From positions 6,803,001 through 6,867,000 of the forward strand of contig NZ_CP108455.1 of NCBI RefSeq assembly GCF_036241575.1: a stretch of 64,000 nt of DNA, given 5' to 3'. The notes beneath the pieces are model-generated. The model was not told the DNA's origin, ran no database searches, and saw only the letters and a list, made by a program, of their open reading frames with translations. The position numbers were made by a program, and so were the translations under genes. This document shows positions 1 through 64,000 of this stretch, piece by piece. Source of the DNA: Streptomyces sp. NBC_01267 (GTDB taxonomy: Bacteria; Actinomycetota; Actinomycetes; Streptomycetales; Streptomycetaceae). How positions within the stretch are numbered: the first letter of the stretch is position 1; every line of letters begins with the position of its first letter.

Positions 1-129
1 GGCCTCACGCCGGTGGAGATCAAGGAAGTACTGCTCCAGACCGCGGTCTACTGCGGCGTCCCCGCGGCGAACTCCGCCTTCAGGGTCGCCCGGTCCGTGA
101 TCCAACAGGAGACGACCCCCGAGTCGTAG
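1..129 (+). CDS. Carboxymuconolactone decarboxylase family protein, C-terminal end (partial)
   Basis: The 42 codons before the TAG at 127 match the end of PcaC/PcaL-type 4-carboxymuconolactone decarboxylases, which act in the protocatechuate branch of the beta-ketoadipate pathway. The visible stretch EVLLQTAVYCGVPAAN followed by an AFR motif is the conserved last helix of this family. The start lies outside the window, so a stand-alone PcaC cannot be told from the C-terminal half of a fused PcaL. The next gene starts 13 bases after the stop. Confidence 0.8.
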   Translation, partial: GLTPVEIKEVLLQTAVYCGVPAANSAFRVARSVIQQETTPES

Positions 130-142
130 CAGGATGGAAGAC

Positions 143-781
143 ATGAGCATCAAGCTGACGAAGAAGACCCACGCCTGTATCCGCCTGGAGAAGGACGGGC
201 AGACACTCGTCATCGACCCCGGAAGCTTCAGCGAGGAGGACGCGGCGCTCGGCGCCGACGCCGTTCTCATCACGCACGAGCACCCCGACCACTTCGACAT
301 GAACCGGCTGCGCGTGGCCATGGAGGCCAATCCGGCCGCCGCGATCTGGACCCTGCGCAGCGTCGCCGAGCAGCTGTCGGCGGGCTTCCCCGGCCGGGTC
401 CACACCGTCGGCCACGGTGACACCTTCACGGCCGCGGGATTCGATGTCCAGGTGCACGGTGAACTGCACGCGGTGATCCACCCGGATCTGCCACGGATCA
501 CCAACGTCGGCTTCCTGGTGGAGAGTTCGGTCTTCCACCCGGGAGACGCGTTCACCGTTCCCGAGCAGCCCGTGGAGACGCTGATGCTCCCGGTGCACGC
601 CCCGTGGAACAAGATCTCCGAGGTGATCGACTACGTACGCGAGGTCGCGCCGCAGCGCGCCATCGACATCCACGACGTACTGCTCAAGGATCTGGCCCGA
701 GGGATGTACGACATGCACATCGCCAATCTCGGGGGCGCCGACCACTCCCGGCTGGCCCCGGGCGACACGACGGAACTGTGA
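143..781 (+). CDS. MBL-fold metal-dependent hydrolase
   Basis: A 212-residue metallo-beta-lactamase-fold protein. The metal-binding signature THEHPDHFD is visible near residues 46-54, with further histidines in HGELHAVIHP, FHPGD and LPVHAPW. The protein is short, like the UlaG/RomA-like hydrolases, and has no signal peptide, so it should be cytoplasmic; no substrate can be inferred. I chose the ATG at 143 because GGATGGAAG precedes it and the protein then begins MSIKLTKKTHAC; an in-frame ATG at 134 would add three residues. It sits 13 bases after the decarboxylase and 30 bases before exonuclease III. Confidence 0.85.
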   Translation: MSIKLTKKTHACIRLEKDGQTLVIDPGSFSEEDAALGADAVLITHEHPDHFDMNRLRVAMEANPAAAIWTLRSVAEQLSAGFPGRVHTVGHGDTFTAAGFDVQVHGELHAVIHPDLPRITNVGFLVESSVFHPGDAFTVPEQPVETLMLPVHAPWNKISEVIDYVREVAPQRAIDIHDVLLKDLARGMYDMHIANLGGADHSRLAPGDTTEL

Positions 782-811
782 CTGTCGGTCCCACCCGCTA
801 GGTTTGCTCAC

Positions 812-1591
812 ATGCGCATCGCCACCTGGAACGTCAATTCGATCACTGCCCGGCTCCCGAGGGTGCTGGCCTGGCTGGAGAACACCGGTACGGACGTGCT
901 GTGCGTCCAGGAGACCAAGTGCTCAGCCGAGCAGTTCCCCGCCGACGAGCTGCGCGAGCTGGGCTACGAGTCCGCGGTCCACGCCACCGGCCGGTGGAAC
1001 GGGGTGGCGCTGATCTCCCGGGTGGGGCTGGCCGACGTGACCACCGGGCTGCCCGGCGGTCCGGGGTACGAGGACACGCAGGAGCCGAGAGCGATCTCGG
1101 CGACCTGCGGCCCGGTCCGCGTCTGGTCGGTGTACGTGCCCAACGGGCGCGAGGTCGACCACGCGCACTACGCCTACAAGCTGGACTGGCTCGCCGCGTT
1201 GAAGGCGGCGGTCGCCGACGACGCGGCGGGGGAGCGGCCGTTCGCCGTCCTCGGCGACTTCAACGTGGCACCGGCCGACGAGGACGTCTGGGACCCGGCG
1301 GTCTTCGAGGGAGCCACCCATGTCACCCCGGCCGAGCGGGCCGCGCTCGGCGCGCTGCGCGAGGAAGGCCTGGCGGACGTGGTGCCGCGCCCCCTCAAGT
1401 ACGACCACCCGTACACCTTCTGGGACTACCGGGCGCTCGCCTTCCCGAAGAACAGGGGCATGCGGATCGACCTGGTGTATGGCAACGTGCCCTTCGCCGG
1501 GGCCGTCAAGGACAGCTACGTCGACCGCGAGGAGCGCAAGGGCAAGGGGGCGTCCGACCACGCCCCGGTCGTGGTCGATCTCGACCTCTGA
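812..1591 (+). CDS. xth: Exodeoxyribonuclease III (AP endonuclease family)
   Basis: A 259-residue protein of normal length for bacterial exonuclease III, which cuts at abasic sites and trims 3' ends in base-excision repair. The exonuclease-endonuclease-phosphatase fold is clear: MRIATWNVNSI at the N-terminus, the metal-binding Glu in CVQETKC, the catalytic Asn in LGDFNVAP, the DYR motif in FWDYRALAF and the terminal SDHAPV with the catalytic His. The GC-rich palindrome at 1627-1648 follows it and may end the transcript. Confidence 0.93.
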   Translation: MRIATWNVNSITARLPRVLAWLENTGTDVLCVQETKCSAEQFPADELRELGYESAVHATGRWNGVALISRVGLADVTTGLPGGPGYEDTQEPRAISATCGPVRVWSVYVPNGREVDHAHYAYKLDWLAALKAAVADDAAGERPFAVLGDFNVAPADEDVWDPAVFEGATHVTPAERAALGALREEGLADVVPRPLKYDHPYTFWDYRALAFPKNRGMRIDLVYGNVPFAGAVKDSYVDREERKGKGASDHAPVVVDLDL

Positions 1592-1626
1592 CGACCTGGC
1601 GCGCGCGGGCGGGCACCGGGCCGTAA

Positions 1627-1648
1627 GGCGCGCGGGATCCCGCGCGCC
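1627..1648. terminator. 22-base perfect palindrome after xth
   Basis: GGCGCGCGGGA is followed directly by its exact reverse complement, 36 bases after the xth stop. It can form a very stable hairpin without a T-tract, as many Streptomyces terminators do. The terminator role is inferred. Confidence 0.5.
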
Positions 1649-1678
1649 TGTGGTGCGACCGTCCGGCTGAATGCGAGG

Positions 1679-2128
1679 GTGAACGGTGTGAATATCCCCT
1701 TCTTGGACCACTGGCGCAGGCGGCACGGCTCGGACTACGCGGAAACGCTCGCGACGGCCGTGCGCAACGACCCGGAGGGTGTGGGGGAGCTGCTGTCCGA
1801 GTGCGAGCTGTTGAGGGCCCGCGCAAGCCAGGCGGGGCTTCAACTCGACGACTCCGCGGCGTCGTTGGGTGCACTCGACCAGCTTCCGCCGCGCTGGCGC
1901 GACGATCCGGAAGAGCTGCCCTGGCTCGGCAACGACGCCGGGCTGTATCTCGGCACCGTCATCATCAGGACCGTTCCCGGGGCCGTCTGGGACGTCTGGC
2001 CCAGCGGCCAGCCCGTGGTCCGGCTGGCGTCGGGGCGCGAGATCAATGTGGTGGAGGCCGGACTCGACTGGGCGGTCGGCGGCGCTCCGGAACTTTCGCA
2101 GGTCTACGCGGAGGCCTCCGAGGCCTGA
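1679..2128 (+). CDS. Uncharacterised actinobacterial protein (possibly DUF6278)
   Basis: A 149-residue soluble protein beginning with GTG; a second GTG three codons later is also possible. It looks like the uncharacterised Streptomyces family I associate with DUF6278, but I am not certain of the number. Visible features are an acidic, helix-rich N-terminal half (residues 1-70) and a beta-rich C-terminal half containing TVPGAVWDVWPSGQPVV and a terminal LDWAVGGAPEL segment. No catalytic motif, signal peptide or membrane segment is seen. It stands alone between xth and the glutamate transporter. Confidence 0.6.
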   Translation: MNGVNIPFLDHWRRRHGSDYAETLATAVRNDPEGVGELLSECELLRARASQAGLQLDDSAASLGALDQLPPRWRDDPEELPWLGNDAGLYLGTVIIRTVPGAVWDVWPSGQPVVRLASGREINVVEAGLDWAVGGAPELSQVYAEASEA

Positions 2129-2267
2129 CGCCCGATTTTCCGGATTTCGCAGTTTTTCAATACAAATACGGTTTATGGCCACTTAGAGCGTGTCGGGCGT
2201 GAAGTCCCTTATCGGGGTGGAAAGTTTGCGCTGACCTCGACACAGCTGAGAGTGGGCAGGACAGCGT

Positions 2268-3011
2268 ATGGCCGTTGACCCGTTGATCGAGCTGAGTGGC
2301 GTCAACAAGTTCTACGGCGAGCTGCACGTACTCCAGGACATCAGCCTCACCGTCGGCCGCGGTGAAGTGGTCGTGGTCATCGGCCCCTCCGGCTCCGGCA
2401 AGTCGACGCTCTGCCGGACGATCAACCGGCTGGAGACGATCGAGTCCGGCAGTATCACCATCGACGGACAGCCGCTCCCCGAGGAGGGGAAGGGGCTCGC
2501 GCTGCTGCGCGCCGAAGTCGGCATGGTCTTCCAGTCGTTCAACCTGTTCGCGCACAAGACGGTGCTGGCCAATGTCTCGCTCGCCCAGCTCAAGGTCCGC
2601 AAGCGCAAGAAGGCGGAAGCCGACAGGCGCTCCCGTGAACTGCTGGCGAGGGTCGGGCTCGCCGCGCACGCGGACAAACTGCCCGCGCAGCTCTCGGGCG
2701 GGCAGCAGCAGCGCGTCGCCATCGCCCGCGCCCTGGCCATGGACCCCAAGGCCCTGCTCTTCGACGAGCCCACGTCGGCGCTCGACCCGGAGATGATCAA
2801 CGAGGTGCTGGAGGTCATGCAACAGCTCGCGAGGGACGGCATGACGATGGTCGTGGTCACCCACGAGATGGGCTTCGCCCGCTCCGCGGCCAACCGGGTC
2901 GTCTTCATGGCGGACGGCCGCATCGTCGAGGACCGCACTCCGGAGGCGTTCTTCACGGCCCCCGAGAGCGACCGCGCGAAGGACTTCCTGTCCAAGATCC
3001 TCAAGCACTGA
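2268..3011 (+). CDS. gluA: Glutamate/polar amino acid ABC transporter, ATP-binding protein
   Basis: A 247-residue ABC ATPase of the amino-acid (PAAT) type. Walker A is GPSGSGKST (residues 39-47), the Q-loop is VFQSFNLF, the signature is [15 protein letters not shown], Walker B is [15 protein letters not shown] and the switch His is in VVTHEMGFA. It energises uptake by the two permeases downstream. It is the first gene of a four-gene operon (ATPase, binding protein, two permeases), the gluABCD order. The region 2129-2267 upstream is unusually AT-rich for this DNA and probably holds the promoter, though no clear -35/-10 pair stands out. Confidence 0.93.
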
Positions 3012-3022
3012 CGGGGGGCCGC

Positions 3023-3931
3023 ATGTCGCGTACGAGAACAGCCCTGACCGTGAGTCTGCTGCTGGCCGTCGTCGCCGCGGGCTGCGGCAAGAACGGCAGC
3101 CCGCCGGTGAAGGGCCCCCGGCCGGGCCAACTGCCGCACTACGCCGTCGACTCCGCCTTCCGGCTGCCGCAGTCCAGGACCTGGCGCAACGCGCACCACC
3201 GCGGCTACCTCGTCGTCGGCGCGAAGGAGGACCAGCCCTATCTGGGCGAGAAGGACCCCGCGACCGGGGTCTACTCAGGTTTCGACATCGAGATCGCCAA
3301 AATGATGGCCGCCTCGATCGGATTCGAACCAAAGACGATCCATTTCCGCACCATCGCGTCCGCCAACCGTGAGACCGCCCTGCAGAACGGTCAGATCGAC
3401 TACTACGTCGGCACCTACACCATCAACGCGATGCGCAAGAAACTCGTCGGCTTCGCGGGGCCCTACTACCTGGCAGGGCAGGGCCTGCTGGTGCGCGCGG
3501 ACGAGCACGGCATCAACGGCCCGCAGGACCTGGCGGGCAAGACCGTCTGCTCGGCGGCGGGTTCCACCCCGTACCAGCGCATCGCGGCCGACTACCCGAA
3601 GGCGAAGCTCGTCTCGTACGACACCTACTCGATCTGTGTCGACAATCTGCTGACCTACCAGGTCGACGCCGTCACCACCGATAACGCCATCCTGCTGGGC
3701 TTCGCGGCCAAGGCGCCCGACGAACTGAAGGTGGTGGGCAAGCCCTTCTCCAAGGAGCCGTACGGCATCGGTGTCCCGCGCGGCGACAACGCCCTGCGGT
3801 TCGCGCTCGACGACGCGCTGGCGGCCCGCGAGAAGAACGGTGACTGGAAGAAGGCGTTCGAGGCCACGCTCGGGCTGTCGGGCGCACCCGCGCCGACACC
3901 GCCGCCCATCGACCGCTACCCGGCGACCTGA
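3023..3931 (+). CDS. gluB: Glutamate-binding lipoprotein of ABC transporter
   Basis: A 302-residue extracytoplasmic solute-binding protein (SBP_bac_3 family). A lipoprotein signal peptide ends in the lipobox VVAAGC with Cys at residue 21, so the protein is anchored outside the membrane. The core contains DYYVGTYTINAMRKKLVGFAGPYY and the GKTVCSAAGSTPYQR segment typical of glutamate/aspartate binders, and the C-terminus is proline-rich. It starts 11 bases after gluA and delivers the amino acid to the permeases. Confidence 0.92.
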   Translation: MSRTRTALTVSLLLAVVAAGCGKNGSPPVKGPRPGQLPHYAVDSAFRLPQSRTWRNAHHRGYLVVGAKEDQPYLGEKDPATGVYSGFDIEIAKMMAASIGFEPKTIHFRTIASANRETALQNGQIDYYVGTYTINAMRKKLVGFAGPYYLAGQGLLVRADEHGINGPQDLAGKTVCSAAGSTPYQRIAADYPKAKLVSYDTYSICVDNLLTYQVDAVTTDNAILLGFAAKAPDELKVVGKPFSKEPYGIGVPRGDNALRFALDDALAAREKNGDWKKAFEATLGLSGAPAPTPPPIDRYPAT

Positions 3932-3947
3932 GGGAGGACCGGCCACC

Positions 3948-4592
3948 ATGAACGTGCTCACCAGCAACTTCTCGCTCTACGGCAAAGGCTTCCTCGGCAC
4001 CCTCGAACTCACCGTCTACGCCTCGGCGCTGGCCCTGGTCCTCGGCTTCCTGATGGCCTCCTGCCGGGTGGCGCCCGTCGGGTCCCTACGGGCGCTCGGC
4101 ACGGTCTGGGTGACCGTGCTCCGCAACACCCCGCTCACCCTGCTCTTCTTCGCGGTGCTGCTCGGACTGCCACGGTTCGGCCTGGTCCTGCCGTTCCAGC
4201 TCTTCGCCGTCCTCGCCCTCGGCTGCTACACCTCCGCCTTCATCTGCGAGGTGCTGCGCTCGGGCATCAACACCGTTCCCACCGGACAGGGCGAGGCGGC
4301 CCGCAGCCTCGGCATGACGTTCGGCCAGACGCTGACCACCGTGGTCCTGCCGCAGGCCTTCCGCTCGGTGATCCCGCCGGTCGGCTCGACGCTCATCGCG
4401 CTCGCCAAGAACTCCGCCATCGCCGGGGCGTTCAGTGTCACCGAACTGCTCGGGACCTACAAGACGCTCAACGAACTGGGCTACAGCATCGTCTGGTCCT
4501 TCGTCTGGATCGCCGTCGGCTACCTGATCATCACCCTCTCGATCAGCGCGCTCTTCCACCTGCTGGAGAGGCACTGGGGGGTAGCCCGATGA
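3948..4592 (+). CDS. gluC: Glutamate ABC transporter permease
   Basis: A 214-residue HisM-type inner-membrane permease with about five hydrophobic segments and the coupling loop around GQGEAARSLGMTFGQTL (EAA motif). I chose the ATG at 3948, which follows GGGAGGACC; a longer open frame upstream overlaps gluB and is not needed. It overlaps gluD by 4 bases (ATGA). It pairs with GluD to form the translocation channel. Confidence 0.9.
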   Translation: MNVLTSNFSLYGKGFLGTLELTVYASALALVLGFLMASCRVAPVGSLRALGTVWVTVLRNTPLTLLFFAVLLGLPRFGLVLPFQLFAVLALGCYTSAFICEVLRSGINTVPTGQGEAARSLGMTFGQTLTTVVLPQAFRSVIPPVGSTLIALAKNSAIAGAFSVTELLGTYKTLNELGYSIVWSFVWIAVGYLIITLSISALFHLLERHWGVAR

Positions 4593-5488
4593 CCAGGGCC
4601 ACGCACTCCGCCACCGCGCACTCCGCCACCGCGCAGCCCGCCACGGCGCTCTACGACATCCCGGGACCGCTCACCCGCAAGCGCCACTTCGTCTACGGGG
4701 TCGTGTCGACCGCGCTGATCCTCGCCCTCATCGGCTGGGTCGTTTACCTGCTCCTCGACACCGGCCAGTTCGCCGCCCAGAAGTGGACGCCCTTCGAGTA
4801 CAAGGGCATCCAGGAACTTCTGCTGCGCGGCCTCGGCAACACCCTCAAGGCGTTCGGCTACGCCGCGGTGCTCTCGCTGGCCCTGGGGGTGGTGCTGGCC
4901 GTCGGACGGCTCTCCGTGCACCGGCCGGTGCGCTGGACCGCCACCCTGCTTGTCGAGTTCTTCCGCGCCATGCCGGTCCTGGTGATGATCTTCTTCATCT
5001 TCGTGGCGCTGAAGGTGCAGCCGCTGCCGGCCCTGGTGTCCGGGCTGGCGCTCTACAACGGCTCGGTGCTCGCCGAGGTTTTCCGTACGGGCGTGAACAA
5101 TGTGGAGCGCGGGCAACGGGAGGCCGCGTACGCCCTCGGGATGCGCAAGACGCAGGTCATGACGCACGTCCTGGTGCCCCAGGCCGTACGCGCGATGCTG
5201 CCGACCATCATCAGCCAGCTGGTTGTCGCGCTCAAGGACACCTCGCTCGGCTATCTGATCACCTATGAGGAGTTCCTCCATGCAGGCAAGCTCATCGCGT
5301 CGAATCTCGACTACGATTTGCCGTTCATCCCCGTGGTGATGGTGATCTCTCCGATCTACATCGGGATGTGCATGCTGCTCTCCTGGTTCGCCACCTGGCT
5401 GTCCAGAAGGCAGAAGCGCAATCCCAAGACCGAGGCCGTGGAAACGGGCCCGGCCGAACCAGGGACGCTGCTGCCGGGTGGGCAGTAG
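4589..5488 (+). CDS. gluD: Glutamate ABC transporter permease
   Basis: A 299-residue permease and partner of GluC. It has an extra cytoplasmic N-terminus of about 30 residues that opens with a Thr/Ala-rich repeat (ATHSATAHSATAQPATA), followed by a first membrane helix near residues 35-55. The EAA loop is visible in RGQREAAYALGMRKTQV. The ATG overlaps the gluC stop, which points to translational coupling. The transcript ends in a strong inverted repeat that includes the stop codon. Confidence 0.9.
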   Translation: MTRATHSATAHSATAQPATALYDIPGPLTRKRHFVYGVVSTALILALIGWVVYLLLDTGQFAAQKWTPFEYKGIQELLLRGLGNTLKAFGYAAVLSLALGVVLAVGRLSVHRPVRWTATLLVEFFRAMPVLVMIFFIFVALKVQPLPALVSGLALYNGSVLAEVFRTGVNNVERGQREAAYALGMRKTQVMTHVLVPQAVRAMLPTIISQLVVALKDTSLGYLITYEEFLHAGKLIASNLDYDLPFIPVVMVISPIYIGMCMLLSWFATWLSRRQKRNPKTEAVETGPAEPGTLLPGGQ

Positions 5489-5518
5489 CTCGTAGGGCCA
5501 TGCCCGCCCGGCAGCAGC
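5467..5518. terminator. Bidirectional terminator between gluD and the CocE-like gene
   Basis: 18-base arms (5467-5484 and 5501-5518) pair with one G-T wobble around a 16-base loop. The left arm ends just before the gluD stop codon (5486-5488), which lies in the loop. The two flanking genes converge here. Confidence 0.7.
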
Positions 5519-5524
5519 CGGTGA

Positions 5525-7114
5525 TCACTTCTCGCGCAGCGGGACCGACAGATACGACGGGTCGGACTCGGGTGAGGAGAAGGTCAGCTGCGCGCCGGTC
5601 GGGTTGTGCTCGATGTACAGCGGGTCGACAGTGTCGGTCACCAGGGCCAAGTGGTGGCCCGCCGGCACGTCGTACGCCGTGGAGAACAGTTCCAGGTTCA
5701 CGGGGAACGGCCTGCCCGGCGTCTCCCCGTGGAAGGTGTACGGCGCATTGCTGACCAGCTTGCCGAGGCCGAGCGGACCCACGTCGTAGAGGTACGCGAC
5801 GAGGGTGCCGCTCTCCTTGGTGCTGGTGAGCGTGGTGTGCAGGGTGGCCGTCCCGCGGATGCGCCGTTCGGTGGCGTAGCGGCCGGACTCCCAGACCCCG
5901 GCGAACGCGCGCGGGAGCAGCGGGACCGACACCATGGGCGGGATCCTGGCGATCTGGTCGAGGGTGTTCGAGAGCATCGCGATACCGCCGTCCGCGCCCG
6001 AGTCGACTCCGGTGAGGACCTTCTTCGTGCCGTCGAGCGACAACCGCTCCTTGCTGTTCGGTACGGCGGCCCAGCTCGGGTAGCCCTCGTAGCCGTCGTC
6101 GGAACGGGACTTGAGCTGGACCGGCTGCTCGTGCTCGATGCCGTTGTCGTCGCCCTTGAGGTAGTGGTCGAACCAGCGGTGGGCACTGGTCCAGGTGTCG
6201 TTGGGCAGGCCGAGCAGACCGGTGCCCTCGGCGGTCGCGTGGTCGCCGGGGCGCAGTTCGAGACGCTTGGGACCGGTCAGCTCGTCGAAGAACTTCGCGT
6301 AGCTGTTGGGCGGGAAGATCGTGTCGCCCCAGGCGTTGCCCAGCATGACGGCTGCGCCGTTCTTGTTGATGTCGTCGAGGTAGGTGGCGGGCGAGCGCTT
6401 CCTGCCCCAGTCGATCATGTCCTGTTCCCTGGCCAGGTTCGAACCGAGGAAGTCGGTGAGGGTCTGCCGGAGTTCAGCTCCGGGGCGGCCGGTGACCTCG
6501 CCGAGACCGCCGAGCAGTGCGGCGGCCTGCAGGTGCTGGGTACGGCCGCTGTAGATGGAGTCGATGAGGTCGGCCCAGCCGCTCATCGCCACCACTGCCT
6601 TGATGCGCTTGTCGTGCCCTGCGGCGAGCAGGCTGATGCCCGCGCCGTAGGAGACCCCGCCCATGCCGATCTCGGCCGGGTCGGCCGCGGTGTTCGCCAG
6701 TGCCCAGTCGATGACGGAGGAGACGTCCGCGATGTCGGGCGGACCGCCCACTTCGATGGACCCACCGGAGGCCCAGAAGCCGCGCGAGGTGTAACTGACC
6801 ACCACGTAACCGGAGTCGGCCAGCTTCTCGGCCTGGGCCGCGTACTCGATCTGCGGCATCGCCCAGCTGGTGGGCAGCACGATCAGCGGATACCTCGCCG
6901 CGCCGTGTGCGGTGGCGCCCGCCGGGGCGAAGACATTGCCCTTGAGCGTGATGCCGCCGGAGCCGGGGATGTCGTGGAACGTCAGGCTCGGAGCAGCCGC
7001 GGCGGACGGTGCCGCGGGGGCCGCTCCGGCCGTGGGCGCCAGGCCGAATGCCGCTCCCGCGAACAGTGCCGCTGCGGTGACCACGGTGGCCGTTGACCTG
7101 CGGGGGTGTCCCAT
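5525..7114 (-). CDS. Secreted CocE/NonD-family alpha/beta hydrolase
   Basis: A 529-residue exported hydrolase of the CocE / X-Pro dipeptidyl-peptidase group. A Sec signal peptide (RR near the start, hydrophobic stretch, AGAAPAAP) spans about residues 1-35. The alpha/beta-hydrolase core shows an oxyanion region around LIVLPTSWAMP, the nucleophile elbow GGVSYGAG (Ser) and a His in RPGDHATAEG. The C-terminal third is the beta-rich jelly-roll-like domain of the family. The ATG at 7114 is preceded by GAGGAGCG. Substrates of this family range from peptides to esters and are not predictable here. Its upstream region carries a TetR-like palindrome. Confidence 0.85.
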   Translation of the reverse strand: MGHPRRSTATVVTAAALFAGAAFGLAPTAGAAPAAPSAAAAPSLTFHDIPGSGGITLKGNVFAPAGATAHGAARYPLIVLPTSWAMPQIEYAAQAEKLADSGYVVVSYTSRGFWASGGSIEVGGPPDIADVSSVIDWALANTAADPAEIGMGGVSYGAGISLLAAGHDKRIKAVVAMSGWADLIDSIYSGRTQHLQAAALLGGLGEVTGRPGAELRQTLTDFLGSNLAREQDMIDWGRKRSPATYLDDINKNGAAVMLGNAWGDTIFPPNSYAKFFDELTGPKRLELRPGDHATAEGTGLLGLPNDTWTSAHRWFDHYLKGDDNGIEHEQPVQLKSRSDDGYEGYPSWAAVPNSKERLSLDGTKKVLTGVDSGADGGIAMLSNTLDQIARIPPMVSVPLLPRAFAGVWESGRYATERRIRGTATLHTTLTSTKESGTLVAYLYDVGPLGLGKLVSNAPYTFHGETPGRPFPVNLELFSTAYDVPAGHHLALVTDTVDPLYIEHNPTGAQLTFSSPESDPSYLSVPLREK

Positions 7115-7180
7115 GAATCGCTCCTCGCTCGCGCCGGTGCAGAGTGGGGAGACGGTATCCGCAAGGGCTTACCTCTGGTA

Positions 7181-7208
7181 ACCGATCGGTAAGTTACGTG
7201 CCAGTAAC
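7181..7208. promoter_or_regulatory. Two dyads upstream of the CocE-like gene
   Basis: ACCGATCGGT (7181-7190) is a perfect 10-base palindrome of the kind bound by TetR-family repressors. GTTAC (7193-7197) and GTAAC (7204-7208) form a second inverted repeat directly beside it. Both lie 67-94 bases upstream of the start at 7114. No regulator gene is adjacent. Confidence 0.45.
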
Positions 7209-7332
7209 GATTGTTGGACATGCTGTCAATGGCTCCCCCTGTTCCCTCTCCCTGTTTCCTCTGTCGGCGGCCTTGTCGACGAACGTGCCGACACCGCGGC
7301 GGTACGGGAACACGTACCCGGCAGCGTCCCCG

Positions 7333-8076
7333 TCACCGGTCCGCGCGATGAGAGTTACGGGGCGCCGGAACCGGAGTCTGCGCCTCGCGCGTGACGTCCG
7401 CGATCAGCTCGACCACATCCGGGCCGTACGCCTGCGAGTTGACGACCTTCAGCAGCAGACAGAACGACTTGTCGCCGTACTTGCGCGCCAGCTTCTCGTG
7501 GTTGCGGGACAGATAGCGCGACGCCGCCTGATTGGTGATGGACTGCTGTCCGCAGAAGAGGAAGACCGGCCGGGCTCCGGGGCGCGTGGTGAGGCGCGCC
7601 AGGACGACGTGCGCGAGCTTGCCGCTCTCCAGCCGGTAGCGCTCGCTGCCGATCTGGAAAGCGGTGCGGTCGGGGCCGGGCTCCACATCGGTGTTGACGG
7701 CGACCCCCGGGAGCAGCGACTGGAGATGGGCGGCCATCCGGCGGTTGGACGCGGGCCCGCCGACGCAGAACTCGGTCCGCTCGCCGATGCCCTGCTGGGC
7801 CGTGTCGGCCGCGATGATCCGGGCGTGCGCGCCGCAGTCCTTGATCAGGGCGGAGAGTTCGAGGAGCGCGAACACGTCGTTGCGGGCCACCGCCCCGTCG
7901 CCGCCCGCCTCGCGGTTGACGACCAGCACGCACTCGGAATTCCCGGGCAGCCCGAAGAACGTCTGCTTCCTGCGCAGCCCGCGCCGCCACAGATACGTAC
8001 GGGCCAGCCAGCCGAGCACCGCGCTGACGCCGGCGGCTATCACGCCGAGCAGGATGTTGCGTAGGTCGTCGTTCAC
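7333..8076 (-). CDS. Membrane-anchored protein of unknown function
   Basis: A 247-residue protein that I do not recognise. It has one N-terminal membrane helix (NILLGVIAAGVSAVLGWLA, about residues 6-24), then a basic stop-transfer stretch (YLWRRGLRRKQ), then a mixed alpha/beta globular domain facing the cytoplasm. That domain contains ECVLVVNREAGGDGAVARND, ERTEFCVGGPASNRRMA and PVFLFCGQQSITNQAA, which look like strand-loop-helix nucleotide- or ligand-binding turns. I chose the GTG at 8076 because GAGGTGG lies six bases before it; a TTG at 8112 would add 12 residues. It stands alone, divergent from the secreted gamma-glutamyltransferase. Confidence 0.65.
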   Translation of the reverse strand: MNDDLRNILLGVIAAGVSAVLGWLARTYLWRRGLRRKQTFFGLPGNSECVLVVNREAGGDGAVARNDVFALLELSALIKDCGAHARIIAADTAQQGIGERTEFCVGGPASNRRMAAHLQSLLPGVAVNTDVEPGPDRTAFQIGSERYRLESGKLAHVVLARLTTRPGARPVFLFCGQQSITNQAASRYLSRNHEKLARKYGDKSFCLLLKVVNSQAYGPDVVELIADVTREAQTPVPAPRNSHRADR

Positions 8077-8206
8077 TGCGTCCACCTCGGTGACTCGGTC
8101 CTCGCCGGACAACTCTGTGCGGGCGGCATGCTATCGACGTGTTCATGACGGTGCGGCGCCGGTCGGGCTACGCTGCGCCCTACATTTCTCCCTCTGGAGG
8201 TCATGG

Positions 8207-10039
8207 ATGCTTCCCCAGGCTCTTCGAGCACGGCGACACCCCTCCCGCGCGGCTCGGAAGCTCTCGTATCTGGCGGTCGCCGCAGTCGTGCTGTCGGTGG
8301 GCGCGACCGTTCCGCCCTCCGCCCACAGCTCGCCACCGGGGAAGGCGCCGGTAGCGGTGGGGTACGGGGGAGCGGTGTCGAGTGTCGACCAGGACGCGTC
8401 GGCCGCCGGTATCGAGGTGCTCCGGCACGGCGGCAACGCGGTGGACGCGGCGGTGGCCACGGCCGCCGCGCTCGGCGTCACCGAGCCGTACTCCTCGGGC
8501 ATCGGCGGTGGCGGCTACTTCGTCTACTACGACGCCAAGTCCCGTCAGGTGCACACCATCGACGGCCGGGAGACCGCGCCCCGCACCGCCGACTCCTCGC
8601 TCTTCCTGGAGAACGGCAAGCCGCTGGCCTTCGCCGACGCGGTGACCAGCGGGCTGAGCGTGGGGACGCCGGGAACGGCCGCCACCTGGGACTCCGCCCT
8701 GCGCTCCTGGGGCAGCAAGCCGCTCAAGGAGGTACTGCGGCCGGCCGAACGGATCGCCACGGACGGGTTCACCGTCGACGCGACCTTCCGCGGCCAGACC
8801 CAGGACAACCAGGACCGCTTCGCCGACTTCCCCGCGACGGCGGAACTCTTCCTGCCGGGCGGCCGGCCGCCGGCCGTGGGCTCCACCCTGAAGAACCCCG
8901 ACCTGGCGCGTACGTACGAGGAGTTGGGCCGCAAGGGGGTCGGCGAGCTGTACCGCGGCAGCCTGGGCGAGGACATCGTCCGTACCGTCCGCAAGCCGGA
9001 CCTCGCCCCCGGATCGACGCGCAACGCGCGCCCCGGAGACCTGACGGCGAAGGACCTGCGCGCGTACGAACCGCTGCACCGCGCGCCGACGAAGGTCTCC
9101 TACCGCGGCCTCGACGTGTACGGCATGGCGCCGTCCTCCTCCGGGGGCACCAGCGTCGGTGAGGCGCTCAACATCCTTGAGCGCACCGACCTGTCGAAGG
9201 CGTCGGAGGTGCAGTACCTGCACCACTACATCGAGGCGAGCCGGATCGCGTTCGCCGACCGGGGGCGCTGGGTCGGCGACCCGGCCTTCGAATCCGTACC
9301 GACGAAGGACCTGCTCTCCCAGCGGTTCGCGGACTCGCGGGCCTGCCTCATCAAGGACGACGCGGTGCTCACCAGTCCGCTCGCACCGGGCGACCCCCGG
9401 CACCCGGAGGACTGCGGGACGAGCGGCAAGGCGGCCCCCACCACCTACGAGGGTGAGAACACCACCCATCTGACGGTGGCCGACAAGTGGGGGAACGTCG
9501 TCGCCTACACCCTCACGATCGAGCAGACGGGCGGCAGTGCGATGACCGTCCCCGGCCGCGGCTTCCTGCTCAACAACGAGCTGACGGACTTCTCGTTCGC
9601 CCCGGCGAGTCCGGCGGTCCACGACCCGAACCTCCCCGGTCCGGGCAAGCGCCCGCGCTCCTCGATCTCCCCGACGATCGTCCTCGATGCCGGGAAGCCG
9701 GTCCTGGCGGTCGGCTCCCCGGGTGGCGCGACCATCATCACCACGGTCCTGCAGACCCTCCTCGGGCATCTCGACCGGGGGCTCCCGCTGGTGGACGCGA
9801 TCGCCGCACCGCGCGCCAGCCAGCGCAACGCCGCGACCACCGAACTCGAACCGGCTCTGTACAACAGCCCGTTGAGGAGCCGGCTGGAGGCGCTGGGGCA
9901 CTCGTTCACGCTGAACCCGGAGATCGGCGCGGCCACGGGAGTGCAGCGGCTGCCGGACGGCCGCTGGCTGGCAGCCGCCGAGCCGGTACGCCGGGGCGGT
10001 GGCTCGGCCATGGTGGTCCGGCCCAGCGGCAGGCCCTGA
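8207..10039 (+). CDS. ggt: Secreted gamma-glutamyltransferase
   Basis: A 610-residue exported gamma-glutamyltransferase, which hydrolyses or transfers the gamma-glutamyl group of glutathione-like compounds. A signal peptide covers about residues 1-45. The family core is clear: LRHGGNAVDAAVATAAALGV, then YSSGIGGGGYFVYYD, RETAPR, and the autoprocessing site in GENTTHLTVADKWGNVV, where the Thr before HLTV becomes the new N-terminal nucleophile. The C-terminal SPGGATIITTVLQ motif is also present. The ATG at 8207 has GGAGG six bases upstream; a GTG or ATG in other frames nearby is not used. Confidence 0.92.
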   Translation: MLPQALRARRHPSRAARKLSYLAVAAVVLSVGATVPPSAHSSPPGKAPVAVGYGGAVSSVDQDASAAGIEVLRHGGNAVDAAVATAAALGVTEPYSSGIGGGGYFVYYDAKSRQVHTIDGRETAPRTADSSLFLENGKPLAFADAVTSGLSVGTPGTAATWDSALRSWGSKPLKEVLRPAERIATDGFTVDATFRGQTQDNQDRFADFPATAELFLPGGRPPAVGSTLKNPDLARTYEELGRKGVGELYRGSLGEDIVRTVRKPDLAPGSTRNARPGDLTAKDLRAYEPLHRAPTKVSYRGLDVYGMAPSSSGGTSVGEALNILERTDLSKASEVQYLHHYIEASRIAFADRGRWVGDPAFESVPTKDLLSQRFADSRACLIKDDAVLTSPLAPGDPRHPEDCGTSGKAAPTTYEGENTTHLTVADKWGNVVAYTLTIEQTGGSAMTVPGRGFLLNNELTDFSFAPASPAVHDPNLPGPGKRPRSSISPTIVLDAGKPVLAVGSPGGATIITTVLQTLLGHLDRGLPLVDAIAAPRASQRNAATTELEPALYNSPLRSRLEALGHSFTLNPEIGAATGVQRLPDGRWLAAAEPVRRGGGSAMVVRPSGRP

Positions 10040-10050
10040 CCAGGCATCCG

Positions 10051-10085
10051 TGACCTGCCCGCCCGGACAGCGGGCGGGCAGGTCA
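10051..10085. terminator. Bidirectional terminator between ggt and map
   Basis: 15-base perfect arms (10051-10065 and 10071-10085) enclose a 5-base loop. The right arm includes the stop codon of the convergent map gene (10083-10085). Confidence 0.8.
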
Positions 10086-10850
10086 GAGCGCGGTGAGGAT
10101 GCGCGGGCCCGCGGAGGTGATGGCGACGGTGTGCTCGACGTGCGCCGCGCGGCTGCCGTCCAGGGTGCGCAGGGTCCAGCCGTCACGGTCCGTGTAGTAG
10201 CCGTCCTCACCGCCGGCGATCAGCATCGGTTCGATCGCCAGGACCATGCCGTGGCGCAGCGCCACACCGCGGCCCGGCCGGCCCTCGTTGGGGACCCCCG
10301 GGTCCTCGTGCATGGACCGGCCGACGCCGTGGCCGCCGAAGCCGTCCAGGATGCCGTATCCCGCGCCGCGGCAGACGCTCCCGACCGCGTGGGCGATGTC
10401 ACCGATGCGGTTGCCGACGACCGCGGCTGCGATGCCCGCGGCCAGGGCCTGTTCGGCCGTTTCGATGAGGCGTACGTCGTCGGGGCGGGCCCGGCCGACC
10501 GTGAAGCTGATGGCCGAGTCGCCGACCCAGCCGTCCAGGATGGCGCCGAAGTCCGCGCTGACGAGGTCGCCGTCGCGGAGCCGGTAGTCGTCCGGGACGC
10601 CGTGTACGACGGCGTCGTTGACGGACATGCAGAGGACGGCCGGGAACGGGGCGGACGCGAAGCCCGGCTGGTAGCCGAGGAACGGTGAACCCGCTCCGGC
10701 CTCGCGCAGCACGGCGTGCGCGGTCGCGTCGAGTGCACGGAGGGTGACCCCGACGCCCGCGGCGGCGCGGACCGCCGCCAGTGCGCGGGCGACGACGCGG
10801 CCCGCCTCCCGCATCGCCTCGAGGGACTGGTCTGTCTTGATATTGATCAT
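10083..10850 (-). CDS. map: Methionine aminopeptidase, type I
   Basis: A 255-residue type I methionine aminopeptidase that removes the initiator Met from nascent proteins. The metal ligands are visible in DLVSADFGAILDGWVGDSAISF (two Asp), GHGVGRSMHEDP (His), LAIEPML (Glu) and the C-terminal VEHTVAIT (Glu). No ribosome-binding extension is present. It diverges from the XRE gene, with only 41 bases between the two starts; this is probably an additional copy rather than the map of the ribosomal-protein operon (inference from context). Confidence 0.92.
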   Translation of the reverse strand: MINIKTDQSLEAMREAGRVVARALAAVRAAAGVGVTLRALDATAHAVLREAGAGSPFLGYQPGFASAPFPAVLCMSVNDAVVHGVPDDYRLRDGDLVSADFGAILDGWVGDSAISFTVGRARPDDVRLIETAEQALAAGIAAAVVGNRIGDIAHAVGSVCRGAGYGILDGFGGHGVGRSMHEDPGVPNEGRPGRGVALRHGMVLAIEPMLIAGGEDGYYTDRDGWTLRTLDGSRAAHVEHTVAITSAGPRILTAL

Positions 10851-10860
10851 GCCAATTACT

Positions 10861-10879
10861 ATACCGGCCCGAGCGGTAT
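10861..10879. promoter_or_regulatory. Dyad between map and the XRE regulator
   Basis: ATACCG and CGGTAT form 6-base perfect arms around a 7-base spacer, in the 41-base gap between the divergent starts at 10850 and 10892. It is a good candidate for autoregulation by the XRE protein and for joint control of map. Confidence 0.5.
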
Positions 10880-10891
10880 TAGAATGACGGC

Positions 10892-11143
10892 ATGGTCCGT
10901 ACCCCTCTCACCCCCGAAGAGCACGCACGCGGCGAACGGCTCGGCCGTCTGCTCCGCGACGCGCGCGGCACGCGCACCATGACCGAGATCGCCCTCGGCG
11001 CGGGCATCTCCGCCGAGACGCTCAGGAAGATCGAGACGGGCCGCGCCCCGACCCCGGCCTTCTTCACGGTCTCCGCGCTGGCCGCGGTGCTCGGACTGTC
11101 CATGGACGAGATCGCCGCGAGCTGCGTACTGGTGCCCGTGTGA
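10892..11143 (+). CDS. XRE-family helix-turn-helix regulator
   Basis: An 83-residue protein made almost entirely of one lambda-repressor-like HTH: MTEIALGAGISAETLRKIETGRAPTPAFFTVSALAAVLGL is the five-helix DNA-binding fold. There is no ligand domain. The GTG of the NUDIX gene overlaps its stop codon by 4 bases, so the two are translated together, and map diverges 41 bases away. Confidence 0.88.
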   Translation: MVRTPLTPEEHARGERLGRLLRDARGTRTMTEIALGAGISAETLRKIETGRAPTPAFFTVSALAAVLGLSMDEIAASCVLVPV

Positions 11144-11637
11144 CCGGCGTACCCGTGATCCGCACGCCGCGCCGGGCGGCCCGGGTGGCGGTGCTGGATC
11201 CTGCGGGTGCGGTCCTGATGCTGCGCTACGACAACGAAGAGGTCGGCGTGCACTGGGCGTTGCCGGGCGGTGGCCTCGAACCCGGCGAGAGTTTTCTGGC
11301 GGGGGCCCGGCGGGAGGTGCGCGAGGAGACCGGGTGGGGTGATGTCGAACCCGGCGCGCTGCTCTGTACCTGGGAGCACGACTTCACCCGGGCCGGCGTG
11401 CCCGTGCGGCAGTTCGAGCACATCCATCTCGCCCGGGGGCCGCGCCGGGACCTGGCGGGGGACCTGGTCGAGGCGCATGCGGCGGACGGCATCCTCGGCC
11501 GGCGCTGGTGGAGCCCGGACGAGCTGGCCGGGGCGCCGGAAGCGCTCTGGCCGCCCCGGCTGCCCGCGCTGCTCGCCTCGTACGCGCCGGGAGCCGACCC
11601 CGTCCACCTCGGGTACGTGGCGAATCCGCCCCGGTGA
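11140..11637 (+). CDS. NUDIX hydrolase
   Basis: A 165-residue NUDIX protein. The NUDIX box is complete: GGGLEPGESFLAGARREVREETGWG follows the GX5EX7REUXEEXGU pattern at about residues 41-62. These enzymes cleave nucleoside diphosphates linked to another group; the substrate is not predictable. A WALPGGGLEPGE lead-in and a C-terminal YVANPPR tail complete a normal-length protein. It is coupled to the upstream XRE gene. Confidence 0.9.
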   Translation: MTGVPVIRTPRRAARVAVLDPAGAVLMLRYDNEEVGVHWALPGGGLEPGESFLAGARREVREETGWGDVEPGALLCTWEHDFTRAGVPVRQFEHIHLARGPRRDLAGDLVEAHAADGILGRRWWSPDELAGAPEALWPPRLPALLASYAPGADPVHLGYVANPPR

Positions 11638-11721
11638 GTGCGCCGGACTGACCGTGCCTCGGCGGAGGGCGGTCCCCACCTGCTGGTTTCTCGCCTCCCG
11701 GCCGCCGCCGTGAACATCGCG

Positions 11722-11737
11722 GCGCCCTTGGGGGCGC
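11722..11737 (+). terminator. Terminator after the NUDIX gene
   Basis: GCGCCC, loop TTGG, GGGCGC, then TTTCGT. The short stem plus T-run lies 85 bases after the NUDIX stop. Confidence 0.55.
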
Positions 11738-11883
11738 TTTCGTGTGCGTACTGCGGCCGATCCGGCTCGCAATTCGACCGCCGGGCCGGGCTGAAGTGAT
11801 CGCCGCGCGGCGAAACGTGATCGACTCGGCCGGTTAACGGCGATGGTCTTGCCCCAGTCTGTGACGGGGCTTACGTTCTCCTC

Positions 11884-11908
11884 CTACGCAACCCGTCTAC
11901 GTGCGTAG
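11884..11908. promoter_or_regulatory. Inverted repeat upstream of the pyrimidine-catabolism run
   Basis: CTACGCA and TGCGTAG are exact 7-base arms separated by 11 bases, ending 33 bases before the start at 11942. The position fits an operator overlapping the promoter or the 5' leader. Confidence 0.5.
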
Positions 11909-11941
11909 AACGTTCGTGGCGCCCTGTTGAAGGAGCTGCTC

Positions 11942-12784
11942 ATGTCCCATGCCGTACGCGCCGCACTGGTCCAGGCCACCTGGACGGGCGACACCGAATC
12001 CATGATCGCCAAGCACGAGGAACACGCCCGCGAGGCGGCCCGGCAGGGCGCGAAGATCATCGGGTTCCAGGAGGTGTTCAACGCCCCGTACTTCTGCCAG
12101 GTGCAGGAGCCCGAGCACTACCGCTGGGCGGAGGCGGTGCCGGAGGGGCCGACGGTCCGCCGGATGCAGGATCTCGCCCGCGAGACCGGCATGGTGATCG
12201 TCGTCCCGGTCTTCGAGCGTGAGCAGTCCGGCTTCTACTTCAACACCGCGGCCGTCATCGACGCCGACGGCTCGTACCTCGGCAAGTACCGCAAGCACCA
12301 CATCCCCCAGGTCAAGGGCTTCTGGGAGAAGTACTACTTCAAACCGGGGAACCTGGGCTGGCCGGTGTTCGACACCGCCGTCGGCAAGGTCGGCGTGTAC
12401 ATCTGCTACGACCGCCACTTCCCGGAGGGCTGGCGCCAACTCGGCCTGAACGGTGCCCAGATCGTCTACAACCCCTCTGCCACCTCGCGCGGCCTCTCCG
12501 CCCACCTCTGGCAGCTGGAGCAGCCCGCGTCCGCCGTCGCCAACGAGTACTTCGTCGCAGCCATCAACCGGGTCGGCCGGGAGGAGTACGGCGACGACGA
12601 CTTCTACGGCACCAGTTACTTCGTCGACCCGCGCGGCCGGTTCGTCGGGGACGTCGCCAGTGACAAGGAGGAGGAACTCCTCGTCCGCGACCTCGACCTG
12701 GACCTGATCGACGAAGTGCGGCAGCAGTGGGCGTTCTACCGGGACCGCCGCCCCGACGCGTACGAAGGGCTGGTGCAGCCGTGA
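11942..12784 (+). CDS. Nitrilase-superfamily carbon-nitrogen hydrolase (beta-ureidopropionase-like)
   Basis: A 280-residue nitrilase-superfamily amidase. The Glu-Lys-Cys triad is visible: Glu in GFQEVFNAPYF, Lys in GKYRKHHIP and Cys in VYICYDRHFPEGWR. With dihydropyrimidinase and a class III aminotransferase beside it, the likely role is hydrolysis of N-carbamoyl-beta-alanine or N-carbamoyl-beta-aminoisobutyrate in reductive pyrimidine breakdown; N-carbamoylputrescine amidase is an alternative. I chose the ATG at 11942 with AAGGAG upstream. The aminotransferase start overlaps its stop (GTGA). Confidence 0.85.
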   Translation: MSHAVRAALVQATWTGDTESMIAKHEEHAREAARQGAKIIGFQEVFNAPYFCQVQEPEHYRWAEAVPEGPTVRRMQDLARETGMVIVVPVFEREQSGFYFNTAAVIDADGSYLGKYRKHHIPQVKGFWEKYYFKPGNLGWPVFDTAVGKVGVYICYDRHFPEGWRQLGLNGAQIVYNPSATSRGLSAHLWQLEQPASAVANEYFVAAINRVGREEYGDDDFYGTSYFVDPRGRFVGDVASDKEEELLVRDLDLDLIDEVRQQWAFYRDRRPDAYEGLVQP

Positions 12785-14061
12785 CAGATCTGTACAGCCG
12801 CCACCTGGCCGTCCTTCCCGACTGGCTGGCGACCTACTACCGGCAGCCGATAGAGATCACGCACGGGGAGGGCCGGCACGTCTGGGACGCGGCGGGCAAC
12901 CGCTATCTCGACTTCTTCGGCGGCATCCTCACCACCATGACAGCGCACGCCCTGCCCGAGGTCACCAAGGCGGTCAGTGAACAGGCGGGCCGGATCGTCC
13001 ACTCCTCGACGCTCTACCTCAACCGCCCGATGGTGGAGCTCGCCGAGCGGGTCGCGGCGCTGTCCGGGATCCCGGACGCCCGCGTCTTCTTCACCACCTC
13101 GGGCACCGAGGCCAACGACACGGCCCTGCTGCTGGCCACGGCGTACCGCAGGTCCCACCAGATCCTCGCGATGCGCAACAGCTACCACGGCCGTTCCTTC
13201 TCGGCCGTCGGCATCACCGGCAACCGGAGCTGGTCCCCGACCGGCCTCTCCCCGCTCCAGACGCTGTACGTGCACGGCGGGGTCCGTGGCCGGGGCCCGT
13301 ACGCGGCGTTCACCGACGCCCAGTTCATCGAGGCGTGCGTCGCCGACCTGGAGGACCTGATCGGGCACACCCACGACGTGGCGGCGCTGATCGCCGAACC
13401 GATCCAGGGCGTCGGCGGTTTCACCGCCCCGCCGGACGGGCTCTTCGCCGCGTTCCGTGACGTGCTCGACCGGCACGGCATCCTGTGGATCAGCGACGAG
13501 GTACAGACCGGCTGGGGGCGCACCGGCGACCACTTCTGGGGCTGGCAGGCACACGCGGAGAACGGCCCGCCGGACATCCTCACCTTCGCCAAGGGCATCG
13601 GCAACGGCATGTCCATCGGCGGGGTCGTCGCCCGCGCCGACGTCATGAACTGCCTCGACGCCAACTCCATCTCGACGTTCGGCGGCTCCCCGGTCACCAT
13701 GGCGGCGGGCCTCGCCAACCTCACGTACCTCCTGGAACACGACCTCCAGGGGAACGCCCGCCGGGTCGGCGGCCTCCTGCTGGAGCGGCTGCGAGCCGTC
13801 GGCGCCCGGTCACCGCTCGTCCGGGAAGTCCGCGGCCGGGGACTGATGATCGGCATCGAATTGGTGAAGCCCGGCACGGACGAGGCGAACCCGGAGGCGG
13901 CAGCGGCCGTGCTGGAGGCAGCGCGTGAAGGCGGACTGCTGATCGGCAAGGGCGGCGGCCACGACACGAGCGTGCTGCGCATCGCGCCCCCGCTCTCGCT
14001 CAACGTCGCGGAGGCGGAAGCGGGCGCCTCCATCCTCGAACAGGCACTGAACGCGGGTTGA
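12781..14061 (+). CDS. Class III (omega) aminotransferase
   Basis: A 426-residue PLP-dependent class III aminotransferase. Visible motifs are FFTTSGTEANDTALLLAT, NSYHGRSF, the Asp in WISDEVQTGWGRTGDHFW and the PLP lysine in ILTFAKGIGNGMSIGG. In this cluster it probably transaminates beta-alanine or beta-aminoisobutyrate released by the upstream hydrolase. The GTG at 12781 overlaps the preceding stop codon by 4 bases; the open frame extends further upstream without need. Confidence 0.88.
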   Translation: MTDLYSRHLAVLPDWLATYYRQPIEITHGEGRHVWDAAGNRYLDFFGGILTTMTAHALPEVTKAVSEQAGRIVHSSTLYLNRPMVELAERVAALSGIPDARVFFTTSGTEANDTALLLATAYRRSHQILAMRNSYHGRSFSAVGITGNRSWSPTGLSPLQTLYVHGGVRGRGPYAAFTDAQFIEACVADLEDLIGHTHDVAALIAEPIQGVGGFTAPPDGLFAAFRDVLDRHGILWISDEVQTGWGRTGDHFWGWQAHAENGPPDILTFAKGIGNGMSIGGVVARADVMNCLDANSISTFGGSPVTMAAGLANLTYLLEHDLQGNARRVGGLLLERLRAVGARSPLVREVRGRGLMIGIELVKPGTDEANPEAAAAVLEAAREGGLLIGKGGGHDTSVLRIAPPLSLNVAEAEAGASILEQALNAG

Positions 14062-14109
14062 CCGGGGGGCCGGAAGCTCACAAGCGGACCAGAGAGGGAA
14101 CCCACCACC

Positions 14110-15513
14110 ATGAGTACCCGCACCTTGATCCGCGGCGGTCTCGTCATCACCGCCGCGGAGGAGACCCACGCCGATGTCCTCATCGAGGACGGCCGCATCG
14201 CCGCACTCGCCGCGCACGGCAGCACCGCGTCGGAGGGCTGGACCGCCGACCGTACGATCGACGCCACCGGCAAGTACGTGCTGCCCGGCGGGGTCGACGC
14301 CCATACGCACATGGAGATGCCCTTCGGCGGCACCTTCGCGGCGGACACCTTCGAGACCGGTACCCGGGCCGCCGCCTGGGGCGGCACCACCACCATCGTC
14401 GACTTCGCCATCCAGTCGGTCGGCGGCTCGCTGCGCGAAGGGCTCGACGCCTGGTACGCGAAGGCCGACGGCCGGTGCGCCGTGGACTACGGGTTCCACA
14501 TGATCATGTCCGACGTGAACCCCTCCACGCTGAAGGAGATGGACCTCCTGGTGGGGGAGGGGGTGACCTCCTTCAAGCTGTTCATGGCCTACCCCGGGGT
14601 GTTCTACAGCGACGACGGACAGATCCTGCGGGCGATGCAGCGGGCCGGGTCCAACGGCGGGCTGATCATGATGCACGCCGAGAACGGCATCGCGATCGAC
14701 GTGCTCGTGGAGCAGGCGCTGGCCGAGGGCCGTACCGACCCGCGCTACCACGGCGAGGTGCGCAAGGCCCTGCTGGAGGCCGAGGCCACCCACCGCGCGA
14801 TCAAACTCGCCCAGGTGGCCGGGGCCCCGCTGTACGTGGTGCACGTCTCGGCCGACGAGGCGCTCGCCGAGCTGACGAGGGCCCGCACCCAGGGGCTCGA
14901 CGTCTTCGGCGAGACCTGCCCGCAGTACCTCTTCCTCTCCACGGACAACCTCGCCGAACCGGACTTCGAGGGCGCCAAGTACGTCTGCTCCACGCCCCTG
15001 CGGCCACGGGAGCACCAGGAATCACTCTGGCGCGGACTGCGCAGGAACGACCTCCAGGTCGTCTCCACCGACCACTGCCCCTTCTGCTTCACCGGGCAGA
15101 AGGAACGGGGACGCGGCGACTTCTCGAAGATCCCCAACGGGATGCCCGGCGTGGAGAACCGGATGGACCTGCTCCACCAGGCAGTCGTCGACGGCCACCT
15201 CTCCCGCCGCCGCTGGATCGAGATCGCCTGCGCCGGCCCGGCCCGGATGTTCGGCCTCTACCCGAAGAAGGGCACGATCGCCCCGGGCGCCGACGCCGAT
15301 GTCGTCGTCTACGACCCGCATGCCGAGCAGATCATGTCCGCCGAGACGCACCACATGAACGTGGACTACTCGGCCTACGAGGGCAAGCGCGTGACGGGGC
15401 GGGTCGAAACCGTGCTGTCCCGCGGGGTCCCGGTGATCGACCGTCGTGCGTACGTGGGGAAGCCCGGACACGGGGTCTACCTGCCGCGGGGACTCTGCCA
15501 GTACACCAACTGA
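14110..15513 (+). CDS. Dihydropyrimidinase / D-hydantoinase
   Basis: A 467-residue cyclic amidohydrolase that opens dihydrouracil, dihydrothymine or 5-substituted hydantoins. The metal centre is complete: HTH in GVDAHTHMEMPFGG, the carbamylated Lys in SFKLFMAYPGVF, His in MMHAENG and VVHVSADEA, and the catalytic Asp in VSTDHCPF. Length and the ENRMDLL segment fit true dihydropyrimidinases. It starts 48 bases after the aminotransferase and closes the three-gene plus-strand run. A dihydropyrimidine dehydrogenase is not present in this window. Confidence 0.92.
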   Translation: MSTRTLIRGGLVITAAEETHADVLIEDGRIAALAAHGSTASEGWTADRTIDATGKYVLPGGVDAHTHMEMPFGGTFAADTFETGTRAAAWGGTTTIVDFAIQSVGGSLREGLDAWYAKADGRCAVDYGFHMIMSDVNPSTLKEMDLLVGEGVTSFKLFMAYPGVFYSDDGQILRAMQRAGSNGGLIMMHAENGIAIDVLVEQALAEGRTDPRYHGEVRKALLEAEATHRAIKLAQVAGAPLYVVHVSADEALAELTRARTQGLDVFGETCPQYLFLSTDNLAEPDFEGAKYVCSTPLRPREHQESLWRGLRRNDLQVVSTDHCPFCFTGQKERGRGDFSKIPNGMPGVENRMDLLHQAVVDGHLSRRRWIEIACAGPARMFGLYPKKGTIAPGADADVVVYDPHAEQIMSAETHHMNVDYSAYEGKRVTGRVETVLSRGVPVIDRRAYVGKPGHGVYLPRGLCQYTN

Positions 15514-15521
15514 AGGCGTCA

Positions 15522-15549
15522 TGGCGCCGCGGTCGGGGCCGCGGCGCCA
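15522..15549. terminator. Terminator between dihydropyrimidinase and the sugar-acid island
   Basis: 11-base arms (15522-15532 and 15539-15549) are exact complements around a 6-base loop, 9 bases after the dihydropyrimidinase stop. The next gene converges from the other side. Confidence 0.7.
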
Positions 15550-15567
15550 CCTCGAAGGGACCCCCGG

Positions 15568-16887
15568 TCACCACCGAGGCTTTGCCGGGTCGAAGTCCGG
15601 GTGGAACCGCCGCATGTACCCCGTGTCGTCGCGTCCGGTGATGCCCTGCCGGAGGTAGTTCTCATGCAGCCGGGCGAGCGCATCCCGGTCCAGCCGCACG
15701 CCGAGCCCCGGCGACATCGGCACCGGCACGGCCCCGTCGACGAAGGTCAGCGGGTTTTCCACCACGTCGACGCCCAGCTGCCACGGCGTGTGGGTGTCGG
15801 CTGCGTAGGACAGCTGCGGCAGCGCCGCGCCGAGATGGGTCATCGCGGCGAGACTGATCCCGAGATGGCTGTTGGAGTGCATCGACAGGCCGAGGCCCCA
15901 GGTCTCGCAGATGCCCGCCAGACGCACGGACTGCCGCAGCCCGCCCCAGTAGTGGTGATCCGACAGGATGACCTGGACCGAGCCGCGTTCGACGGCCTCG
16001 GGGATGTGGTCGAAGGAGACCACACACATGTTGGTGGCCAGCGGCATCCCGGCGGTCTCCGCGACAGCGGCCATGCCGGCCAGGCCCTCGGTCGGATCTT
16101 CGAGATATTCCAGCAGGCCCTGTGTCTCGGCGGCGACCCGGCGGGACGTCTCGACGCTCCACGCCGCGTTGGGATCGATGCGCAGCGGCAGCGTGGGGAA
16201 CTCCGCGCGCAGCGCGCGAATGGCGTCGAGCTCCACGTCGGGAGCGAAGACACCACCCTTCAACTTGATCGACCGGAAGCCGTACTGCTCCACCATCGTC
16301 CGGGCCTGGGCCACGATCCCGGCAGGGTCGAGCGCGGCGCCGAAGAGGTCCGGTCCGTCGCCGGGATGCTGCGCCCACTTGTAGAACAGGTACGCCGAGA
16401 AGGGCACCGCGTCGCGTACCCGGCCGCCGAGGAGATCGTGGACCGGACGGCCGATCGCCTGGCCCTGTACGTCGAGGCAGGCGACCTCGAACGCGGAGAA
16501 GACCCGCAGCGACACCTTCTCCGGTCCCATGCCGCCGGACGGACCGAGCTTCTCCGACGGCGCGTCAGCGGTGCCGAGCAGCCCGTCCACCACGGACCTG
16601 ATGTATTCGGTACGGAACGGGTCCAGCCCGATCAGCAGCGGCGCCACCGTACGCAGCACCGCCAGGTGCGAGGCGTCGCCGTAGGTCTCGCCGAGCCCGA
16701 TGAGCCCGTCCCCGCAGTCGATTTCGATGATCGCGCGCAGGGCCCACGGCTCGTGGCAGCCCACGGCGTTGAGCAACGGCGGATCAGGGAACGCGATGGG
16801 GGTGATGCGGATGTCGACGATCGTGGGGTGCCCTGACGGGCTCTGCGGCTCCATGAGGCCCTTCCTCGTACGGGAATCAGTGGTCAT
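15568..16887 (-). CDS. Glucarate dehydratase-type enolase-superfamily enzyme
   Basis: A 439-residue enolase-superfamily protein of the mandelate racemase subgroup. The residues expected of D-glucarate dehydratase are present: the KxK pair in SIKLKGG, Asp and Asn in LRIDPNAAW, Glu in YLEDPTEG, Asn in ATNMCVV, Asp in LSDHHYWGG and the catalytic His in SMHSNSHLGIS. The reaction is dehydration of D-glucarate (or a related aldarate) to 5-dehydro-4-deoxyglucarate, which suits the dehydratase directly upstream. Its start overlaps that gene by 4 bases. A later ATG (LMEPQ) would shorten it by 11 residues. Confidence 0.87.
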   Translation of the reverse strand: MTTDSRTRKGLMEPQSPSGHPTIVDIRITPIAFPDPPLLNAVGCHEPWALRAIIEIDCGDGLIGLGETYGDASHLAVLRTVAPLLIGLDPFRTEYIRSVVDGLLGTADAPSEKLGPSGGMGPEKVSLRVFSAFEVACLDVQGQAIGRPVHDLLGGRVRDAVPFSAYLFYKWAQHPGDGPDLFGAALDPAGIVAQARTMVEQYGFRSIKLKGGVFAPDVELDAIRALRAEFPTLPLRIDPNAAWSVETSRRVAAETQGLLEYLEDPTEGLAGMAAVAETAGMPLATNMCVVSFDHIPEAVERGSVQVILSDHHYWGGLRQSVRLAGICETWGLGLSMHSNSHLGISLAAMTHLGAALPQLSYAADTHTPWQLGVDVVENPLTFVDGAVPVPMSPGLGVRLDRDALARLHENYLRQGITGRDDTGYMRRFHPDFDPAKPRW

Positions 16888-17846
16888 GCGCGGGACTCCT
16901 CCAAGCGACGGAGCGCCGTGCGCCCGCGGTCCACGAGGGACGCGAGTTGTGCGACGTGGTCCGGGGTGGCCTCGACCAACGGCGGCCGGACCGGACCGAC
17001 GGCCAGACCGGCCAGCCGCGCACCGGCCTTGACCAGGGAGACGGCGTAGCCCGGCACGCGGTCGCGCAGCGCGGCGAACGGCAGGTAGAACTCCGTCAGA
17101 AGCGTCTGCTGCGCCACCTCGTCGCCGTCGCGCACGGCCCGGTGGAACGCGGTGGCGATGTCGGGGGCGAAGCAGTGCACCGCCGAGGAGTAGCTCTCCA
17201 CGCCGATCGCCGCGTACGCCCGTGCGCTGAGTTCCGCGGTCGGCAGGCCGTTGAGGAACCCGAACTCGGCGGCGCGGGGGTGTCCGCTGGTACGCACGGC
17301 GGTGACCAGGCGCAGCATCGCGTCCACGTCACCGCGGCCGTCCTTGATGCCCGCGATGTTCGGGATGTCGAGCAGTTCCACCGCGGTGGCCGGATCGAGG
17401 ACCGCGTTGGCCCGCTGGTAGACGGTGATCGGCAGCGGTGTGGCCGCGGCGACGTAGCGGATGTGGCGCACCAGCCCCTGCGGGGTGGACGTCAGCAGAT
17501 ACGGGGGCATCAACAGCAGCCCGTCGACGCCGCATTCCTGCGCGGCCAGCGCGAACTCCCGTGCCACCCGCGGGCCTCCGCCCGCCCCGGCGAACACCGG
17601 TACGCGTCCGGCGGCCTGCTTCACCGCGGTGGCCACGACCTGCCGGTACTCGTCGAGCCCGAGCGCGGGGAACTCGCCGGTGCCGCACGCCACGAACAGC
17701 CCGCCGGGTCCGGCGGCGATCTGTGCCTCGACGTGAGCGGCGAAGACGTCCAGGTCGACCTCGTCGGCTTCGTCGAAGGGAGTCAGAGGGAAGGAGAGCG
17801 GTCCCGGGAGGCGCGTTGTTCGTTCATCGCATTTCACGGTATTCAT
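16884..17846 (-). CDS. kdgD: 5-dehydro-4-deoxyglucarate dehydratase
   Basis: A 320-residue DHDPS/NAL-superfamily aldolase-fold enzyme. FPLTPFDEADEVDLD at the N-terminus, FVACGTGEFPAL, the Tyr in ITVYQRANAVL and the Schiff-base Lys in IAGIKDGRGD identify the decarboxylating 5-dehydro-4-deoxyglucarate dehydratase subgroup. The product is alpha-ketoglutarate semialdehyde. It forms a two-gene unit with the glucarate dehydratase downstream and follows uronate dehydrogenase, giving the oxidative uronate route. The semialdehyde dehydrogenase that would finish the route is not in the window. Confidence 0.9.
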   Translation of the reverse strand: MNTVKCDERTTRLPGPLSFPLTPFDEADEVDLDVFAAHVEAQIAAGPGGLFVACGTGEFPALGLDEYRQVVATAVKQAAGRVPVFAGAGGGPRVAREFALAAQECGVDGLLLMPPYLLTSTPQGLVRHIRYVAAATPLPITVYQRANAVLDPATAVELLDIPNIAGIKDGRGDVDAMLRLVTAVRTSGHPRAAEFGFLNGLPTAELSARAYAAIGVESYSSAVHCFAPDIATAFHRAVRDGDEVAQQTLLTEFYLPFAALRDRVPGYAVSLVKAGARLAGLAVGPVRPPLVEATPDHVAQLASLVDRGRTALRRLEESRA

Positions 17847-17940
17847 GGATGAATCTCCACTTCAAGGGTTGCCTCGGCCGCGGCGGTGCCCGGCCGACTG
17901 TGACGAGTACGAGCAGATGGCAGTGATCAGCGGACGGCCG

Positions 17941-18786
17941 TCACGAGGTCCGCCCCAGCGGAATGGCGCACCAGTCGCCTCCGAGCCGGGGTGCGATCGG
18001 GTCGGTGGGGTCCGGCGGCCCGCACTCGGCGAGCACCTCGGGCGCGAACTGCTCGGCGTCGTCGAGCGGGTGGTAGCCGATCGCCTCACCTTCGGCCGGG
18101 CTCACCCAGCCCCGGGTGTTGCGGCTGACCCCCCAGACGATCCGGTAGCCGGGTTCGCGGCAGCTCAGGCAGGCTTCGACGAGGCGGTGCCCGTCGGCCG
18201 GTGACAGCCAGGTGGACAGCCCCCGGATCCCGTTCGGCTTCGGGAACCAGCTTCCGATGCGCAGACAGATGACGTCCATGCCGAAACGGTCGTGGTACAG
18301 GCGCCCGGCGGACTCGACCGCGGCCTTGCTCCAGCCGTACAGGGTGTCCGGGCGGGCCGTGACGTCCGCGGCGACCGGAGTGCCCTCGTACGGGTGGAAG
18401 CCGACGGCGTGGGTCGAGGAGGCGAGGACGACCCGGGGCACACCGGCCAGCCGGGCCGCCTCCAGGAGGTTCAGTGTCCCGCGCACGTTGCGGTCCAGGA
18501 CGTCGTCCAGGGTGGACTCGGCGCTCTGGCCGCCGAGATGGACGATCGCGCTGACGCCCCGGCAGGCGTCCAGCAGCGCCTCGGTGTCGGTGAGGGAGGC
18601 GATCACGGTCTCCTCCGCACCGCTCCCCTCGACGGCGGGCGGCGTGGCGATGTCGAGGAGCCGCAGCGTGCGGCCCTCCCGCGCGGCCAACGGCCGCAGC
18701 AGCGTGCCGACCTTGCCCGCGGCGCCCGTGAGCAGGATCCGGGTGGTATCGGTGGAGCCGGTGGCATGCGCGCCTTGCCGGGGCAT
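17941..18786 (-). CDS. udh: Uronate dehydrogenase (NAD-dependent epimerase/dehydratase family)
   Basis: A 281-residue extended-type SDR. The NAD-binding loop is TGAAGKVGTLL at the N-terminus, the Ser/Thr is in LASSTHAVGF and the catalytic pair is YGWSKAAVES (YxxxK). This matches uronate dehydrogenases, which oxidise glucuronate or galacturonate to the aldarolactone, and the neighbours supply the aldarate steps. I chose the ATG at 18786, which has GGAGG upstream at proper spacing; the frame stays open for 25 more codons. A stretch of 94 bases separates it from the next gene. Confidence 0.85.
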   Translation of the reverse strand: MPRQGAHATGSTDTTRILLTGAAGKVGTLLRPLAAREGRTLRLLDIATPPAVEGSGAEETVIASLTDTEALLDACRGVSAIVHLGGQSAESTLDDVLDRNVRGTLNLLEAARLAGVPRVVLASSTHAVGFHPYEGTPVAADVTARPDTLYGWSKAAVESAGRLYHDRFGMDVICLRIGSWFPKPNGIRGLSTWLSPADGHRLVEACLSCREPGYRIVWGVSRNTRGWVSPAEGEAIGYHPLDDAEQFAPEVLAECGPPDPTDPIAPRLGGDWCAIPLGRTS

Positions 18787-19117
18787 GCGGAACCTCCAGA
18801 TGTCGTTCGATGCGTGGCTGAGCCGCGTCCACGGCCGGCAGCGGCCCGGCCTTCCGGGCACGCCCCGGCGCCGGGGCGGCGATCGGGTGGCCGGGCCGTG
18901 GCCGGGCCACCCAAGTCGGTGCCGGGACAGGAAAGTTCAAGGGAGTGACCGGCGAACGCGTCGCTCACGTAAGCCAGTTCATACGCCGGTTCACGTACGC
19001 CAGTTCACGTACGTCGGTTCAGTTACGCAGGGGGCGACCCGTACCGTTCACCGCGGAACTGGGTGAACACGGTCGCGGTACGGATCGCGCGCGGCTGCCG
19101 GGTGCGTCCGGACGGTC
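18787..19117. other. Intergenic region upstream of uronate dehydrogenase
   Basis: 331 bases without a supportable gene, between the GntR gene and uronate dehydrogenase, both on the minus strand. It contains the short tandem array at 18971-19030 and should carry the udh-kdgD-glucarate dehydratase promoter. Confidence 0.6.
18971..19030. repeat. Short tandem array of GTTCA-centred 14-base units
   Basis: GTTCA occurs at 18977, 18989, 19003 and 19017, with spacings of 12, 14 and 14 bases. The best consensus unit is CGYCRGTTCACGTA. The array is 185-245 bases upstream of uronate dehydrogenase. It could be a multi-site operator for one of the two FCD-type GntR regulators nearby, or a simple replication-slippage repeat. 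Confidence 0.55.
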
Positions 19118-19798
19118 CTATGCGTCGTGCTGCGACGGCCCGGCCGTACCGGTCGCGTGGCGGCGGAAGGCCTCCGCGGCCTCGTCCTCCCGGCCGTTGA
19201 CGAGTATGTCGAGCAGGCGTGCGTGTTCGTCGACCAGCTTGTCGCGGCTGCCGGTGTAGAACGGGTTGGACACCACGCGCAGGGTCCAGAGACTGGGCTC
19301 CATCACCTCCCACAACCGCGGGAGCAGGTGGTTGCCGCTGGCCTGGCAGACGAGGCGGTGGAAGGCCATGTCGCTGTCGCGGAAGCTGCTCGGGTCGTCG
19401 TGCAGGACCGCCTTGCGCATGTCGTCGACCACGGCGTTCAGCTGGTCGACGTAGCCCTCGGCACGGCGCTCGGCGGCGGCTCGGGCCGCGAACTCCTCCA
19501 GCAGACCGCGCAGTCCCCTTGCCTGCTCGGCCTGCTCGATCGAGATGCTGGCGACCCGGCTGCCCAGCCGTGGCACATGAGTGACCAGGCTCTCGTGCAC
19601 CAGCCGTTTGACGGCCTCGCGCACGGGAGCCTGGCTGATGCCCAGGCGCTTGGCGATGTCGGATTCGACGATCCGCTGATCCGGCGCCATCTCGCCGCTC
19701 AGGATGGCCGAACGCAGCAGTCGGTACACCCGGTCGGACAGCAGCCCGCCGGACGTCATGCCTCTGTTCTGTTCGAGCAGATCGTTCAGACCAGTCAT
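19118..19798 (-). CDS. GntR-family regulator with FCD ligand domain
   Basis: A 226-residue FadR-subfamily GntR regulator. The winged helix is at about residues 17-80 (LSDRVYRLLRSAILSGEMAPDQRI, then DIAKRLGISQAPVREAVKRL) and the all-helical FCD domain follows, with FHRLVCQASGN and the His in DEHARLLDILVNG as metal/ligand contacts. Its ATG overlaps the stop of the amidohydrolase by one base (TGATG), so it is the last gene of the eight-gene transport and catabolism operon and probably its sugar-acid-responsive repressor. Confidence 0.88.
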   Translation of the reverse strand: MTGLNDLLEQNRGMTSGGLLSDRVYRLLRSAILSGEMAPDQRIVESDIAKRLGISQAPVREAVKRLVHESLVTHVPRLGSRVASISIEQAEQARGLRGLLEEFAARAAAERRAEGYVDQLNAVVDDMRKAVLHDDPSSFRDSDMAFHRLVCQASGNHLLPRLWEVMEPSLWTLRVVSNPFYTGSRDKLVDEHARLLDILVNGREDEAAEAFRRHATGTAGPSQHDA

Positions 19799-20679
19799 CA
19801 GTGCTCCCTCTGCCGCATCATTGTCGTCCTGCCGGTGGCGGACGTGCCCGCCGGATCGAGTCCGTAGGCCCCGATGGCCGTTCCGCCCCGTACTGCCTCG
19901 GCCTCGTCCGTGGTCAGTCCGCCCAGTACACGGGCCGTGGCCCCGGCCACATCCTCGTACGCCGACCACTGGGTGCTGACCGGCCAGTCGGATCCGAACA
20001 TGAGCCGGCGTGGCCCGAACACGTCCAGCAGCACCCGAGCCACGGCATCCATGGATACACCGTCCGGTTCGGCGATGGCCTTGCCGAGTCCCGACAACTT
20101 GCATACCACGTGGGGCAGTCGGCCCAGTGGCGCCAGCTGCGCGGCCCACTCCGTGAGGCCGTCGCGCCGTACGTCGACGGCGGAGATCGCGGCGTGGTCG
20201 ACGACGAACCGCACCTGCGGCAGATCCCTGGCCGCCGCGTGTGCCTCGGGCAGGGTCCCGTGGCCCAGCAGCAGATCCACCGTCAGGCCCCGCTCACCGA
20301 GAGCCGCGAGTGAGCGCCGCACCTGGGGCAGTCCGAGGCGGGCGCCGTCGCCCGCCCCGACCGGGTCACGGACCCCGACCAGCGCCGAACCCCCTTCCTC
20401 CGCACGCAATGCGTCGATCGTGTCCACAGCGGACGGATCGGCGAGATCCGCGTGGACGACGACTCCGGCGAGCCGGGCGGACCGCGCGGCCAGACCCAGC
20501 AGCCAACGGGCCTCGTCCACGGTCCGCCCGGCCTGCACGACGACAGCCGACACGGGTCCGGCGGCCGTCGTGAGGTCGTCGAGGAGGAAGGGGCGGTGCA
20601 GTTCACCCGCGGACCGCAGCCACGCGTGGTCGTGCAGGCCGGGGTCCCACAGGTGGACGTGGGCGTCGATGGCGGTCAC
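19798..20679 (-). CDS. Amidohydrolase-family sugar lactonase (fuconolactonase-like)
   Basis: A 293-residue TIM-barrel amidohydrolase of the Amidohydro_2 group. AIDAHVHLWDP gives the HxH motif, FVVDHAAIS the strand-5/6 His, and LMFGSDWPVST the catalytic Asp. With an aldo/keto reductase directly upstream, the likely job is opening a sugar lactone such as L-fuconolactone or a galactonolactone. Its GTG at 20679 overlaps the aldo/keto reductase stop by 4 bases, and its stop overlaps the GntR start. The exact sugar is not shown by the sequence. Confidence 0.8.
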   Translation of the reverse strand: MTAIDAHVHLWDPGLHDHAWLRSAGELHRPFLLDDLTTAAGPVSAVVVQAGRTVDEARWLLGLAARSARLAGVVVHADLADPSAVDTIDALRAEEGGSALVGVRDPVGAGDGARLGLPQVRRSLAALGERGLTVDLLLGHGTLPEAHAAARDLPQVRFVVDHAAISAVDVRRDGLTEWAAQLAPLGRLPHVVCKLSGLGKAIAEPDGVSMDAVARVLLDVFGPRRLMFGSDWPVSTQWSAYEDVAGATARVLGGLTTDEAEAVRGGTAIGAYGLDPAGTSATGRTTMMRQREH

Positions 20680-21614
20680 GGCGTCGGCACCTCCTGCGGG
20701 AGCAGCCCCGCCGCGCGCAGCTCCGCCCACAGATCGGCGGGGACGGTGGTCTGCGCCATGGCGAGGTTCTCCCGCACTTCATCGGCCGTCCTGGCTCCGA
20801 CGACCAGCGTGGACACGGCAGGATGACCCCACCCGAACTGCAGGGCCGCCGCCTTCAGCGGCACCCCGTGGCGGGCACAGATCTCCGCGATGGCCAGTGC
20901 GGCGGCAACCTGGTGCGGCTCGGCAGCCCGGTAGTCGTACTTCGCGCCGGGCCGTGGATCGGCCAGCAGGCCCGAGTTGTACACCCCGCCCAGGACGACC
21001 CCGACACCGCGGGCCTCGCAGGCGGGCAGCAGGCCCGTCAGAGCGTCCTGGTCGAGGAGGGTGTACCGGCCGGCCAGCAGCACGCAGTCCACGTCGACCC
21101 GCGTGACGATCCGCTCCAGCATGGCGCTCTGGTTCATGCCCGCGCCCACCGCCGACACCACGCCCTGCTCCCGCAGGTCGACCAGGGCGCGGAAGGCCCC
21201 CGCGAGGGCCTCCTGCTCGTGGTGGTCGGGGTCGTGGACATGCGCGATGTCCACCCGGTCCAGGCCGAGCCGGGTCAGGCTCTCCTCCAGGCACCGCATG
21301 GTGCCGTCATAGGAGAAGTCCGGCTCGGCCCCGTCGTCGGTGAGGAGATATCCGACCTTGGTCGCGACGACGACCTCGGACCTGGGCACCCCGGCCAGCA
21401 CCTGGCCGAGGCGCTGTTCGGACACGCCGTGGCCGTACCGGGGCGCGGTGTCGAACAGGCGCGTCCCGCCGGCCAGCGCGGCACGCACCGTGCCGGCGGC
21501 GTCCTGCTCCGCAACCGCCTCGTACAGGTTGCCCAGGGGCGCACAGCCCAGGCCGAGCCTGCCGACCGTGAGACCGGTGCGGCCCAGCACACCCGGGCCC
21601 GAGACCTGATTCAT
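20676..21614 (-). CDS. Aldo/keto reductase (aldose 1-dehydrogenase-like)
   Basis: A 312-residue aldo/keto reductase. It shows GLGCAPLGNLYEAV at the N-terminus, the Asp and Tyr of the catalytic tetrad in LFDTAPRYGHGVSEQRLG, the Lys in VVATKVGYLL and the His in DIAHVHDPDHHE. The pattern resembles D-threo-aldose (L-fucose) 1-dehydrogenases, which feed a lactone to the neighbouring lactonase. I chose the ATG at 21614 that overlaps the RraA stop codon; the frame is open further upstream. Confidence 0.83.
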   Translation of the reverse strand: MNQVSGPGVLGRTGLTVGRLGLGCAPLGNLYEAVAEQDAAGTVRAALAGGTRLFDTAPRYGHGVSEQRLGQVLAGVPRSEVVVATKVGYLLTDDGAEPDFSYDGTMRCLEESLTRLGLDRVDIAHVHDPDHHEQEALAGAFRALVDLREQGVVSAVGAGMNQSAMLERIVTRVDVDCVLLAGRYTLLDQDALTGLLPACEARGVGVVLGGVYNSGLLADPRPGAKYDYRAAEPHQVAAALAIAEICARHGVPLKAAALQFGWGHPAVSTLVVGARTADEVRENLAMAQTTVPADLWAELRAAGLLPQEVPTP

Positions 21615-22399
21615 CGCTGCGACGACCGCTGCTGGTCGCGCCACTGCTCGTACTCCGCGCGCGACTCCGAGGTCAGCGGGTAGTAGTTGCCGAGCCGGGC
21701 GCCCTGGTCGAGCCGCATCCGGCTGAACACCTCCCACTCCTGGTGGTCCTGGGCCGTGGCGACCACCTCCGGCGCGGTCGCCTGGGGGACGACGACGGCG
21801 CCGTCGTCATCGGCGACCACGATGTCGCCGGGCAGGCACAGCACCCCGCCGGCGGCAACCGGCACGTCGTACGCCCAGGGGAACAGCTCCGACTGGGAGG
21901 CGTAGTGCGGGGTGGTGCCGGTGCACCAGATCGGCACGCCGAGCTCGCGGACCCGAGGAGCGTCCCGGATCCGGCCGTCGACGACGATGCCGGCGCCGCC
22001 CTTGCGCTTGAAGTAGCGGACGAGCATGTCGCCGACGCAGCCGCTGAACGCCGACCCGTACGCCTGGATGACGAGCACGTCACCGGGCTGTACCGCCTCC
22101 AGCACCGCCCACAGGGCGGTCTGGCGCTCGACGGCCTCCTGGGCCAGGCCGCTGGCGATGTCCTCGCGCTGCGGCATGAACTGGAGCGTCAGCGCCGAAC
22201 CGGCGATCTTCTGCCCGGTCGCGAGGGGCTGCGGCCCCTCCATCCACGTGCGCCTGATGCCCATGCCGTGGAGCTTCGCGCACGCGGTGGCGCTGCTCAC
22301 CTGGCCCATCTGCCCCACCAGTTCGGCATCGGCCCGCTGGTACGCGTCACCGCGCACCGGGAGGGGAAACACCGGCTGGGCCTGTTCATCGGTCGTCAT
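21611..22399 (-). CDS. RraA-family protein (putative keto-acid aldolase)
   Basis: A 262-residue member of the RraA/HMG-aldolase family. The barrel core shows GKIAGSALTLQ, the substrate/metal loop in GGAGIVVDGRIRDAPRVRELGVPIW and the late GDIVVADDDGAVVVP motif. Members cleave 4-hydroxy-4-methyl-2-oxoglutarate-type acids; a keto-deoxy sugar-acid substrate is more likely here given its place between a carbohydrate-active enzyme and sugar-oxidising enzymes (inference). It is somewhat longer than the typical 160-230 residues, with an N-terminal extension. It overlaps the upstream gene by 14 bases. Confidence 0.78.
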   Translation of the reverse strand: MTTDEQAQPVFPLPVRGDAYQRADAELVGQMGQVSSATACAKLHGMGIRRTWMEGPQPLATGQKIAGSALTLQFMPQREDIASGLAQEAVERQTALWAVLEAVQPGDVLVIQAYGSAFSGCVGDMLVRYFKRKGGAGIVVDGRIRDAPRVRELGVPIWCTGTTPHYASQSELFPWAYDVPVAAGGVLCLPGDIVVADDDGAVVVPQATAPEVVATAQDHQEWEVFSRMRLDQGARLGNYYPLTSESRAEYEQWRDQQRSSQR

Positions 22400-24350
22400 T
22401 CTGCTTCTCCTGGAATCGGTCGAACGTGGGGTGGCTCGGGGTGAATTGGTGGCGCCGGACCTGCATGGACAGGCCGAGCCGGGTCCCCGGCGGCAGGACC
22501 ACCAGAAGGTGGTTGTCGTGCACGTCGATGCGCCGGGTACTGGTCGTGAACTCATCGGCCCGGTAGGCGCGGTTCGGGCCGGGATAGCCGTCGTCGAGCT
22601 GGTCCACCACGACGTGGTCGATGCCGTCCTCGGCGAACGCGCCGGCCTGTACGACCACACGCCGCTCGCGCGTATTGCTCAGGTTGACCAACTGGACGCC
22701 GACCCGGGTCTCGTCGAGCTCCTCGACGAGGGCGGCGACGTCGGCCGGCAGGCCGGGACGGCTGCGGTCGGCGTCCCAGTAGCGCACCCGGGTCTGCTGG
22801 AGCCCCCCGTTGTAGGGGGCGGCGGGCGCGCCGGTGGTCAGCTGCACCAGGATCTCGGTCACCACGGGATTGAGCCGCTGCCACCAGTGGATGTCATCGG
22901 TGCGGACCGACGACGCGTCCTCGTGGACGAGTGCCATCCTGCGGGCGACCTGCCCCAGCGCCATGCCGAGAGCGCGCGCCGGGTAGTCGGGGTTGCGGCC
23001 GTCGAGGTAGGCGAGCCACGGAGCTTCGTGCCCGGCCTCCTCCTTGTCGCGGAAGGCGTGCACGGTCGTCCAGTCGTAGCCGCACTCGCGCTCCACCTGG
23101 TCGAGCCGCTGCCGGTCCTGCGGGTCGCCGGAGCACCACCAGATCCAGGCCGGGAAGGCGATCTGCAGCGGCTGGTGGTCGAACCAGCCGTGCATGCCCT
23201 TCCGGTAGGGCACCAGTTGCAGGTCGGCGTCGGCGTCGGGCCCGAGGCGCTGGAGCCAGGTCGAGGCCATGCTGGATTCCCCGTCACGGACCGGCCCGCG
23301 CGTCGCCTCTTCCAGCACCCGGTCCAGTGGGGCGCGGGCCAGGTCGAACCACGCGTCGTCGCCGGTGACCAGCGCGGCGTTCATGGCCGCGATGAGAGCG
23401 ACCGCGCCGACGCTGTGCAGACCGTGCGGCCAGGTCCAGCCGTACGAGCCGCCGTACCAGCGGCCGTCGTGCAGCTCACCGACCTCCCCGGAGGGGCCCA
23501 CGTTGTCGGGGACGATGCCGTCCGCGGCGGCGGCCCGGTCACGCCAGGCCTGCACGTAGTCGACGAGCCAGTCGCGGTACCGGTCCTCGCCCGTGTACAG
23601 CCACGCGTTGGCGATCAGCGAGGTGGACGCGAGGTTCACCGCGACGTCGCCGTCGCCGAGCCGCCGGTCCATCGCCTCGCCCATACGCCGCGCGTTGGCG
23701 GGGTCGGCCAGGTCGTCCCAGCTGTCGATGCCGGGCAGATCCTCCAGCGGCAGGCCGTACGGCTTCATGTTGGTCAGTTCCGCGCCGTACCCCTGCGCCC
23801 ATCCCTCGTCCACGCCGCGGCGCGGCCCGCCGGCCCCGGTGTGCGGGGCCGTGATGATCCGCCGCGGGCCGTCGACATTGCCGACGGGCGAGGTGGGCAG
23901 GTAGAGCTCGGCGAAGCGCAGCGCCCGCCGGCGGAACGTGTCGTCGGACGGGTCGGCCGCGCAGATCCCGTAGAACATCAGCAGCGACTCGCCCTGGTGG
24001 AACCAGTCGTACCCGCGCTCGTACTCGTCGACCAGGAACCCGGCTTCGGACAGCTGCCGGGTGACGCCGTTCCAGTGCTTCTTGCTGGCGTCGAGCAGGT
24101 CGTCCGACCCGCCGAGCATGTACAGCATCGGCCAGTTGAAGAACGGCTCGTAGAAGTCGTCCGCCCCGTCACGGCCTTCCAGTACCCCGTCGAAGCGCAG
24201 CCCGCCCTCGGGGTGGCAGTACCGGTCCTCGAAGACCCGCCATGCCTCGTCCAGTACGGAGAACAACTGCCGTTGCAGTACGGCCCAGGCGGGCGGTTCG
24301 CAGGCCGGCACGGACGCCGTCACGCTCACCATGTGCTTGCCCACGGTCAT
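22386..24350 (-). CDS. Putative (alpha/alpha)-barrel carbohydrate-active enzyme
   Basis: A 654-residue protein with no signal peptide that I cannot assign to a family. The first ~450 residues are aromatic-rich and helical, with motifs such as FYEPFFNWPMLYML, YERGYDWFHQGESLLMF, WAQGYGAELTNMKPYG and GGSYGWTWPHGLHS, which suggest a toroid fold like those of polysaccharide lyases and unsaturated-uronyl hydrolases. The last ~150 residues are beta-rich and would form a sandwich. It is encoded right after the importer permeases (ATGA overlap), so an intracellular oligosaccharide-processing role is likely. A glycoside hydrolase, a lyase or an isomerase are all possible. Confidence 0.6.
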   Translation of the reverse strand: MTVGKHMVSVTASVPACEPPAWAVLQRQLFSVLDEAWRVFEDRYCHPEGGLRFDGVLEGRDGADDFYEPFFNWPMLYMLGGSDDLLDASKKHWNGVTRQLSEAGFLVDEYERGYDWFHQGESLLMFYGICAADPSDDTFRRRALRFAELYLPTSPVGNVDGPRRIITAPHTGAGGPRRGVDEGWAQGYGAELTNMKPYGLPLEDLPGIDSWDDLADPANARRMGEAMDRRLGDGDVAVNLASTSLIANAWLYTGEDRYRDWLVDYVQAWRDRAAAADGIVPDNVGPSGEVGELHDGRWYGGSYGWTWPHGLHSVGAVALIAAMNAALVTGDDAWFDLARAPLDRVLEEATRGPVRDGESSMASTWLQRLGPDADADLQLVPYRKGMHGWFDHQPLQIAFPAWIWWCSGDPQDRQRLDQVERECGYDWTTVHAFRDKEEAGHEAPWLAYLDGRNPDYPARALGMALGQVARRMALVHEDASSVRTDDIHWWQRLNPVVTEILVQLTTGAPAAPYNGGLQQTRVRYWDADRSRPGLPADVAALVEELDETRVGVQLVNLSNTRERRVVVQAGAFAEDGIDHVVVDQLDDGYPGPNRAYRADEFTTSTRRIDVHDNHLLVVLPPGTRLGLSMQVRRHQFTPSHPTFDRFQEKQNDDR

Positions 24351-25183
24351 CCCTTCGTCGCGCCGGCGGTGAGGCCGCCGACGATCTTGCGCTGCATGAT
24401 CACGAAGAAGATCAGCACCGGCGCGATGGCCAGCAGCAGCGTCGGATAGACCACGGACAGGTCGGTGGTGTGCAGACCGATCGCGGAGTACACGCCGGTC
24501 ATCACCGTGTACAGACCCGATGTCGGGCCCAGCACGATCTGCGGGTTCACGAAGTCCGTCCAGACCCCGATGGTGTGCAGGACGATCGCGGTGACCACGA
24601 CCGGCTGCATCAGCGGGAAGATCACCTGCCAGAAGGTGCGCAGCCGGCCCGCGCCGTCGATCTGCGCCGCCTCGTCGAGCTCCCGGGGGATGGACTTGAT
24701 GTAGCCCACGAACAGGAACATCGACAGCGGCAGGGTCAACGTCGCCTCGTACAGGACGAATCCGGGGATCGTGCCCATCAGGCCCGTGAAGCGCAGCACG
24801 TAGATCACCGGGATGACCAGGACCTGCCCGGGGATGAACAGCCCGGCCAGGAACACCAGCAGCATCCCCTTGTGCCACCGGCGGGTACCCCGGGCGATGA
24901 CATAGGCGGCCGGCCCGGCCAGGGCCAGGGACAGCACGTTGACCAGCACCACGAACATCACCGTGACGCCGAACGCCTTGATGATGTTGTAGTCCGGTGA
25001 CGACAGTGCCGCTCGGAGATGGTCCGTGGACAGCACTCCCGGGGCGGCGGAGAACGGCCGTTGACGGATCGCCGACTCCGGCTTGAACGCGTTGACGATC
25101 ACGAGGTACAGCGGCACCAGCATGACCAGGGCGAAGAGGCCGAGCATGACCGAGCCGACGCGACTGCCTGCTTTGCGGTTCAC
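24347..25183 (-). CDS. Carbohydrate ABC transporter permease (MalG type)
   Basis: A 278-residue permease with six hydrophobic segments and the conserved EAA loop in SIPRELDEAAQIDGAGRLRTFWQVIFPLMQP. It is the second inner-membrane subunit of a CUT1-type sugar importer, in tandem with the next gene upstream (4-base overlap). The ATPase (an MsiK-like shared subunit in Streptomyces) is not encoded here. Confidence 0.9.
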   Translation of the reverse strand: MNRKAGSRVGSVMLGLFALVMLVPLYLVIVNAFKPESAIRQRPFSAAPGVLSTDHLRAALSSPDYNIIKAFGVTVMFVVLVNVLSLALAGPAAYVIARGTRRWHKGMLLVFLAGLFIPGQVLVIPVIYVLRFTGLMGTIPGFVLYEATLTLPLSMFLFVGYIKSIPRELDEAAQIDGAGRLRTFWQVIFPLMQPVVVTAIVLHTIGVWTDFVNPQIVLGPTSGLYTVMTGVYSAIGLHTTDLSVVYPTLLLAIAPVLIFFVIMQRKIVGGLTAGATKG

Positions 25184-26160
25184 TGTTCCACCGCCTTCTC
25201 GCTGCGCTGGCGCAGCGCCACGACCACGATGGCGAGCACCGTGATGACGATCATGAGGACGATGCTCTGGGCCGAGGCGTAGCCGATCTTCCCGTTGAGG
25301 AACGACTCCGACAGGACCAGGTACGCGTACGTCTGCGTGTGGCCCGCCGGACCACCGTCGGTCATCGCCAGTACCAGGTCGTAGACCCGCAGCAGTTGGA
25401 CGAGTACGAGGACCACGTTGATCGTCACCGTGGGTGCCAGCATCGGCAGCACGACCTGGCGGAACGTCTGCCAGCGTGAGGCACCGTCGATGCGCGCCGC
25501 CTCCAGGAGCGACTCGGGGATCGTCTGCAGCCCGGCCAGGTAGAGGACCACGTTCACCCCGAACGTCGACCAGATCACCACGAAGACGACCGATGCGAGC
25601 GCCCAGTGAGGATCGGACAGGAACGGGATCTTCGAGCGGTGCGCGGCGCTCAGGAGCGTGTTGATGGCTCCCTCACTGCTCAGGATGGCCGACCACAGGA
25701 AGCCGATGATGACCGCGCCGAGCACGTGCGGGTAGAAGAACAGACCCCGCAGTATCGCTTTGACGCGCCCCTCGCCGTTGAGCATGACCGCGAGGCCCAG
25801 ACCGAGGACGTTGCAGGCCACGGTGCCGACCACCGCGATCACGAGCGTGACGTACGCCGCGTTCTTCACGCCCGGGTCGTGGAACAGCTGGACGTAGTTG
25901 TCCAGGCCCAGGGATTTGTAGCTGTCGGAGAAACCGTCCCAGTCGGTGAAGCTGAGCCGTCCGGCGACCACGACGGGGATGAGGATGAAGGCCACGACCG
26001 CCGCCAGTGCGGGGCCGACCATGAAGATGCTGGACAGGCTGCGGGCGGCGCGTACGCGCAGCGGGCGCGGGGGAGTGTGCTGAGTGCGACGGGGGCGCTC
26101 CTGGACCGGCGGGTTGTCCGACGGTCCAGAAGCGGTGAGCGTCGCGTTACTTGGGCGCAT
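25180..26160 (-). CDS. Carbohydrate ABC transporter permease (MalF type)
   Basis: A 326-residue permease with a ~40-residue Pro/Arg-rich cytoplasmic N-terminus, six membrane helices and the EAA loop in IPESLLEAARIDGASRWQTFRQVVLPML. It overlaps the binding-protein gene by 14 bases and the following permease gene by 4. It forms the channel with the MalG-type partner. Confidence 0.9.
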   Translation of the reverse strand: MRPSNATLTASGPSDNPPVQERPRRTQHTPPRPLRVRAARSLSSIFMVGPALAAVVAFILIPVVVAGRLSFTDWDGFSDSYKSLGLDNYVQLFHDPGVKNAAYVTLVIAVVGTVACNVLGLGLAVMLNGEGRVKAILRGLFFYPHVLGAVIIGFLWSAILSSEGAINTLLSAAHRSKIPFLSDPHWALASVVFVVIWSTFGVNVVLYLAGLQTIPESLLEAARIDGASRWQTFRQVVLPMLAPTVTINVVLVLVQLLRVYDLVLAMTDGGPAGHTQTYAYLVLSESFLNGKIGYASAQSIVLMIVITVLAIVVVALRQRSEKAVEQ

Positions 26161-27406
26161 TCGCGGACCACCACTTGTCCATGGCCCCCGCCACCTTGTC
26201 CGCCGACGTTCCCAGATACATGCTCTGGACCTGGGTGTTGAGCTCGTCGGGGAAGCCCGCCGGTGACGAGTTGTCGCCCAGTCCCGGGCCGATCGCGACG
26301 GTCTTGCCGCCGGCGGCGTCGAGGAGCTTCGCGATGTCGTTGGTCAGCGGGGTGGCCTTGTAGCTGTACCCGGTACGGAAGTTGCCCTCCGCGCTCAGTC
26401 CCTTCGTGACCGCCTTCTTGTCACTGACCAGGTACTTGACCAGGTCGATCGCCTCGGCGGTGTGCTTGGAGCTCTTGAGCACCGAGTACGGCATGGCCGG
26501 GTTGGCGGCCTGCGGCGGCGTGGAGCCGTCGAACGTGGGGACGGGGAACACGCCCGCGTCGAAGCCCGGCTTCGCATCGGCGAGTGAGGCCGCCAGCCAG
26601 TTGCCCATGACCATCGTCGCCGACTTGCCGGCGGTGAAGTTGTTGATCATGTCCTGGTACTTGATGCCGTTGGCGTCCTTGGGAACCAGGCCGTCCTTGA
26701 TCCAGGACTGGTAGACGTCGAGGAACTTGGCGTAGTTGCTGCCGGCGAAGGTCACGGAGCCCTTGTTCCGCTTCGCGTACCACTGCGGCTCGGTGTTCAT
26801 GACGTTCGGGTTGGCCATCATCAGGGCCTGCGCGCCGGTGGTCCACTCACCACCGGTCTGCATCGGCGTGTAACCGGCGCTCTTCAGCTTGCGCAGCGCG
26901 GCGGTGAACTCGTCGAACGTCTTGGGCGTCGAGGTGACACCGGCCTTGGTGAAGGCGTCCTTGTTGTAGAACACCAGCGACTGGAGCTGGACGCCGGTCC
27001 CGGCCATCCAGACCTTGCCGTCGAGTTTGGACGCCTCCGCGAACGGTGAGTCCTTCACCCACTGCGCGTCGGGCAGCGGTGCCATCTGTCCGGCGAGAGC
27101 CGTGTTCTGCCCGCCGGCGAGGATGTCGGGGGGGCTGCCGGCGGCCAGTTGCTGCTTCAGCGTGTCCTCGATGCCCCTGCCGGTGGGCGCCTCAATCGTG
27201 ACCTTCACTCCGGGGTGATCGGCGACGTACCCGGCCACCAGGTCCTTGTAGAACTGCTTGGTCAGCACCGGAGTGATGTTGACCAGCATGCGGATGTTCT
27301 TGCCGCCGCCTGCTGAATCGGTGCCGGTCGAGCAGCCCGTGAGCAGTGCGGCGGATATGGCGAGAGCACCCAGTTTGACCAGATGCCGGCGAGAACCCGA
27401 ACCCAT
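26147..27406 (-). CDS. Sugar ABC transporter solute-binding lipoprotein
   Basis: A 419-residue extracellular binding protein (SBP_bac_1). A lipoprotein signal with lipobox LLTGC ends at about residue 25, after RRHLVKLGALAISAALL. I chose the second ATG (27406) because the GGAGGG just before it is well spaced; the first ATG would add four residues. It is the first gene of the eight-gene operon and would determine what the system imports. Its leader carries three tandem GCTTATC repeats. Confidence 0.88.
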   Translation of the reverse strand: MGSGSRRHLVKLGALAISAALLTGCSTGTDSAGGGKNIRMLVNITPVLTKQFYKDLVAGYVADHPGVKVTIEAPTGRGIEDTLKQQLAAGSPPDILAGGQNTALAGQMAPLPDAQWVKDSPFAEASKLDGKVWMAGTGVQLQSLVFYNKDAFTKAGVTSTPKTFDEFTAALRKLKSAGYTPMQTGGEWTTGAQALMMANPNVMNTEPQWYAKRNKGSVTFAGSNYAKFLDVYQSWIKDGLVPKDANGIKYQDMINNFTAGKSATMVMGNWLAASLADAKPGFDAGVFPVPTFDGSTPPQAANPAMPYSVLKSSKHTAEAIDLVKYLVSDKKAVTKGLSAEGNFRTGYSYKATPLTNDIAKLLDAAGGKTVAIGPGLGDNSSPAGFPDELNTQVQSMYLGTSADKVAGAMDKWWSANAPK

Positions 27407-27423
27407 CGAACCCTCCATCGAAC

Positions 27424-27450
27424 GCTTATCGCTTATCGCTTATCGATAGC
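27424..27450. promoter_or_regulatory. Three tandem GCTTATC heptamers plus inverted copy
   Basis: GCTTATC is repeated exactly at 27424, 27431 and 27438 and is followed by GATAGC, its near-inverted copy. The last repeat and its partner form a TCGCT-TATCGATA-GCGA-like dyad. It sits 18-45 bases upstream of the binding-protein start, where a bound repressor would block transcription or translation. Confidence 0.6.
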
Positions 27451-27606
27451 GACCTCACCATCGGGGAAGTTCCGGGCAGCGGTCAAGGGTTGGCAACAGC
27501 AGCGTTACCTGTTCGCAACCTGCGAGGGGTGTGAACTCGGTTTCTTGCGGCGGGTTTTGAAAGATCCCTTGACACGCGCCGCCGCCGACCCGCTACTTGG
27601 CGCTCA

Positions 27607-27622
27607 GCGATTATCGATTAGC
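27607..27622. promoter_or_regulatory. TATCGAT dyad upstream of the beta-helix gene
   Basis: GCGATTATCGATTAGC is an imperfect palindrome sharing the TTATCGAT core with the site at 27438-27447. It lies 92-107 bases upstream of the start at 27714, so it could be the plus-strand operator for the same regulator. Confidence 0.5.
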
Positions 27623-27713
27623 CGGAGCATCGCGCAACGAGGGCTCGGCCGGAGGCGCTGTTCGCCCCGGATCGAGGACCCGGTTCCGGTAGGTATCTAC
27701 GAAAGGGCACTAC

Positions 27714-29933
27714 ATGTCCAGATTCTCGCGACGTGATCTTCTCAAGGCCGCCGGGGCCGTCGGCGTCGGCGCGTCCGCAGCCTTCGTCGCCGGGCCGGCC
27801 TACGCCGGTACCGGCGCCCGCCGGGGCCGGGCCGAGGACCAGAAGTCCTTCTTCGTGGCTACGGACGGGAAGGACTCGAACCCGGGTACCCAGGCCGCGC
27901 CGTTCGCCACGCTGGAGAAGGCGCGCGACGCGGTCCGCGCCTGGCGGGGGGCGGCGCGTGGCCGTGCCACGGCGCCGGTGACCGTCTTCCTCCGGGGCGG
28001 CACGTACCGGCGGACGCAGAGCTTCACCCTCGACGCGCGGGACTCCGGTACACCGGGCGGGCCGGTCACCTACGCCGCGTACAACGGCGAACAGGTCCGG
28101 CTCGTCGGCGGCGTGGACCTCCCCGCCACCGGGTTCGGGGCGGTCACCGACGAGGCGATCCGCGACCGGCTCCCGGCCGGCTCGCGCGACATCGTCCGCG
28201 AGTTCGACCTGAAGGCGCTCGGGATCACCGACTACGGCCAGATCGTCCAGGCCGGCTACGGCCTGCCGCGCTCGGTCACCCCGCCCGAACTCTTCTTCAA
28301 CAGCGAGGCGATGACCCTCGCCCGCTACCCGAGCACCGGGTTCCTCACCACCGGCCAGGTCCTCGACCCGGGCGGGAACCCCCGTAGCGTCCTCGGCGAC
28401 CCCGACAAGATGGCCGCCGAGTTCGCCAAGGGCGCCACGTTCAAGTACACCGACACCCGGCCGTCGACCTGGGCCGACACCAGCGACGTGTGGATGCAGG
28501 GCTACTGGTTCTACGAGTGGGCCGACGGCAACCTCCAGATCAAGGCGATCGACCCGGCGGCGCAGACGATCTCCACCAGGACCGCCAGCATGTACAGCGT
28601 CAAGGCGGGCCAGCGTTACTACTACTACAACGTGCTGGAGGAGCTCGACTCTCCTGGCGAGTGGTACCTCGACCGGTCCACCGGGAAGCTGTACCTGTAC
28701 CCGCCGAGCGACCTGTCCGGCGCTTCGGTGCAACTGTCGCTGCTGGCCGACCCGATGGCCGTCCTCGACGGCTGCTCGAACGTCACGTTCTCGAACCTGG
28801 CGTTCGAGGGGTCGCGCAGCGACGGCATCGTCATCACCGACGGCACGTCCAACACGGTCGAGGGCTGCACCCTGCGGCTCCTGGGCGGTCGCGCGGTCGC
28901 GATCGGTGACTCAAGCGTCTCGGCCGGGCCGCACGGCGGTTCGGACAACGAGGTCCGCGGCTGCCACATCCAGGCCACCGGCCAGGGTGGCGTCGCCCTC
29001 GCCGGCGGTGACCGGGCCACCCTCACCCCGGCGAACAACCGGGTGGTGGGCAACGAGATCCACGACTACAGCCGCCTCCAGCTGACGTACAGCCCCGCGG
29101 TCGAACTCGCCGGTGTCGGAAACCATGTGGCCAACAACCACATCTACGATGCGCCGCACGTCGCCATCGTCTTCCGCGGCAACGACCACGTGATCGAGTA
29201 CAACGAGATCAACGACGTGGTGAAGGAGACCAACGACGCAGGGGCCATCTACGCGGGCCGGGAGTGGACCGGACGCGGCACGGTCATCCGCTACAACTTC
29301 CTGCACGACATCGTGGGCAGCGGCGGGTCCCTCTTCGCCTCGGGCATCTACCTCGACGACTGCTTCTGCGGCACGACCGCGTTCGGCAACATCTTCTACA
29401 AGGTCGACACCGCCTTCCAGATCGGCGGCGGCCGGGACAACACCATCAGCAACAACATCATCCTGTCGTCCAGCCACTCGGTGACGCTCGACGAACGGGG
29501 ACTCAACTGGGCGGCGGGGGACCTGGCACCCGGCGGCGCGTGGGGGATGTACGACCTGCTGGCCGCCGTTCCCTACCAGCAGGAGCCGTGGCGGACGCGC
29601 TATCCGCACCTCGTGACCATCGCCGACGACCAGCCGGCGTACCCGAAGTACGACGTCGTCGAGTACAACGCGCTCTGCTCCGTCCCCGCGCTGAGCATCG
29701 CCCCGTCCGCGCGCACGTACGGAACGGTCGACCACAACCTGACACTCACCGCCGACCCCGGCGTCGTGACGGTCGTGGACGGGAAGCCGACCCTGGGCAA
29801 CGACGACGTGATCGCCGCTCAGCTCTCCGGCTACCAGCGGATACCCATGGACCGGATCGGGCTCGACGCGAACCGTGCGACCGGGAGCCACCGTCCGGGA
29901 CGCCGTCCCGGCCGAAGCCGGAAGATAAATTAG
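27714..29933 (+). CDS. Tat-exported right-handed beta-helix protein
   Basis: A 739-residue secreted protein. A twin-arginine signal (SRRDLLKAAG, Arg6-Arg7) ends near AGPAYAG at about residue 32. The mature start FVATDGKDSNPGTQAAPFATLEKA is typical of parallel beta-helix polysaccharide-active proteins, and Asn-rich rungs such as NNRVVGNEIHDY, NHVANNHIYDA and NTISNNIILSS mark the helix at about residues 340-600. Its place opposite a sugar importer suggests degradation of an extracellular acidic polysaccharide; lyase and glycosidase roles cannot be separated by eye. The TAG stop sits within an AT-rich dyad. Confidence 0.8.
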   Translation: MSRFSRRDLLKAAGAVGVGASAAFVAGPAYAGTGARRGRAEDQKSFFVATDGKDSNPGTQAAPFATLEKARDAVRAWRGAARGRATAPVTVFLRGGTYRRTQSFTLDARDSGTPGGPVTYAAYNGEQVRLVGGVDLPATGFGAVTDEAIRDRLPAGSRDIVREFDLKALGITDYGQIVQAGYGLPRSVTPPELFFNSEAMTLARYPSTGFLTTGQVLDPGGNPRSVLGDPDKMAAEFAKGATFKYTDTRPSTWADTSDVWMQGYWFYEWADGNLQIKAIDPAAQTISTRTASMYSVKAGQRYYYYNVLEELDSPGEWYLDRSTGKLYLYPPSDLSGASVQLSLLADPMAVLDGCSNVTFSNLAFEGSRSDGIVITDGTSNTVEGCTLRLLGGRAVAIGDSSVSAGPHGGSDNEVRGCHIQATGQGGVALAGGDRATLTPANNRVVGNEIHDYSRLQLTYSPAVELAGVGNHVANNHIYDAPHVAIVFRGNDHVIEYNEINDVVKETNDAGAIYAGREWTGRGTVIRYNFLHDIVGSGGSLFASGIYLDDCFCGTTAFGNIFYKVDTAFQIGGGRDNTISNNIILSSSHSVTLDERGLNWAAGDLAPGGAWGMYDLLAAVPYQQEPWRTRYPHLVTIADDQPAYPKYDVVEYNALCSVPALSIAPSARTYGTVDHNLTLTADPGVVTVVDGKPTLGNDDVIAAQLSGYQRIPMDRIGLDANRATGSHRPGRRPGRSRKIN

Positions 29934-29944
29934 TAATTAATCTT
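29922..29944 (+). terminator. AT-rich dyad over the beta-helix stop codon
   Basis: AAGATAAATTA (29922-29932) and TAATTAATCTT (29934-29944) pair with one mismatch around a single base. In DNA this rich in GC, 23 bases of nearly pure AT are unusual. A second, GC-rich hairpin follows at 29988-30022. Confidence 0.4.
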
Positions 29945-29987
29945 GACGGTGGCCCGGTTGCCCCGTCAGGCTGTACCAGCGGAACGA

Positions 29988-30022
29988 GGGGTCCGGCCGC
30001 CTGGGTCAGGAGGCCGGACCCC
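29988..30022 (+). terminator. Hairpin between the beta-helix gene and the SDR gene
   Basis: GGGGTCCGGCC and GGCCGGACCCC are exact 11-base arms with a 13-base loop, 55 bases after the beta-helix stop and 98 bases before the SDR start. It probably attenuates or ends the first transcript. Confidence 0.6.
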
Positions 30023-30119
30023 GTGCCGTGGGCGCGTCGGCGGAGTCCTACGCGCACCACCGCACCGAGCCGACCGCTTCACCACCCGAGTCCACCACCC
30101 GAGGAGTCGACCCCGCCCC

Positions 30120-30878
30120 ATGAACGGAAACACCCGCTTCGCCGACAAGGTGGCCGTGGTCACCGGAGCCGCCTCGGGCATCGGGGCGGCCACCGCCGAA
30201 CGGCTCGCCGAGGAAGGCGCCGCGGTGGTCCTCGCCGACATCGCCGCGGACCCCGGCGAGAACGTCGCAGCCGGTATCCGCGCACAGGGCGGCCGGGCCG
30301 TCTTCGTCCGCGCGGACGTCTCGGACGAGGGCGACTGGGCACGGATCGTCTCCGCGGCACACACCTTCGGCCCCGTCGGCGTCCTGGTGAGCAACGCCTA
30401 CACGGTCGACGTCACCCCCGCGCACGACATGACCGTCGCCTCGTGGGAGCGCCAGCTCGCGGTGAATCTCACCGGGGCGTTCCTCGGCTTCCGCGCGGTC
30501 CTGCCCGACCTGCGTGAACAGCGTGGCGCGGTGGTGGTCACCTCCTCCGTCCACGCCCACAAGGGCATCCCCGGGCACCCCGCCTACGCGGCGTCCAAGG
30601 GCGCGCTGCTCTCCCTGTGCGGACAACTCGCGGTGGAGTACGGGCCCGAGGTGCGGGTCAACGCGGTACTGCCGGGTCCCATCCTCACCGCGGCCTGGGA
30701 CCGGGTGTCGGAGGAGGACCGCAGGAAGAGCGTCACCGAGACCGCCGCGCAGCGCTTCGGAACGCCCCAGGAGGCAGCGGCAGCCATCGCGTTCCTCGCT
30801 GCCGACGAGGCGTCCTACATCACGGGATCCAGTCTGCTCGTCGACGGCGGCTGGTCCGTCCTGAAGGCCTCGGCCTGA
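30120..30878 (+). CDS. SDR-family sugar dehydrogenase
   Basis: A 252-residue classical short-chain dehydrogenase. It shows the cofactor loop TGAASGIG (residues 17-24), the NAD-type Asp in VVLADIAAD, VSNAYTVD in place of the common NNAG, the Ser in VVTSSVHAHKG, YAASKGALL (YxxxK) and the C-terminal YITGSSLLVDGGW. Upstream of galactonate dehydratase it probably oxidises an aldose to the aldonolactone. The ATG at 30120 follows GAGGAG somewhat distantly. It leads the six-gene plus-strand catabolic unit. Confidence 0.86.
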   Translation: MNGNTRFADKVAVVTGAASGIGAATAERLAEEGAAVVLADIAADPGENVAAGIRAQGGRAVFVRADVSDEGDWARIVSAAHTFGPVGVLVSNAYTVDVTPAHDMTVASWERQLAVNLTGAFLGFRAVLPDLREQRGAVVVTSSVHAHKGIPGHPAYAASKGALLSLCGQLAVEYGPEVRVNAVLPGPILTAAWDRVSEEDRRKSVTETAAQRFGTPQEAAAAIAFLAADEASYITGSSLLVDGGWSVLKASA

Positions 30879-30918
30879 CCGGCGCCGTACCCGACGCACA
30901 TCAGAAAGGCACACAGAC

Positions 30919-31662
30919 ATGACGCCATACGCGCGTCGCGGAGTGCACGGCCAGACCGTGGAGACTCTCGCGCGCCGGGTGCTGAGTGGCGAGATTCCCG
31001 AGGGGGCGACCCTCGACCTGGTGACGCTGCAGGGCGAGTTGGACGTCAGCCTGACCACCCTGCGCGAATCCCTGAAGGTCCTGGCGGCCAAGGGAATGGT
31101 CGATGCCCGCCAGAAGCGCGGAACCTTCGTCCGCGCCCGCTCCGACTGGAACCTCCTGGACGCGGATGTGCTGCGCTGGCAGTTCGCGGTCGCCACCGGG
31201 ACGGGTACCGACCTCGGGCTGCTGCGCGATCTCGGTGAGGTCCGCGGCATCATCGAGCCGGCCGCCGTCCGGCTGGCCGCCGAACGCCGCACCGACACCG
31301 ACCTCGCGGCCCTCGAAGCGGCCCTGACCGCCATGAGCGAGCAGGAGGGCGGCGCGACCCACGCGGTCGAGGCGGACCTCGCTTTCCACCGCGCGCTCCT
31401 CGCGGCCACCCACAACGAACTGCTGGACCGTATGGAGATGGTCATCGAGTCCGGCCTCGCGCACCGCGACGAGATCGTGCACTCCTCGCCGCACGGCGAG
31501 GACCCCGTACCCAGCCACCGTGCCGTCCTGGACGCCGTACGCGACCAGGACCCGGCCGCGGCCGAACGCGCCATGCGGGCTCTGCTCGACCAGGCCGTAC
31601 GCGACCTCGACCGGGCGCACGGAAGCCGACCTGCCGCAGACGAGGGGACCACGGCCCTGTGA
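30919..31662 (+). CDS. GntR-family regulator with FCD domain (DgoR-like)
   Basis: A 247-residue FadR-type regulator. The winged helix (residues 10-70) includes SLTTLRESLKVLAAKGMVDARQKRGTF, and the FCD domain contains EADLAFHRALLAATHNELL and SHRAVLDAVRDQD with the ligand/metal His residues. WNLLDADVLRWQ after the wing is the linker found in DgoR-like proteins. The next gene, galactonate dehydratase, overlaps its stop codon by 4 bases, which supports a role in sensing galactonate or its keto-deoxy product. Confidence 0.87.
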   Translation: MTPYARRGVHGQTVETLARRVLSGEIPEGATLDLVTLQGELDVSLTTLRESLKVLAAKGMVDARQKRGTFVRARSDWNLLDADVLRWQFAVATGTGTDLGLLRDLGEVRGIIEPAAVRLAAERRTDTDLAALEAALTAMSEQEGGATHAVEADLAFHRALLAATHNELLDRMEMVIESGLAHRDEIVHSSPHGEDPVPSHRAVLDAVRDQDPAAAERAMRALLDQAVRDLDRAHGSRPAADEGTTAL

Positions 31663-32804
31663 AGATCACGCGTATCGAGACCTTTCTCGTACCACCCCGC
31701 TGGCTGTTCTGCCGGATCGAGACCGACGAAGGCGTCGTCGGCTGGGGCGAACCCGTGGTCGAGGGCCGGGCCGAAGTGGTCCGTACCGCCGTCGACGTCC
31801 TCGCCGAATACCTGATCGGCCAGGATCCGCTGCGTATCCAGGACCACTGGCAGGTGCTCAGCAAGGGCGGCTTCTACCGGGGCGGCCCGGTACTCTCCAG
31901 CGCCGTCGCCGGCATCGACCAGGCGCTGTGGGACATCGCCGGCAAGTCCTACGGCGCCCCCGTCCACGCCCTGCTCGGCGGCCCGGTCCGCGACGAGGTG
32001 CGGGTCTACGCCTGGGTCGGCGGCGACGAACCCGCCGAGCTCACCGAACAGATCACCGCCCAGGTCGAGGCCGGCTTCACCGCCGTCAAGATGAACGCGG
32101 CAGGCCGCACCTCACCTCTCCCCACCCCCGCCGAGACCGCCGGCGTCGTCGACCGGGTGGCCGCCGCCCGCGCGGTTCTCGGCCCCGGCCGTGACGTGGC
32201 CATCGACATGCACGGCAGATTCGGACCGGCCGGCGCGCGCCGTGTCCTGCACGCCATCGAGCCCCTGCACCCGCTGTTCGTGGAGGAACCCCTCCTTCCC
32301 GACCAGGGACACCTGCTGCCCTCCCTGGTCGCCGGCACCTCCATACCCATCGCCACCGGCGAACGGCTCTACGGGCGCGCCGAGTTCCTGCCCGCACTCA
32401 CGGCCGGCATCGCGGTCGCCCAGCCGGACCTCTCGCACGCCGGGGGCATCTCCGAGGTCCACCGCATCGCCTCGCTCGCCGAGACCTACGGGGCACAGCT
32501 CGCCCCGCACTGCCCCCTCGGCCCCATCGCGCTCGCCGCCAGCCTCCAGGTCGCCTTCGCCACCCCGAACTTCCTCATCCAGGAACAGAGCCGGGGCATC
32601 CACTACAACAAGGACGCCGACCTGCTGTCGTACGTGGTCGACACCGAACCCTTCCGCTTCGTCGGCGGACGGGCGCGGCGCACGGACCTGCCGGGGCTCG
32701 GCGTCACCGTCGACGAGAAGGCCGTACGCGCGGCCGACCGGACCGGGCACGCCTGGCGCAACCCGGTGTGGAGGCACGACGACGGTGCCTTCGCCGAGTG
32801 GTGA
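31659..32804 (+). CDS. dgoD: Galactonate dehydratase-like enolase-superfamily enzyme
   Basis: A 381-residue mandelate-racemase-group protein. DgoD-type ligands are visible: the DxH in IDMHGRFG, Glu in LFVEEPLLP, Glu in IATGERLYG and the catalytic His in APHCPLGPIAL. It would dehydrate D-galactonate (or a close aldonate) to the 2-keto-3-deoxy acid, which the kinase and aldolase downstream consume. GTG start, coupled to the regulator upstream and to the epimerase downstream. Confidence 0.86.
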   Translation: MKITRIETFLVPPRWLFCRIETDEGVVGWGEPVVEGRAEVVRTAVDVLAEYLIGQDPLRIQDHWQVLSKGGFYRGGPVLSSAVAGIDQALWDIAGKSYGAPVHALLGGPVRDEVRVYAWVGGDEPAELTEQITAQVEAGFTAVKMNAAGRTSPLPTPAETAGVVDRVAAARAVLGPGRDVAIDMHGRFGPAGARRVLHAIEPLHPLFVEEPLLPDQGHLLPSLVAGTSIPIATGERLYGRAEFLPALTAGIAVAQPDLSHAGGISEVHRIASLAETYGAQLAPHCPLGPIALAASLQVAFATPNFLIQEQSRGIHYNKDADLLSYVVDTEPFRFVGGRARRTDLPGLGVTVDEKAVRAADRTGHAWRNPVWRHDDGAFAEW

Positions 32805-33688
32805 GCACGGTGACAGCTCCCCGCATCGAGACCGACGCGGCCCACGGCGGACGGTGGACGTCCCTGCGTGCCGCCGGCCGCGAATGGCTCTGGCACCGCG
32901 ACGAGCCACGCCGCCCCGGCGCCGTTCCGGGCGACGCCTTCGCCGACGCCGGTGGACTGGAGGAATGCGTACCGACCGTACGCGGCACACCCGACCACGG
33001 CGCTGCCTGGACCCGGCCCTGGCAGCGGTCCGACGGCACCGAGTCCGTCGACTGCCCGGACTTCCGGCTCAGCCGCCGGATCCGCAGCGACGGGGACCGC
33101 GCAGTGGCCGACTACCGGCTCACGGCCGAACCCGGCTACCGCTTCCTGTGGGCCGCGCACGCGCTGCTCGCTCTCTCGGAGGAGGCCCGTATCGGGATCA
33201 GGGACGGAACGCCGACCCGCCTCTACCCCGACGGCGGTGCCCGGTGGATCCCCTGCTCCTGGCCGTCGCAGCCCGGACGGACGGGAGGGCTCGACCGGCT
33301 CGGGCCGGACGACGGGACGGCCGTCGGCGCCGTCGTCGACACCCCGCAGGTGTACGTACGCGACGGCGCGGCCACCTTGCGCATGGCCGTCGAAGCGGAG
33401 GGGCAGCCGGTGTCCGTGGCGGTGTGGCGCAACCTCGGCGGCTTCCCCGAGCAGGAGCCGTACCGGTCCGTCGGGGTCGAGCCGATGCTCGGCCGGGTCT
33501 TCGACCTGGCGGCCGCAGGGGACGGGGACGCCGCGTGCGTCCCGCCCAGTGGCGAGGTCCGCTGGCGTCTCACCCTGACCGCGCAGACATCTGAGCCGTG
33601 CGCACCACCAGCGCCCCGCACGGAACCGGAAGCCGACACGGCACCGGAAGACACAGACAGGAAGGAAACCCGCCCGTGGATCTGCTGA
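32801..33688 (+). CDS. Aldose 1-epimerase-like protein
   Basis: A 295-residue protein resembling aldose 1-epimerases and related sugar-binding beta-sandwich proteins: SLRAAGREWLWHRDEP, GGLEECVPTVRG (substrate Glu/His region), HGAAWTRPW and ALLALSEEARIGI. It may speed mutarotation of the imported sugar or recognise the aldose. The GTG at 32801 overlaps the dgoD stop by 4 bases, and its last codons overlap the aldolase start by 13 bases. The Pro/Thr/Glu-rich tail after residue 265 is unlike the family core. Confidence 0.72.
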   Translation: MSTVTAPRIETDAAHGGRWTSLRAAGREWLWHRDEPRRPGAVPGDAFADAGGLEECVPTVRGTPDHGAAWTRPWQRSDGTESVDCPDFRLSRRIRSDGDRAVADYRLTAEPGYRFLWAAHALLALSEEARIGIRDGTPTRLYPDGGARWIPCSWPSQPGRTGGLDRLGPDDGTAVGAVVDTPQVYVRDGAATLRMAVEAEGQPVSVAVWRNLGGFPEQEPYRSVGVEPMLGRVFDLAAAGDGDAACVPPSGEVRWRLTLTAQTSEPCAPPAPRTEPEADTAPEDTDRKETRPWIC

Positions 33689-34329
33689 CCGCGCTGCGCA
33701 CCCACCGGATCGTCGCCATCGTGCGCGGCGACGACGCGGACGCCGCGCTCAGGACCGTACTGACCCTGGCGGAGGAGGAACTCCCGCTCATCGAGGTCTC
33801 TCTGAGCGGACGGGACGCACTCGACGTCATCCGCCGGGCCCGCGCCGAACTGGGCCCCGCCGCACCCCTGGGCGCGGGCACCGTACTGACCGCGCAGGAC
33901 GCACAGGCGGTACGCGACGCGGGAGCCGACTTCGTCGTCACCCCTGCGGTCTGCGAAGCCGTCACGGAGGCCAAACGGCTCGGGCTGCCCGTGCTCGGCG
34001 GGGTGATGACCCCTACCGACATCGTCGCCGCACAGCGCCTCGGCGCCGACGCGTTCAAGATCTTTCCTGCGGCGCAGGCCGGTGGCCCGGGATATCTGAA
34101 GGCGCTGCACGGGCCGTTCCCGGACGCGCCGTTCGTGCCGGTCGGGGGAGTGGACGCCGACGTGGCCCGGACCTACCTCGCGTACGGGGCCACCGCGGTG
34201 GGTGTCGGCTCGCCGCTGATCGGTGACGCGGCCGACGGCGGCAGCCTCGACGCCCTCCGCGAGCGGGCGCGCGCCTTCCGCGACGCCGTGGGCGCCGCCA
34301 CCTCCGGGGACGCGGGCGGAACCGAGTGA
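33676..34329 (+). CDS. 2-keto-3-deoxy-6-phosphogluconate/galactonate aldolase
   Basis: A 217-residue class I aldolase of the KDPG/KDPGal (Eda/DgoA) family. It shows RIVAIVRGDDAD, the catalytic Glu in LIEVSLSG, the GAGTVLT phosphate-binding loop, VTPAVCEAV and the Schiff-base Lys in DAFKIFPA. It releases pyruvate and glyceraldehyde 3-phosphate. I chose the GTG at 33676 with GAAGGAA upstream; the overlap with the epimerase tail is small. KDPG and KDPGal specificity cannot be separated here, but the dgoD neighbour favours KDPGal. Confidence 0.86.
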   Translation: MDLLTALRTHRIVAIVRGDDADAALRTVLTLAEEELPLIEVSLSGRDALDVIRRARAELGPAAPLGAGTVLTAQDAQAVRDAGADFVVTPAVCEAVTEAKRLGLPVLGGVMTPTDIVAAQRLGADAFKIFPAAQAGGPGYLKALHGPFPDAPFVPVGGVDADVARTYLAYGATAVGVGSPLIGDAADGGSLDALRERARAFRDAVGAATSGDAGGTE

Positions 34330-35327
34330 CGGTGACGCACACGCCCTCCGGATCCGGCCGGCGACCGGTGGCGGGACCGGTGACCTGTATCGGCGAGACC
34401 ATGGCCGCGCTGGTTCCCGAACCCACCGGCCCGCTGGACGGCGCCGGTCTGCTCGGGATCCGGATCGCGGGCGCCGAGTCCAACGTGGCGATGTACCTCG
34501 CCGATCACGGGGTGCCCGCCCGTTGGGTCTCCGCGCTGGGTGACGACCCGTTCGGACGCCGGATCCGCGCCGAGGTGGCCGCGTCCGGGGTCGATGTCAG
34601 CGGCGTACGCACCGACCCGGACCGCCCGACCGGACTCCTCGTCAAGGACCCCGGCACCGGGAGCACCCGGGTCCACTACTACCGCCGCGGCTCCGCCGCC
34701 TCGGCCATGACCCCGGACCTCCTGGACGACGAGGCCGTGCGCTCCGCCGGGCTCATCCACCTGAGCGGCATCACCCCGGCGCTCTCGGCGGGCTGCCGGG
34801 ACCTGGTCACCGCGCTGCTGGAGCCCGGCCTCGCCGAACGCCCGTGCCCGGTGAGTCTCGACGTCAACTACCGGGCCGCTCTGTGGGCGGACGGTGCGGC
34901 GGCCACCGTGCTGCTCGGGCTCGCCCGGCGGGCGGACATCACGTTCGTGGGCCTCGACGAGGCGCAGGCCTTGTGGGGAGAGGGACTGACCGACGCCGCT
35001 GCCGTACGGGACCTGCTGCCACAGCCGCCCGTTCTCGTCGTCAAGGACGGTGCGCGGGCCGCCACCGCCTTCGACGGAGCCGGGGTCCACACCGTGCCCG
35101 CGCGCAGGGTCGAAGTCGTCGAACCGGTGGGCGCCGGTGACGCGTTCGCGGCCGGGTTCCTCGCCGGGCTGCTGCGGGGCGAGGACACCGTACGGGCGCT
35201 GCGGCTGGGGCATCTGACGGCGGGCGCGGCACTGCGGGTGCCCGGCGACCACGGCCCGCTGCCGAACCGGGCCCGCCTTGCCGAACTGCTCGACGCGGCG
35301 CCCGGGGAGTGGGTAGAAGGCGAGTGA
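34326..35327 (+). CDS. kdgK: PfkB-family 2-keto-3-deoxygluconate/galactonate kinase
   Basis: A 333-residue ribokinase-fold sugar kinase. AGAESNVAMYLADHG is the substrate-side PfkB signature, YYRRGSAASAM fits keto-deoxy acid kinases, and VEPVGAGDAFAAGFLAG carries the anion-hole GAGD with the catalytic Asp. It phosphorylates the dehydratase product for the aldolase upstream (4-base overlap). It is the last gene of the unit and ends before a 12-base-stem hairpin. Confidence 0.88.
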   Translation: MTVTHTPSGSGRRPVAGPVTCIGETMAALVPEPTGPLDGAGLLGIRIAGAESNVAMYLADHGVPARWVSALGDDPFGRRIRAEVAASGVDVSGVRTDPDRPTGLLVKDPGTGSTRVHYYRRGSAASAMTPDLLDDEAVRSAGLIHLSGITPALSAGCRDLVTALLEPGLAERPCPVSLDVNYRAALWADGAAATVLLGLARRADITFVGLDEAQALWGEGLTDAAAVRDLLPQPPVLVVKDGARAATAFDGAGVHTVPARRVEVVEPVGAGDAFAAGFLAGLLRGEDTVRALRLGHLTAGAALRVPGDHGPLPNRARLAELLDAAPGEWVEGE

Positions 35328-35731
35328 CCCGGCGATCGGTTTCCGCGGCGCCGGGTGCGCTCCGCGGAAACCGGCCGCGGTTCCGGAACCTCGTTCACCA
35401 GCCAGGAGCGCTCGGCGCCGCCCGTGCTCACGGAGGACCGGTGGGCGCGTGCGGGACCTCTTCCCAAAGCCCGGACAGCGGTCCAGAATCGTCCCCCTAC
35501 TCGCGTTCGGGGCGGCGTTGCACAAGGTTCGGTGCTGCCTCATGTGGAACGATCCGCCGGAGCACGTCACTCAAGGGCGGCGCCCCCAGCACCTCTGCCC
35601 GTGTGCGGGCCACCTGCCAGTTCCTGACCCGCCCCACCCGCGCGCCGCAGCACGCACCTGGATTCGCGTACCGGATCCCCGCGCCGGGGTTCGCGCACCC
35701 GGATCCCCGCACCCGGACAAGGAGCCCCGTC
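35328..35731. other. Intergenic region at the right edge of the sugar-acid island
   Basis: 404 bases without a convincing gene. It holds the kdgK terminator at 35337-35373 and, near its end, CGGATCCCCGC repeated twice about 30 bases apart. No integrase remnant, tRNA fragment or insertion-sequence end is recognisable. The promoter of the LLM oxidoreductase gene should lie in the second half. Confidence 0.6.
35337..35373 (+). terminator. Terminator of the galactonate-type operon
   Basis: 12-base arms (CGGTTTCCGCGG at 35337-35348 and its complement at 35362-35373) around a 13-base loop, ten bases after the kinase stop. Confidence 0.75.
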
Positions 35732-36739
35732 ATGGACTTCGGCCTCGTCCTGCAGACCGATCCGCCCGCATCGGCCGTCGTGGAGCTGATGCGGCGCGCC
35801 GAGCGCAACGGCTTCAGCCACGGCTGGACCTTCGACTCCGCCGTGCTCTGGCAGGAGCCGTTCGTCATCTACAGCCGCATCCTGGAGCACACCACCGATC
35901 TCGTCGTCGGGCCCATGGTCACCAACCCGTCCACCCGGACGTGGGAGGTCACCGCCTCCACCTTCGCCACGCTCAACGAGATGTACGGCAACCGCACGGT
36001 CTGCGGGATCGGCCGCGGCGACTCGGCGATGCGGGTCGCGGGCCGCAAGCCCGACACCCTGGCCACGCTGGGCGAGGCGATCGGTGTCATCCGCGACCTC
36101 GCCGAGGGACGCGAGGCCGGGGTCGACGGCCGGACCGTACGGCTCGGCTGGGTGAAGGACGGGAAACTGCCCGTCTGGATGGGAGCCTACGGTCCCAAGG
36201 CGCTCGCCCTGGCCGGGCAGCGGGCCGACGGCTTCATCCTCCAGCTCGCCGACCCCTTCCTCACCGCGTCGATGGTCACCGCGGTGCGGACGGCGGCGTC
36301 CGACGCGGGCCGCGACCCGGACGCGGTGACGATCTGCGTCGCCGCGCCCGCCTACGTCGGTGACGACCTCGCGCACGCCCGCGAACAGTGCCGCTGGTTC
36401 GGCGGGATGGTCGGCAACCACGTCGCCGACCTGGTGGCCCGCTACGGAGCGCACTCCGGGCTGGTCCCGGAGGCGCTCACCGCGTACATCGAGCAGCGTG
36501 AGGGGTACGACTACAGCCACCACGGCCGCAGCGGCAACCCCGACGCCGCGTTCGTGCCCGACGAGATCGTGGACCGCTTCTGTCTGCTCGGCCCCGTCGA
36601 GGCCCACGTCGAGAAGCTCCGGGCACTGCGGGACCTGGGCGTGGACCAGTTCGCGGTGTACGCGATGCACGACGCCCGGGAGGCGGTCATCGACGCGTAC
36701 GGCGAACACGTCATTCCGGCGCTCAACGGATCCCACTGA
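35732..36739 (+). CDS. LLM-class F420-dependent oxidoreductase (TIGR03842-like)
   Basis: A 335-residue luciferase-like protein of the F420/FMN-dependent group: MDFGLVLQTDPP, FSHGWTFDSAVLWQEPFV, VVGPMVTNPSTRTWEV, TVCGIGRGDSAMRVAGRKP and PVWMGAYGPKALALAG. This matches the family I know as TIGR03842, which I recall next to dihydropyrimidinase genes in Streptomyces, suggesting a reductive or oxidative step in pyrimidine/hydantoin metabolism. The ATG at 35732 follows AAGGAG. Here the dihydropyrimidinase gene is 20 kb away, across the sugar-acid island. Confidence 0.84.
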   Translation: MDFGLVLQTDPPASAVVELMRRAERNGFSHGWTFDSAVLWQEPFVIYSRILEHTTDLVVGPMVTNPSTRTWEVTASTFATLNEMYGNRTVCGIGRGDSAMRVAGRKPDTLATLGEAIGVIRDLAEGREAGVDGRTVRLGWVKDGKLPVWMGAYGPKALALAGQRADGFILQLADPFLTASMVTAVRTAASDAGRDPDAVTICVAAPAYVGDDLAHAREQCRWFGGMVGNHVADLVARYGAHSGLVPEALTAYIEQREGYDYSHHGRSGNPDAAFVPDEIVDRFCLLGPVEAHVEKLRALRDLGVDQFAVYAMHDAREAVIDAYGEHVIPALNGSH

Positions 36740-36792
36740 GGTCCAGCGGATCGTCAGGGCGAGGAGCCTGCCGCAACGGCGTCCCCCGCAGC

Positions 36793-36838
36793 AGTGCGCT
36801 GTGGCCTCCCGCCACCTGCCGGGAGGCCACAGCGCACT
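36793..36838. terminator. 19-base-stem terminator after the LLM gene
   Basis: Arms 36793-36811 and 36820-36838 are exact complements around an 8-base loop. It separates convergent genes, so it can act on both strands. Confidence 0.8.
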
Positions 36839-36904
36839 TGAGGGCTTCGACACACGAGCGGGGGCGCGCAGAAAGAGCGTATTCCCACTCAGTGGCCCGG
36901 CCCG

Positions 36905-37264
36905 TCAGCAGGGTTTGGTTGCCCCGCCGTCGTCCAGGTTGCCGTCGTAGATCCAGCCGCTGATCTCGGTGCCCTCGATGCGCGCGTGGGTCCACGTGTT
37001 GCCCGCGGAGTTGTACACGTAGCAGTGGTAGTAGAGCTTCGCACCGTAGATCGTGGCCGTGGTGGGGCAGTCGGCGTTCGGACCGGTGCGCAGCGGCGCG
37101 GAGCTGCCGGACACGTACCCGTAGCCGGCATCCTTGTTCGCCCACCCCGGATGCGTACACGCCGCGGCTGTGGCGGTCGCTGCGCCTGCGGTCGGGGCGG
37201 AGACGAGGGTGGCCGAGACGGCCAGGACGGGCAGAGCGAATCCGGTCAGCAACTTGTGTCTCAT
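36905..37264 (-). CDS. Small secreted SH3-like protein
   Basis: A 119-residue exported protein. A Sec signal peptide (MRHKLLTGFALPVLAVSATL to about residue 35) precedes a ~85-residue domain with SAPLRTGPNADC, YHCYVYNSAGNTWTHARIEG and WIYDGNLDDGG. These resemble the turns of bacterial SH3-like domains, with four to five Cys that may form disulfides. I chose the ATG at 37264 because GGGGAA precedes it; an ATG 12 bases upstream is possible. Role unknown; cell-wall association is a guess. The LysR gene diverges from it. Confidence 0.72.
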   Translation of the reverse strand: MRHKLLTGFALPVLAVSATLVSAPTAGAATATAAACTHPGWANKDAGYGYVSGSSAPLRTGPNADCPTTATIYGAKLYYHCYVYNSAGNTWTHARIEGTEISGWIYDGNLDDGGATKPC

Positions 37265-37447
37265 CGTGTTCCCCATTCGATGATCGGCCACCGGGCGGCG
37301 GCGCGAGGTTCTGACGACCTCCTCTGAGCGGTGTGCTCGGAGGAGGACCTGCCTCAGGATGCGGTGGGGGAAGGGGGGCGAACAATTGTCAGCTGTACAT
37401 GGTCTGATAACCCCACAGTTATGTGGTGGGGGCTGGGGGGCACTCGG

Positions 37448-38338
37448 GTGGAGCTGCGAGACATCGAGATTTTTCTGACGCTGGCCGAGGAGCTGCACTT
37501 CGGCCGGACCGCGGACCGCCTGCACGTGTCGCAGGCGCGGGTGAGCCAGGTGATCGCCAAACAGGAGCGACGGATCGGCGCGCGCCTGTTCGCCCGCAGC
37601 AGCCGCCGGGTCGAACTCACCCCTATCGGAGCTCAGCTACGCGAGGACCTCAGCGTGGGCTACCAACGAATACTCGACGGTACCCGTGCGGCCACCGCGA
37701 CTGCCCGCGGAGCCACCAGCACGCTGACCCTCGGGTTGCACGGAGCCCAGGCGCACGAGTGTGCGCACATCATCGATCTCTTCCGCGCCCGGCATCCCGA
37801 GGTGGACATCCGCATCCAGGAGATCCACTTCACCGACCCCTTCGGCCCCCTCCGGGACGGCTCGGTCGAGGTGGCGACCTCCTGGCTGCCGGTCCGTGAG
37901 CCGGACCTCACCGTCGGTCCGCTGGTCGGTTCCGAACCCCTGATCCTCATGGTCGCCAGTGATCATCCCCTCACCTCTCGTGATGAGGTCGGCATGGAGG
38001 ACCTGGCCGAATGGTGCCTGCCACAGTCCGCGCTGCCCATCCCGGAGTACTGGCAGCAGGTGCTCGTCCCCACCCACACCCCCGGCGGCCGGCCCATCCG
38101 GCGTGGCCCGAAGGTCTCCACGTTCCAGGAGGTCGCCGCCGTGGTCGCGGCGGGCGAGGCGATCTGCCTCGTCCACGGCGACGCCGCCCGCTACTACCAG
38201 TGGCCCGGCCTCCGGTATCTCCGCCCGTACGACGTCCCGACGGGCAGCTGGGTCCTGATCTGGCCGACGGCCGGAGAGACAGGTCTCGTCCGCGCGCTCG
38301 CGCGGGCGGCACAGGACGCGGGCAGGCGGGCAGGGTGA
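37448..38338 (+). CDS. LysR-family transcriptional regulator
   Basis: A 296-residue LysR regulator. The N-terminal winged HTH is VELRDIEIFLTLAEELHFGR followed by RLHVSQARVSQVIAKQERRIGARLFARSSRRVELT, and the effector domain follows, with LTLGLHGAQAHE at its start. I chose the GTG at 37448, preceded by a GGGGGG stretch. It diverges from the small secreted protein, whose expression it may control; no metabolic gene is adjacent. Confidence 0.87.
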   Translation: MELRDIEIFLTLAEELHFGRTADRLHVSQARVSQVIAKQERRIGARLFARSSRRVELTPIGAQLREDLSVGYQRILDGTRAATATARGATSTLTLGLHGAQAHECAHIIDLFRARHPEVDIRIQEIHFTDPFGPLRDGSVEVATSWLPVREPDLTVGPLVGSEPLILMVASDHPLTSRDEVGMEDLAEWCLPQSALPIPEYWQQVLVPTHTPGGRPIRRGPKVSTFQEVAAVVAAGEAICLVHGDAARYYQWPGLRYLRPYDVPTGSWVLIWPTAGETGLVRALARAAQDAGRRAG

Positions 38339-38454
38339 CCCAATGCCGGACACATGCGATATTGCTGCGGGAGTGCGGAGCGGCGGGTTGCGATGCCCGC
38401 TGCCGCAAGCCACGAACGTGATTACGGAGCGGGGCGGACGCGGGCGCCGCATGA

Positions 38455-38500
38455 CGGCAGCATCCCGCCCGGCCGCTGTGAGCCGGGCGGGATGCTGCCG
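38455..38500. terminator. 19-base-stem terminator between LysR and lipoate-ligase genes
   Basis: Arms 38455-38473 and 38482-38500 pair perfectly around an 8-base loop. It serves two convergent genes. Confidence 0.8.
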
Positions 38501-38507
38501 GACAGGC

Positions 38508-39557
38508 CTACGGCACGCGCGCCGTCCACTCCGCCGTGCTGAACTTGGTCTCCGCCAACTCCCGTGCCCGCGCCATCTCTTCGCCCGTCACCGTGCTCTC
38601 GGTGAGCCCGTAGCGGCTGCGGAAGGAGGCGATCATCCGCTCGATGACCGCCTCGCGCGGCAGGCCCGTCTGCCGGGCCAGCGGGTCGACGCGCTTCTTG
38701 GCGCTCTTGGTGCCCTTGTCGGAGAGCTTCTCCTTGCCGATGCGCAGCACGTCGAGCATCTTGTCGGCGTCGATGTCGTACGCCATCGTCACGTGGTGCA
38801 GCACCCCGCCGCCCGCGATGCGCTTCTGTGCGGCGCCCGCGATCTTGCCCGCCTCGGTGGCGATGTCGTTGAGCGGCTGGTACCAGGCCTTGATGCCCAT
38901 GTCGGAGAGCGCGCCGAGAACCCAGTCGTCCAGGTACGCGTAACTGTCGGCGTACGACAGACCGGACACCAGGGACTCCGGGACGGACAGGGAGTACGTG
39001 ATGGTGCTCTTCGGCTCCACGAACATCGCCCCGCCGCCGGACACCCGCCGGACGACGGTGATGCCATGGCGCTCGGCCCCGGCCGGGTCGACCTCGTTGC
39101 GCAGCGACTGGAAGCTCCCGATGATCACGGCGGGGGAGTCCCACTCCCAGACCCGGAGCGTCGGCGGGCGCTGTCCGGCGGCGACCTCGGCGGTGATGAC
39201 CTCGTCCAGGGCCATGTGGAGGGCGGGGGACTGCGGGCGGTCGTGGATCAGCTGCCAGTCGTGGTCGCTCCACTCGGTGGCGTGGGCCAGGGCCCGGCGT
39301 ACGGCGATGGCGACGCCCTCCGCCGAGAGGCCCAGCATCACGGTGGAGTCGGGCAGCGCCGCCGTGACGCGGGCGGCGAGCCCCGCGGCGTCGGTGTTGG
39401 CCGGGGCGCCTTCCAGCGCGGCGTCGATCATCAGGATCGCCTCGTCCGGCTCCAGGAAGAAGTCCCCGGCCACCCGTACGTTGCGCAGCGCGCCGCCCTC
39501 GACGTCCAGGTCGACCACGACGAGCTTGCCGCCGGGAACCTTGTACTCACCGTGCAC
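38508..39557 (-). CDS. Lipoate--protein ligase family protein
   Basis: A 349-residue lipoate ligase homologue. The catalytic domain (about residues 95-290) contains VIIGSFQSLRNEVD, the lipoate-binding VVRRVSGGGAMFV and the ATP-site stretch GKIAGAAQKRIAGGGVLHH. The first ~85 residues (GGKLVVVDLDVEGGALRNV, DEAILMIDAALEG) look like the accessory domain that follows the catalytic domain in E. coli LplA, so the domain order is permuted. I chose the GTG at 39557 behind GGAGGAGT. It would salvage lipoate or octanoate onto E2/GcvH-type domains. Confidence 0.86.
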   Translation of the reverse strand: MHGEYKVPGGKLVVVDLDVEGGALRNVRVAGDFFLEPDEAILMIDAALEGAPANTDAAGLAARVTAALPDSTVMLGLSAEGVAIAVRRALAHATEWSDHDWQLIHDRPQSPALHMALDEVITAEVAAGQRPPTLRVWEWDSPAVIIGSFQSLRNEVDPAGAERHGITVVRRVSGGGAMFVEPKSTITYSLSVPESLVSGLSYADSYAYLDDWVLGALSDMGIKAWYQPLNDIATEAGKIAGAAQKRIAGGGVLHHVTMAYDIDADKMLDVLRIGKEKLSDKGTKSAKKRVDPLARQTGLPREAVIERMIASFRSRYGLTESTVTGEEMARARELAETKFSTAEWTARVP

Positions 39558-39684
39558 CGCGACTCCTCCAGTTTCGCCCGACTCTTCCGCGAATCGGCTC
39601 TGATCAGGCACAACGTCACCGCTGTGCGGTTTAATCCGCACACGCGCAGTGGCAGGCGGGTTCGCGGGGCGGCCCGCCGGGCGG

Positions 39685-40530
39685 TCAGCCCGCCCGGTGC
39701 GCCGCCCGGGGCCTCGGTGCCGCGCGGCGTTCGCTCACGGCCAGGTGGTTGACGAGGAGCAGGATCGGCACCAGCAGGGCGAGGGTGACGGGGCCGGTGC
39801 CCCAGCCGAGGCCGCTGCGCTGGGTGGACACGCCCATCCAGTCGGCGAACGAGGCGCCGAGCGGCCGGGTCAGCACGTACGCCCACCAGAAGGCGGCGAC
39901 CGCGTTGAGCCCGAGGAAGCGCCGGGCCAGCGCGGGTACCGCGATGAGCGCCGCGAAAGCCACGCCCGAGGTGAGGTAGCCGAGGTGCAGGGTTCCGGCC
40001 GTGAGGTCGCCGACGGCGGTGCCCAGGGCGAAGGTGGTGAGCACGGTCGCCCAGTAGAAGCCCTCGCGGCGGCGGGTGCGGATGCTGTGGATGGAGAGGG
40101 TGCCCTCGGAGGCGTACCAGGTCATCAGGACGGCGGTCAGGACGACCGAGAATCCCACGGTCGAGACCAGGTAGGGGACGCCCGCCACCACATGGACGAC
40201 GTCGGCGGCCATCGTGCCGAACACGCTCACCATCACGATCGCCGACCAGTACGTCCAGGCGCCGTAGCGGGCCGTGCGGAACTGGAGCACCAGCAGGGCC
40301 ACCAGACCGACCAGCCCGATGCTGCCGGCCGGGATCGGGCCGAGCACCCGGGCGAGGTAGTCCGAGGCGGTCTCGCCCGCCCCGGTGGTGAGTACCTTGA
40401 CGATCCAGAACCAGGCCGTGACCTCCGGTACCTTGCTCCAGCCCTGCACGGCCCGCGCTGCGCCTGCGCTGCGCGGGCCTCCGTTCTCGGGTGCCGGTTC
40501 GACGGCCGGTCGGGTCACTGGCTCTCGCAT
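39685..40530 (-). CDS. COG4705-like integral membrane protein (paralogue 1)
   Basis: A 281-residue membrane protein with about eight predicted helices. It shares long identical-pattern stretches with the gene starting at 40731: SKVPEVTAWFWIVKVLTTGAGETASDYL here and NKVPEVTLYFWVIKVLCTTVGETGADYL there, plus LSIHSI, FALGTA-GDL and YVLTRPLGAS in both. The family is uncharacterised; I associate it with COG4705. I chose the ATG at 40530. The two paralogues are divergent and share a BlaI-type dyad in the gap between them. Confidence 0.82.
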   Translation of the reverse strand: MREPVTRPAVEPAPENGGPRSAGAARAVQGWSKVPEVTAWFWIVKVLTTGAGETASDYLARVLGPIPAGSIGLVGLVALLVLQFRTARYGAWTYWSAIVMVSVFGTMAADVVHVVAGVPYLVSTVGFSVVLTAVLMTWYASEGTLSIHSIRTRRREGFYWATVLTTFALGTAVGDLTAGTLHLGYLTSGVAFAALIAVPALARRFLGLNAVAAFWWAYVLTRPLGASFADWMGVSTQRSGLGWGTGPVTLALLVPILLLVNHLAVSERRAAPRPRAAHRAG

Positions 40531-40637
40531 GGTCTGTTCCGCCCCTCCAGGCGCCGGGCGCCGTGTCAACTGCCGTTCCCCGTCCGGGCATGCCGCGGCC
40601 GGGGAATCCGACGGGCAGCCGTGGACCGCCCATCGAG

Positions 40638-40657
40638 CGTCTACGTTACTGTAGACG
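40638..40657. promoter_or_regulatory. BlaI/CopY-type operator between the COG4705 paralogues
   Basis: CGTCTAC and GTAGACG are perfect 7-base arms around the spacer GTTACT. The same GTCTAC-6-GTAGAC layout occurs at 45716-45733 in front of the BlaI-family gene, where the spacer differs by one base. It lies in the 200-base gap between the divergent starts. Confidence 0.75.
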
Positions 40658-40690
40658 TACGGGGGTGGCAGCCGGTCCGCGGGGCGGCGC

Positions 40691-40706
40691 TCAGGATGTG
40701 TTCAGG
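40691..40706. promoter_or_regulatory. 11-base-spaced TCAGG direct repeat
   Basis: TCAGG at 40691 and again at 40702, one helical turn apart, 25-40 bases upstream of the start at 40731. This spacing is typical of OmpR-family response-regulator sites, and such a regulator is encoded at 42909-43571. Confidence 0.45.
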
Positions 40707-40730
40707 TTCCCGGTGGCACGGTCTGGCGTC

Positions 40731-41546
40731 ATGACATCCGATACGTACAGCAGGCCCGGCGCCGCCCGCGGTCACGGCCTGCGCTGGAACAAGGTTCCCG
40801 AGGTCACCCTCTACTTCTGGGTGATCAAAGTGCTCTGCACGACGGTCGGCGAGACCGGGGCCGACTACCTCAACTCCCAGCTGGGGCTGGGGCTGACCGG
40901 CACCTCGCTCGTCATGAGCGTGCTGCTGGTGGCGGCCCTGGTCTGGCAGTTCCGCTGCCCCGCCTACCGGCCGGGGATCTACTGGCTGGCCGTGGTGCTG
41001 ATCAGTGTGGTCGGGACTCTGATCAGTGACAACCTCACCGACAACCTGGGAGTGCCGCTGCAGGACACCACCGCGGTGTTCGCGGTGGTGCTCGCGGTGG
41101 TGTTCGTCGCCTGGTTCAGGGCCGAACGCACCCTCTCCATCCACAGCATCGACACGGTGGGCCGCGAGGTCTACTACTGGCTGGCCGTACTGTTCACCTT
41201 CGCGCTGGGCACCGCCGCCGGCGACCTGGTGGCCGAGCAACTGTCCCTGGGCTACTGGGTGTCCGCGGTGCTCTTCGCGCTGGCCATCGCCGCGGTCGGG
41301 GTGGCGCACTTCGCGATGGGCCTGAACGCCGTATGGAGCTTCTGGATCGCCTATGTGCTCACGCGCCCGCTGGGGGCGTCCATGGGTGACTACCTCTCGC
41401 AGCCGACCGGCGACGGCGGGCTGGGCCTGGGGACCGTGGTCACCAGCGTGCTGTTCCTGGCGGTGATCCTCGCCCTGGTCGTGTATCTGACCGTCGCGCG
41501 CAGGGACGCCACGGAGCGCGTGGAGCTCACCCGGCCGGCAGACTGA
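40731..41546 (+). CDS. COG4705-like integral membrane protein (paralogue 2)
   Basis: A 271-residue membrane protein with about eight helices, paralogous to the divergent gene. The pair probably arose by duplication. A conserved acidic/charged pattern inside helices (GETGADYL, LISDNLTDNL, TAAGDLVAEQL) suggests metal or proton coupling, but no function is known to me. No good ribosome-binding site precedes the ATG at 40731. The gene ends 20 bases inside the 3' end of the convergent histidine kinase gene. Confidence 0.82.
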   Translation: MTSDTYSRPGAARGHGLRWNKVPEVTLYFWVIKVLCTTVGETGADYLNSQLGLGLTGTSLVMSVLLVAALVWQFRCPAYRPGIYWLAVVLISVVGTLISDNLTDNLGVPLQDTTAVFAVVLAVVFVAWFRAERTLSIHSIDTVGREVYYWLAVLFTFALGTAAGDLVAEQLSLGYWVSAVLFALAIAAVGVAHFAMGLNAVWSFWIAYVLTRPLGASMGDYLSQPTGDGGLGLGTVVTSVLFLAVILALVVYLTVARRDATERVELTRPAD

Positions 41547-42912
41547 CCACGAACCGCGCCCCGGTGGCGTGCAGTTCGTCGTAATGGACATCACCTCCGG
41601 CGGAGCGGGCCAGGCGTCGCGCGAGCGAGAGACCCAGGCCCGCTCCGGTGTGCCCGTCGTCGGGCGTAGCGCGCTGTCCGGGGTGGAAGAGGTACGGCGT
41701 GAACGGACCCGGCACCCCCGGCCCGTCGTCGGTGACATCGATCCGTACGGCGCCGGGCAGCCGGACGGCCCGCACGGTGACGCCCGAACCGGCATGGCGC
41801 AGGCCGTTGTCGAGGAGCGGGCCGACGATGCGTTCGAGCAGCGCGGGGGAGACCCCGGCGGTCAGTTCCGGGTCCTCGCCCACGACGGTGACTCCCGGTG
41901 CCCGGGGACCGTCGGGGCCCTCCTCGGCAACGGTCTGCGCCAGCCGGTCCAGCACCGGCAGTACGACGGCGGTACCGGGCGAGCTGCGGGCGCCCGCCCG
42001 CGCGTCGTCGAGCAGGGTCTCGCAGATCGCCCGCATGGACTGCGCGGCGTCGGCGACGGCCGTGTGGCAGGTGCGGGTGTCCTGCGCCGAACGGGGACGG
42101 TCCTGCAGCCAGTCGAGTTCGGCGATGATCCGGGCCAGCGGGTTGCGCAGCTCGTGCGACAGCTCCTTGGTCAGCTGCTGCTCGTGCCGCAGCACGGCCC
42201 GTATCCGGTCCAGGAGCGCGTCCAACGAGCCGCCCAGCTGGGTGAGTTCGGTGGGACCCGCCCGGCCGCGGAAGCGTTCGTCGGAGTCGGCGGCGCTCCA
42301 CCGGGCGGCCTGGTCCGTCATGGTGTGCACCGGGCGCAGCGCCCGGCCCACTGCCAGCCGGGTCAGGGCGTAGGTGCAGGCCAGCATGGCGACGTCCAGT
42401 GCGACGGACGCGAAGAGCAGGGTGTCGGCGGAGCTGAGATAGGGCGCGAGGTCCAGGGCGGTGACCACCACGGCGCGGGAAGCGGCGCCGCCCGCAGTGG
42501 GGACGGGAACCGCGCACAGCCGGACCGCTCGGCCGGTGTGCAGGGTCGTACAGCCCTGCCCGCCGTGTCCGGCGAGAGCATCGGCGGCGCGGGTGAGGGG
42601 GTGCGTGGCGGAGGTGCTCGGCGGATGTTCGAGCAGGTGCCCGCCCGCGTAGATCCACACGTTGTCGTCCAGCAGTGTGTCGTTCGGCGACTCCAGCACG
42701 TGGACGGAGCCGCCACCGGTGTCGACCGTCGTGGCGACCGCGGTGGCCCGGGTGCGCAGGTGGTCGTCGGCCTGGTGCTGGAGATGCTGCCGGGCGACCG
42801 TGTTGAAGACGACGGTGAGGATCGCCATCAGGAGCGCCGCGGTGGTGACCGCGACCAGGGAGAGCCGGCCGCGCAGGGTGCGCGGCCACCAGCGGGACGG
42901 GAAGGCCGTCAT
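41527..42912 (-). CDS. Two-component sensor histidine kinase
   Basis: A 461-residue membrane sensor. TM1 lies near residues 13-35 and TM2 near 160-182, flanking an extracytoplasmic domain of about 125 residues, followed by HAMP, the H-box ELSHELRNPLARI, the N-box LLDNGLRHAGSG and G-boxes DDGPGVPG and GAGLGLSLARRLARS. The periplasmic part contains CTTLHTGRAVRLCAVP with two Cys. It is coupled to the response regulator upstream by a 4-base overlap, and its 3' end overlaps a membrane-protein gene on the other strand. Confidence 0.9.
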   Translation of the reverse strand: MTAFPSRWWPRTLRGRLSLVAVTTAALLMAILTVVFNTVARQHLQHQADDHLRTRATAVATTVDTGGGSVHVLESPNDTLLDDNVWIYAGGHLLEHPPSTSATHPLTRAADALAGHGGQGCTTLHTGRAVRLCAVPVPTAGGAASRAVVVTALDLAPYLSSADTLLFASVALDVAMLACTYALTRLAVGRALRPVHTMTDQAARWSAADSDERFRGRAGPTELTQLGGSLDALLDRIRAVLRHEQQLTKELSHELRNPLARIIAELDWLQDRPRSAQDTRTCHTAVADAAQSMRAICETLLDDARAGARSSPGTAVVLPVLDRLAQTVAEEGPDGPRAPGVTVVGEDPELTAGVSPALLERIVGPLLDNGLRHAGSGVTVRAVRLPGAVRIDVTDDGPGVPGPFTPYLFHPGQRATPDDGHTGAGLGLSLARRLARSAGGDVHYDELHATGARFVVSLPAG

Positions 42913-43571
42913 GAGAGCCGGTGGCCGACCCCGCGGGCCGTGCTGATCGTCAGCTCGCTGCCCGCGTCGCGAAGCTTGCGGCGCAGCCGGGTCAGGTACT
43001 GGTCCAGGGTGTTGTCACTGACCTGCGAGCCCTCCGGCCAGCCCGCCCTGATCAGTTCGCGTCTGCGGACGAGACCTCCCGCCGATGCCATGAGCGCGGC
43101 CAGCAGCCGGAACTCCGTCGGGGTCAGCCCGGCGGAGGTGCCCCGGACCGTCATGGAGTGCCGTACGGCGTCCAGGACCAGGTCTCCTGCCGTGGCGGGG
43201 GCCGTCGGGCCGGTGCGCTTGAGCGCCGCCCGCAGCCGGGCGGCGAGCTCCGCGAGGTGGAACGGCTTGGGCAGGTAGTCGTCGCCGCCCGCGGAGAACC
43301 CGGTGAGCCGGTCGGTGAGCCGGTGATGGGCGGTCAGGAAGATGACGGGGGAGAGGAAACCGTTCGCCCGCAGCGCCTGGCAGACGTCCCGGCCGTCGGC
43401 GTCGGGCAGCCCGACGTCCAGCACCACCGCGTCGACGCCGTCGGCCGCCAGCCGCAGGGCGCTCGCGCCGTCCTGCGCCGGGACCGTCTCGAAGCCCTCG
43501 TCGCGCAGGCCGCGCCGCAGGACGTCCCGCAAGGCGTGATCGTCCTCGACGACCAGGATCCGCTGCTGCAC
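42909..43571 (-). CDS. OmpR-family response regulator
   Basis: A 220-residue regulator. The receiver domain has the acidic pair in VVEDDHALRD, the phospho-Asp in VVLDVGLPD, Thr in FLTAHH and Lys in YLPKPF. The C-terminal winged helix has LTPTEFRLLAALM, DNTLDQYLTRLRRKL and ARGVGHRL. It is co-transcribed with the histidine kinase. Likely targets include its own promoter and the TCAGG repeat in front of the COG4705-like gene (inference). Confidence 0.9.
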   Translation of the reverse strand: MQQRILVVEDDHALRDVLRRGLRDEGFETVPAQDGASALRLAADGVDAVVLDVGLPDADGRDVCQALRANGFLSPVIFLTAHHRLTDRLTGFSAGGDDYLPKPFHLAELAARLRAALKRTGPTAPATAGDLVLDAVRHSMTVRGTSAGLTPTEFRLLAALMASAGGLVRRRELIRAGWPEGSQVSDNTLDQYLTRLRRKLRDAGSELTISTARGVGHRLS

Positions 43572-43646
43572 GGTCGGCCTCCTCTCTGCGGCGTGGGTTG
43601 TCAGATCTACGGTTCTGCGGTGAGGTGCCGGATCTGCGGCGGGTCG

Positions 43647-44387
43647 TCAGATCCGCGGCGAGCGGTCCGACAGGTGGGCGGGTCCGGCGGGTCCGGCGGG
43701 TTCGGCGGGTTCGGCGGAGGGCGGCCGGGACCGTGGCCCGTACCGTCCGATGTCCGGGCGGAACCGGACCAGCAGCAGGATGCCGACGCTCAGCCAGAAG
43801 ACGCTGAACAGCCAGCCGCCGATCACGTCGGTGGACCAGTGGACCCCGAGATACACCCGGCTCAGCCCCACCAGCACGGCCCAGCAGCCGATGAGCGTGG
43901 CGAGCACCCGCTTGTTGCGCGGCGCCCGCAGCAGCACCGCCGCCATGAGCAGGCCCGCCGTGGCCGCGGACGTGGTGGTGTGCCCGGAAGGGAACGACCA
44001 GCCCGAGGCGCGGGCGGCCCAGTCGCCCATCGGCGGACGCGGTCGCGCGAGGGCGGACATCACCCCGTACCGCACCAGCTGGACCGCGCCGAGGAAGGCG
44101 AGCGCGGCGACGGCGGAGACCACCCGCTGCCGCGCACCGCGTCCGACCACGACGCCCGCCAGCGCGGCGAGCAGGTACGGGATCACTCCGGTGCCCGTGG
44201 AGGTGATGCCGCGCGCCACGGCGACCGCCATCGCGGGCCGGTGCCGCACCGACCAGGACTCCAGCGCACTGTCCATGAGCAGCGGTGCGCCGTGGTGGCC
44301 GGCCACCTCCACGGCCAGCAGCGTGAACGCCACCAGGCAGCCGAGCGCCGCCGGCAGGGCGGGACCGGCGGCGCTGCGGTGATTCAC
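43647..44387 (-). CDS. PAP2-family membrane phosphatase
   Basis: A 246-residue membrane phosphatase of the PAP2/PgpB superfamily, acting on lipid phosphates such as undecaprenyl pyrophosphate or phosphatidate. The three motifs are visible: ARPRPP (motif 1, with Arg), PSGHTTTSAAT (motif 2, His) and LSRVYLGVHWSTDV (motif 3, Arg and His). The C-terminal tail has a 9-base tandem repeat encoding PAE/PAG units. GTG start overlapping the preceding PAP2 gene's stop. Confidence 0.87.
   Translation of the reverse strand: MNHRSAAGPALPAALGCLVAFTLLAVEVAGHHGAPLLMDSALESWSVRHRPAMAVAVARGITSTGTGVIPYLLAALAGVVVGRGARQRVVSAVAALAFLGAVQLVRYGVMSALARPRPPMGDWAARASGWSFPSGHTTTSAATAGLLMAAVLLRAPRNKRVLATLIGCWAVLVGLSRVYLGVHWSTDVIGGWLFSVFWLSVGILLLVRFRPDIGRYGPRSRPPSAEPAEPAGPAGPAHLSDRSPRI
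43677..43716 (-). repeat. 9-base tandem repeat in the PAP2 gene
   Basis: About four copies of a GGCGGGTYC unit encode Pro-Ala-Glu / Pro-Ala-Gly near the C-terminus. It is likely slippage-prone and would change only the length of the tail. Confidence 0.7.
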
Positions 44388-44989
44388 GACGAGACCAGCA
44401 GCGGACGCAGCCGGGTGTCCGTGAGCCTCCTCGCCAGGGTCTCCGGCCGTCGGCGCAGGGCTGTTGCCAGCACCAGTGCGACCAGCGCGCCGACCAGCGC
44501 GCCCACGGCCACGTCGTGCGGGTAGTGCGCGCCCACCCAGACCCGCGACGCGGCCATCGCGACGGCGCAGACCAGGGCCACCAGGCCGAGGCGCCGGGAG
44601 ACGAAGAACAGCGCCACCGCCGCGGCGAAGGCGAGAGCCGCGTGGTTGCTGGGGAACGACCAGTCGCCCGGGGCCGGGCACGTCTCCAGCGTCGTCACAT
44701 GCAGGCTCTGACAGGGACGGTCCTCCCGCACCACCAGCTTGACCGCGTCGTTGACGCAGTACGCCAGCACCACGATCACCGGCGCGGCCAGCGCCATGAG
44801 AGCTGCCGGGGCCCCCTCGCGGCGCGCCCGCCACCATCCGACGAGCATCAGCACGGCGAACAGGGCGAGCCCGTACGACGACCAGGTCGAGATGAGGGAA
44901 TCCAGCCAGGCGGGTGCCCGGTGCGCCAGATCGACGGTGCTCGTGTACGCACCCCCGTCGATGGAGGATCCGTTGTAGGCGAGGTTCAT
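44384..44989 (-). CDS. PAP2-family membrane phosphatase
   Basis: A 201-residue PAP2 protein with the motifs KLVVREDRPC, PSNHAALAFA and ASRVWVGAHYPHDV complete, in a five- to six-helix membrane frame. It is distinct from the downstream PAP2 gene (different motif spacing and a CQSLHVTTLETCPAPGD loop with two Cys). Start and stop both overlap neighbours by 4 bases, so DedA, this protein and the second PAP2 are made from one transcript. The set suggests undecaprenyl-phosphate recycling. Confidence 0.87.
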   Translation of the reverse strand: MNLAYNGSSIDGGAYTSTVDLAHRAPAWLDSLISTWSSYGLALFAVLMLVGWWRARREGAPAALMALAAPVIVVLAYCVNDAVKLVVREDRPCQSLHVTTLETCPAPGDWSFPSNHAALAFAAAVALFFVSRRLGLVALVCAVAMAASRVWVGAHYPHDVAVGALVGALVALVLATALRRRPETLARRLTDTRLRPLLVSS

Positions 44990-45621
44990 CCGCTGACTCC
45001 GTTTGCTCGCGTGCGGTTCTTGCGGGAGCGTCGCAGCTCGATGGCGAGAGGCAGCAGAGACACGACGACGATCACCGCGATGATCGGCAGCAGGTAGTGG
45101 TCCACGTTCGGGATGGACGACCCCAGCGCGTACCCGGCGAGCGTCACCCCCTGGCTCCACACGATCCCGCCGACCACCTGCCAGAGCGTGAACGTCCGGA
45201 CCGGTACGCCCAGGGCGCCCGCCATCGGGTTCAGCACGGTGCGCACCACGGGGACGAAGCGGGCGAGGACGATCGCCTTCGCGTAGCCGTACCGTTCGAG
45301 GAGTTCCTCGGCGCGCGCCGCCCCCTTCCGCAGGTGTTCCGAACGGCTGCGGGCGAGCAGCGCGCCCCCGGCCTTCCGGCCGATCAGGTACCCGCACTGC
45401 GCACCGGCGAGAGCGCCCAGCGCGGAGGACAGGAGTACCAGGGGCAGCGACAGGTTCAGGCTGCTCGTGGAGGTGCCCGTGCACAGCAGCCCCGCGGTGA
45501 ACAGCAAGGAGTCGCCGGGCAGGAAGAACCCGACCAGCAGACCGGTCTCGGCGAACAGCACCGCGGCGATTCCGGCCACGCCGAAAGCGGTCAGCAGAGA
45601 TTGCGCGTCAAGAACGTTCAC
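44986..45621 (-). CDS. DedA-family membrane protein
   Basis: A 211-residue DedA (VTT/SNARE-associated) protein. The GFFLPGDSLLFTAGLL re-entrant loop and the RFVPVVRTVLNPMAGAL motif are conserved. DedA proteins have been linked to undecaprenyl-phosphate or lipid translocation, which suits the two PAP2 phosphatases in the same operon. I favour the GTG at 45621 (protein starting VNVLDAQSLL); a GTG at 45690 would add 23 residues, but neither has a strong ribosome-binding site. Two BlaI-type dyads lie upstream. Confidence 0.86.
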   Translation of the reverse strand: MNVLDAQSLLTAFGVAGIAAVLFAETGLLVGFFLPGDSLLFTAGLLCTGTSTSSLNLSLPLVLLSSALGALAGAQCGYLIGRKAGGALLARSRSEHLRKGAARAEELLERYGYAKAIVLARFVPVVRTVLNPMAGALGVPVRTFTLWQVVGGIVWSQGVTLAGYALGSSIPNVDHYLLPIIAVIVVVSLLPLAIELRRSRKNRTRANGVSG

Positions 45622-45696
45622 CGCGAGTGAGGAAGCTGCAAACAAGGATCCCGGCCTTTCTTGTAGGACGAGGAGAGGGTGGCGGACCACCGAAGC

Positions 45697-45733
45697 GACT
45701 ACAGTTCAGTAGACGGTCTACGTAACTGTAGAC
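45697..45733. promoter_or_regulatory. Two adjacent BlaI/CopY-type operators
   Basis: GACTAC-6-GTAGAC (45697-45714, one arm mismatch) is followed directly by GTCTAC-6-GTAGAC (45716-45733, perfect), 19 bases centre to centre. They fill the gap between the divergent DedA and BlaI-family genes and end 23 bases before the repressor start, as expected for autoregulation. Confidence 0.78.
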
Positions 45734-45756
45734 GATAGCGGGGTGAGGAGCGTTCC

Positions 45757-46128
45757 ATGACAGGCAGCAGTGCCGACCGCCGTCAGGCGGGCGAACTCGA
45801 AGCGAGCGTCGTGGCGGCCCTCTGGGCAGCCGGTGCGCCACAGACTCCGGGGCAGGTGCAGCAGCAGCTCGCGCCGCCGCCCGCCCGGACCACGGTGACG
45901 ACCATCCTGTCCCGCCTGTACGACAAAGGGGTCGTGACCCGGGAGCGGTCCGGCAGGGGCTATGCGTACACCCCGCTCCAGGACGCCCACGGGCTCACCG
46001 CACGCCGGATGCACCGGGCGCTGAACAGCGACAGCGACCGCGGGACGGTGCTGGCCCGCTTCGTCGACGGACTCGGCGCCGACGACGAGCGGCTGCTGCG
46101 CGAGCTGCTGGAGGACGGTTCGCTGTGA
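45757..46128 (+). CDS. BlaI/MecI/CopY-family repressor
   Basis: A 123-residue penicillinase-repressor-type winged-helix protein: AGELEASVVAALWAAGAPQT, PARTTVTTILSRLYDKGVVTRERSGRGYAYTP and a C-terminal dimerisation helix region. No BlaR-type sensor protease is adjacent, so the inducing signal is unknown. It diverges from the DedA-PAP2-PAP2 operon and has two dyads of its family's type in between. Confidence 0.9.
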   Translation: MTGSSADRRQAGELEASVVAALWAAGAPQTPGQVQQQLAPPPARTTVTTILSRLYDKGVVTRERSGRGYAYTPLQDAHGLTARRMHRALNSDSDRGTVLARFVDGLGADDERLLRELLEDGSL

Positions 46129-46147
46129 GCGCCCGCCCTCCCGCCGG

Positions 46148-46186
46148 GGCAGTACTCCCGGACCGGGGCGGTCCGGGAGTACTGCC
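46148..46186. terminator. 17-base-stem terminator between blaI-like and apbE-like genes
   Basis: Exact arms 46148-46164 and 46170-46186 with a 5-base loop. The flanking genes converge here. Confidence 0.8.
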
Positions 46187-46202
46187 GTCATCCGGCGCGT
46201 AG

Positions 46203-47000
46203 TCACCGCGCGCGGTCACCCGGCGGAGGCGCCGCAGGGCTGTCCGGTGCCGGGAAGCCAGGGGTCCGCCACATCCGGCCGTCGGGCAGCACGGCGAGTG
46301 CCTCGTACCCCGCCAGCGACTCCACCCACGCGTACGCACCGTCCGCCATGGCGAACGCGGCTGTCGCGTACGCGTCCGTCATGGTCAGCAGCGGACCCGT
46401 CACGGTGATGGACGCCAGGCCCGAGGCGGGTGTGCCCCGGTGCGGATCCAGGATGTGCGGGCCACGTTCGGCGGTGCCGGACGTGGCGACGGCCAGATCG
46501 CGGCCCACCACGACCGCGGCCTGTTCGGCCGGGCGCAGTGGGTGGGCGATGCCGACGCGCCAGGGGATCCCGGGGGCGGCCTCGCCGCGGAGCTGGAGGT
46601 CACCCCCGGCGTTGACACAGGTGTTGCTCGCGCCCGCCTCGTGGAGGAGCAGGGAAGCGGCCTCGCCCGCCCAGCCCTTGACGAGCCCGGACGGGTCCAG
46701 GGCGCCGTCCGGCACGATGCTGAACCAGCCGTCGCTGACCCCGGCCACCCGCGCGCAGAGCGACAGCACCTCGTACACCTCCGGCGGGCAGTCCTGGAGC
46801 GTCAGTTCACCGCGGTCGAGCCGGCTGATGGCGCTGTCCGGACGGTAGGTGGAGAACACGGCGTCGACCCGGTGCAGATCGCGGACGGCCTGTGCGAGGG
46901 CCCGGTGGACGGCGGCGGTGGGGGCGTCGCGGATGTCGAAGGAGAAGACGGTGCCCATCACGTGCTCGACATGGCGCAGCCCGCGCCCTGGCTCAGCCAC
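46203..47000 (-). CDS. apbE: FAD:protein FMN transferase (ApbE)
   Basis: A 265-residue ApbE flavin transferase, which attaches FMN covalently to Ser/Thr of exported flavoproteins. It shows EHVMGTVFSFDIRD at the N-terminus, FSTYRPDSAISRLDRGE, the DPSGLVKGWA motif, NAGGDLQLRG and a metal-site Asp in LTMTDAYATAAF. No signal peptide is apparent from the chosen GTG at 47000, which overlaps the FMN-binding gene; an ATG at 46958 is possible. The substrate is very likely the FMN-binding protein encoded immediately upstream. Confidence 0.88.
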   Translation of the reverse strand: MAEPGRGLRHVEHVMGTVFSFDIRDAPTAAVHRALAQAVRDLHRVDAVFSTYRPDSAISRLDRGELTLQDCPPEVYEVLSLCARVAGVSDGWFSIVPDGALDPSGLVKGWAGEAASLLLHEAGASNTCVNAGGDLQLRGEAAPGIPWRVGIAHPLRPAEQAAVVVGRDLAVATSGTAERGPHILDPHRGTPASGLASITVTGPLLTMTDAYATAAFAMADGAYAWVESLAGYEALAVLPDGRMWRTPGFPAPDSPAAPPPGDRAR

Positions 47001-47436
47001 CGGACCGGTCCAGCGCGCTCTGCAGGGACCGCACATATCCCTGGCTGGTGTAACTCGCCCCGGAGACCGCGTCGATGTGCGCGCTCTGGGCGCCCAGCGC
47101 CTCCCGGGTCAGCCGGGGCAGCGCGTAGGCGGCGATCTGCTGGTCCCGCCCGTTGCTGTCGGGCGCCCGGAGGACCCGTATCGCGGTGATCCTTCCCCGC
47201 GCCAGGGTGGCGGAGACCTGCACGGTGCCGTACTGCGTGTCGACCGGGTCGCCGGTGAACGTGCCGGTACGGGACCCGCCGGCCCCCGGCCCGGCCCCGG
47301 TGGTGGCGTGCGGCGAAGCGGTCTCCGCCGGGCGCGGGGTCACCCCCGCCAGGGCCGGCGGCTGGTGGGGTTTGAGCGCGAGCAGGGCGACGACCAGCGC
47401 GCTGCCCGCGGCAGTGATGAGGACGGCTCTGCGCAT
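46993..47436 (-). CDS. Exported FMN-binding domain protein
   Basis: A 147-residue protein with an N-terminal signal anchor (RRAVLITAAGSALVVALLALK) and a C-terminal FMN_bind domain. DAVSGASYTSQGYVRSLQSAL includes the flavinylation motif, with the FMN-acceptor Ser in SGAS. A Pro/Thr/Gly-rich linker joins them. It probably carries electrons outside the membrane between the ferric-reductase-like protein upstream and an acceptor. ApbE downstream overlaps its stop by 8 bases. Confidence 0.88.
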   Translation of the reverse strand: MRRAVLITAAGSALVVALLALKPHQPPALAGVTPRPAETASPHATTGAGPGAGGSRTGTFTGDPVDTQYGTVQVSATLARGRITAIRVLRAPDSNGRDQQIAAYALPRLTREALGAQSAHIDAVSGASYTSQGYVRSLQSALDRSGG

Positions 47437-47447
47437 GACTGCTCCTC

Positions 47448-48848
47448 TCAGAGCGCGAACGACTCGTGGTGGATACGGTGCGACGGCACCCCGGCATCGC
47501 GCAGGGCGGTGATCGCGGCCTCCGTCATGCCGGGTGGACCGCAGAGATAGACCTCGTGCGCGGCCAGATCGGGCACCAGACCGCTCAGCGTGCGGGCGGT
47601 GAGCGGGCCCGGACGGTGGCCCGGCCCGCCGGTCAGCGGGTCCGGCCCGTCGACGAGATAGTGCACGGCCGCCCGGCGCCGGGCGGCTATCGCGTCCAGC
47701 TCCGACCGGTGCACGAGGTCCGCTTTGCCCCGGACCCGGTGGATGAGCGTCACCTGCCCCGGCAGCGTCTCGAACAGGGCCCGCAGGGGCGTGATGCCGA
47801 CGCCACCGCCGAGCAGCAGCACCTTGGGCACGGTCTGCCGGCGCGCGGTGAAGCTGCCGTACGGACCCTCGGCCCACACCCGGGTGCCCGGCCGGAGCCC
47901 GGCCAGGGCCGCGCTGTGCCCGCCCGCCGCCTTCACCGTGATGCGCAGCGCGTGCGGCTCGGCGGGGGCGGAGAGCGAGTACGGGTTGGCGGTCCACCAC
48001 AGCCCCGGGGCGAGGAAGCGCCAGCGGAAGAACTGGCCCGGCTCGGCGCCGAGTTCCGTCAGATACCGGCCGGTGAAGTGGACCGAGACCACACCGGGCG
48101 CCTCGGGGCGCACCGCGGAGACCCGCAGCCGGTGGCGCAGTCCGCGCCGTACGGGCAGCACGAACCGGTACACGAGCACCAGCGCGCCGACCCCCAGGAA
48201 GAGCGCGTACCAGGCGAGTTGGGCCTTCTGGTTGCCGACGAAGTCCGCACCGTTCGAGAGCTGGTGGAAGAAGGTGAGGAAGACCGCCAGATACGTGGCG
48301 AAGTGCAGGAAGTGCCACTTCTCGTAACTCATCCTGCGGCGCGCCGCACGCGCCGAGAGCACCCCGGTGGCCAGGAACAACAGGAACCCGGCCGTCCCCT
48401 TCAACAGGTCCGGGTAGTGCAGGACCAGGTCCGTGCCCTGGCTCACCACACCCGTGTGCGCGGTCAGCGAGTAGCCCCAGATGATCAGCAGGGTGTGGGC
48501 CAGGGCCAGCGACACGGTGCACCGGCCGCCCAGCGCGTGCCACCGGGCCAGCCGGTCGGTGCCGATGCTGTGGTCGAGCAGCGGAACCCGGGCCATCAGG
48601 GCCAGCAGAACGGCGCAGGCGTACCCGGCGAGCAGGCCGGTGATGCGGCCCGCGCCGGTCAGCCAGCCCGCAGGGCCGACGACGGACGTCGTGTCGCTCC
48701 ACCACAGCGCGAGCACCCCGGCCGCGCCCGCCCAGATCACCAGGGGCACGAGCCGGGGCACCAGGCTGCGCCGCGGGCGTCGGTGGCGCAGGCCGCGGTT
48801 CACGGAGGTGCGGGCGGGCGTGGTGGTGGAGGCGGAGGTGCTGGCCAT
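47448..48848 (-). CDS. Ferric reductase-like transmembrane flavocytochrome
   Basis: A 466-residue protein. The N-terminal half has six membrane helices with His residues for two haems (RWHALGGRC, ALAHTLLIIWGY, KWHFLHFATYLAVF, FFHQL), and the C-terminal half is an FNR-like reductase: GQFFRWRFL, NPYSLSAPAE for FAD, LLLGGGVGITPL and YLCGPPGMT for NAD(P)H. It would move electrons from cytoplasmic NAD(P)H across the membrane to the FMN-binding partner. I chose the ATG at 48848 after GAGGAGA. Confidence 0.88.
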   Translation of the reverse strand: MASTSASTTTPARTSVNRGLRHRRPRRSLVPRLVPLVIWAGAAGVLALWWSDTTSVVGPAGWLTGAGRITGLLAGYACAVLLALMARVPLLDHSIGTDRLARWHALGGRCTVSLALAHTLLIIWGYSLTAHTGVVSQGTDLVLHYPDLLKGTAGFLLFLATGVLSARAARRRMSYEKWHFLHFATYLAVFLTFFHQLSNGADFVGNQKAQLAWYALFLGVGALVLVYRFVLPVRRGLRHRLRVSAVRPEAPGVVSVHFTGRYLTELGAEPGQFFRWRFLAPGLWWTANPYSLSAPAEPHALRITVKAAGGHSAALAGLRPGTRVWAEGPYGSFTARRQTVPKVLLLGGGVGITPLRALFETLPGQVTLIHRVRGKADLVHRSELDAIAARRRAAVHYLVDGPDPLTGGPGHRPGPLTARTLSGLVPDLAAHEVYLCGPPGMTEAAITALRDAGVPSHRIHHESFAL

Positions 48849-49034
48849 GGGTCTCCTCGGCGGGGTCGGCTCCGGCGACGGGCGGTCAGCCTCACAGCTC
48901 AACCTCTGTGTACTTTCTGAACGCGGGCCCGGAGCGCCGGGCGGCGCGGGCGCGCCCTCCCCTCCCCACCGGGGTTCGGCCCGCCGTCCCACCCAGGCGC
49001 CGTCCCGGGACCGTCCCGCGTTCCGTCCCGGAGT

Positions 49035-49052
49035 TCAGAGGAAACTCAGAGG
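49035..49052 (+). promoter_or_regulatory. Direct repeat upstream of the second response-regulator gene
   Basis: TCAGAGG at 49035 and again at 49046, 11 bases apart, 48-65 bases before the start at 49100. It is a likely autoregulatory site for the OmpR-type protein encoded downstream, and may also act on the divergent flavin cassette. Confidence 0.5.
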
Positions 49053-49099
49053 CGAGGCCGCCCGCGCGGACCGCCCGCGCGGGGGATGCTGGGCAGATC

Positions 49100-49830
<731 letters not shown>

Positions 49831-49834
<4 letters not shown>

Positions 49835-51255
49835 GGCGCCCGCCCCCGCACACCCTGCGCGGCCAGCTCACCGCCGGACTCGTCCTGCTGCTCGCCGCGG
49901 CCTGTCTGGCGGTGGGCGTCACCACCGCCCTCGCCCTCCAGGGATTCCTGCTCGGCAGGCTGGACCAGCAACTGGAGTCCTCCGGCGGCCGGTTCGCCGC
50001 CAGCCTGGAGCACGAGGCCCGGCCCGACGCGGACAACCGGCCCGACACCCGCGGCCAGGCCGATGCCACGTTCGGCGCCCGGTTGCTGAACGGCGGGGTC
50101 ACCCAGGCCGCCGTGGTCGACGAGGCGACGGACCACGAGGTGACGCTCAGCACGCACGACCGGGCCGCGCTCGCGGACGTGCCCGTCGACGACCGGGGCC
50201 ACGACGTCCGGCTGTCCGCACTGGGCGCCTACCGGGTCACCGCCGTGCACGGCGACGACCACGACATCATGATCACCGGTCTGCCGCTGCGTCCCGTCGA
50301 GGAGACGGTCCACCGCCTCGAAGCGGTCGAGGCCGCGGTGTTCGGCGCGGCGCTGATCGCCACCGGTGTGGCGGGAGCCCTGTGGGTACGGGTCTCCCTG
50401 CGCCCCCTGCAACGCGTCACCTCACAGGCGGTGAACGTGGCCCGGCTGCCGCTCGCCAGCGGAGAGGTCGCCATGCCCGCCCCGCTGCCGCTCACCGACC
50501 CACGGACCGAGGTCGGCCGGGTCGGTACCGCGCTGAACCGGATGCTCGGTCATGTCGAGGACGCCCTCACCCGCCGCCAGGCCAGCGAGGAACGGCTCCG
50601 GCACTTCGCCGCTGACGCCAGCCACGAACTGCGCACCCCGGTGGCCAACATCCGCGGCCACGCCGAACTCGCCCTGCGCCACGACGGTTCCGTACCCGCC
50701 GAGGTCCGGCACGCGCTGGAGCGCATCGAGTCCGAATCGCAGCGGATGAGCCGTCTCGTCGACGATCTGCTGCTGCTCGCCCGTCTCGACGCCGGGCGCC
50801 CGCTCGAACACGAGACGGTCGATCTGACCCTGCTGGTGCTCAACGCGACAGCCGACGCCCGCGCCGCGGGCCCCGCACACCGCTGGCTCCTCGACCTGCC
50901 CGAGGAGCCGGTGACCGTCACCGGCGACGCCCACCGGCTGCAGCAGGCCATCGGCAATCTGCTCGCCAACGCGCGGACCCACACCCCGAACGGCACCGAG
51001 GTGACGGTCACGCTCACCGCCGACGGCGCCACCGCCCGGCTCACCGTCACCGACAACGGCCCCGGCATCCCCGCGGAGCTTCAGCCGGAGGTCTTCGGCC
51101 GCTTCGTCCGCGCGGACCACAGCCGCTCCCGCAGTACCGGGAGCACCGGCCTCGGCCTCGCCATCGTGCACGCCGTGATCACCGCGCACGGTGGCACCGT
51201 CACGCTGGCCAGCGAGCCCGGCCGCACCATGTTCCTGCTCACCCTCCCGCAGTGA
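49831..51255 (+). CDS. Two-component sensor histidine kinase
   Basis: A 474-residue kinase with TM1 near residues 10-35 (AGLVLLLAAACLAVGVTTALAL), an extracytoplasmic domain of about 125 residues and TM2 near 165-190. HAMP follows, then the H-box ASHELRTPVANIRGH, the N-box NLLANARTHTPNG and G-boxes DNGPGIP and STGLGLAIVHAV. GTG start overlapping the regulator stop. The signal is unknown; the redox cassette opposite suggests an envelope or redox cue. Confidence 0.9.
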
Positions 51256-51328
51256 CCGGGCGCCCGTGCGGCGGCAGCACCGGTCCCCGTCCCCGGCCCG
51301 GCCGCCGGTTCCGGCAGGATTCCCCGGC

Positions 51329-52495
51329 TCAGCCCATGGCCCCCGGCAGATCCCCGGCGACGATGTCCCGCATCACCTCGCTGGGACCGGCGGCGATGGT
51401 CGCGGCCCGTGCGTCCCGGTACACCCGGGCGGCCTCGGACCCGTCCTGATATCCGTGGGAACCCTGTAACTGCAGGCTCAAGTCGGCCATTCGGCAAGCC
51501 AGTTCGGTGGTGTACAGCTTGGCCATCGAGCATGCGGTCACCGGGAGTTCCCCCTGCTGGAGGAGCCAGGCCGTGTGGTGGACCAGCTGGCGGGCCGCCT
51601 CCAGTTCCGTCGCCAGTCCGGCGAGCCGGTGCCGGGGCGCCTGGAGTCCGGCGAGCGGCCCGTCGAAGATCCTGCGGCCACGGGCGAAGCGGAGGGTCTG
51701 TTCGAGGCAGCGGTCCATTCCGCCCAGCGCGAGGGCCGCAGCCGCGAGCCGTTCGAGCTGGAGTCCGCGCATCAGGTAGTAGAAGCCGCTGTCCTGCCGC
51801 CCGACGAGGTTCCCCGCGGGCACGCGCACCCCGTCGTACGTCACGCCCGCGGTACCTGCCGCGCGCCAGCCGAGGGTGGGCTGCGGTTCTACGGTGACTC
51901 CGGAGGCGTTCGCGTCGATGACGAGCAGCGACAGTCCGGTCCGGCCGCTGTGCGCCCCGTCGGTCACCGGGGTGGTGCGGACCGCGGTGACGTGGAAGTC
52001 GGCCGTGGTGCCGTTGCTGACCATGCTCTTCGCGCCGCGCACGACGTAGTGCTCGCCGTCCCGCGAGGCCGTGGTGGACAGCCCGGACAGGTCCGATCCC
52101 GCCCCGGGTTCGGTCAGGGCCAGCGCGGCGACGCGTTCACCCCGGACGGCCGGGGTCAGATAGGCGGCGCGCAGTTCCGGACTGCCGACGGCCCCCAGAT
52201 AGTGCGTCGCCATGTAGGCGTGGACGGAGACGGCAGCCCGCATGCCGCCGTACCCGGTGCGGCCCAGTTCCTCCAGGAACACGACCGAGGTGAACAGATC
52301 GCGGTCGGTGCCGCCGTTCTCCCGTGAGTGGAGCAGCCCGAGGAGATCGTGGTCCGCGAGCGTCTTCCACAGGGTGCGCGGCACACGGCACTCCCGTTCC
52401 CAGACATCGGCGGCCCCCTCCGTCTCGGCTGCCAGTACGGCACGCACCTCCTGGCGGAAGGCGTCGTGCTCGGCTGTGAAGTACGGGGAACGCAT
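51329..52495 (-). CDS. Acyl-CoA dehydrogenase-like flavoprotein of the halogenation locus
   Basis: A 388-residue acyl-CoA dehydrogenase-fold protein with ALTEPGAGSDLSGLS (residues 126-140) and RRIFDGPLAGLQAPRHRLA. The usual C-terminal catalytic Glu is absent (AAGPSEVMRD at 368-377), but Glu248 in LMRGLQLERL aligns with the helix-G base of isovaleryl-CoA dehydrogenase, so the enzyme should be active. It is last in the halogenase operon, 89 bases after the thioesterase. By analogy with KtzA of kutzneride biosynthesis, which closes a cyclopropane on a carrier-bound gamma-chloro amino acid, it may cyclise or desaturate the chlorothreonyl thioester. A simple desaturase is the main alternative. Confidence 0.82.
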   Translation of the reverse strand: MRSPYFTAEHDAFRQEVRAVLAAETEGAADVWERECRVPRTLWKTLADHDLLGLLHSRENGGTDRDLFTSVVFLEELGRTGYGGMRAAVSVHAYMATHYLGAVGSPELRAAYLTPAVRGERVAALALTEPGAGSDLSGLSTTASRDGEHYVVRGAKSMVSNGTTADFHVTAVRTTPVTDGAHSGRTGLSLLVIDANASGVTVEPQPTLGWRAAGTAGVTYDGVRVPAGNLVGRQDSGFYYLMRGLQLERLAAAALALGGMDRCLEQTLRFARGRRIFDGPLAGLQAPRHRLAGLATELEAARQLVHHTAWLLQQGELPVTACSMAKLYTTELACRMADLSLQLQGSHGYQDGSEAARVYRDARAATIAAGPSEVMRDIVAGDLPGAMG

Positions 52496-52584
52496 AGGGT
52501 CCGGGCCTCTCCGCGGGTGTGGGAACGGGGGGTGAGGGGATGTCAGACGGCGCGGGGATTTCGGGCGGCCGTCACCGGTGGGCG

Positions 52585-53433
52585 TCACCGGGTCGGGACG
52601 CGCCCCGCCGCCGGGAGCAGTTCGCCGCGCAGCAGCGTCAGGAAGCGCTCCGGGTCTTCGTGGAGGGTGAAGTGACCTCCGGACAGATGGTGCGCCCGCA
52701 CGCCCAGCGGCGCGTACCGCCGCCAGCCGGCGACCGCCTCGGGCGGCGCCATGACATCGTCGGACGCGTCGAACACGGTGAGCGGTACCGGCAGGGGGAG
52801 CGGTTCGCGCCACGGCCAGGTCTGGGCCAGTTCCAGATCGGCTCGGAGCATCGGCTCCAGCAGGCCCAGCAGCGCGCGGTTGCGCAGGACCTCGGGAGGC
52901 GACCCGGCCAGCGCGGCGAGATCGGCGGCGAACCGGTCGCGGGGCACGTCGTGGAGACCCGGGTGCGGTGGCGGTACGTCGGGGGCCCGGCAGCCGGCCA
53001 GGATCAGGCGCTCGGGCAGCTGCGGGGCGGGTGGTGCGGCGCCGGACGGCGGGGCGGTGGACGCCCCGCGCATCGTCAGTTCGTACGCGAGCATGCCGCC
53101 CAGGCTGTGCCCGAACAGGACGTACGGCGCGGGGACTTCCCGGGCCAGTGCGTCGGCCACCACGTCCACCAGCGTCGTCCACGAGGTGAACGGGCGCTCC
53201 CGGATGCGGCTCTCACGGCCGGGCAGCCGTACGGCGACGAGCTCCACGTCCGCGGGCAGGCGCGCCGGCCAGTCCCGGAACACCGAGGTCCCACCGCCCG
53301 CGTGCGGCAGGCACACCAGCCGCAGGGCGGCGTGCGGGCGGGGCAGGGGCCGGTGGAAGAGGCCGCTCGGCGAAGTCGTGTGCGGCGGCCCGGGTCCGTC
53401 CGGGGCGGACGCCGCTCCGGCGGGGGCCGTCAC
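52585..53433 (-). CDS. Type II thioesterase
   Basis: A 282-residue editing/release thioesterase. LRLVCLPHAGGGTSVFRDW is the TEII signature, GHSLGGMLAYEL holds the Ser nucleophile, SDDVMAP the Asp and LSGGHFTLHE the His. The N-terminal ~35 residues are Pro-rich. The GTG at 53433 overlaps the methyltransferase-carrier gene by 4 bases. In this locus, which has no type I thioesterase, it may release the finished amino acid from a carrier domain or clear misloaded ones. Confidence 0.88.
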   Translation of the reverse strand: MTAPAGAASAPDGPGPPHTTSPSGLFHRPLPRPHAALRLVCLPHAGGGTSVFRDWPARLPADVELVAVRLPGRESRIRERPFTSWTTLVDVVADALAREVPAPYVLFGHSLGGMLAYELTMRGASTAPPSGAAPPAPQLPERLILAGCRAPDVPPPHPGLHDVPRDRFAADLAALAGSPPEVLRNRALLGLLEPMLRADLELAQTWPWREPLPLPVPLTVFDASDDVMAPPEAVAGWRRYAPLGVRAHHLSGGHFTLHEDPERFLTLLRGELLPAAGRVPTR

Positions 53434-54938
53434 CGTGCGCCGGGCCGGTCGGGGTGCGGTGCGCCTCCCGGCGTACCGGCGGATTCCTCCGGTGGCAGTC
53501 CGGCCTCCAGCGCGGCGGCGATCTCCGCGAAGTTGTCGGCGGTGAAGACGGTGTCCGGTGCCAGCACGTCCTCCCCGAGCCGGTCCTCCAACTGCGCCAG
53601 CAGACGGACCGCGGTGAGGGAGTTCCCGCCGAGGGCGAAGAAGTTGGCGTCGGGGCGCACGGTGCCGGGACCGAAGATGTCCGTCCAGATCTCGGCGAGT
53701 ACGGCGGTGCCGGGCCCGGACGGGAGCTGCGGCGAGCCGCCGTCCCCGGTGGGCGCGGTCCGGCGGGCCTCGTCGAGATCCGCCACGACGGCGAAGCGGC
53801 CGGGCACCGCGAGGCCGGGGGCGTTCCGGGCCGCGAGGTCCCGGAGTTCGCGTTCCAGCACCCGCAGGGTGGGGCCACCGGGCCGGCCGGCGGTGTTCGG
53901 CGGTGCGGGCGGCAGCTGCCGGGCCGGACGGTGCGGCGCGTAGGCGTAGACATTGTGACAGGGCGTCAGCACGAGCCGGGGGTCCTGGTCGTGAGAGACC
54001 TCGAAGCCCCGGTCCCGCAGCAGCGAGACCAGTTCCTTCAACCGTCCGTCGAGGTCGTGGACTTCCATGGCGATGCGGTCGATGCGGCTCCACGACGCGT
54101 CGTCGATCCCCGCCAGTACCTCGGCCTCGGCCTTCTCCACGTCGATCTTCAGCAGGTCGATCCGCTCCAGCCGCTGTTCGGCGATCACCCGCGTCAGGGT
54201 GCTGACCTCGCAGCGGCGGGCCTCTGCCGTCAGCCGGTCGGCGGCGAGCCTGCCGAGCTGCGGGCCCTGAGTGGCCTCTTCGCCGGTGACGAGGTAGCGC
54301 CGCAGCACCTCGACGTCCTCGTCGGGATGCGCGAACCGGCCGGACATCACGCTGTTGCCGGGGTAGTAGGTGAAGTCGCTCTCGCCCGTGACGCTGCCCA
54401 GGGCGCAGTTCAGTACGGTGACGTCGAGTCCGTACAACTCGGCGTTGAGGGCGACGGCCGCCGCGAGTTCGGCGACGGGTTCCACGGCGACGATCCGGGC
54501 GCCGGGACTGGCCAGGGCGGCGCGGAGGGTGAACATCCCGATGTTGGCGCCGACGTCCAGCACGACCGCGCGGTCCGGCAGGGTGATGCCGTGTCGCAGA
54601 TAGGCGTTGTCGGTGAAGATCTCGCGGTACAGGAAGTCGGTCTCCGTGCGGCTGACTCCGGCGACGAGCAGGTCGTCCGCCGGTTCGTGCCAGCTCAGCC
54701 GCCCCAGCCTCCCGGCGGCCTCCAGTGCGGCGGCCCGGTGCAGGAGCGCGGCGGCTTCCGGGTCGGGGAGGAGGCAGGCGGTGCGGTCCGGGGCGCCCAG
54801 GGCCTGTCCGAAGACCGGCCGGACAGGTCCCAGGACATCGGCGTCCAGGACGGCGGGGTGGGTACGGAACGCCGCTGTCAGGGCTCGGTCCGCCTCGGCG
54901 TCGGCGGCCGGTGCGACGGGAGTGGTCAGGTCGGTCAT
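53430..54938 (-). CDS. FkbM methyltransferase-carrier (T) fusion protein
   Basis: A 502-residue fusion. Residues ~90-335 form an FkbM-type SAM methyltransferase: VVLDVGANIGMFTL (126-138), AVEPVAELAAAV and DLLKIDVEKAEAEVL (261-275). Residues ~355-400 (LRVLERELRDLAARNAPGLA, then VPGRFAVVADLDEARR) resemble the A9-A10 end of an adenylation domain whose NGK lysine is lost. A carrier domain with phosphopantetheine Ser440 (NFFALGGNSLTAV) follows. The remnant suggests descent from an A-MT-T module. It is the probable acceptor of the chlorothreonyl group and the place of O-methylation (inference). Both ends overlap neighbours by 4 bases. Confidence 0.85.
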   Translation of the reverse strand: MTDLTTPVAPAADAEADRALTAAFRTHPAVLDADVLGPVRPVFGQALGAPDRTACLLPDPEAAALLHRAAALEAAGRLGRLSWHEPADDLLVAGVSRTETDFLYREIFTDNAYLRHGITLPDRAVVLDVGANIGMFTLRAALASPGARIVAVEPVAELAAAVALNAELYGLDVTVLNCALGSVTGESDFTYYPGNSVMSGRFAHPDEDVEVLRRYLVTGEEATQGPQLGRLAADRLTAEARRCEVSTLTRVIAEQRLERIDLLKIDVEKAEAEVLAGIDDASWSRIDRIAMEVHDLDGRLKELVSLLRDRGFEVSHDQDPRLVLTPCHNVYAYAPHRPARQLPPAPPNTAGRPGGPTLRVLERELRDLAARNAPGLAVPGRFAVVADLDEARRTAPTGDGGSPQLPSGPGTAVLAEIWTDIFGPGTVRPDANFFALGGNSLTAVRLLAQLEDRLGEDVLAPDTVFTADNFAEIAAALEAGLPPEESAGTPGGAPHPDRPGAR

Positions 54939-56233
54939 GTGTCCCTCTCGGTCGTCCCGTGGATGTCCCGCATGAAGTCCGACAACAGGCCCACGAGTCC
55001 GGGGTCCGCGCCGAAGGCCGACAGGTGATCCCCGTGCGGCATCATCCGCAACGTCGCGCACGGCAGCCGCTCCGCGACCTGGACGGACCCCTCGGGATGG
55101 GCGGTCGTGTCCTGTTCGCTGGAGACGACCAGCGTCGGCTGCCGCACCTCCCTGAGGAGCGGACGGTAGTCCGTGCTCATGATGACGCCGTTGAGGAGCC
55201 CGTAGCGGTGCATCAACTCCGGTGAGGCATAAGGGTGGAGAAGGTGGTGGGCGACCTCGGGACGCAGCGCGTCCAAGGCCTGTGGCCTGCGCATCATCCG
55301 GTGCAGGCCCTCGGCGTGCCGGGGGCTGCGGCTCGCCATCGCCAACAGGCCCTCGACATCACGCTGATGGGGTGTCTTGGGGGCGTCCTCGCCCAGTTCG
55401 TAGTCGCCGTGCCACAGGCTGAGCGAGGTCACCCGGGGCGAGGCCGCGGCAGCGGCCAGCGCGAGGGCCGCGCCGCCGCACAGCCCCATGACGTGCGCCT
55501 CGCCGATGCCGAAACCGTCGAGGACGGCAAGGACGTCGGCTGCCTGCGCGGCGAGGTCGTGCCCGGTCAGGGCGGGCAGCCCCGGACCGTCCCCGGCGGC
55601 GAACATGCCACGGCTCTCCCAGGTCACCACCTGGCAGGTCCCGGACAGCGCCCGCAACCAGGGGGCCGCCAGGCCGACCGGCATGCCGCAGGCCATCACC
55701 ACCACCACGGCGGGTGCGTCCGCCGCCCCTGCCCGGTAGCCGCGCAGCGGGGTGCCGTCGTGGGCGCGCAGCGGGACCGGCCGGCCCGGGGGAGCGGCGT
55801 GTACGGCCCGCACGGCGCGGTCGACCGCGGAGGCGTCCGCGTGGATCACCGCCTCCGCCGGCGCCGTGCCGAGCGCGCGGGCCAGCCGTCTGCTGACGGC
55901 CAGTTCCACGGACCACAGCCCGTCGCCGGACGGGACGACAGTGACCCCGGGCATGTCCAGCCGGGCCGCGAGCGCGTCCAGCGCCGCTTGCAGCACCCGT
56001 ACGGAGCCAGGGTCCGACCCCGCAGGCGGAGTCACCCGCAGGCGCTCGGGCACGGCGCTCAGGAGCGGTTCCAGATCGAGCAGGGCGGCGGCGAGTTCCT
56101 GCAGCGGTACGGCGTCCGCGCTGCTCTGCGCCGATCGCGGGCCGCTGCTCTGCGCCGATCGCGGGCCGTTGCCTTGTGACAATCGTGGACCGGCCTCTGT
56201 GTCAGGCATGGTTGATGCGCTTCCCTCCTCCAT
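54935..56233 (-). CDS. SyrC-like aminoacyltransferase (alpha/beta-hydrolase with Cys nucleophile)
   Basis: A 432-residue alpha/beta-hydrolase-fold protein with an N-terminal helical extension of about 150 residues. The nucleophile elbow is VMGLCGGAALAL, so Cys252 replaces the usual Ser; Asp375 (SSEQDTTAH) and His403 (MPHGDHL) complete the triad. SyrC and CmaE, which shuttle halogenated aminoacyl groups between carrier proteins in syringomycin and coronamic acid synthesis, share this Cys design. Here it would move chlorothreonine from the A-T protein to the methyltransferase-carrier protein. I chose the ATG at 56233 (AGAGG upstream); an ATG at 56209 is possible. A 24-base duplication lies in the N-terminal coding region. 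Confidence 0.82.
   Translation of the reverse strand: MEEGSASTMPDTEAGPRLSQGNGPRSAQSSGPRSAQSSADAVPLQELAAALLDLEPLLSAVPERLRVTPPAGSDPGSVRVLQAALDALAARLDMPGVTVVPSGDGLWSVELAVSRRLARALGTAPAEAVIHADASAVDRAVRAVHAAPPGRPVPLRAHDGTPLRGYRAGAADAPAVVVVMACGMPVGLAAPWLRALSGTCQVVTWESRGMFAAGDGPGLPALTGHDLAAQAADVLAVLDGFGIGEAHVMGLCGGAALALAAAAASPRVTSLSLWHGDYELGEDAPKTPHQRDVEGLLAMASRSPRHAEGLHRMMRRPQALDALRPEVAHHLLHPYASPELMHRYGLLNGVIMSTDYRPLLREVRQPTLVVSSEQDTTAHPEGSVQVAERLPCATLRMMPHGDHLSAFGADPGLVGLLSDFMRDIHGTTERDT
56120..56167 (-). repeat. Perfect 24-base tandem duplication in the transferase gene
   Basis: 56120-56143 and 56144-56167 are identical. In the protein they give two consecutive GPRSAQSS units near residue 25-38, in a disordered, low-complexity tail ahead of the folded part. 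Confidence 0.85.
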
Positions 56234-56307
56234 CGGACCGCCTCTCGGTACGGGGAGCCGACCGCCCGGCGACCCGGTGGCCACGGACACCGCCCGCGTA
56301 CGGTCCC

Positions 56308-57251
56308 TCAGACGCCCGGAGCCCGGAACGGGCGGTTGCGTGTGGTGTGCGTCGCGATCCGGTTGTGGGTGTGCGTGTTCTCGCCGTGCACCAGGACCGC
56401 GCCGTAGCGGTCGAGGCTCACTCGGCCTCCGTACTCCTCGATGGAGTCCGTGCCGGGGTAGACCTCCACGGAGGTGGGCACGTAACGGGAGGCGAAACCC
56501 ATCCGCATGTCGCGGCTCCGGCCGCTGTGCGGGTGGGAGGCGTGCATCAGGGTGGACCAGAAGACGATGAACTGGCCCGCCCGCATCTCCATGTTCACGG
56601 CCTGCGACTCGTCAGGGGTCCAGTCCTCGTCGATCTGGAGCTCGCGGTAGTCGTAGCCGAAGAAGCCACGGCGAATCCCGTCCTTCTCCACGGAGTTGAC
56701 CTTGTCCGGCACGTAGTGCATGCGCTTGGTCTCGTCGTAGTACATGGTGCGGTGGGTGCCGGGGATGAACTGCAGGCACCCCATATCCACGCTCGCCTCG
56801 CTGAAGGCGGTCCACACGGTGATCGTGCCACCGAAGTCGGAGCCGTCCGGCCACTGGATCTGCGGGGTGCCGGAGGCGTTGGCGAAGGTGTCGGCCTGGT
56901 GCCAGTCCGTTCCCTCGTCGCCCGGGTACTTCGGGAAGAACTCGGTGCGCCAGCACAGCACGTCCGGCCCGAGGATGCGGCTGACCCGGTCCACGATCTC
57001 CGGCCTGGTGATGTGGTCGGCGAGGAAGTCGGAGTCGAGATGCCGGTCGTAGTTGGCGATGTTGGTGGTGCCGGACACCGCGGCGCGGTCCTGGTAGACG
57101 GCGTCCGTGCGGTCCAGCAGCCGCAGCCGTTCCCGCCGCCAGATGTCCTTCATCTCGTCCGGTTCGTAGAGCGTGAACGGACCCGCGTATCCGCGCGCGT
57201 GGAAGTCCGCCAACTGCTGTGCGTCGAGGGCGAAGCTCTCTGCCTGCGAAG

Positions 57252-57255
<4 letters not shown>
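56308..57255 (-). CDS. SyrB2-type non-heme Fe(II)/2-oxoglutarate-dependent halogenase
   Basis: A 315-residue PhyH-fold protein that follows SyrB2 almost residue for residue. The iron site is [12 protein letters not shown], so His119-Gln-Ala121 stands where hydroxylases have HxD; the missing Asp leaves room for chloride and is the hallmark of aliphatic halogenases. The distal ligand His238 lies in [12 protein letters not shown] and the 2-oxoglutarate Arg257 in MGFASRYVP, each offset by three from SyrB2 (116, 118, 235, 254). It should chlorinate the methyl group of threonine on the A-T protein, whose stop overlaps its start (ATGA). Oxygen, Fe(II), chloride and 2-oxoglutarate are required in the family. 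Confidence 0.95.
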
Positions 57256-59192
<1,937 letters not shown>

Positions 59193-59403
59193 TCACGTGT
59201 CCCCTCAAGAGAATTCGGAATGCGGTAACGGATCGCACAATGCATTACGAGCAACTTGATCGTCACGGGCCGTCGATTAGGCTGCCACTTTGTCCGGTTG
59301 AGCGTCAACCCCCTCTGTTGACAGCCGGTCAGGGTTGGCTGGTACCCGTTTAAATGCATTACCTCGAAACCACAGGAGTCTCAGCAGCCCCTTTCGGCTT
59401 CGG

Positions 59404-59442
59404 CCGGATCGCGGTTTCCCGGTCGGGGAAACCGCGATCCGG
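59404..59442 (-). terminator. 17-base-stem terminator after the ATP-grasp-like gene
   Basis: Perfect arms 59404-59420 and 59426-59442 with a 5-base loop, 24 bases past the stop of the minus-strand gene ending at 59466. It separates this gene from the halogenase operon, so the two are transcribed independently. The remaining ~210 bases to 59192 are relatively AT-rich and should hold the operon promoter. Confidence 0.8.
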
Positions 59443-59465
59443 TGGCTTTGTGCGCGGCGGCGCGG

Positions 59466-61181
59466 TCAGCCGCGGTGGCGCAGCACCGTGCGCAGCAGCC
59501 CCTCGTCGTACAGGTGCTCCTCCAGTGCCAGTACGGCCTCAGCGGCCTCCTGGGGCTCCTGGCACGCGACCGCGATCAGGCCCCAGCGGGACGGCACGGA
59601 GGTGATCACCCGCGTGTGGTGCCCGGTGTCCGCGGCGTCGACGGCGGCTTTCAGCCACCGCAGGTCGGTTCCCGCAGTGGGCCGGACCACCTTCGTCGCC
59701 GCGTGCACGCCCGCGCCGCGCACCTCGCGCGCCTCCCGGAGGAAGGCCCGGACGTACTCGGCCCCGTTGGACGAGAGGTTCAGGTCCTGCATGCCCACCA
59801 CGGGCCGTTCGCCGAACCGTCCACCGATCCGGGCGATCGCGAAGTCGACCCCGCCCTTGACGAAGCCGAGACTCCGGCCGTTGCCCTCGAAGGCGCCGAG
59901 CAGCTCGCGCATCCCCTCCCGCACGAAGCGGAAGTGCTCCACCGTGATGCCCACGTTCCGGCAGGAGTGCTCGTCGATGTAGACGCTGCCCTCCCAGACG
60001 CTGCCGCGCGTGATCTGGATCGTCGCCCCCTCGGCCAGCCGCCCGGCGACGACGTGGGCGGACGGCGCGAGGATGAAGTCGTAGCCGTCGATCGGGTGCC
60101 GCAGGTAGTCGGTGTGCGCCTCCAGTACGTAGTCCTCCTCGGTCTCCATCGCCTGGCGCGCCAGCGCGCCCAGCGCCTCCTCGTCGCCGAGCGGGACGGC
60201 GGTGCGGATCCTGCTGCCGGTCAGTCCCGTCGCCGGTTTGAAGCAGCCCAGGGGGAGGCCGTAGCGCTCCCGCAGCAGCCGCGCCGCGCCGGCGACCCGC
60301 GCGGTCACCTCGGCCAGGCCGGCCCCGGCCCTGCTGATCGAGTATCCGGGGACCCTCGGGAGCACGACGCCGAACTCGCGGTGGAACGGCGTCAGATGCG
60401 ACTCCGCCGCGAGCAACTCGTACGGATCCGCCCGCCGGGCACCGTCGGCCAGCCCCTCGGCCTCCTCGACGGTGGGGTAGAGCGTCGTCTTGTGGTTCCA
60501 CAGCCGCCCGATCTCCGGACCGTTGGCATCCACCCGCAGACGGGCCGGGCCCGCCGTACGCCGCAGCCAGACCAGGAGGATCTGTGCCTCCAGATCGAGG
60601 GCGAAGAGCCGGACCACGGTGTGCGGGGCTTCGCGCAGGCGGCTCACGATGCGGTGCAGGCCGGTCCGCTCCCCGGACTCGGCATACGTCATGGCCTGCG
60701 TCAGCAGGGCGTGCGTGAGGTAGTAGAACTCCAGGCCGGGAACCTCCACCCCTTCGGCCTCGCTCGCGGCGACCGCCTGCCGCCAGGGCTCGGTACGCCC
60801 GACGACGAGGTCACCCGGTCCGGCGAGATAGACCGCGCGGGCTTCGTTGTACGACGCGAAGTCGTCCGGCGACGTGCCCTCGACGACATGCGCCAGATCG
60901 GCTTCGAAGCATTTCTTCAGGCTGGTGGCGGCACCGATGACGACGGCGGGCTGCTCGCCCCGCAGGGCTCCGTACGGCTCCAGTTCGGCGCGTGCCGCCG
61001 CCGGTACCTGGGACAGATCGAGGCCGAGCAATCGGTGGGAGACCGCCTGCAAATCGTCCGGGGAAAGCACCACGGGCCCGGTACAGAAGCCCTCCCACGG
61101 CACGGTGCGCCCGTCGGGGGCGACGACCGGGACGGGTTCGTCCGCGGCCGTTCGGACGGAACTGGTATATGCCTGCAACAT
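59466..61181 (-). CDS. ATP-grasp-like ligase (putative)
   Basis: A 571-residue protein with no signal peptide. I read the C-terminal 300 residues as an ATP-grasp fold: GLPLGCFKPATGLTGSRI (nucleotide-binding Lys), DYVLEAHTDYL (hinge), and FVKGGVDFAIARIGG ... VVGMQDLNLSSNGAEY (metal-binding Asp and Asn), similar in layout to the NLR-GGTTHP end of PGM1-type peptide ligases. The N-terminal half is unassigned. The ATG at 61181 follows CAGGAGA. Beside the chlorothreonine genes it could join the product to another amino acid. The family call is by eye and the link to the pathway is inferred. Confidence 0.62.
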   Translation of the reverse strand: MLQAYTSSVRTAADEPVPVVAPDGRTVPWEGFCTGPVVLSPDDLQAVSHRLLGLDLSQVPAAARAELEPYGALRGEQPAVVIGAATSLKKCFEADLAHVVEGTSPDDFASYNEARAVYLAGPGDLVVGRTEPWRQAVAASEAEGVEVPGLEFYYLTHALLTQAMTYAESGERTGLHRIVSRLREAPHTVVRLFALDLEAQILLVWLRRTAGPARLRVDANGPEIGRLWNHKTTLYPTVEEAEGLADGARRADPYELLAAESHLTPFHREFGVVLPRVPGYSISRAGAGLAEVTARVAGAARLLRERYGLPLGCFKPATGLTGSRIRTAVPLGDEEALGALARQAMETEEDYVLEAHTDYLRHPIDGYDFILAPSAHVVAGRLAEGATIQITRGSVWEGSVYIDEHSCRNVGITVEHFRFVREGMRELLGAFEGNGRSLGFVKGGVDFAIARIGGRFGERPVVGMQDLNLSSNGAEYVRAFLREAREVRGAGVHAATKVVRPTAGTDLRWLKAAVDAADTGHHTRVITSVPSRWGLIAVACQEPQEAAEAVLALEEHLYDEGLLRTVLRHRG

Positions 61182-61809
61182 GGTCTCCTGACGGGGGACG
61201 AGAGAGCGAACCGGTGGGCCGCCGTGCCGGGCCCGGCCGGGAATCCGAAGAGACGAAGAAGTGCTGACGAGGAGTCGGTGCCCGCATGCGCCGACGTGTT
61301 CATACCCTGGCGGTACAGGCGTTCCGCATGCTATCGGGAAAGAGGTGGCGATCCGACGGGGACGACGCTCGCGTATTCCCGGAAGAAATTCCTCTCCCGA
61401 AGAGCGCGGCGAGCGGGTCGAATTCGGGATCCGGGGCGGGGGCCGGGACCAGAAGTGGTAGGCCGCAGCAGGCGGCGCCGACGGAAACGGCCGAATGGGA
61501 GCCGGGGCTCGGTATTCGGAACGGATCGCGGCGCTACGGGACCTGAACTCCACCGACCGGACCATACCCGTCACCGATCGGGAGAACCACGGCTGAACTC
61601 CCCGGATCCGGGCCCGTAACCGGGGCGGAAGGCGAAGGAGTACGCCGGCGCTTCCTGCCGGAGGCGGGTCGTGAGCGGCGGCGCGAGATCGATAGCCTGC
61701 TCGAAGACGAGGTGAGCGAGCGGGCAGGGACGGGATCCCGCGGATCCTCCCGGGCCCCGGTCGTGAGCCGTGATCGGTCCGCCTGCACGTACAACTGACG
61801 AGGTGACGC
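61182..61809. other. Divergent intergenic region
   Basis: 628 bases between the ATP-grasp-like gene and the second gamma-glutamyltransferase homologue. The longest plausible frame (86 codons from 61286) has poor third-position GC and no ribosome-binding site, so I do not call it. The segment 61300-61400 is lower in GC and may hold both promoters. No repeat or mobile-element feature is evident. Confidence 0.6.
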
Positions 61810-61812
61810 GTG

Positions 61813-63615
61813 ATGTTCACGACCCGGCCCACCCTCCAGGGCAGCTTCGGCATGGTGTCGTCCACCCACTGGCTGGCCTCGCAGTCCGCGATGGCCGTTC
61901 TGGAGGCCGGCGGCAACGCCTACGACGCCGCCGTCGCCGCGGGCTTCGTCCTGCACGTCGTCGAGCCGCACCTCAACGGCCCGGCCGGTGAGGTGCCGAT
62001 GATCCTCGCCCCGGCGGACGGCCGGGTACAGGTGCTGTGCGGACAGGGCGTCGCCCCCGCGGGTGCCACCGTCGCCCACTACCGCTCGCTCGGGCTCGAC
62101 CTCGTTCCCGGCACCGGACCGCTGGCCGCCGCGGTGCCCGGCGCCTTCGACGCCTGGATGCTGCTGCTGCGCGACCACGGCACCAAGTCCCTCGCCGAGG
62201 TGCTGAAGTACGCCGTGGGGTACGCCGAGGACGGACATGCCCCGGTCGAACGCATCGGCCTGACCGTCGAGTCCGTACGCGAACTCTTCGAGAGCGAGTG
62301 GCGTTCCTCCGCCGACGTGTACCTGCCCGGCGGGAAGTCCCCCGCGCCGGGCGAGCTGTTCCGCAACCCCGCGCTCGCCGCGACCTGGCGCCGGGTGATC
62401 GCCGAGGCCGAGGCGGCGTCCGGCGACCGGGCCGGGCAGATCGACGCGGCCCGGACGGTCTGGCGCGAAGGCTTCGTCGCCGAGGCGCTGGTACGCCAGG
62501 CGGCCAGGCCCACCCTGGACACCAGCGGCAAGCGGCACACCGGCACCCTCACGGCGGCCGACCTCGCCGGGTGGTCCGCGACGTACGAGGAACCCGCGAC
62601 GTACGACTGGAACGGCTGGACCCTGTGCAAGGCCGGCGGCTGGAGCCAGGGCCCGGTCCTCCTCCAGCAGTTGGCGATCCTCCCGCCGGAGCTTCCGCTC
62701 TACGGATCCGCCGAGTACGTCCACCTCCTCGTCGAGGGCTGCAAGCTCGCGATGGCCGACCGGGAAGCCTGGTACGGCGACGCCGCCGGCGTACCGCTCG
62801 ACACGCTGCTCTCCGCCCCGTACAACACGGAGCGCCGCGCCCTCGTCACCGACCGGGCCTCGCACGAACTGCGCCCCGGCAGCCCCGGGGGCCGCGAGCC
62901 GCGGCTCAGCAGGCAGGCCACCGCCGTCGCCGCTGGTGAGCCCGGCTTCGACGCGTTGGGCATCCCGGCCGCCGGGGCGGGGGAGCCGACCGTCGCCCGG
63001 GACGGCGCCACCCGGGGCGACACCTGCCACCTCGACATCGTCGACCGCTGGGGCAACATGATCTCCGCGACCCCGAGCGGCGGCTGGCTCCAGTCCAACC
63101 CGGTCGTCCCCGAACTGGGCTTCCCGCTCGGCACCCGGCTCCAGATGGCCTGGCTGGACGAGGGGCTGCCGAACTCCCTCACCCCCGGCTGCCGCCCGCG
63201 CACCACCCTCACCCCGTCCCTGGCACTGCGCGACGGGGTCCCGGTGCTCGCCTTCGGTACGCCGGGCGGCGACCAGCAGGACCAGTGGCAGCTGCACTTC
63301 TTCCTCGCGGTGGCGCTCGGCGCGACCGTACGGGGCGGCCTCGACCTGCAAGGCGCCATCGACGCCCCGAACTGGCACAACGACTCGTTCCCCGGTTCCT
63401 TCCACCCCCGCACCATGCGGCCCGGCAGCGTCACGGTCGAGTCCCGCATCGGGCAGGACGTCATCGACGAGCTGCGCCGCCGCGGCCACGACGTGACGGT
63501 CGGCGACGCCTGGTCGGAAGGCAGGCTGTGCGCGGTCGCCCGGGATCCCGGAACCGGCGTACTGAGCGCTGCGGCGAACCCCAGGGGAATGCAGGGTTAC
63601 GCCGTCGGTCGCTGA
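61813..63615 (+). CDS. Gamma-glutamyltransferase family protein (no signal peptide)
   Basis: A 600-residue Ntn-hydrolase of the gamma-glutamyltransferase superfamily, lacking a signal peptide, unlike the secreted ggt at 8207. LEAGGNAYDAAVAAGFVLHVVEPHLNGPAGE is the N-terminal core, and the autoprocessing Thr is in TRGDTCHLDIVDRWGNMIS. Substrate-loop residues differ from glutathione enzymes, so it may be an acylase or a pathway-specific hydrolase. The ATG at 61813 has GAGGTG upstream; a GTG one codon earlier is equally usable. Divergent from the ATP-grasp-like gene; membership in the biosynthetic locus is uncertain. Confidence 0.84.
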   Translation: MFTTRPTLQGSFGMVSSTHWLASQSAMAVLEAGGNAYDAAVAAGFVLHVVEPHLNGPAGEVPMILAPADGRVQVLCGQGVAPAGATVAHYRSLGLDLVPGTGPLAAAVPGAFDAWMLLLRDHGTKSLAEVLKYAVGYAEDGHAPVERIGLTVESVRELFESEWRSSADVYLPGGKSPAPGELFRNPALAATWRRVIAEAEAASGDRAGQIDAARTVWREGFVAEALVRQAARPTLDTSGKRHTGTLTAADLAGWSATYEEPATYDWNGWTLCKAGGWSQGPVLLQQLAILPPELPLYGSAEYVHLLVEGCKLAMADREAWYGDAAGVPLDTLLSAPYNTERRALVTDRASHELRPGSPGGREPRLSRQATAVAAGEPGFDALGIPAAGAGEPTVARDGATRGDTCHLDIVDRWGNMISATPSGGWLQSNPVVPELGFPLGTRLQMAWLDEGLPNSLTPGCRPRTTLTPSLALRDGVPVLAFGTPGGDQQDQWQLHFFLAVALGATVRGGLDLQGAIDAPNWHNDSFPGSFHPRTMRPGSVTVESRIGQDVIDELRRRGHDVTVGDAWSEGRLCAVARDPGTGVLSAAANPRGMQGYAVGR

Positions 63616-63656
63616 GCGGGCCCCCGCCCGTCACTGCCGTGTGCTGAGATGGACAC

Positions 63657-64000
63657 ATGATCGAACAACTCCTGACGAGGGACTTCTCCGATGTCGAGGC
63701 GGCGGTCCGCGAGGCCGCCGCCGCCGAGATCCTGCCGCGTTTCCGGCAGCTCGCCGCCCACGAGATCGCCGAGAAGAGCGGCCCGCACGACCTGGTGACC
63801 GTGGCCGACCGCGGCGCCGAGGAACACCTCACCGCCTCCCTGACCGCGCTGCTGCCGGGCTCGGTGGTGGTCGGTGAGGAGGCCGTCGCCGCCGACCCGT
63901 CCTCGTACGGAGCGGTGCGGGGCGAGGCGCCCGTCTGGATCGTCGACCCGGTCGACGGCACCCGCCAGTTCGTCCGCGGCGAACCGGGCTTCTGCACCCT
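63657..64000 (+). CDS. Inositol monophosphatase family protein (partial)
   Basis: The first 114 codons of a gene that runs off the window. EKSGPHDLVTVADRGAEE, VVGEEAV and WIVDPVDGTRQFVRG are the metal-binding motifs of the inositol monophosphatase / histidinol-phosphatase superfamily. It starts 41 bases after the preceding gene on the same strand. Substrate undetermined. Confidence 0.88.
   Translation, partial: MIEQLLTRDFSDVEAAVREAAAAEILPRFRQLAAHEIAEKSGPHDLVTVADRGAEEHLTASLTALLPGSVVVGEEAVAADPSSYGAVRGEAPVWIVDPVDGTRQFVRGEPGFCT

Follow-up and report, generated by a model that had tools for sequence, protein, structure and literature searches.

A compact cassette of seven genes in Streptomyces sp. 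NBC_01267 can be read, tentatively and at somewhat below even confidence, as making a threonine-derived aminocyclopropane on two carriers, followed by release and likely coupling by an ATP-grasp enzyme. Our best guess for the product would be a 1-amino-2-methoxycyclopropane-1-carboxylate unit, a structure for which we know of no natural occurrence.

Organization and conservation of the cassette

Open reading frames and family searches in the window (the whole stretch of 64,000 nucleotides analysed) place the cassette in a single minus-strand run, 51329..61181 (Table 1). The initial annotation had seen in this block a threonine-coded A-T protein, an HxA halogenase, a Cys-triad α/β-hydrolase, an FkbM methyltransferase-T fusion, a type II thioesterase, an isovaleryl-type acyl-CoA dehydrogenase (ACAD) and an ATP-grasp-like ligase, and each of these family assignments was upheld, that of the fusion with a correction as to its origin. 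Overlaps of 4 bases join the A-T/halogenase, hydrolase/FkbM-T and FkbM-T/thioesterase gene pairs; the cassette is therefore likely to be one transcription unit. A gamma-glutamyltransferase adjoining it was excluded as a member.

Table 1. Genes of the cassette, in window coordinates
Product	Position	Strand	Features
ATP-grasp-fold ligase, predicted amino acid/peptide ligase, 571 aa	59466..61181	-	no sequence family; assigned by fold
A-T didomain, SyrB1/Thr1-like	57252..59192	-	Thr-type code DFWNVGMVH
Fe(II)/2-oxoglutarate chlorinating enzyme, SyrB2-like	56308..57255	-	HQA motif
Cys-nucleophile α/β-hydrolase, predicted aminoacyl shuttle (SyrC/CmaE-like)	54935..56233	-	GLCGG; start codon 56233 or 56209
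FkbM methyltransferase within C-terminal adenylation-domain stub, plus T domain	53430..54938	-	lacks A core and A10 Lys
Type II thioesterase	52585..53433	-	GTG start at 53433 overlaps FkbM-T stop
ACAD-like flavoprotein, KtzA-like setting, predicted substrate a T-bound amino acid	51329..52495	-	

The FkbM-T type (at least 58% identity) occurs in 7 of 392 genomes of the genus, and in each case the halogenase cassette lies next to it; every one of these seven also has the flavoprotein gene, and six have the ligase (at least 63% identity). The gene-neighbourhood search finds that the co-occurrence of the seven families recurs in several genomes of the genus and is conserved, more than chance would allow. 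The combination had been put forward as new and had not been recognised as a described pathway: a literature search found no description of the gene set or of a threonine route of this cassette, but the set is not confined to this genome and recurs in several Streptomyces.

Predicted threonine loading, chlorination and shuttling

The adenylation domain of the A-T protein carries a threonine-type code (positions mapped by motif). Among solved structures, linear gramicidin synthase is a stronger match (E 4e-142) than either Thr1 of Streptomyces sp. OH-5093 (5n9w; E 1.8e-109) or CytC1 (E 4.1e-105). Strain OH-5093 produces 4-chlorothreonine, with Thr3 as its halogenase, and shares with the cassette a related adenylation enzyme for the same amino acid. 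The Thr1 paper is cited in PMC8949500, part of which also sets out the roles of SyrB1, SyrB2 and SyrC in syringomycin synthesis in Pseudomonas syringae.

The halogenase scores 481.6 bits against TIGR01762 (NCBIfam cut-off 226.3), and its nearest solved structure is SyrB2 (524 bits, E 1.4e-156). Its facial motif is HQA and not the HxD of hydroxylases, the outcome named in the initial annotation as grounds for rejecting it; HQA is kept in 45 of 48 aligned rows, the other three (L068-L070) having HQV, with L071, L073, L074 and L100 repeating other rows. By motif and family score it is thus assigned as a SyrB2-type carrier-dependent chlorinating enzyme. CytC1-CytC3 of the armentomycin/cytotrienin type share the adenylation enzyme and halogenase families but act on aminobutyrate (PMC8407142, in part), and CytC3 scores lower as a halogenase match (396.5 bits, E 9.1e-118). 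The same source, in part, describes BesD of the β-ethynylserine (bes) pathway as halogenating free lysine, in contrast to the carrier-bound threonine predicted here.

The hydrolase combines a Cys nucleophile in its elbow with candidate Asp and His residues, in keeping with the proposed triad; G-x-C-G-G is present in 22 of 23 aligned rows, the remaining row (L033) being unaligned at this site. We predict it to be an aminoacyl shuttle between T domains of the SyrC/CmaE type, and its position next to the FkbM-T gene supports the earlier placing of a Cys shuttle beside a second carrier. SyrC likewise has a Cys nucleophile. The syringomycin enzymes have in common with the cassette a Thr-coded A-T protein, an HxA halogenase and a hydrolase-type carrier-to-carrier shuttle, whereas here the neighbouring genes encode a carrier of the A-stub/FkbM-T kind, a flavoprotein and an ATP-grasp ligase. 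On these parallels, L-threonine would be loaded by the A-T protein, chlorinated at C4 as its T-domain thioester, and moved as the 4-chlorothreonyl group by the Cys hydrolase to the second carrier.

The FkbM-T protein as a beheaded adenylation domain

Pfam detects FkbM and PP-binding domains in the FkbM-T protein, as the initial annotation had it, but its origin is not that of a free fusion. In homologous complete modules the FkbM domain is inserted after the A8/HPAV stretch and ahead of the A10 stretch, with flanks that align to the window protein, which we accordingly assign from the alignment as the C-terminal remnant of an interrupted adenylation domain (A-M-A). It starts after A8, lacking all upstream parts of the adenylation domain as well as the A10 lysine (NGK), which a pattern search finds in 31 of 34 complete modules; it is therefore a beheaded derivative and not a working interrupted domain. 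Lacking an adenylation core, it has to be charged in trans, and the Cys hydrolase is presumably the protein that does so. A precedent for the embedding is KtzH, with its O-methyltransferase inside an adenylation domain (PMC11355689, in part). The kutzneride KtzA-KtzD/KtzH set also shares the setting of halogenase plus ACAD; its substrate, however, is of the Ile type and KtzH has a complete adenylation domain within a synthetase, whereas the cassette has threonine and a beheaded domain standing alone with its T domain.

Adenylation codes ahead of FkbM in A(FkbM)T modules elsewhere are of the Thr, Ser or Glu type in 54 of 60 readable cases, making side-chain O-methylation very likely by analogy and the most likely methyl step, as earlier suggested. 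The embedded FkbM domain would thus methylate the side-chain hydroxyl of the bound residue, which would also prevent retro-aldol cleavage during ring closure. The Glu-like code of 18 of these 60 modules implies that FkbM targets are not hydroxyls alone; this lends something to the very unlikely alternative that the domain is a relic, or methylates a carboxyl or amine, and that only the T domain of the protein matters. A relic is at odds with the retention, in all 17 aligned FkbM-bearing rows, of DLLKIDVEKAE and of GANIG, which belongs to the SAM site, and with the 67 invariant columns, mostly within the FkbM part, in an alignment of 24 FkbM-T proteins.

The flavoprotein, the ligase and alternative partners

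The flavoprotein has the N, middle and C domains of ACADs (Pfam), with the catalytic Glu at the isovaleryl-type position and Ala/Gly at the medium-chain Glu site; one own-genome ACAD (L158) also carries the isovaleryl-position Glu. These residues are compatible with both ring closure and desaturation and do not separate the two. KtzA is the ACAD of the kutzneride pathway and, as there, the gene for this fold is linked here to those of a T domain and a carrier-dependent halogenase; together with the resemblance to ACADs from halogenase loci with an Ile-type code, this bears out the KtzA-like setting earlier proposed, and the likeness favours ring closure, although residues and tree leave it unsettled. 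In the tree, which includes 12 database homologues placed by sequence and not by gene neighbourhood, and in which proxies from five Ile-coded loci represent KtzA, window-type and Ile-type rows do not fall in one supported clade (joining forks 89/86 or open). The window type needs 4 changes and the Ile type 2, and L050, an ACAD from a halogenase region with a Thr code, groups with the own-genome ACADs.

In the ring-closing reaction, the least certain step, the conserved Glu would remove the α proton and the resulting carbanion would expel the C4 chloride, giving a 1-amino-2-methoxycyclopropane-1-carboxyl thioester. The flavoprotein might instead be a true dehydrogenase that desaturates C2-C3 of the chlorinated and O-methylated threonyl thioester, giving a 4-chloro-3-methoxy-dehydroamino acid that is ligated with its chlorine kept. 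This fairly unlikely outcome agrees with the ACAD fold, the isovaleryl-type Glu base and an NCBIfam match to prolyl-carrier dehydrogenase that, at 185.2 bits, falls short of the cut-off of 650, but the relatives of known context include ACADs of Ile-coded loci, as in kutzneride cyclopropane formation, and an electron-transfer partner is absent from the cassette's seven families (Pfam, NCBIfam).

Coronamic acid, made by CmaA-CmaE, is a further parallel, with an A-T protein, a halogenase, a carrier shuttle hydrolase and cryptic chlorination leading to a cyclopropane; it differs in having no methyl step and in its ring closure by CmaC, which is not an ACAD. CmaB and KtzD are both described as cryptic halogenases in part of PMC8407142, which also has the kutzneride (Kutzneria) halogenase acting on an Ile-type residue that becomes a cyclopropane.

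A decidedly unlikely reading makes 4-chloro-O-methylthreonine itself the warhead, ligated into a chlorinated dipeptide, with the flavoprotein serving another acyl partner or acting as a proofreading oxidase. 4-Chlorothreonine is a known Streptomyces product, and several halogenase loci lack both FkbM-T and ACAD: L031, L033, L035 and L039 have A-T, halogenase and hydrolase matches, and L048/L049 a thioesterase match besides. Yet the flavoprotein's presence in all seven FkbM-T-type genomes, and the position of its gene directly after FkbM-T and the thioesterase, indicate that it most likely serves the FkbM-T carrier. It is highly improbable that the 2-alkoxy aminocyclopropane is only an intermediate whose donor-acceptor ring opens, its skeleton then shifting to give a 4-methoxy-vinylglycine-type amino acid as the final antimetabolite; by chemical reasoning, such opening would be easy where adjacent ring carbons bear a donor oxygen and an acceptor carboxyl group.

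With the ring-closed unit as product, the type II thioesterase, supported by family match and GHSLGG motif, would release it or clear misloaded carriers, and the ligase may join an amino acid or a peptide to it. The ligase has no Pfam or NCBIfam match at E <= 0.001 and no PDB sequence match at E <= 10, and is placed by its predicted model (pLDDT 91.1), which matches ATP-grasp ligases in Foldseek. By E-value PurK, not a peptide ligase, comes first, and BesA is not among the best 50 matches listed. BesA of the bes pathway and PGM1 of pheganomycin share the fold at 12-13% identity; with no detectable sequence relation to them, the ligase is best said to work like these enzymes and not to belong to their family.

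One genome (G124) has the cassette without the ligase; ligation is therefore not essential to the unit. In some relatives the six remaining genes adjoin peptide synthetases in place of the ligase. The lack of a condensation domain, from which a small amino acid or dipeptide product had been deduced, holds for the seven genes by domain searches, but is therefore a trait of the ligase-bearing version and not of the building block. A wider reading, possible but doubtful, is that a mobile unit makes a donor-acceptor aminocyclopropane (the methoxy compound above, a latent electrophile) by cryptic threonine chlorination, with the beheaded domain turned into a separate carrier that methylates its cargo and is loaded in trans, and passes the amino acid to an ATP-grasp ligase here or to lipopeptide-type synthetases in relatives. 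If true, this would be a new amino acid warhead with a new way of moving and tailoring it, including a methyltransferase carrier derived from a broken adenylation domain. Being small, conserved and found beside different partners, the six-gene unit is a natural test bed for trans-loading and for whether ACAD-like proteins can close rings, and a lead to compounds bearing it in named strains, e.g. S. cinerochromogenes and S. prunicolor.

In the database searches, 31 of the 120 flavoprotein homologues listed (of 1486) seem by eye to share a genome record with one of the 120 FkbM-T homologues listed (of 269), as do 10 of the 51 ligase homologues listed, adjacency not being implied in either case.

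Gene content, conservation and flanks of the cassette

In a genome of 8.07 Mb, the window occupies 6.803-6.867 Mb on contig C1, and the seven genes run on a single strand, with 4-base overlaps between A-T and halogenase, hydrolase and FkbM-T (FkbM methyltransferase plus carrier domain), and FkbM-T and thioesterase. The SyrB1/B2/C, Thr1, Ktz, Cma, Cyt and Bes systems each have part of the cassette in common; no description of the seven-gene set was found in the literature searched. We rate the cassette as a new combination of known enzyme classes, with one unusual protein architecture and a predicted product.

Features of the cassette and its flanks
Feature	Position	Strand	Relation to cassette
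Seven-gene run: ATP-grasp-fold ligase, A-T, halogenase, Cys hydrolase, FkbM-T, type II thioesterase (TEII), acyl-CoA-dehydrogenase-like flavoprotein (ACAD)	61181 to 51329	minus	
Gamma-glutamyltransferase gene	61810-63612	+	head to head
Response regulator/sensor kinase pair (read by eye)	48908-51255	+	end about 75 bases from flavoprotein gene end

The gamma-glutamyltransferase is a common gene of the genus, found at other places. The putative regulator/kinase pair is linked to the cassette by position only.

In the genus sample of 392 genomes, halogenases above the cut-off were found at 46 places, spread over 41 genomes. Outside the window there are 45 such places, of which 40 were retrieved and searched with eight window proteins; among these the complete seven-gene set recurs in G358 (the same species as the window genome), G349, G146, G245 and G278, while G124 has six of the seven genes and no ligase. 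In the search of all 392 genomes, which scored three candidates per genome so that a further distant copy could escape, FkbM-T is found at an identity of at least 58% in exactly these seven genomes, window genome included, and all remaining matches listed are at or below 43%. The ligase, searched likewise, reaches at least 63% in six of the seven, and ten other genomes have it at 39-54%. With three candidates per genome, no close FkbM-T type lacking the halogenase cassette was found in the 392-genome sample.

In a scan of named genomes (best 80 loci), S. prunicolor and S. cinerochromogenes have six of the seven genes, without the ligase in the retrieved stretch, and S. phaeoluteigriseus and Streptosporangium carneum have more distant five-gene versions from which the thioesterase is absent. 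The loci of the latter two (L042/L100 and L078, respectively) belong to a divergent lineage whose genes are A-T, halogenase, hydrolase, stub-FkbM and flavoprotein; in L078 a carbamoyltransferase-type gene is present as well. In three loci (L036-L038) the ligase gene lies beyond the ACAD end on the opposite strand. Two further genes accompany some copies. Pfam identifies a BenE-type transporter in L036, and genes similar to it occur in L072 and L042; the other, of sodium/proton-exchanger type, is identified by Pfam in L040 and L072 and has similar counterparts in L036 and L038.

The FkbM-T protein and its probable methylation target

The best 80 FkbM loci were kept and checked for an upstream in-frame A core: 60 have one with a readable code, 13 have no full in-frame core and seven have no A match, the cassette-type stubs being among these last two groups. 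In complete modules FkbM is inserted between the A8 stretch with its following HPAV segment and the A10 stretch, whose lysine is present in 31 of 34 by a pattern check. The window FkbM-T starts past the expected A8 position and NGK is absent; in the divergent stubs, A10 is recognisable with its lysine replaced in Streptosporangium carneum (GEID, L078), and S. phaeoluteigriseus has GQVD there. The two top Foldseek matches of the FkbM-T model (pLDDT 82.4) are pyochelin synthetase modules, with poor superposition (TM-score ~0.2). Thus, as judged from sequence, which here outweighs the structural evidence, FkbM-T is an interrupted adenylation domain, beheaded but still with its methyltransferase and T domain. 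Since the adenylation core is absent, it needs loading in trans; the Cys-type hydrolase gene sits directly before it.

The 60 readable modules, some closely related and hence not 60 independent events, carry 21 Thr-type, 15 Ser-type, 18 Glu-like and six other codes. The Glu-like code preceding FkbM is D(A/S/T)KDxG(L/V)V (L103, L107, L112, L117, L121, L130, L132, L133, L136-L139, L141, L142, L144, L146, L148, L150); could the carboxyl be the methyl target in these modules? Because most complete modules select a residue of Thr, Ser or Glu-like type, FkbM-T is predicted to methylate a side-chain oxygen. According to a review (PMC11355689), domains inserted in A domains work on the T-bound substrate, and Ser is O-methylated by KtzH.

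The flavoprotein and proposed ring closure

The weakest step of the proposal is that the flavoprotein would close the ring. Five loci (L054-L057, L060) combine a halogenase, an A domain with the Ile-type code DAFFLGVTF, a TEII and an ACAD that shares 45-51% identity with that of the window, a gene set resembling kutzneride KtzA-D. In an ACAD tree of 55 rows, which included 27 of 40 ACAD matches from the window genome itself, none of these 27 fell among the halogenase-linked rows; the forks joining the latter are open or unstarred, leaving a single clade unproved. The ACAD of L050, another Thr-coded halogenase region, is 30% identical and groups with the own-genome ACADs. All 14 aligned rows of window type and Ile type keep the isovaleryl-type Glu and have Ala or Gly at the medium-chain Glu site. 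These residues fit alpha-proton removal, which ring closure and desaturation alike would need; ring closure is preferred because the halogenase setting is shared with the Ile-coded loci.

Two proposed exits for the amino acid unit

In G124 (L040 with L191) and S. cinerochromogenes (L077), the six genes other than the ligase adjoin a synthetase with a DIP2-like AMP domain at its start, presumably a fatty-acyl-AMP ligase; the synthetase of S. phaeoluteigriseus has a similar start. In the window, G358, G349, G146, G245 and G278, the ATP-grasp ligase takes the place of the synthetase. As the same genes adjoin a synthetase in some genomes and the ligase in others, the amino acid unit is shared and its exit varies; by their position, the synthetases would use this unit. 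G124 also has Ser-coded modules and a penicillin-amidase-type protein, whose location between the six-gene unit and the synthetase suggests that a lipid prodrug part is cleaved away at a later stage. At the loci of the distant ligase relatives (39-54%), the other seven window proteins gave no match. In L187 and L190 (neighbours identified by Pfam) and L185 (by similarity), relatives at about 40% have as neighbours a DAO-type flavoprotein and a gene of class I methyltransferase type, making up another small locus.
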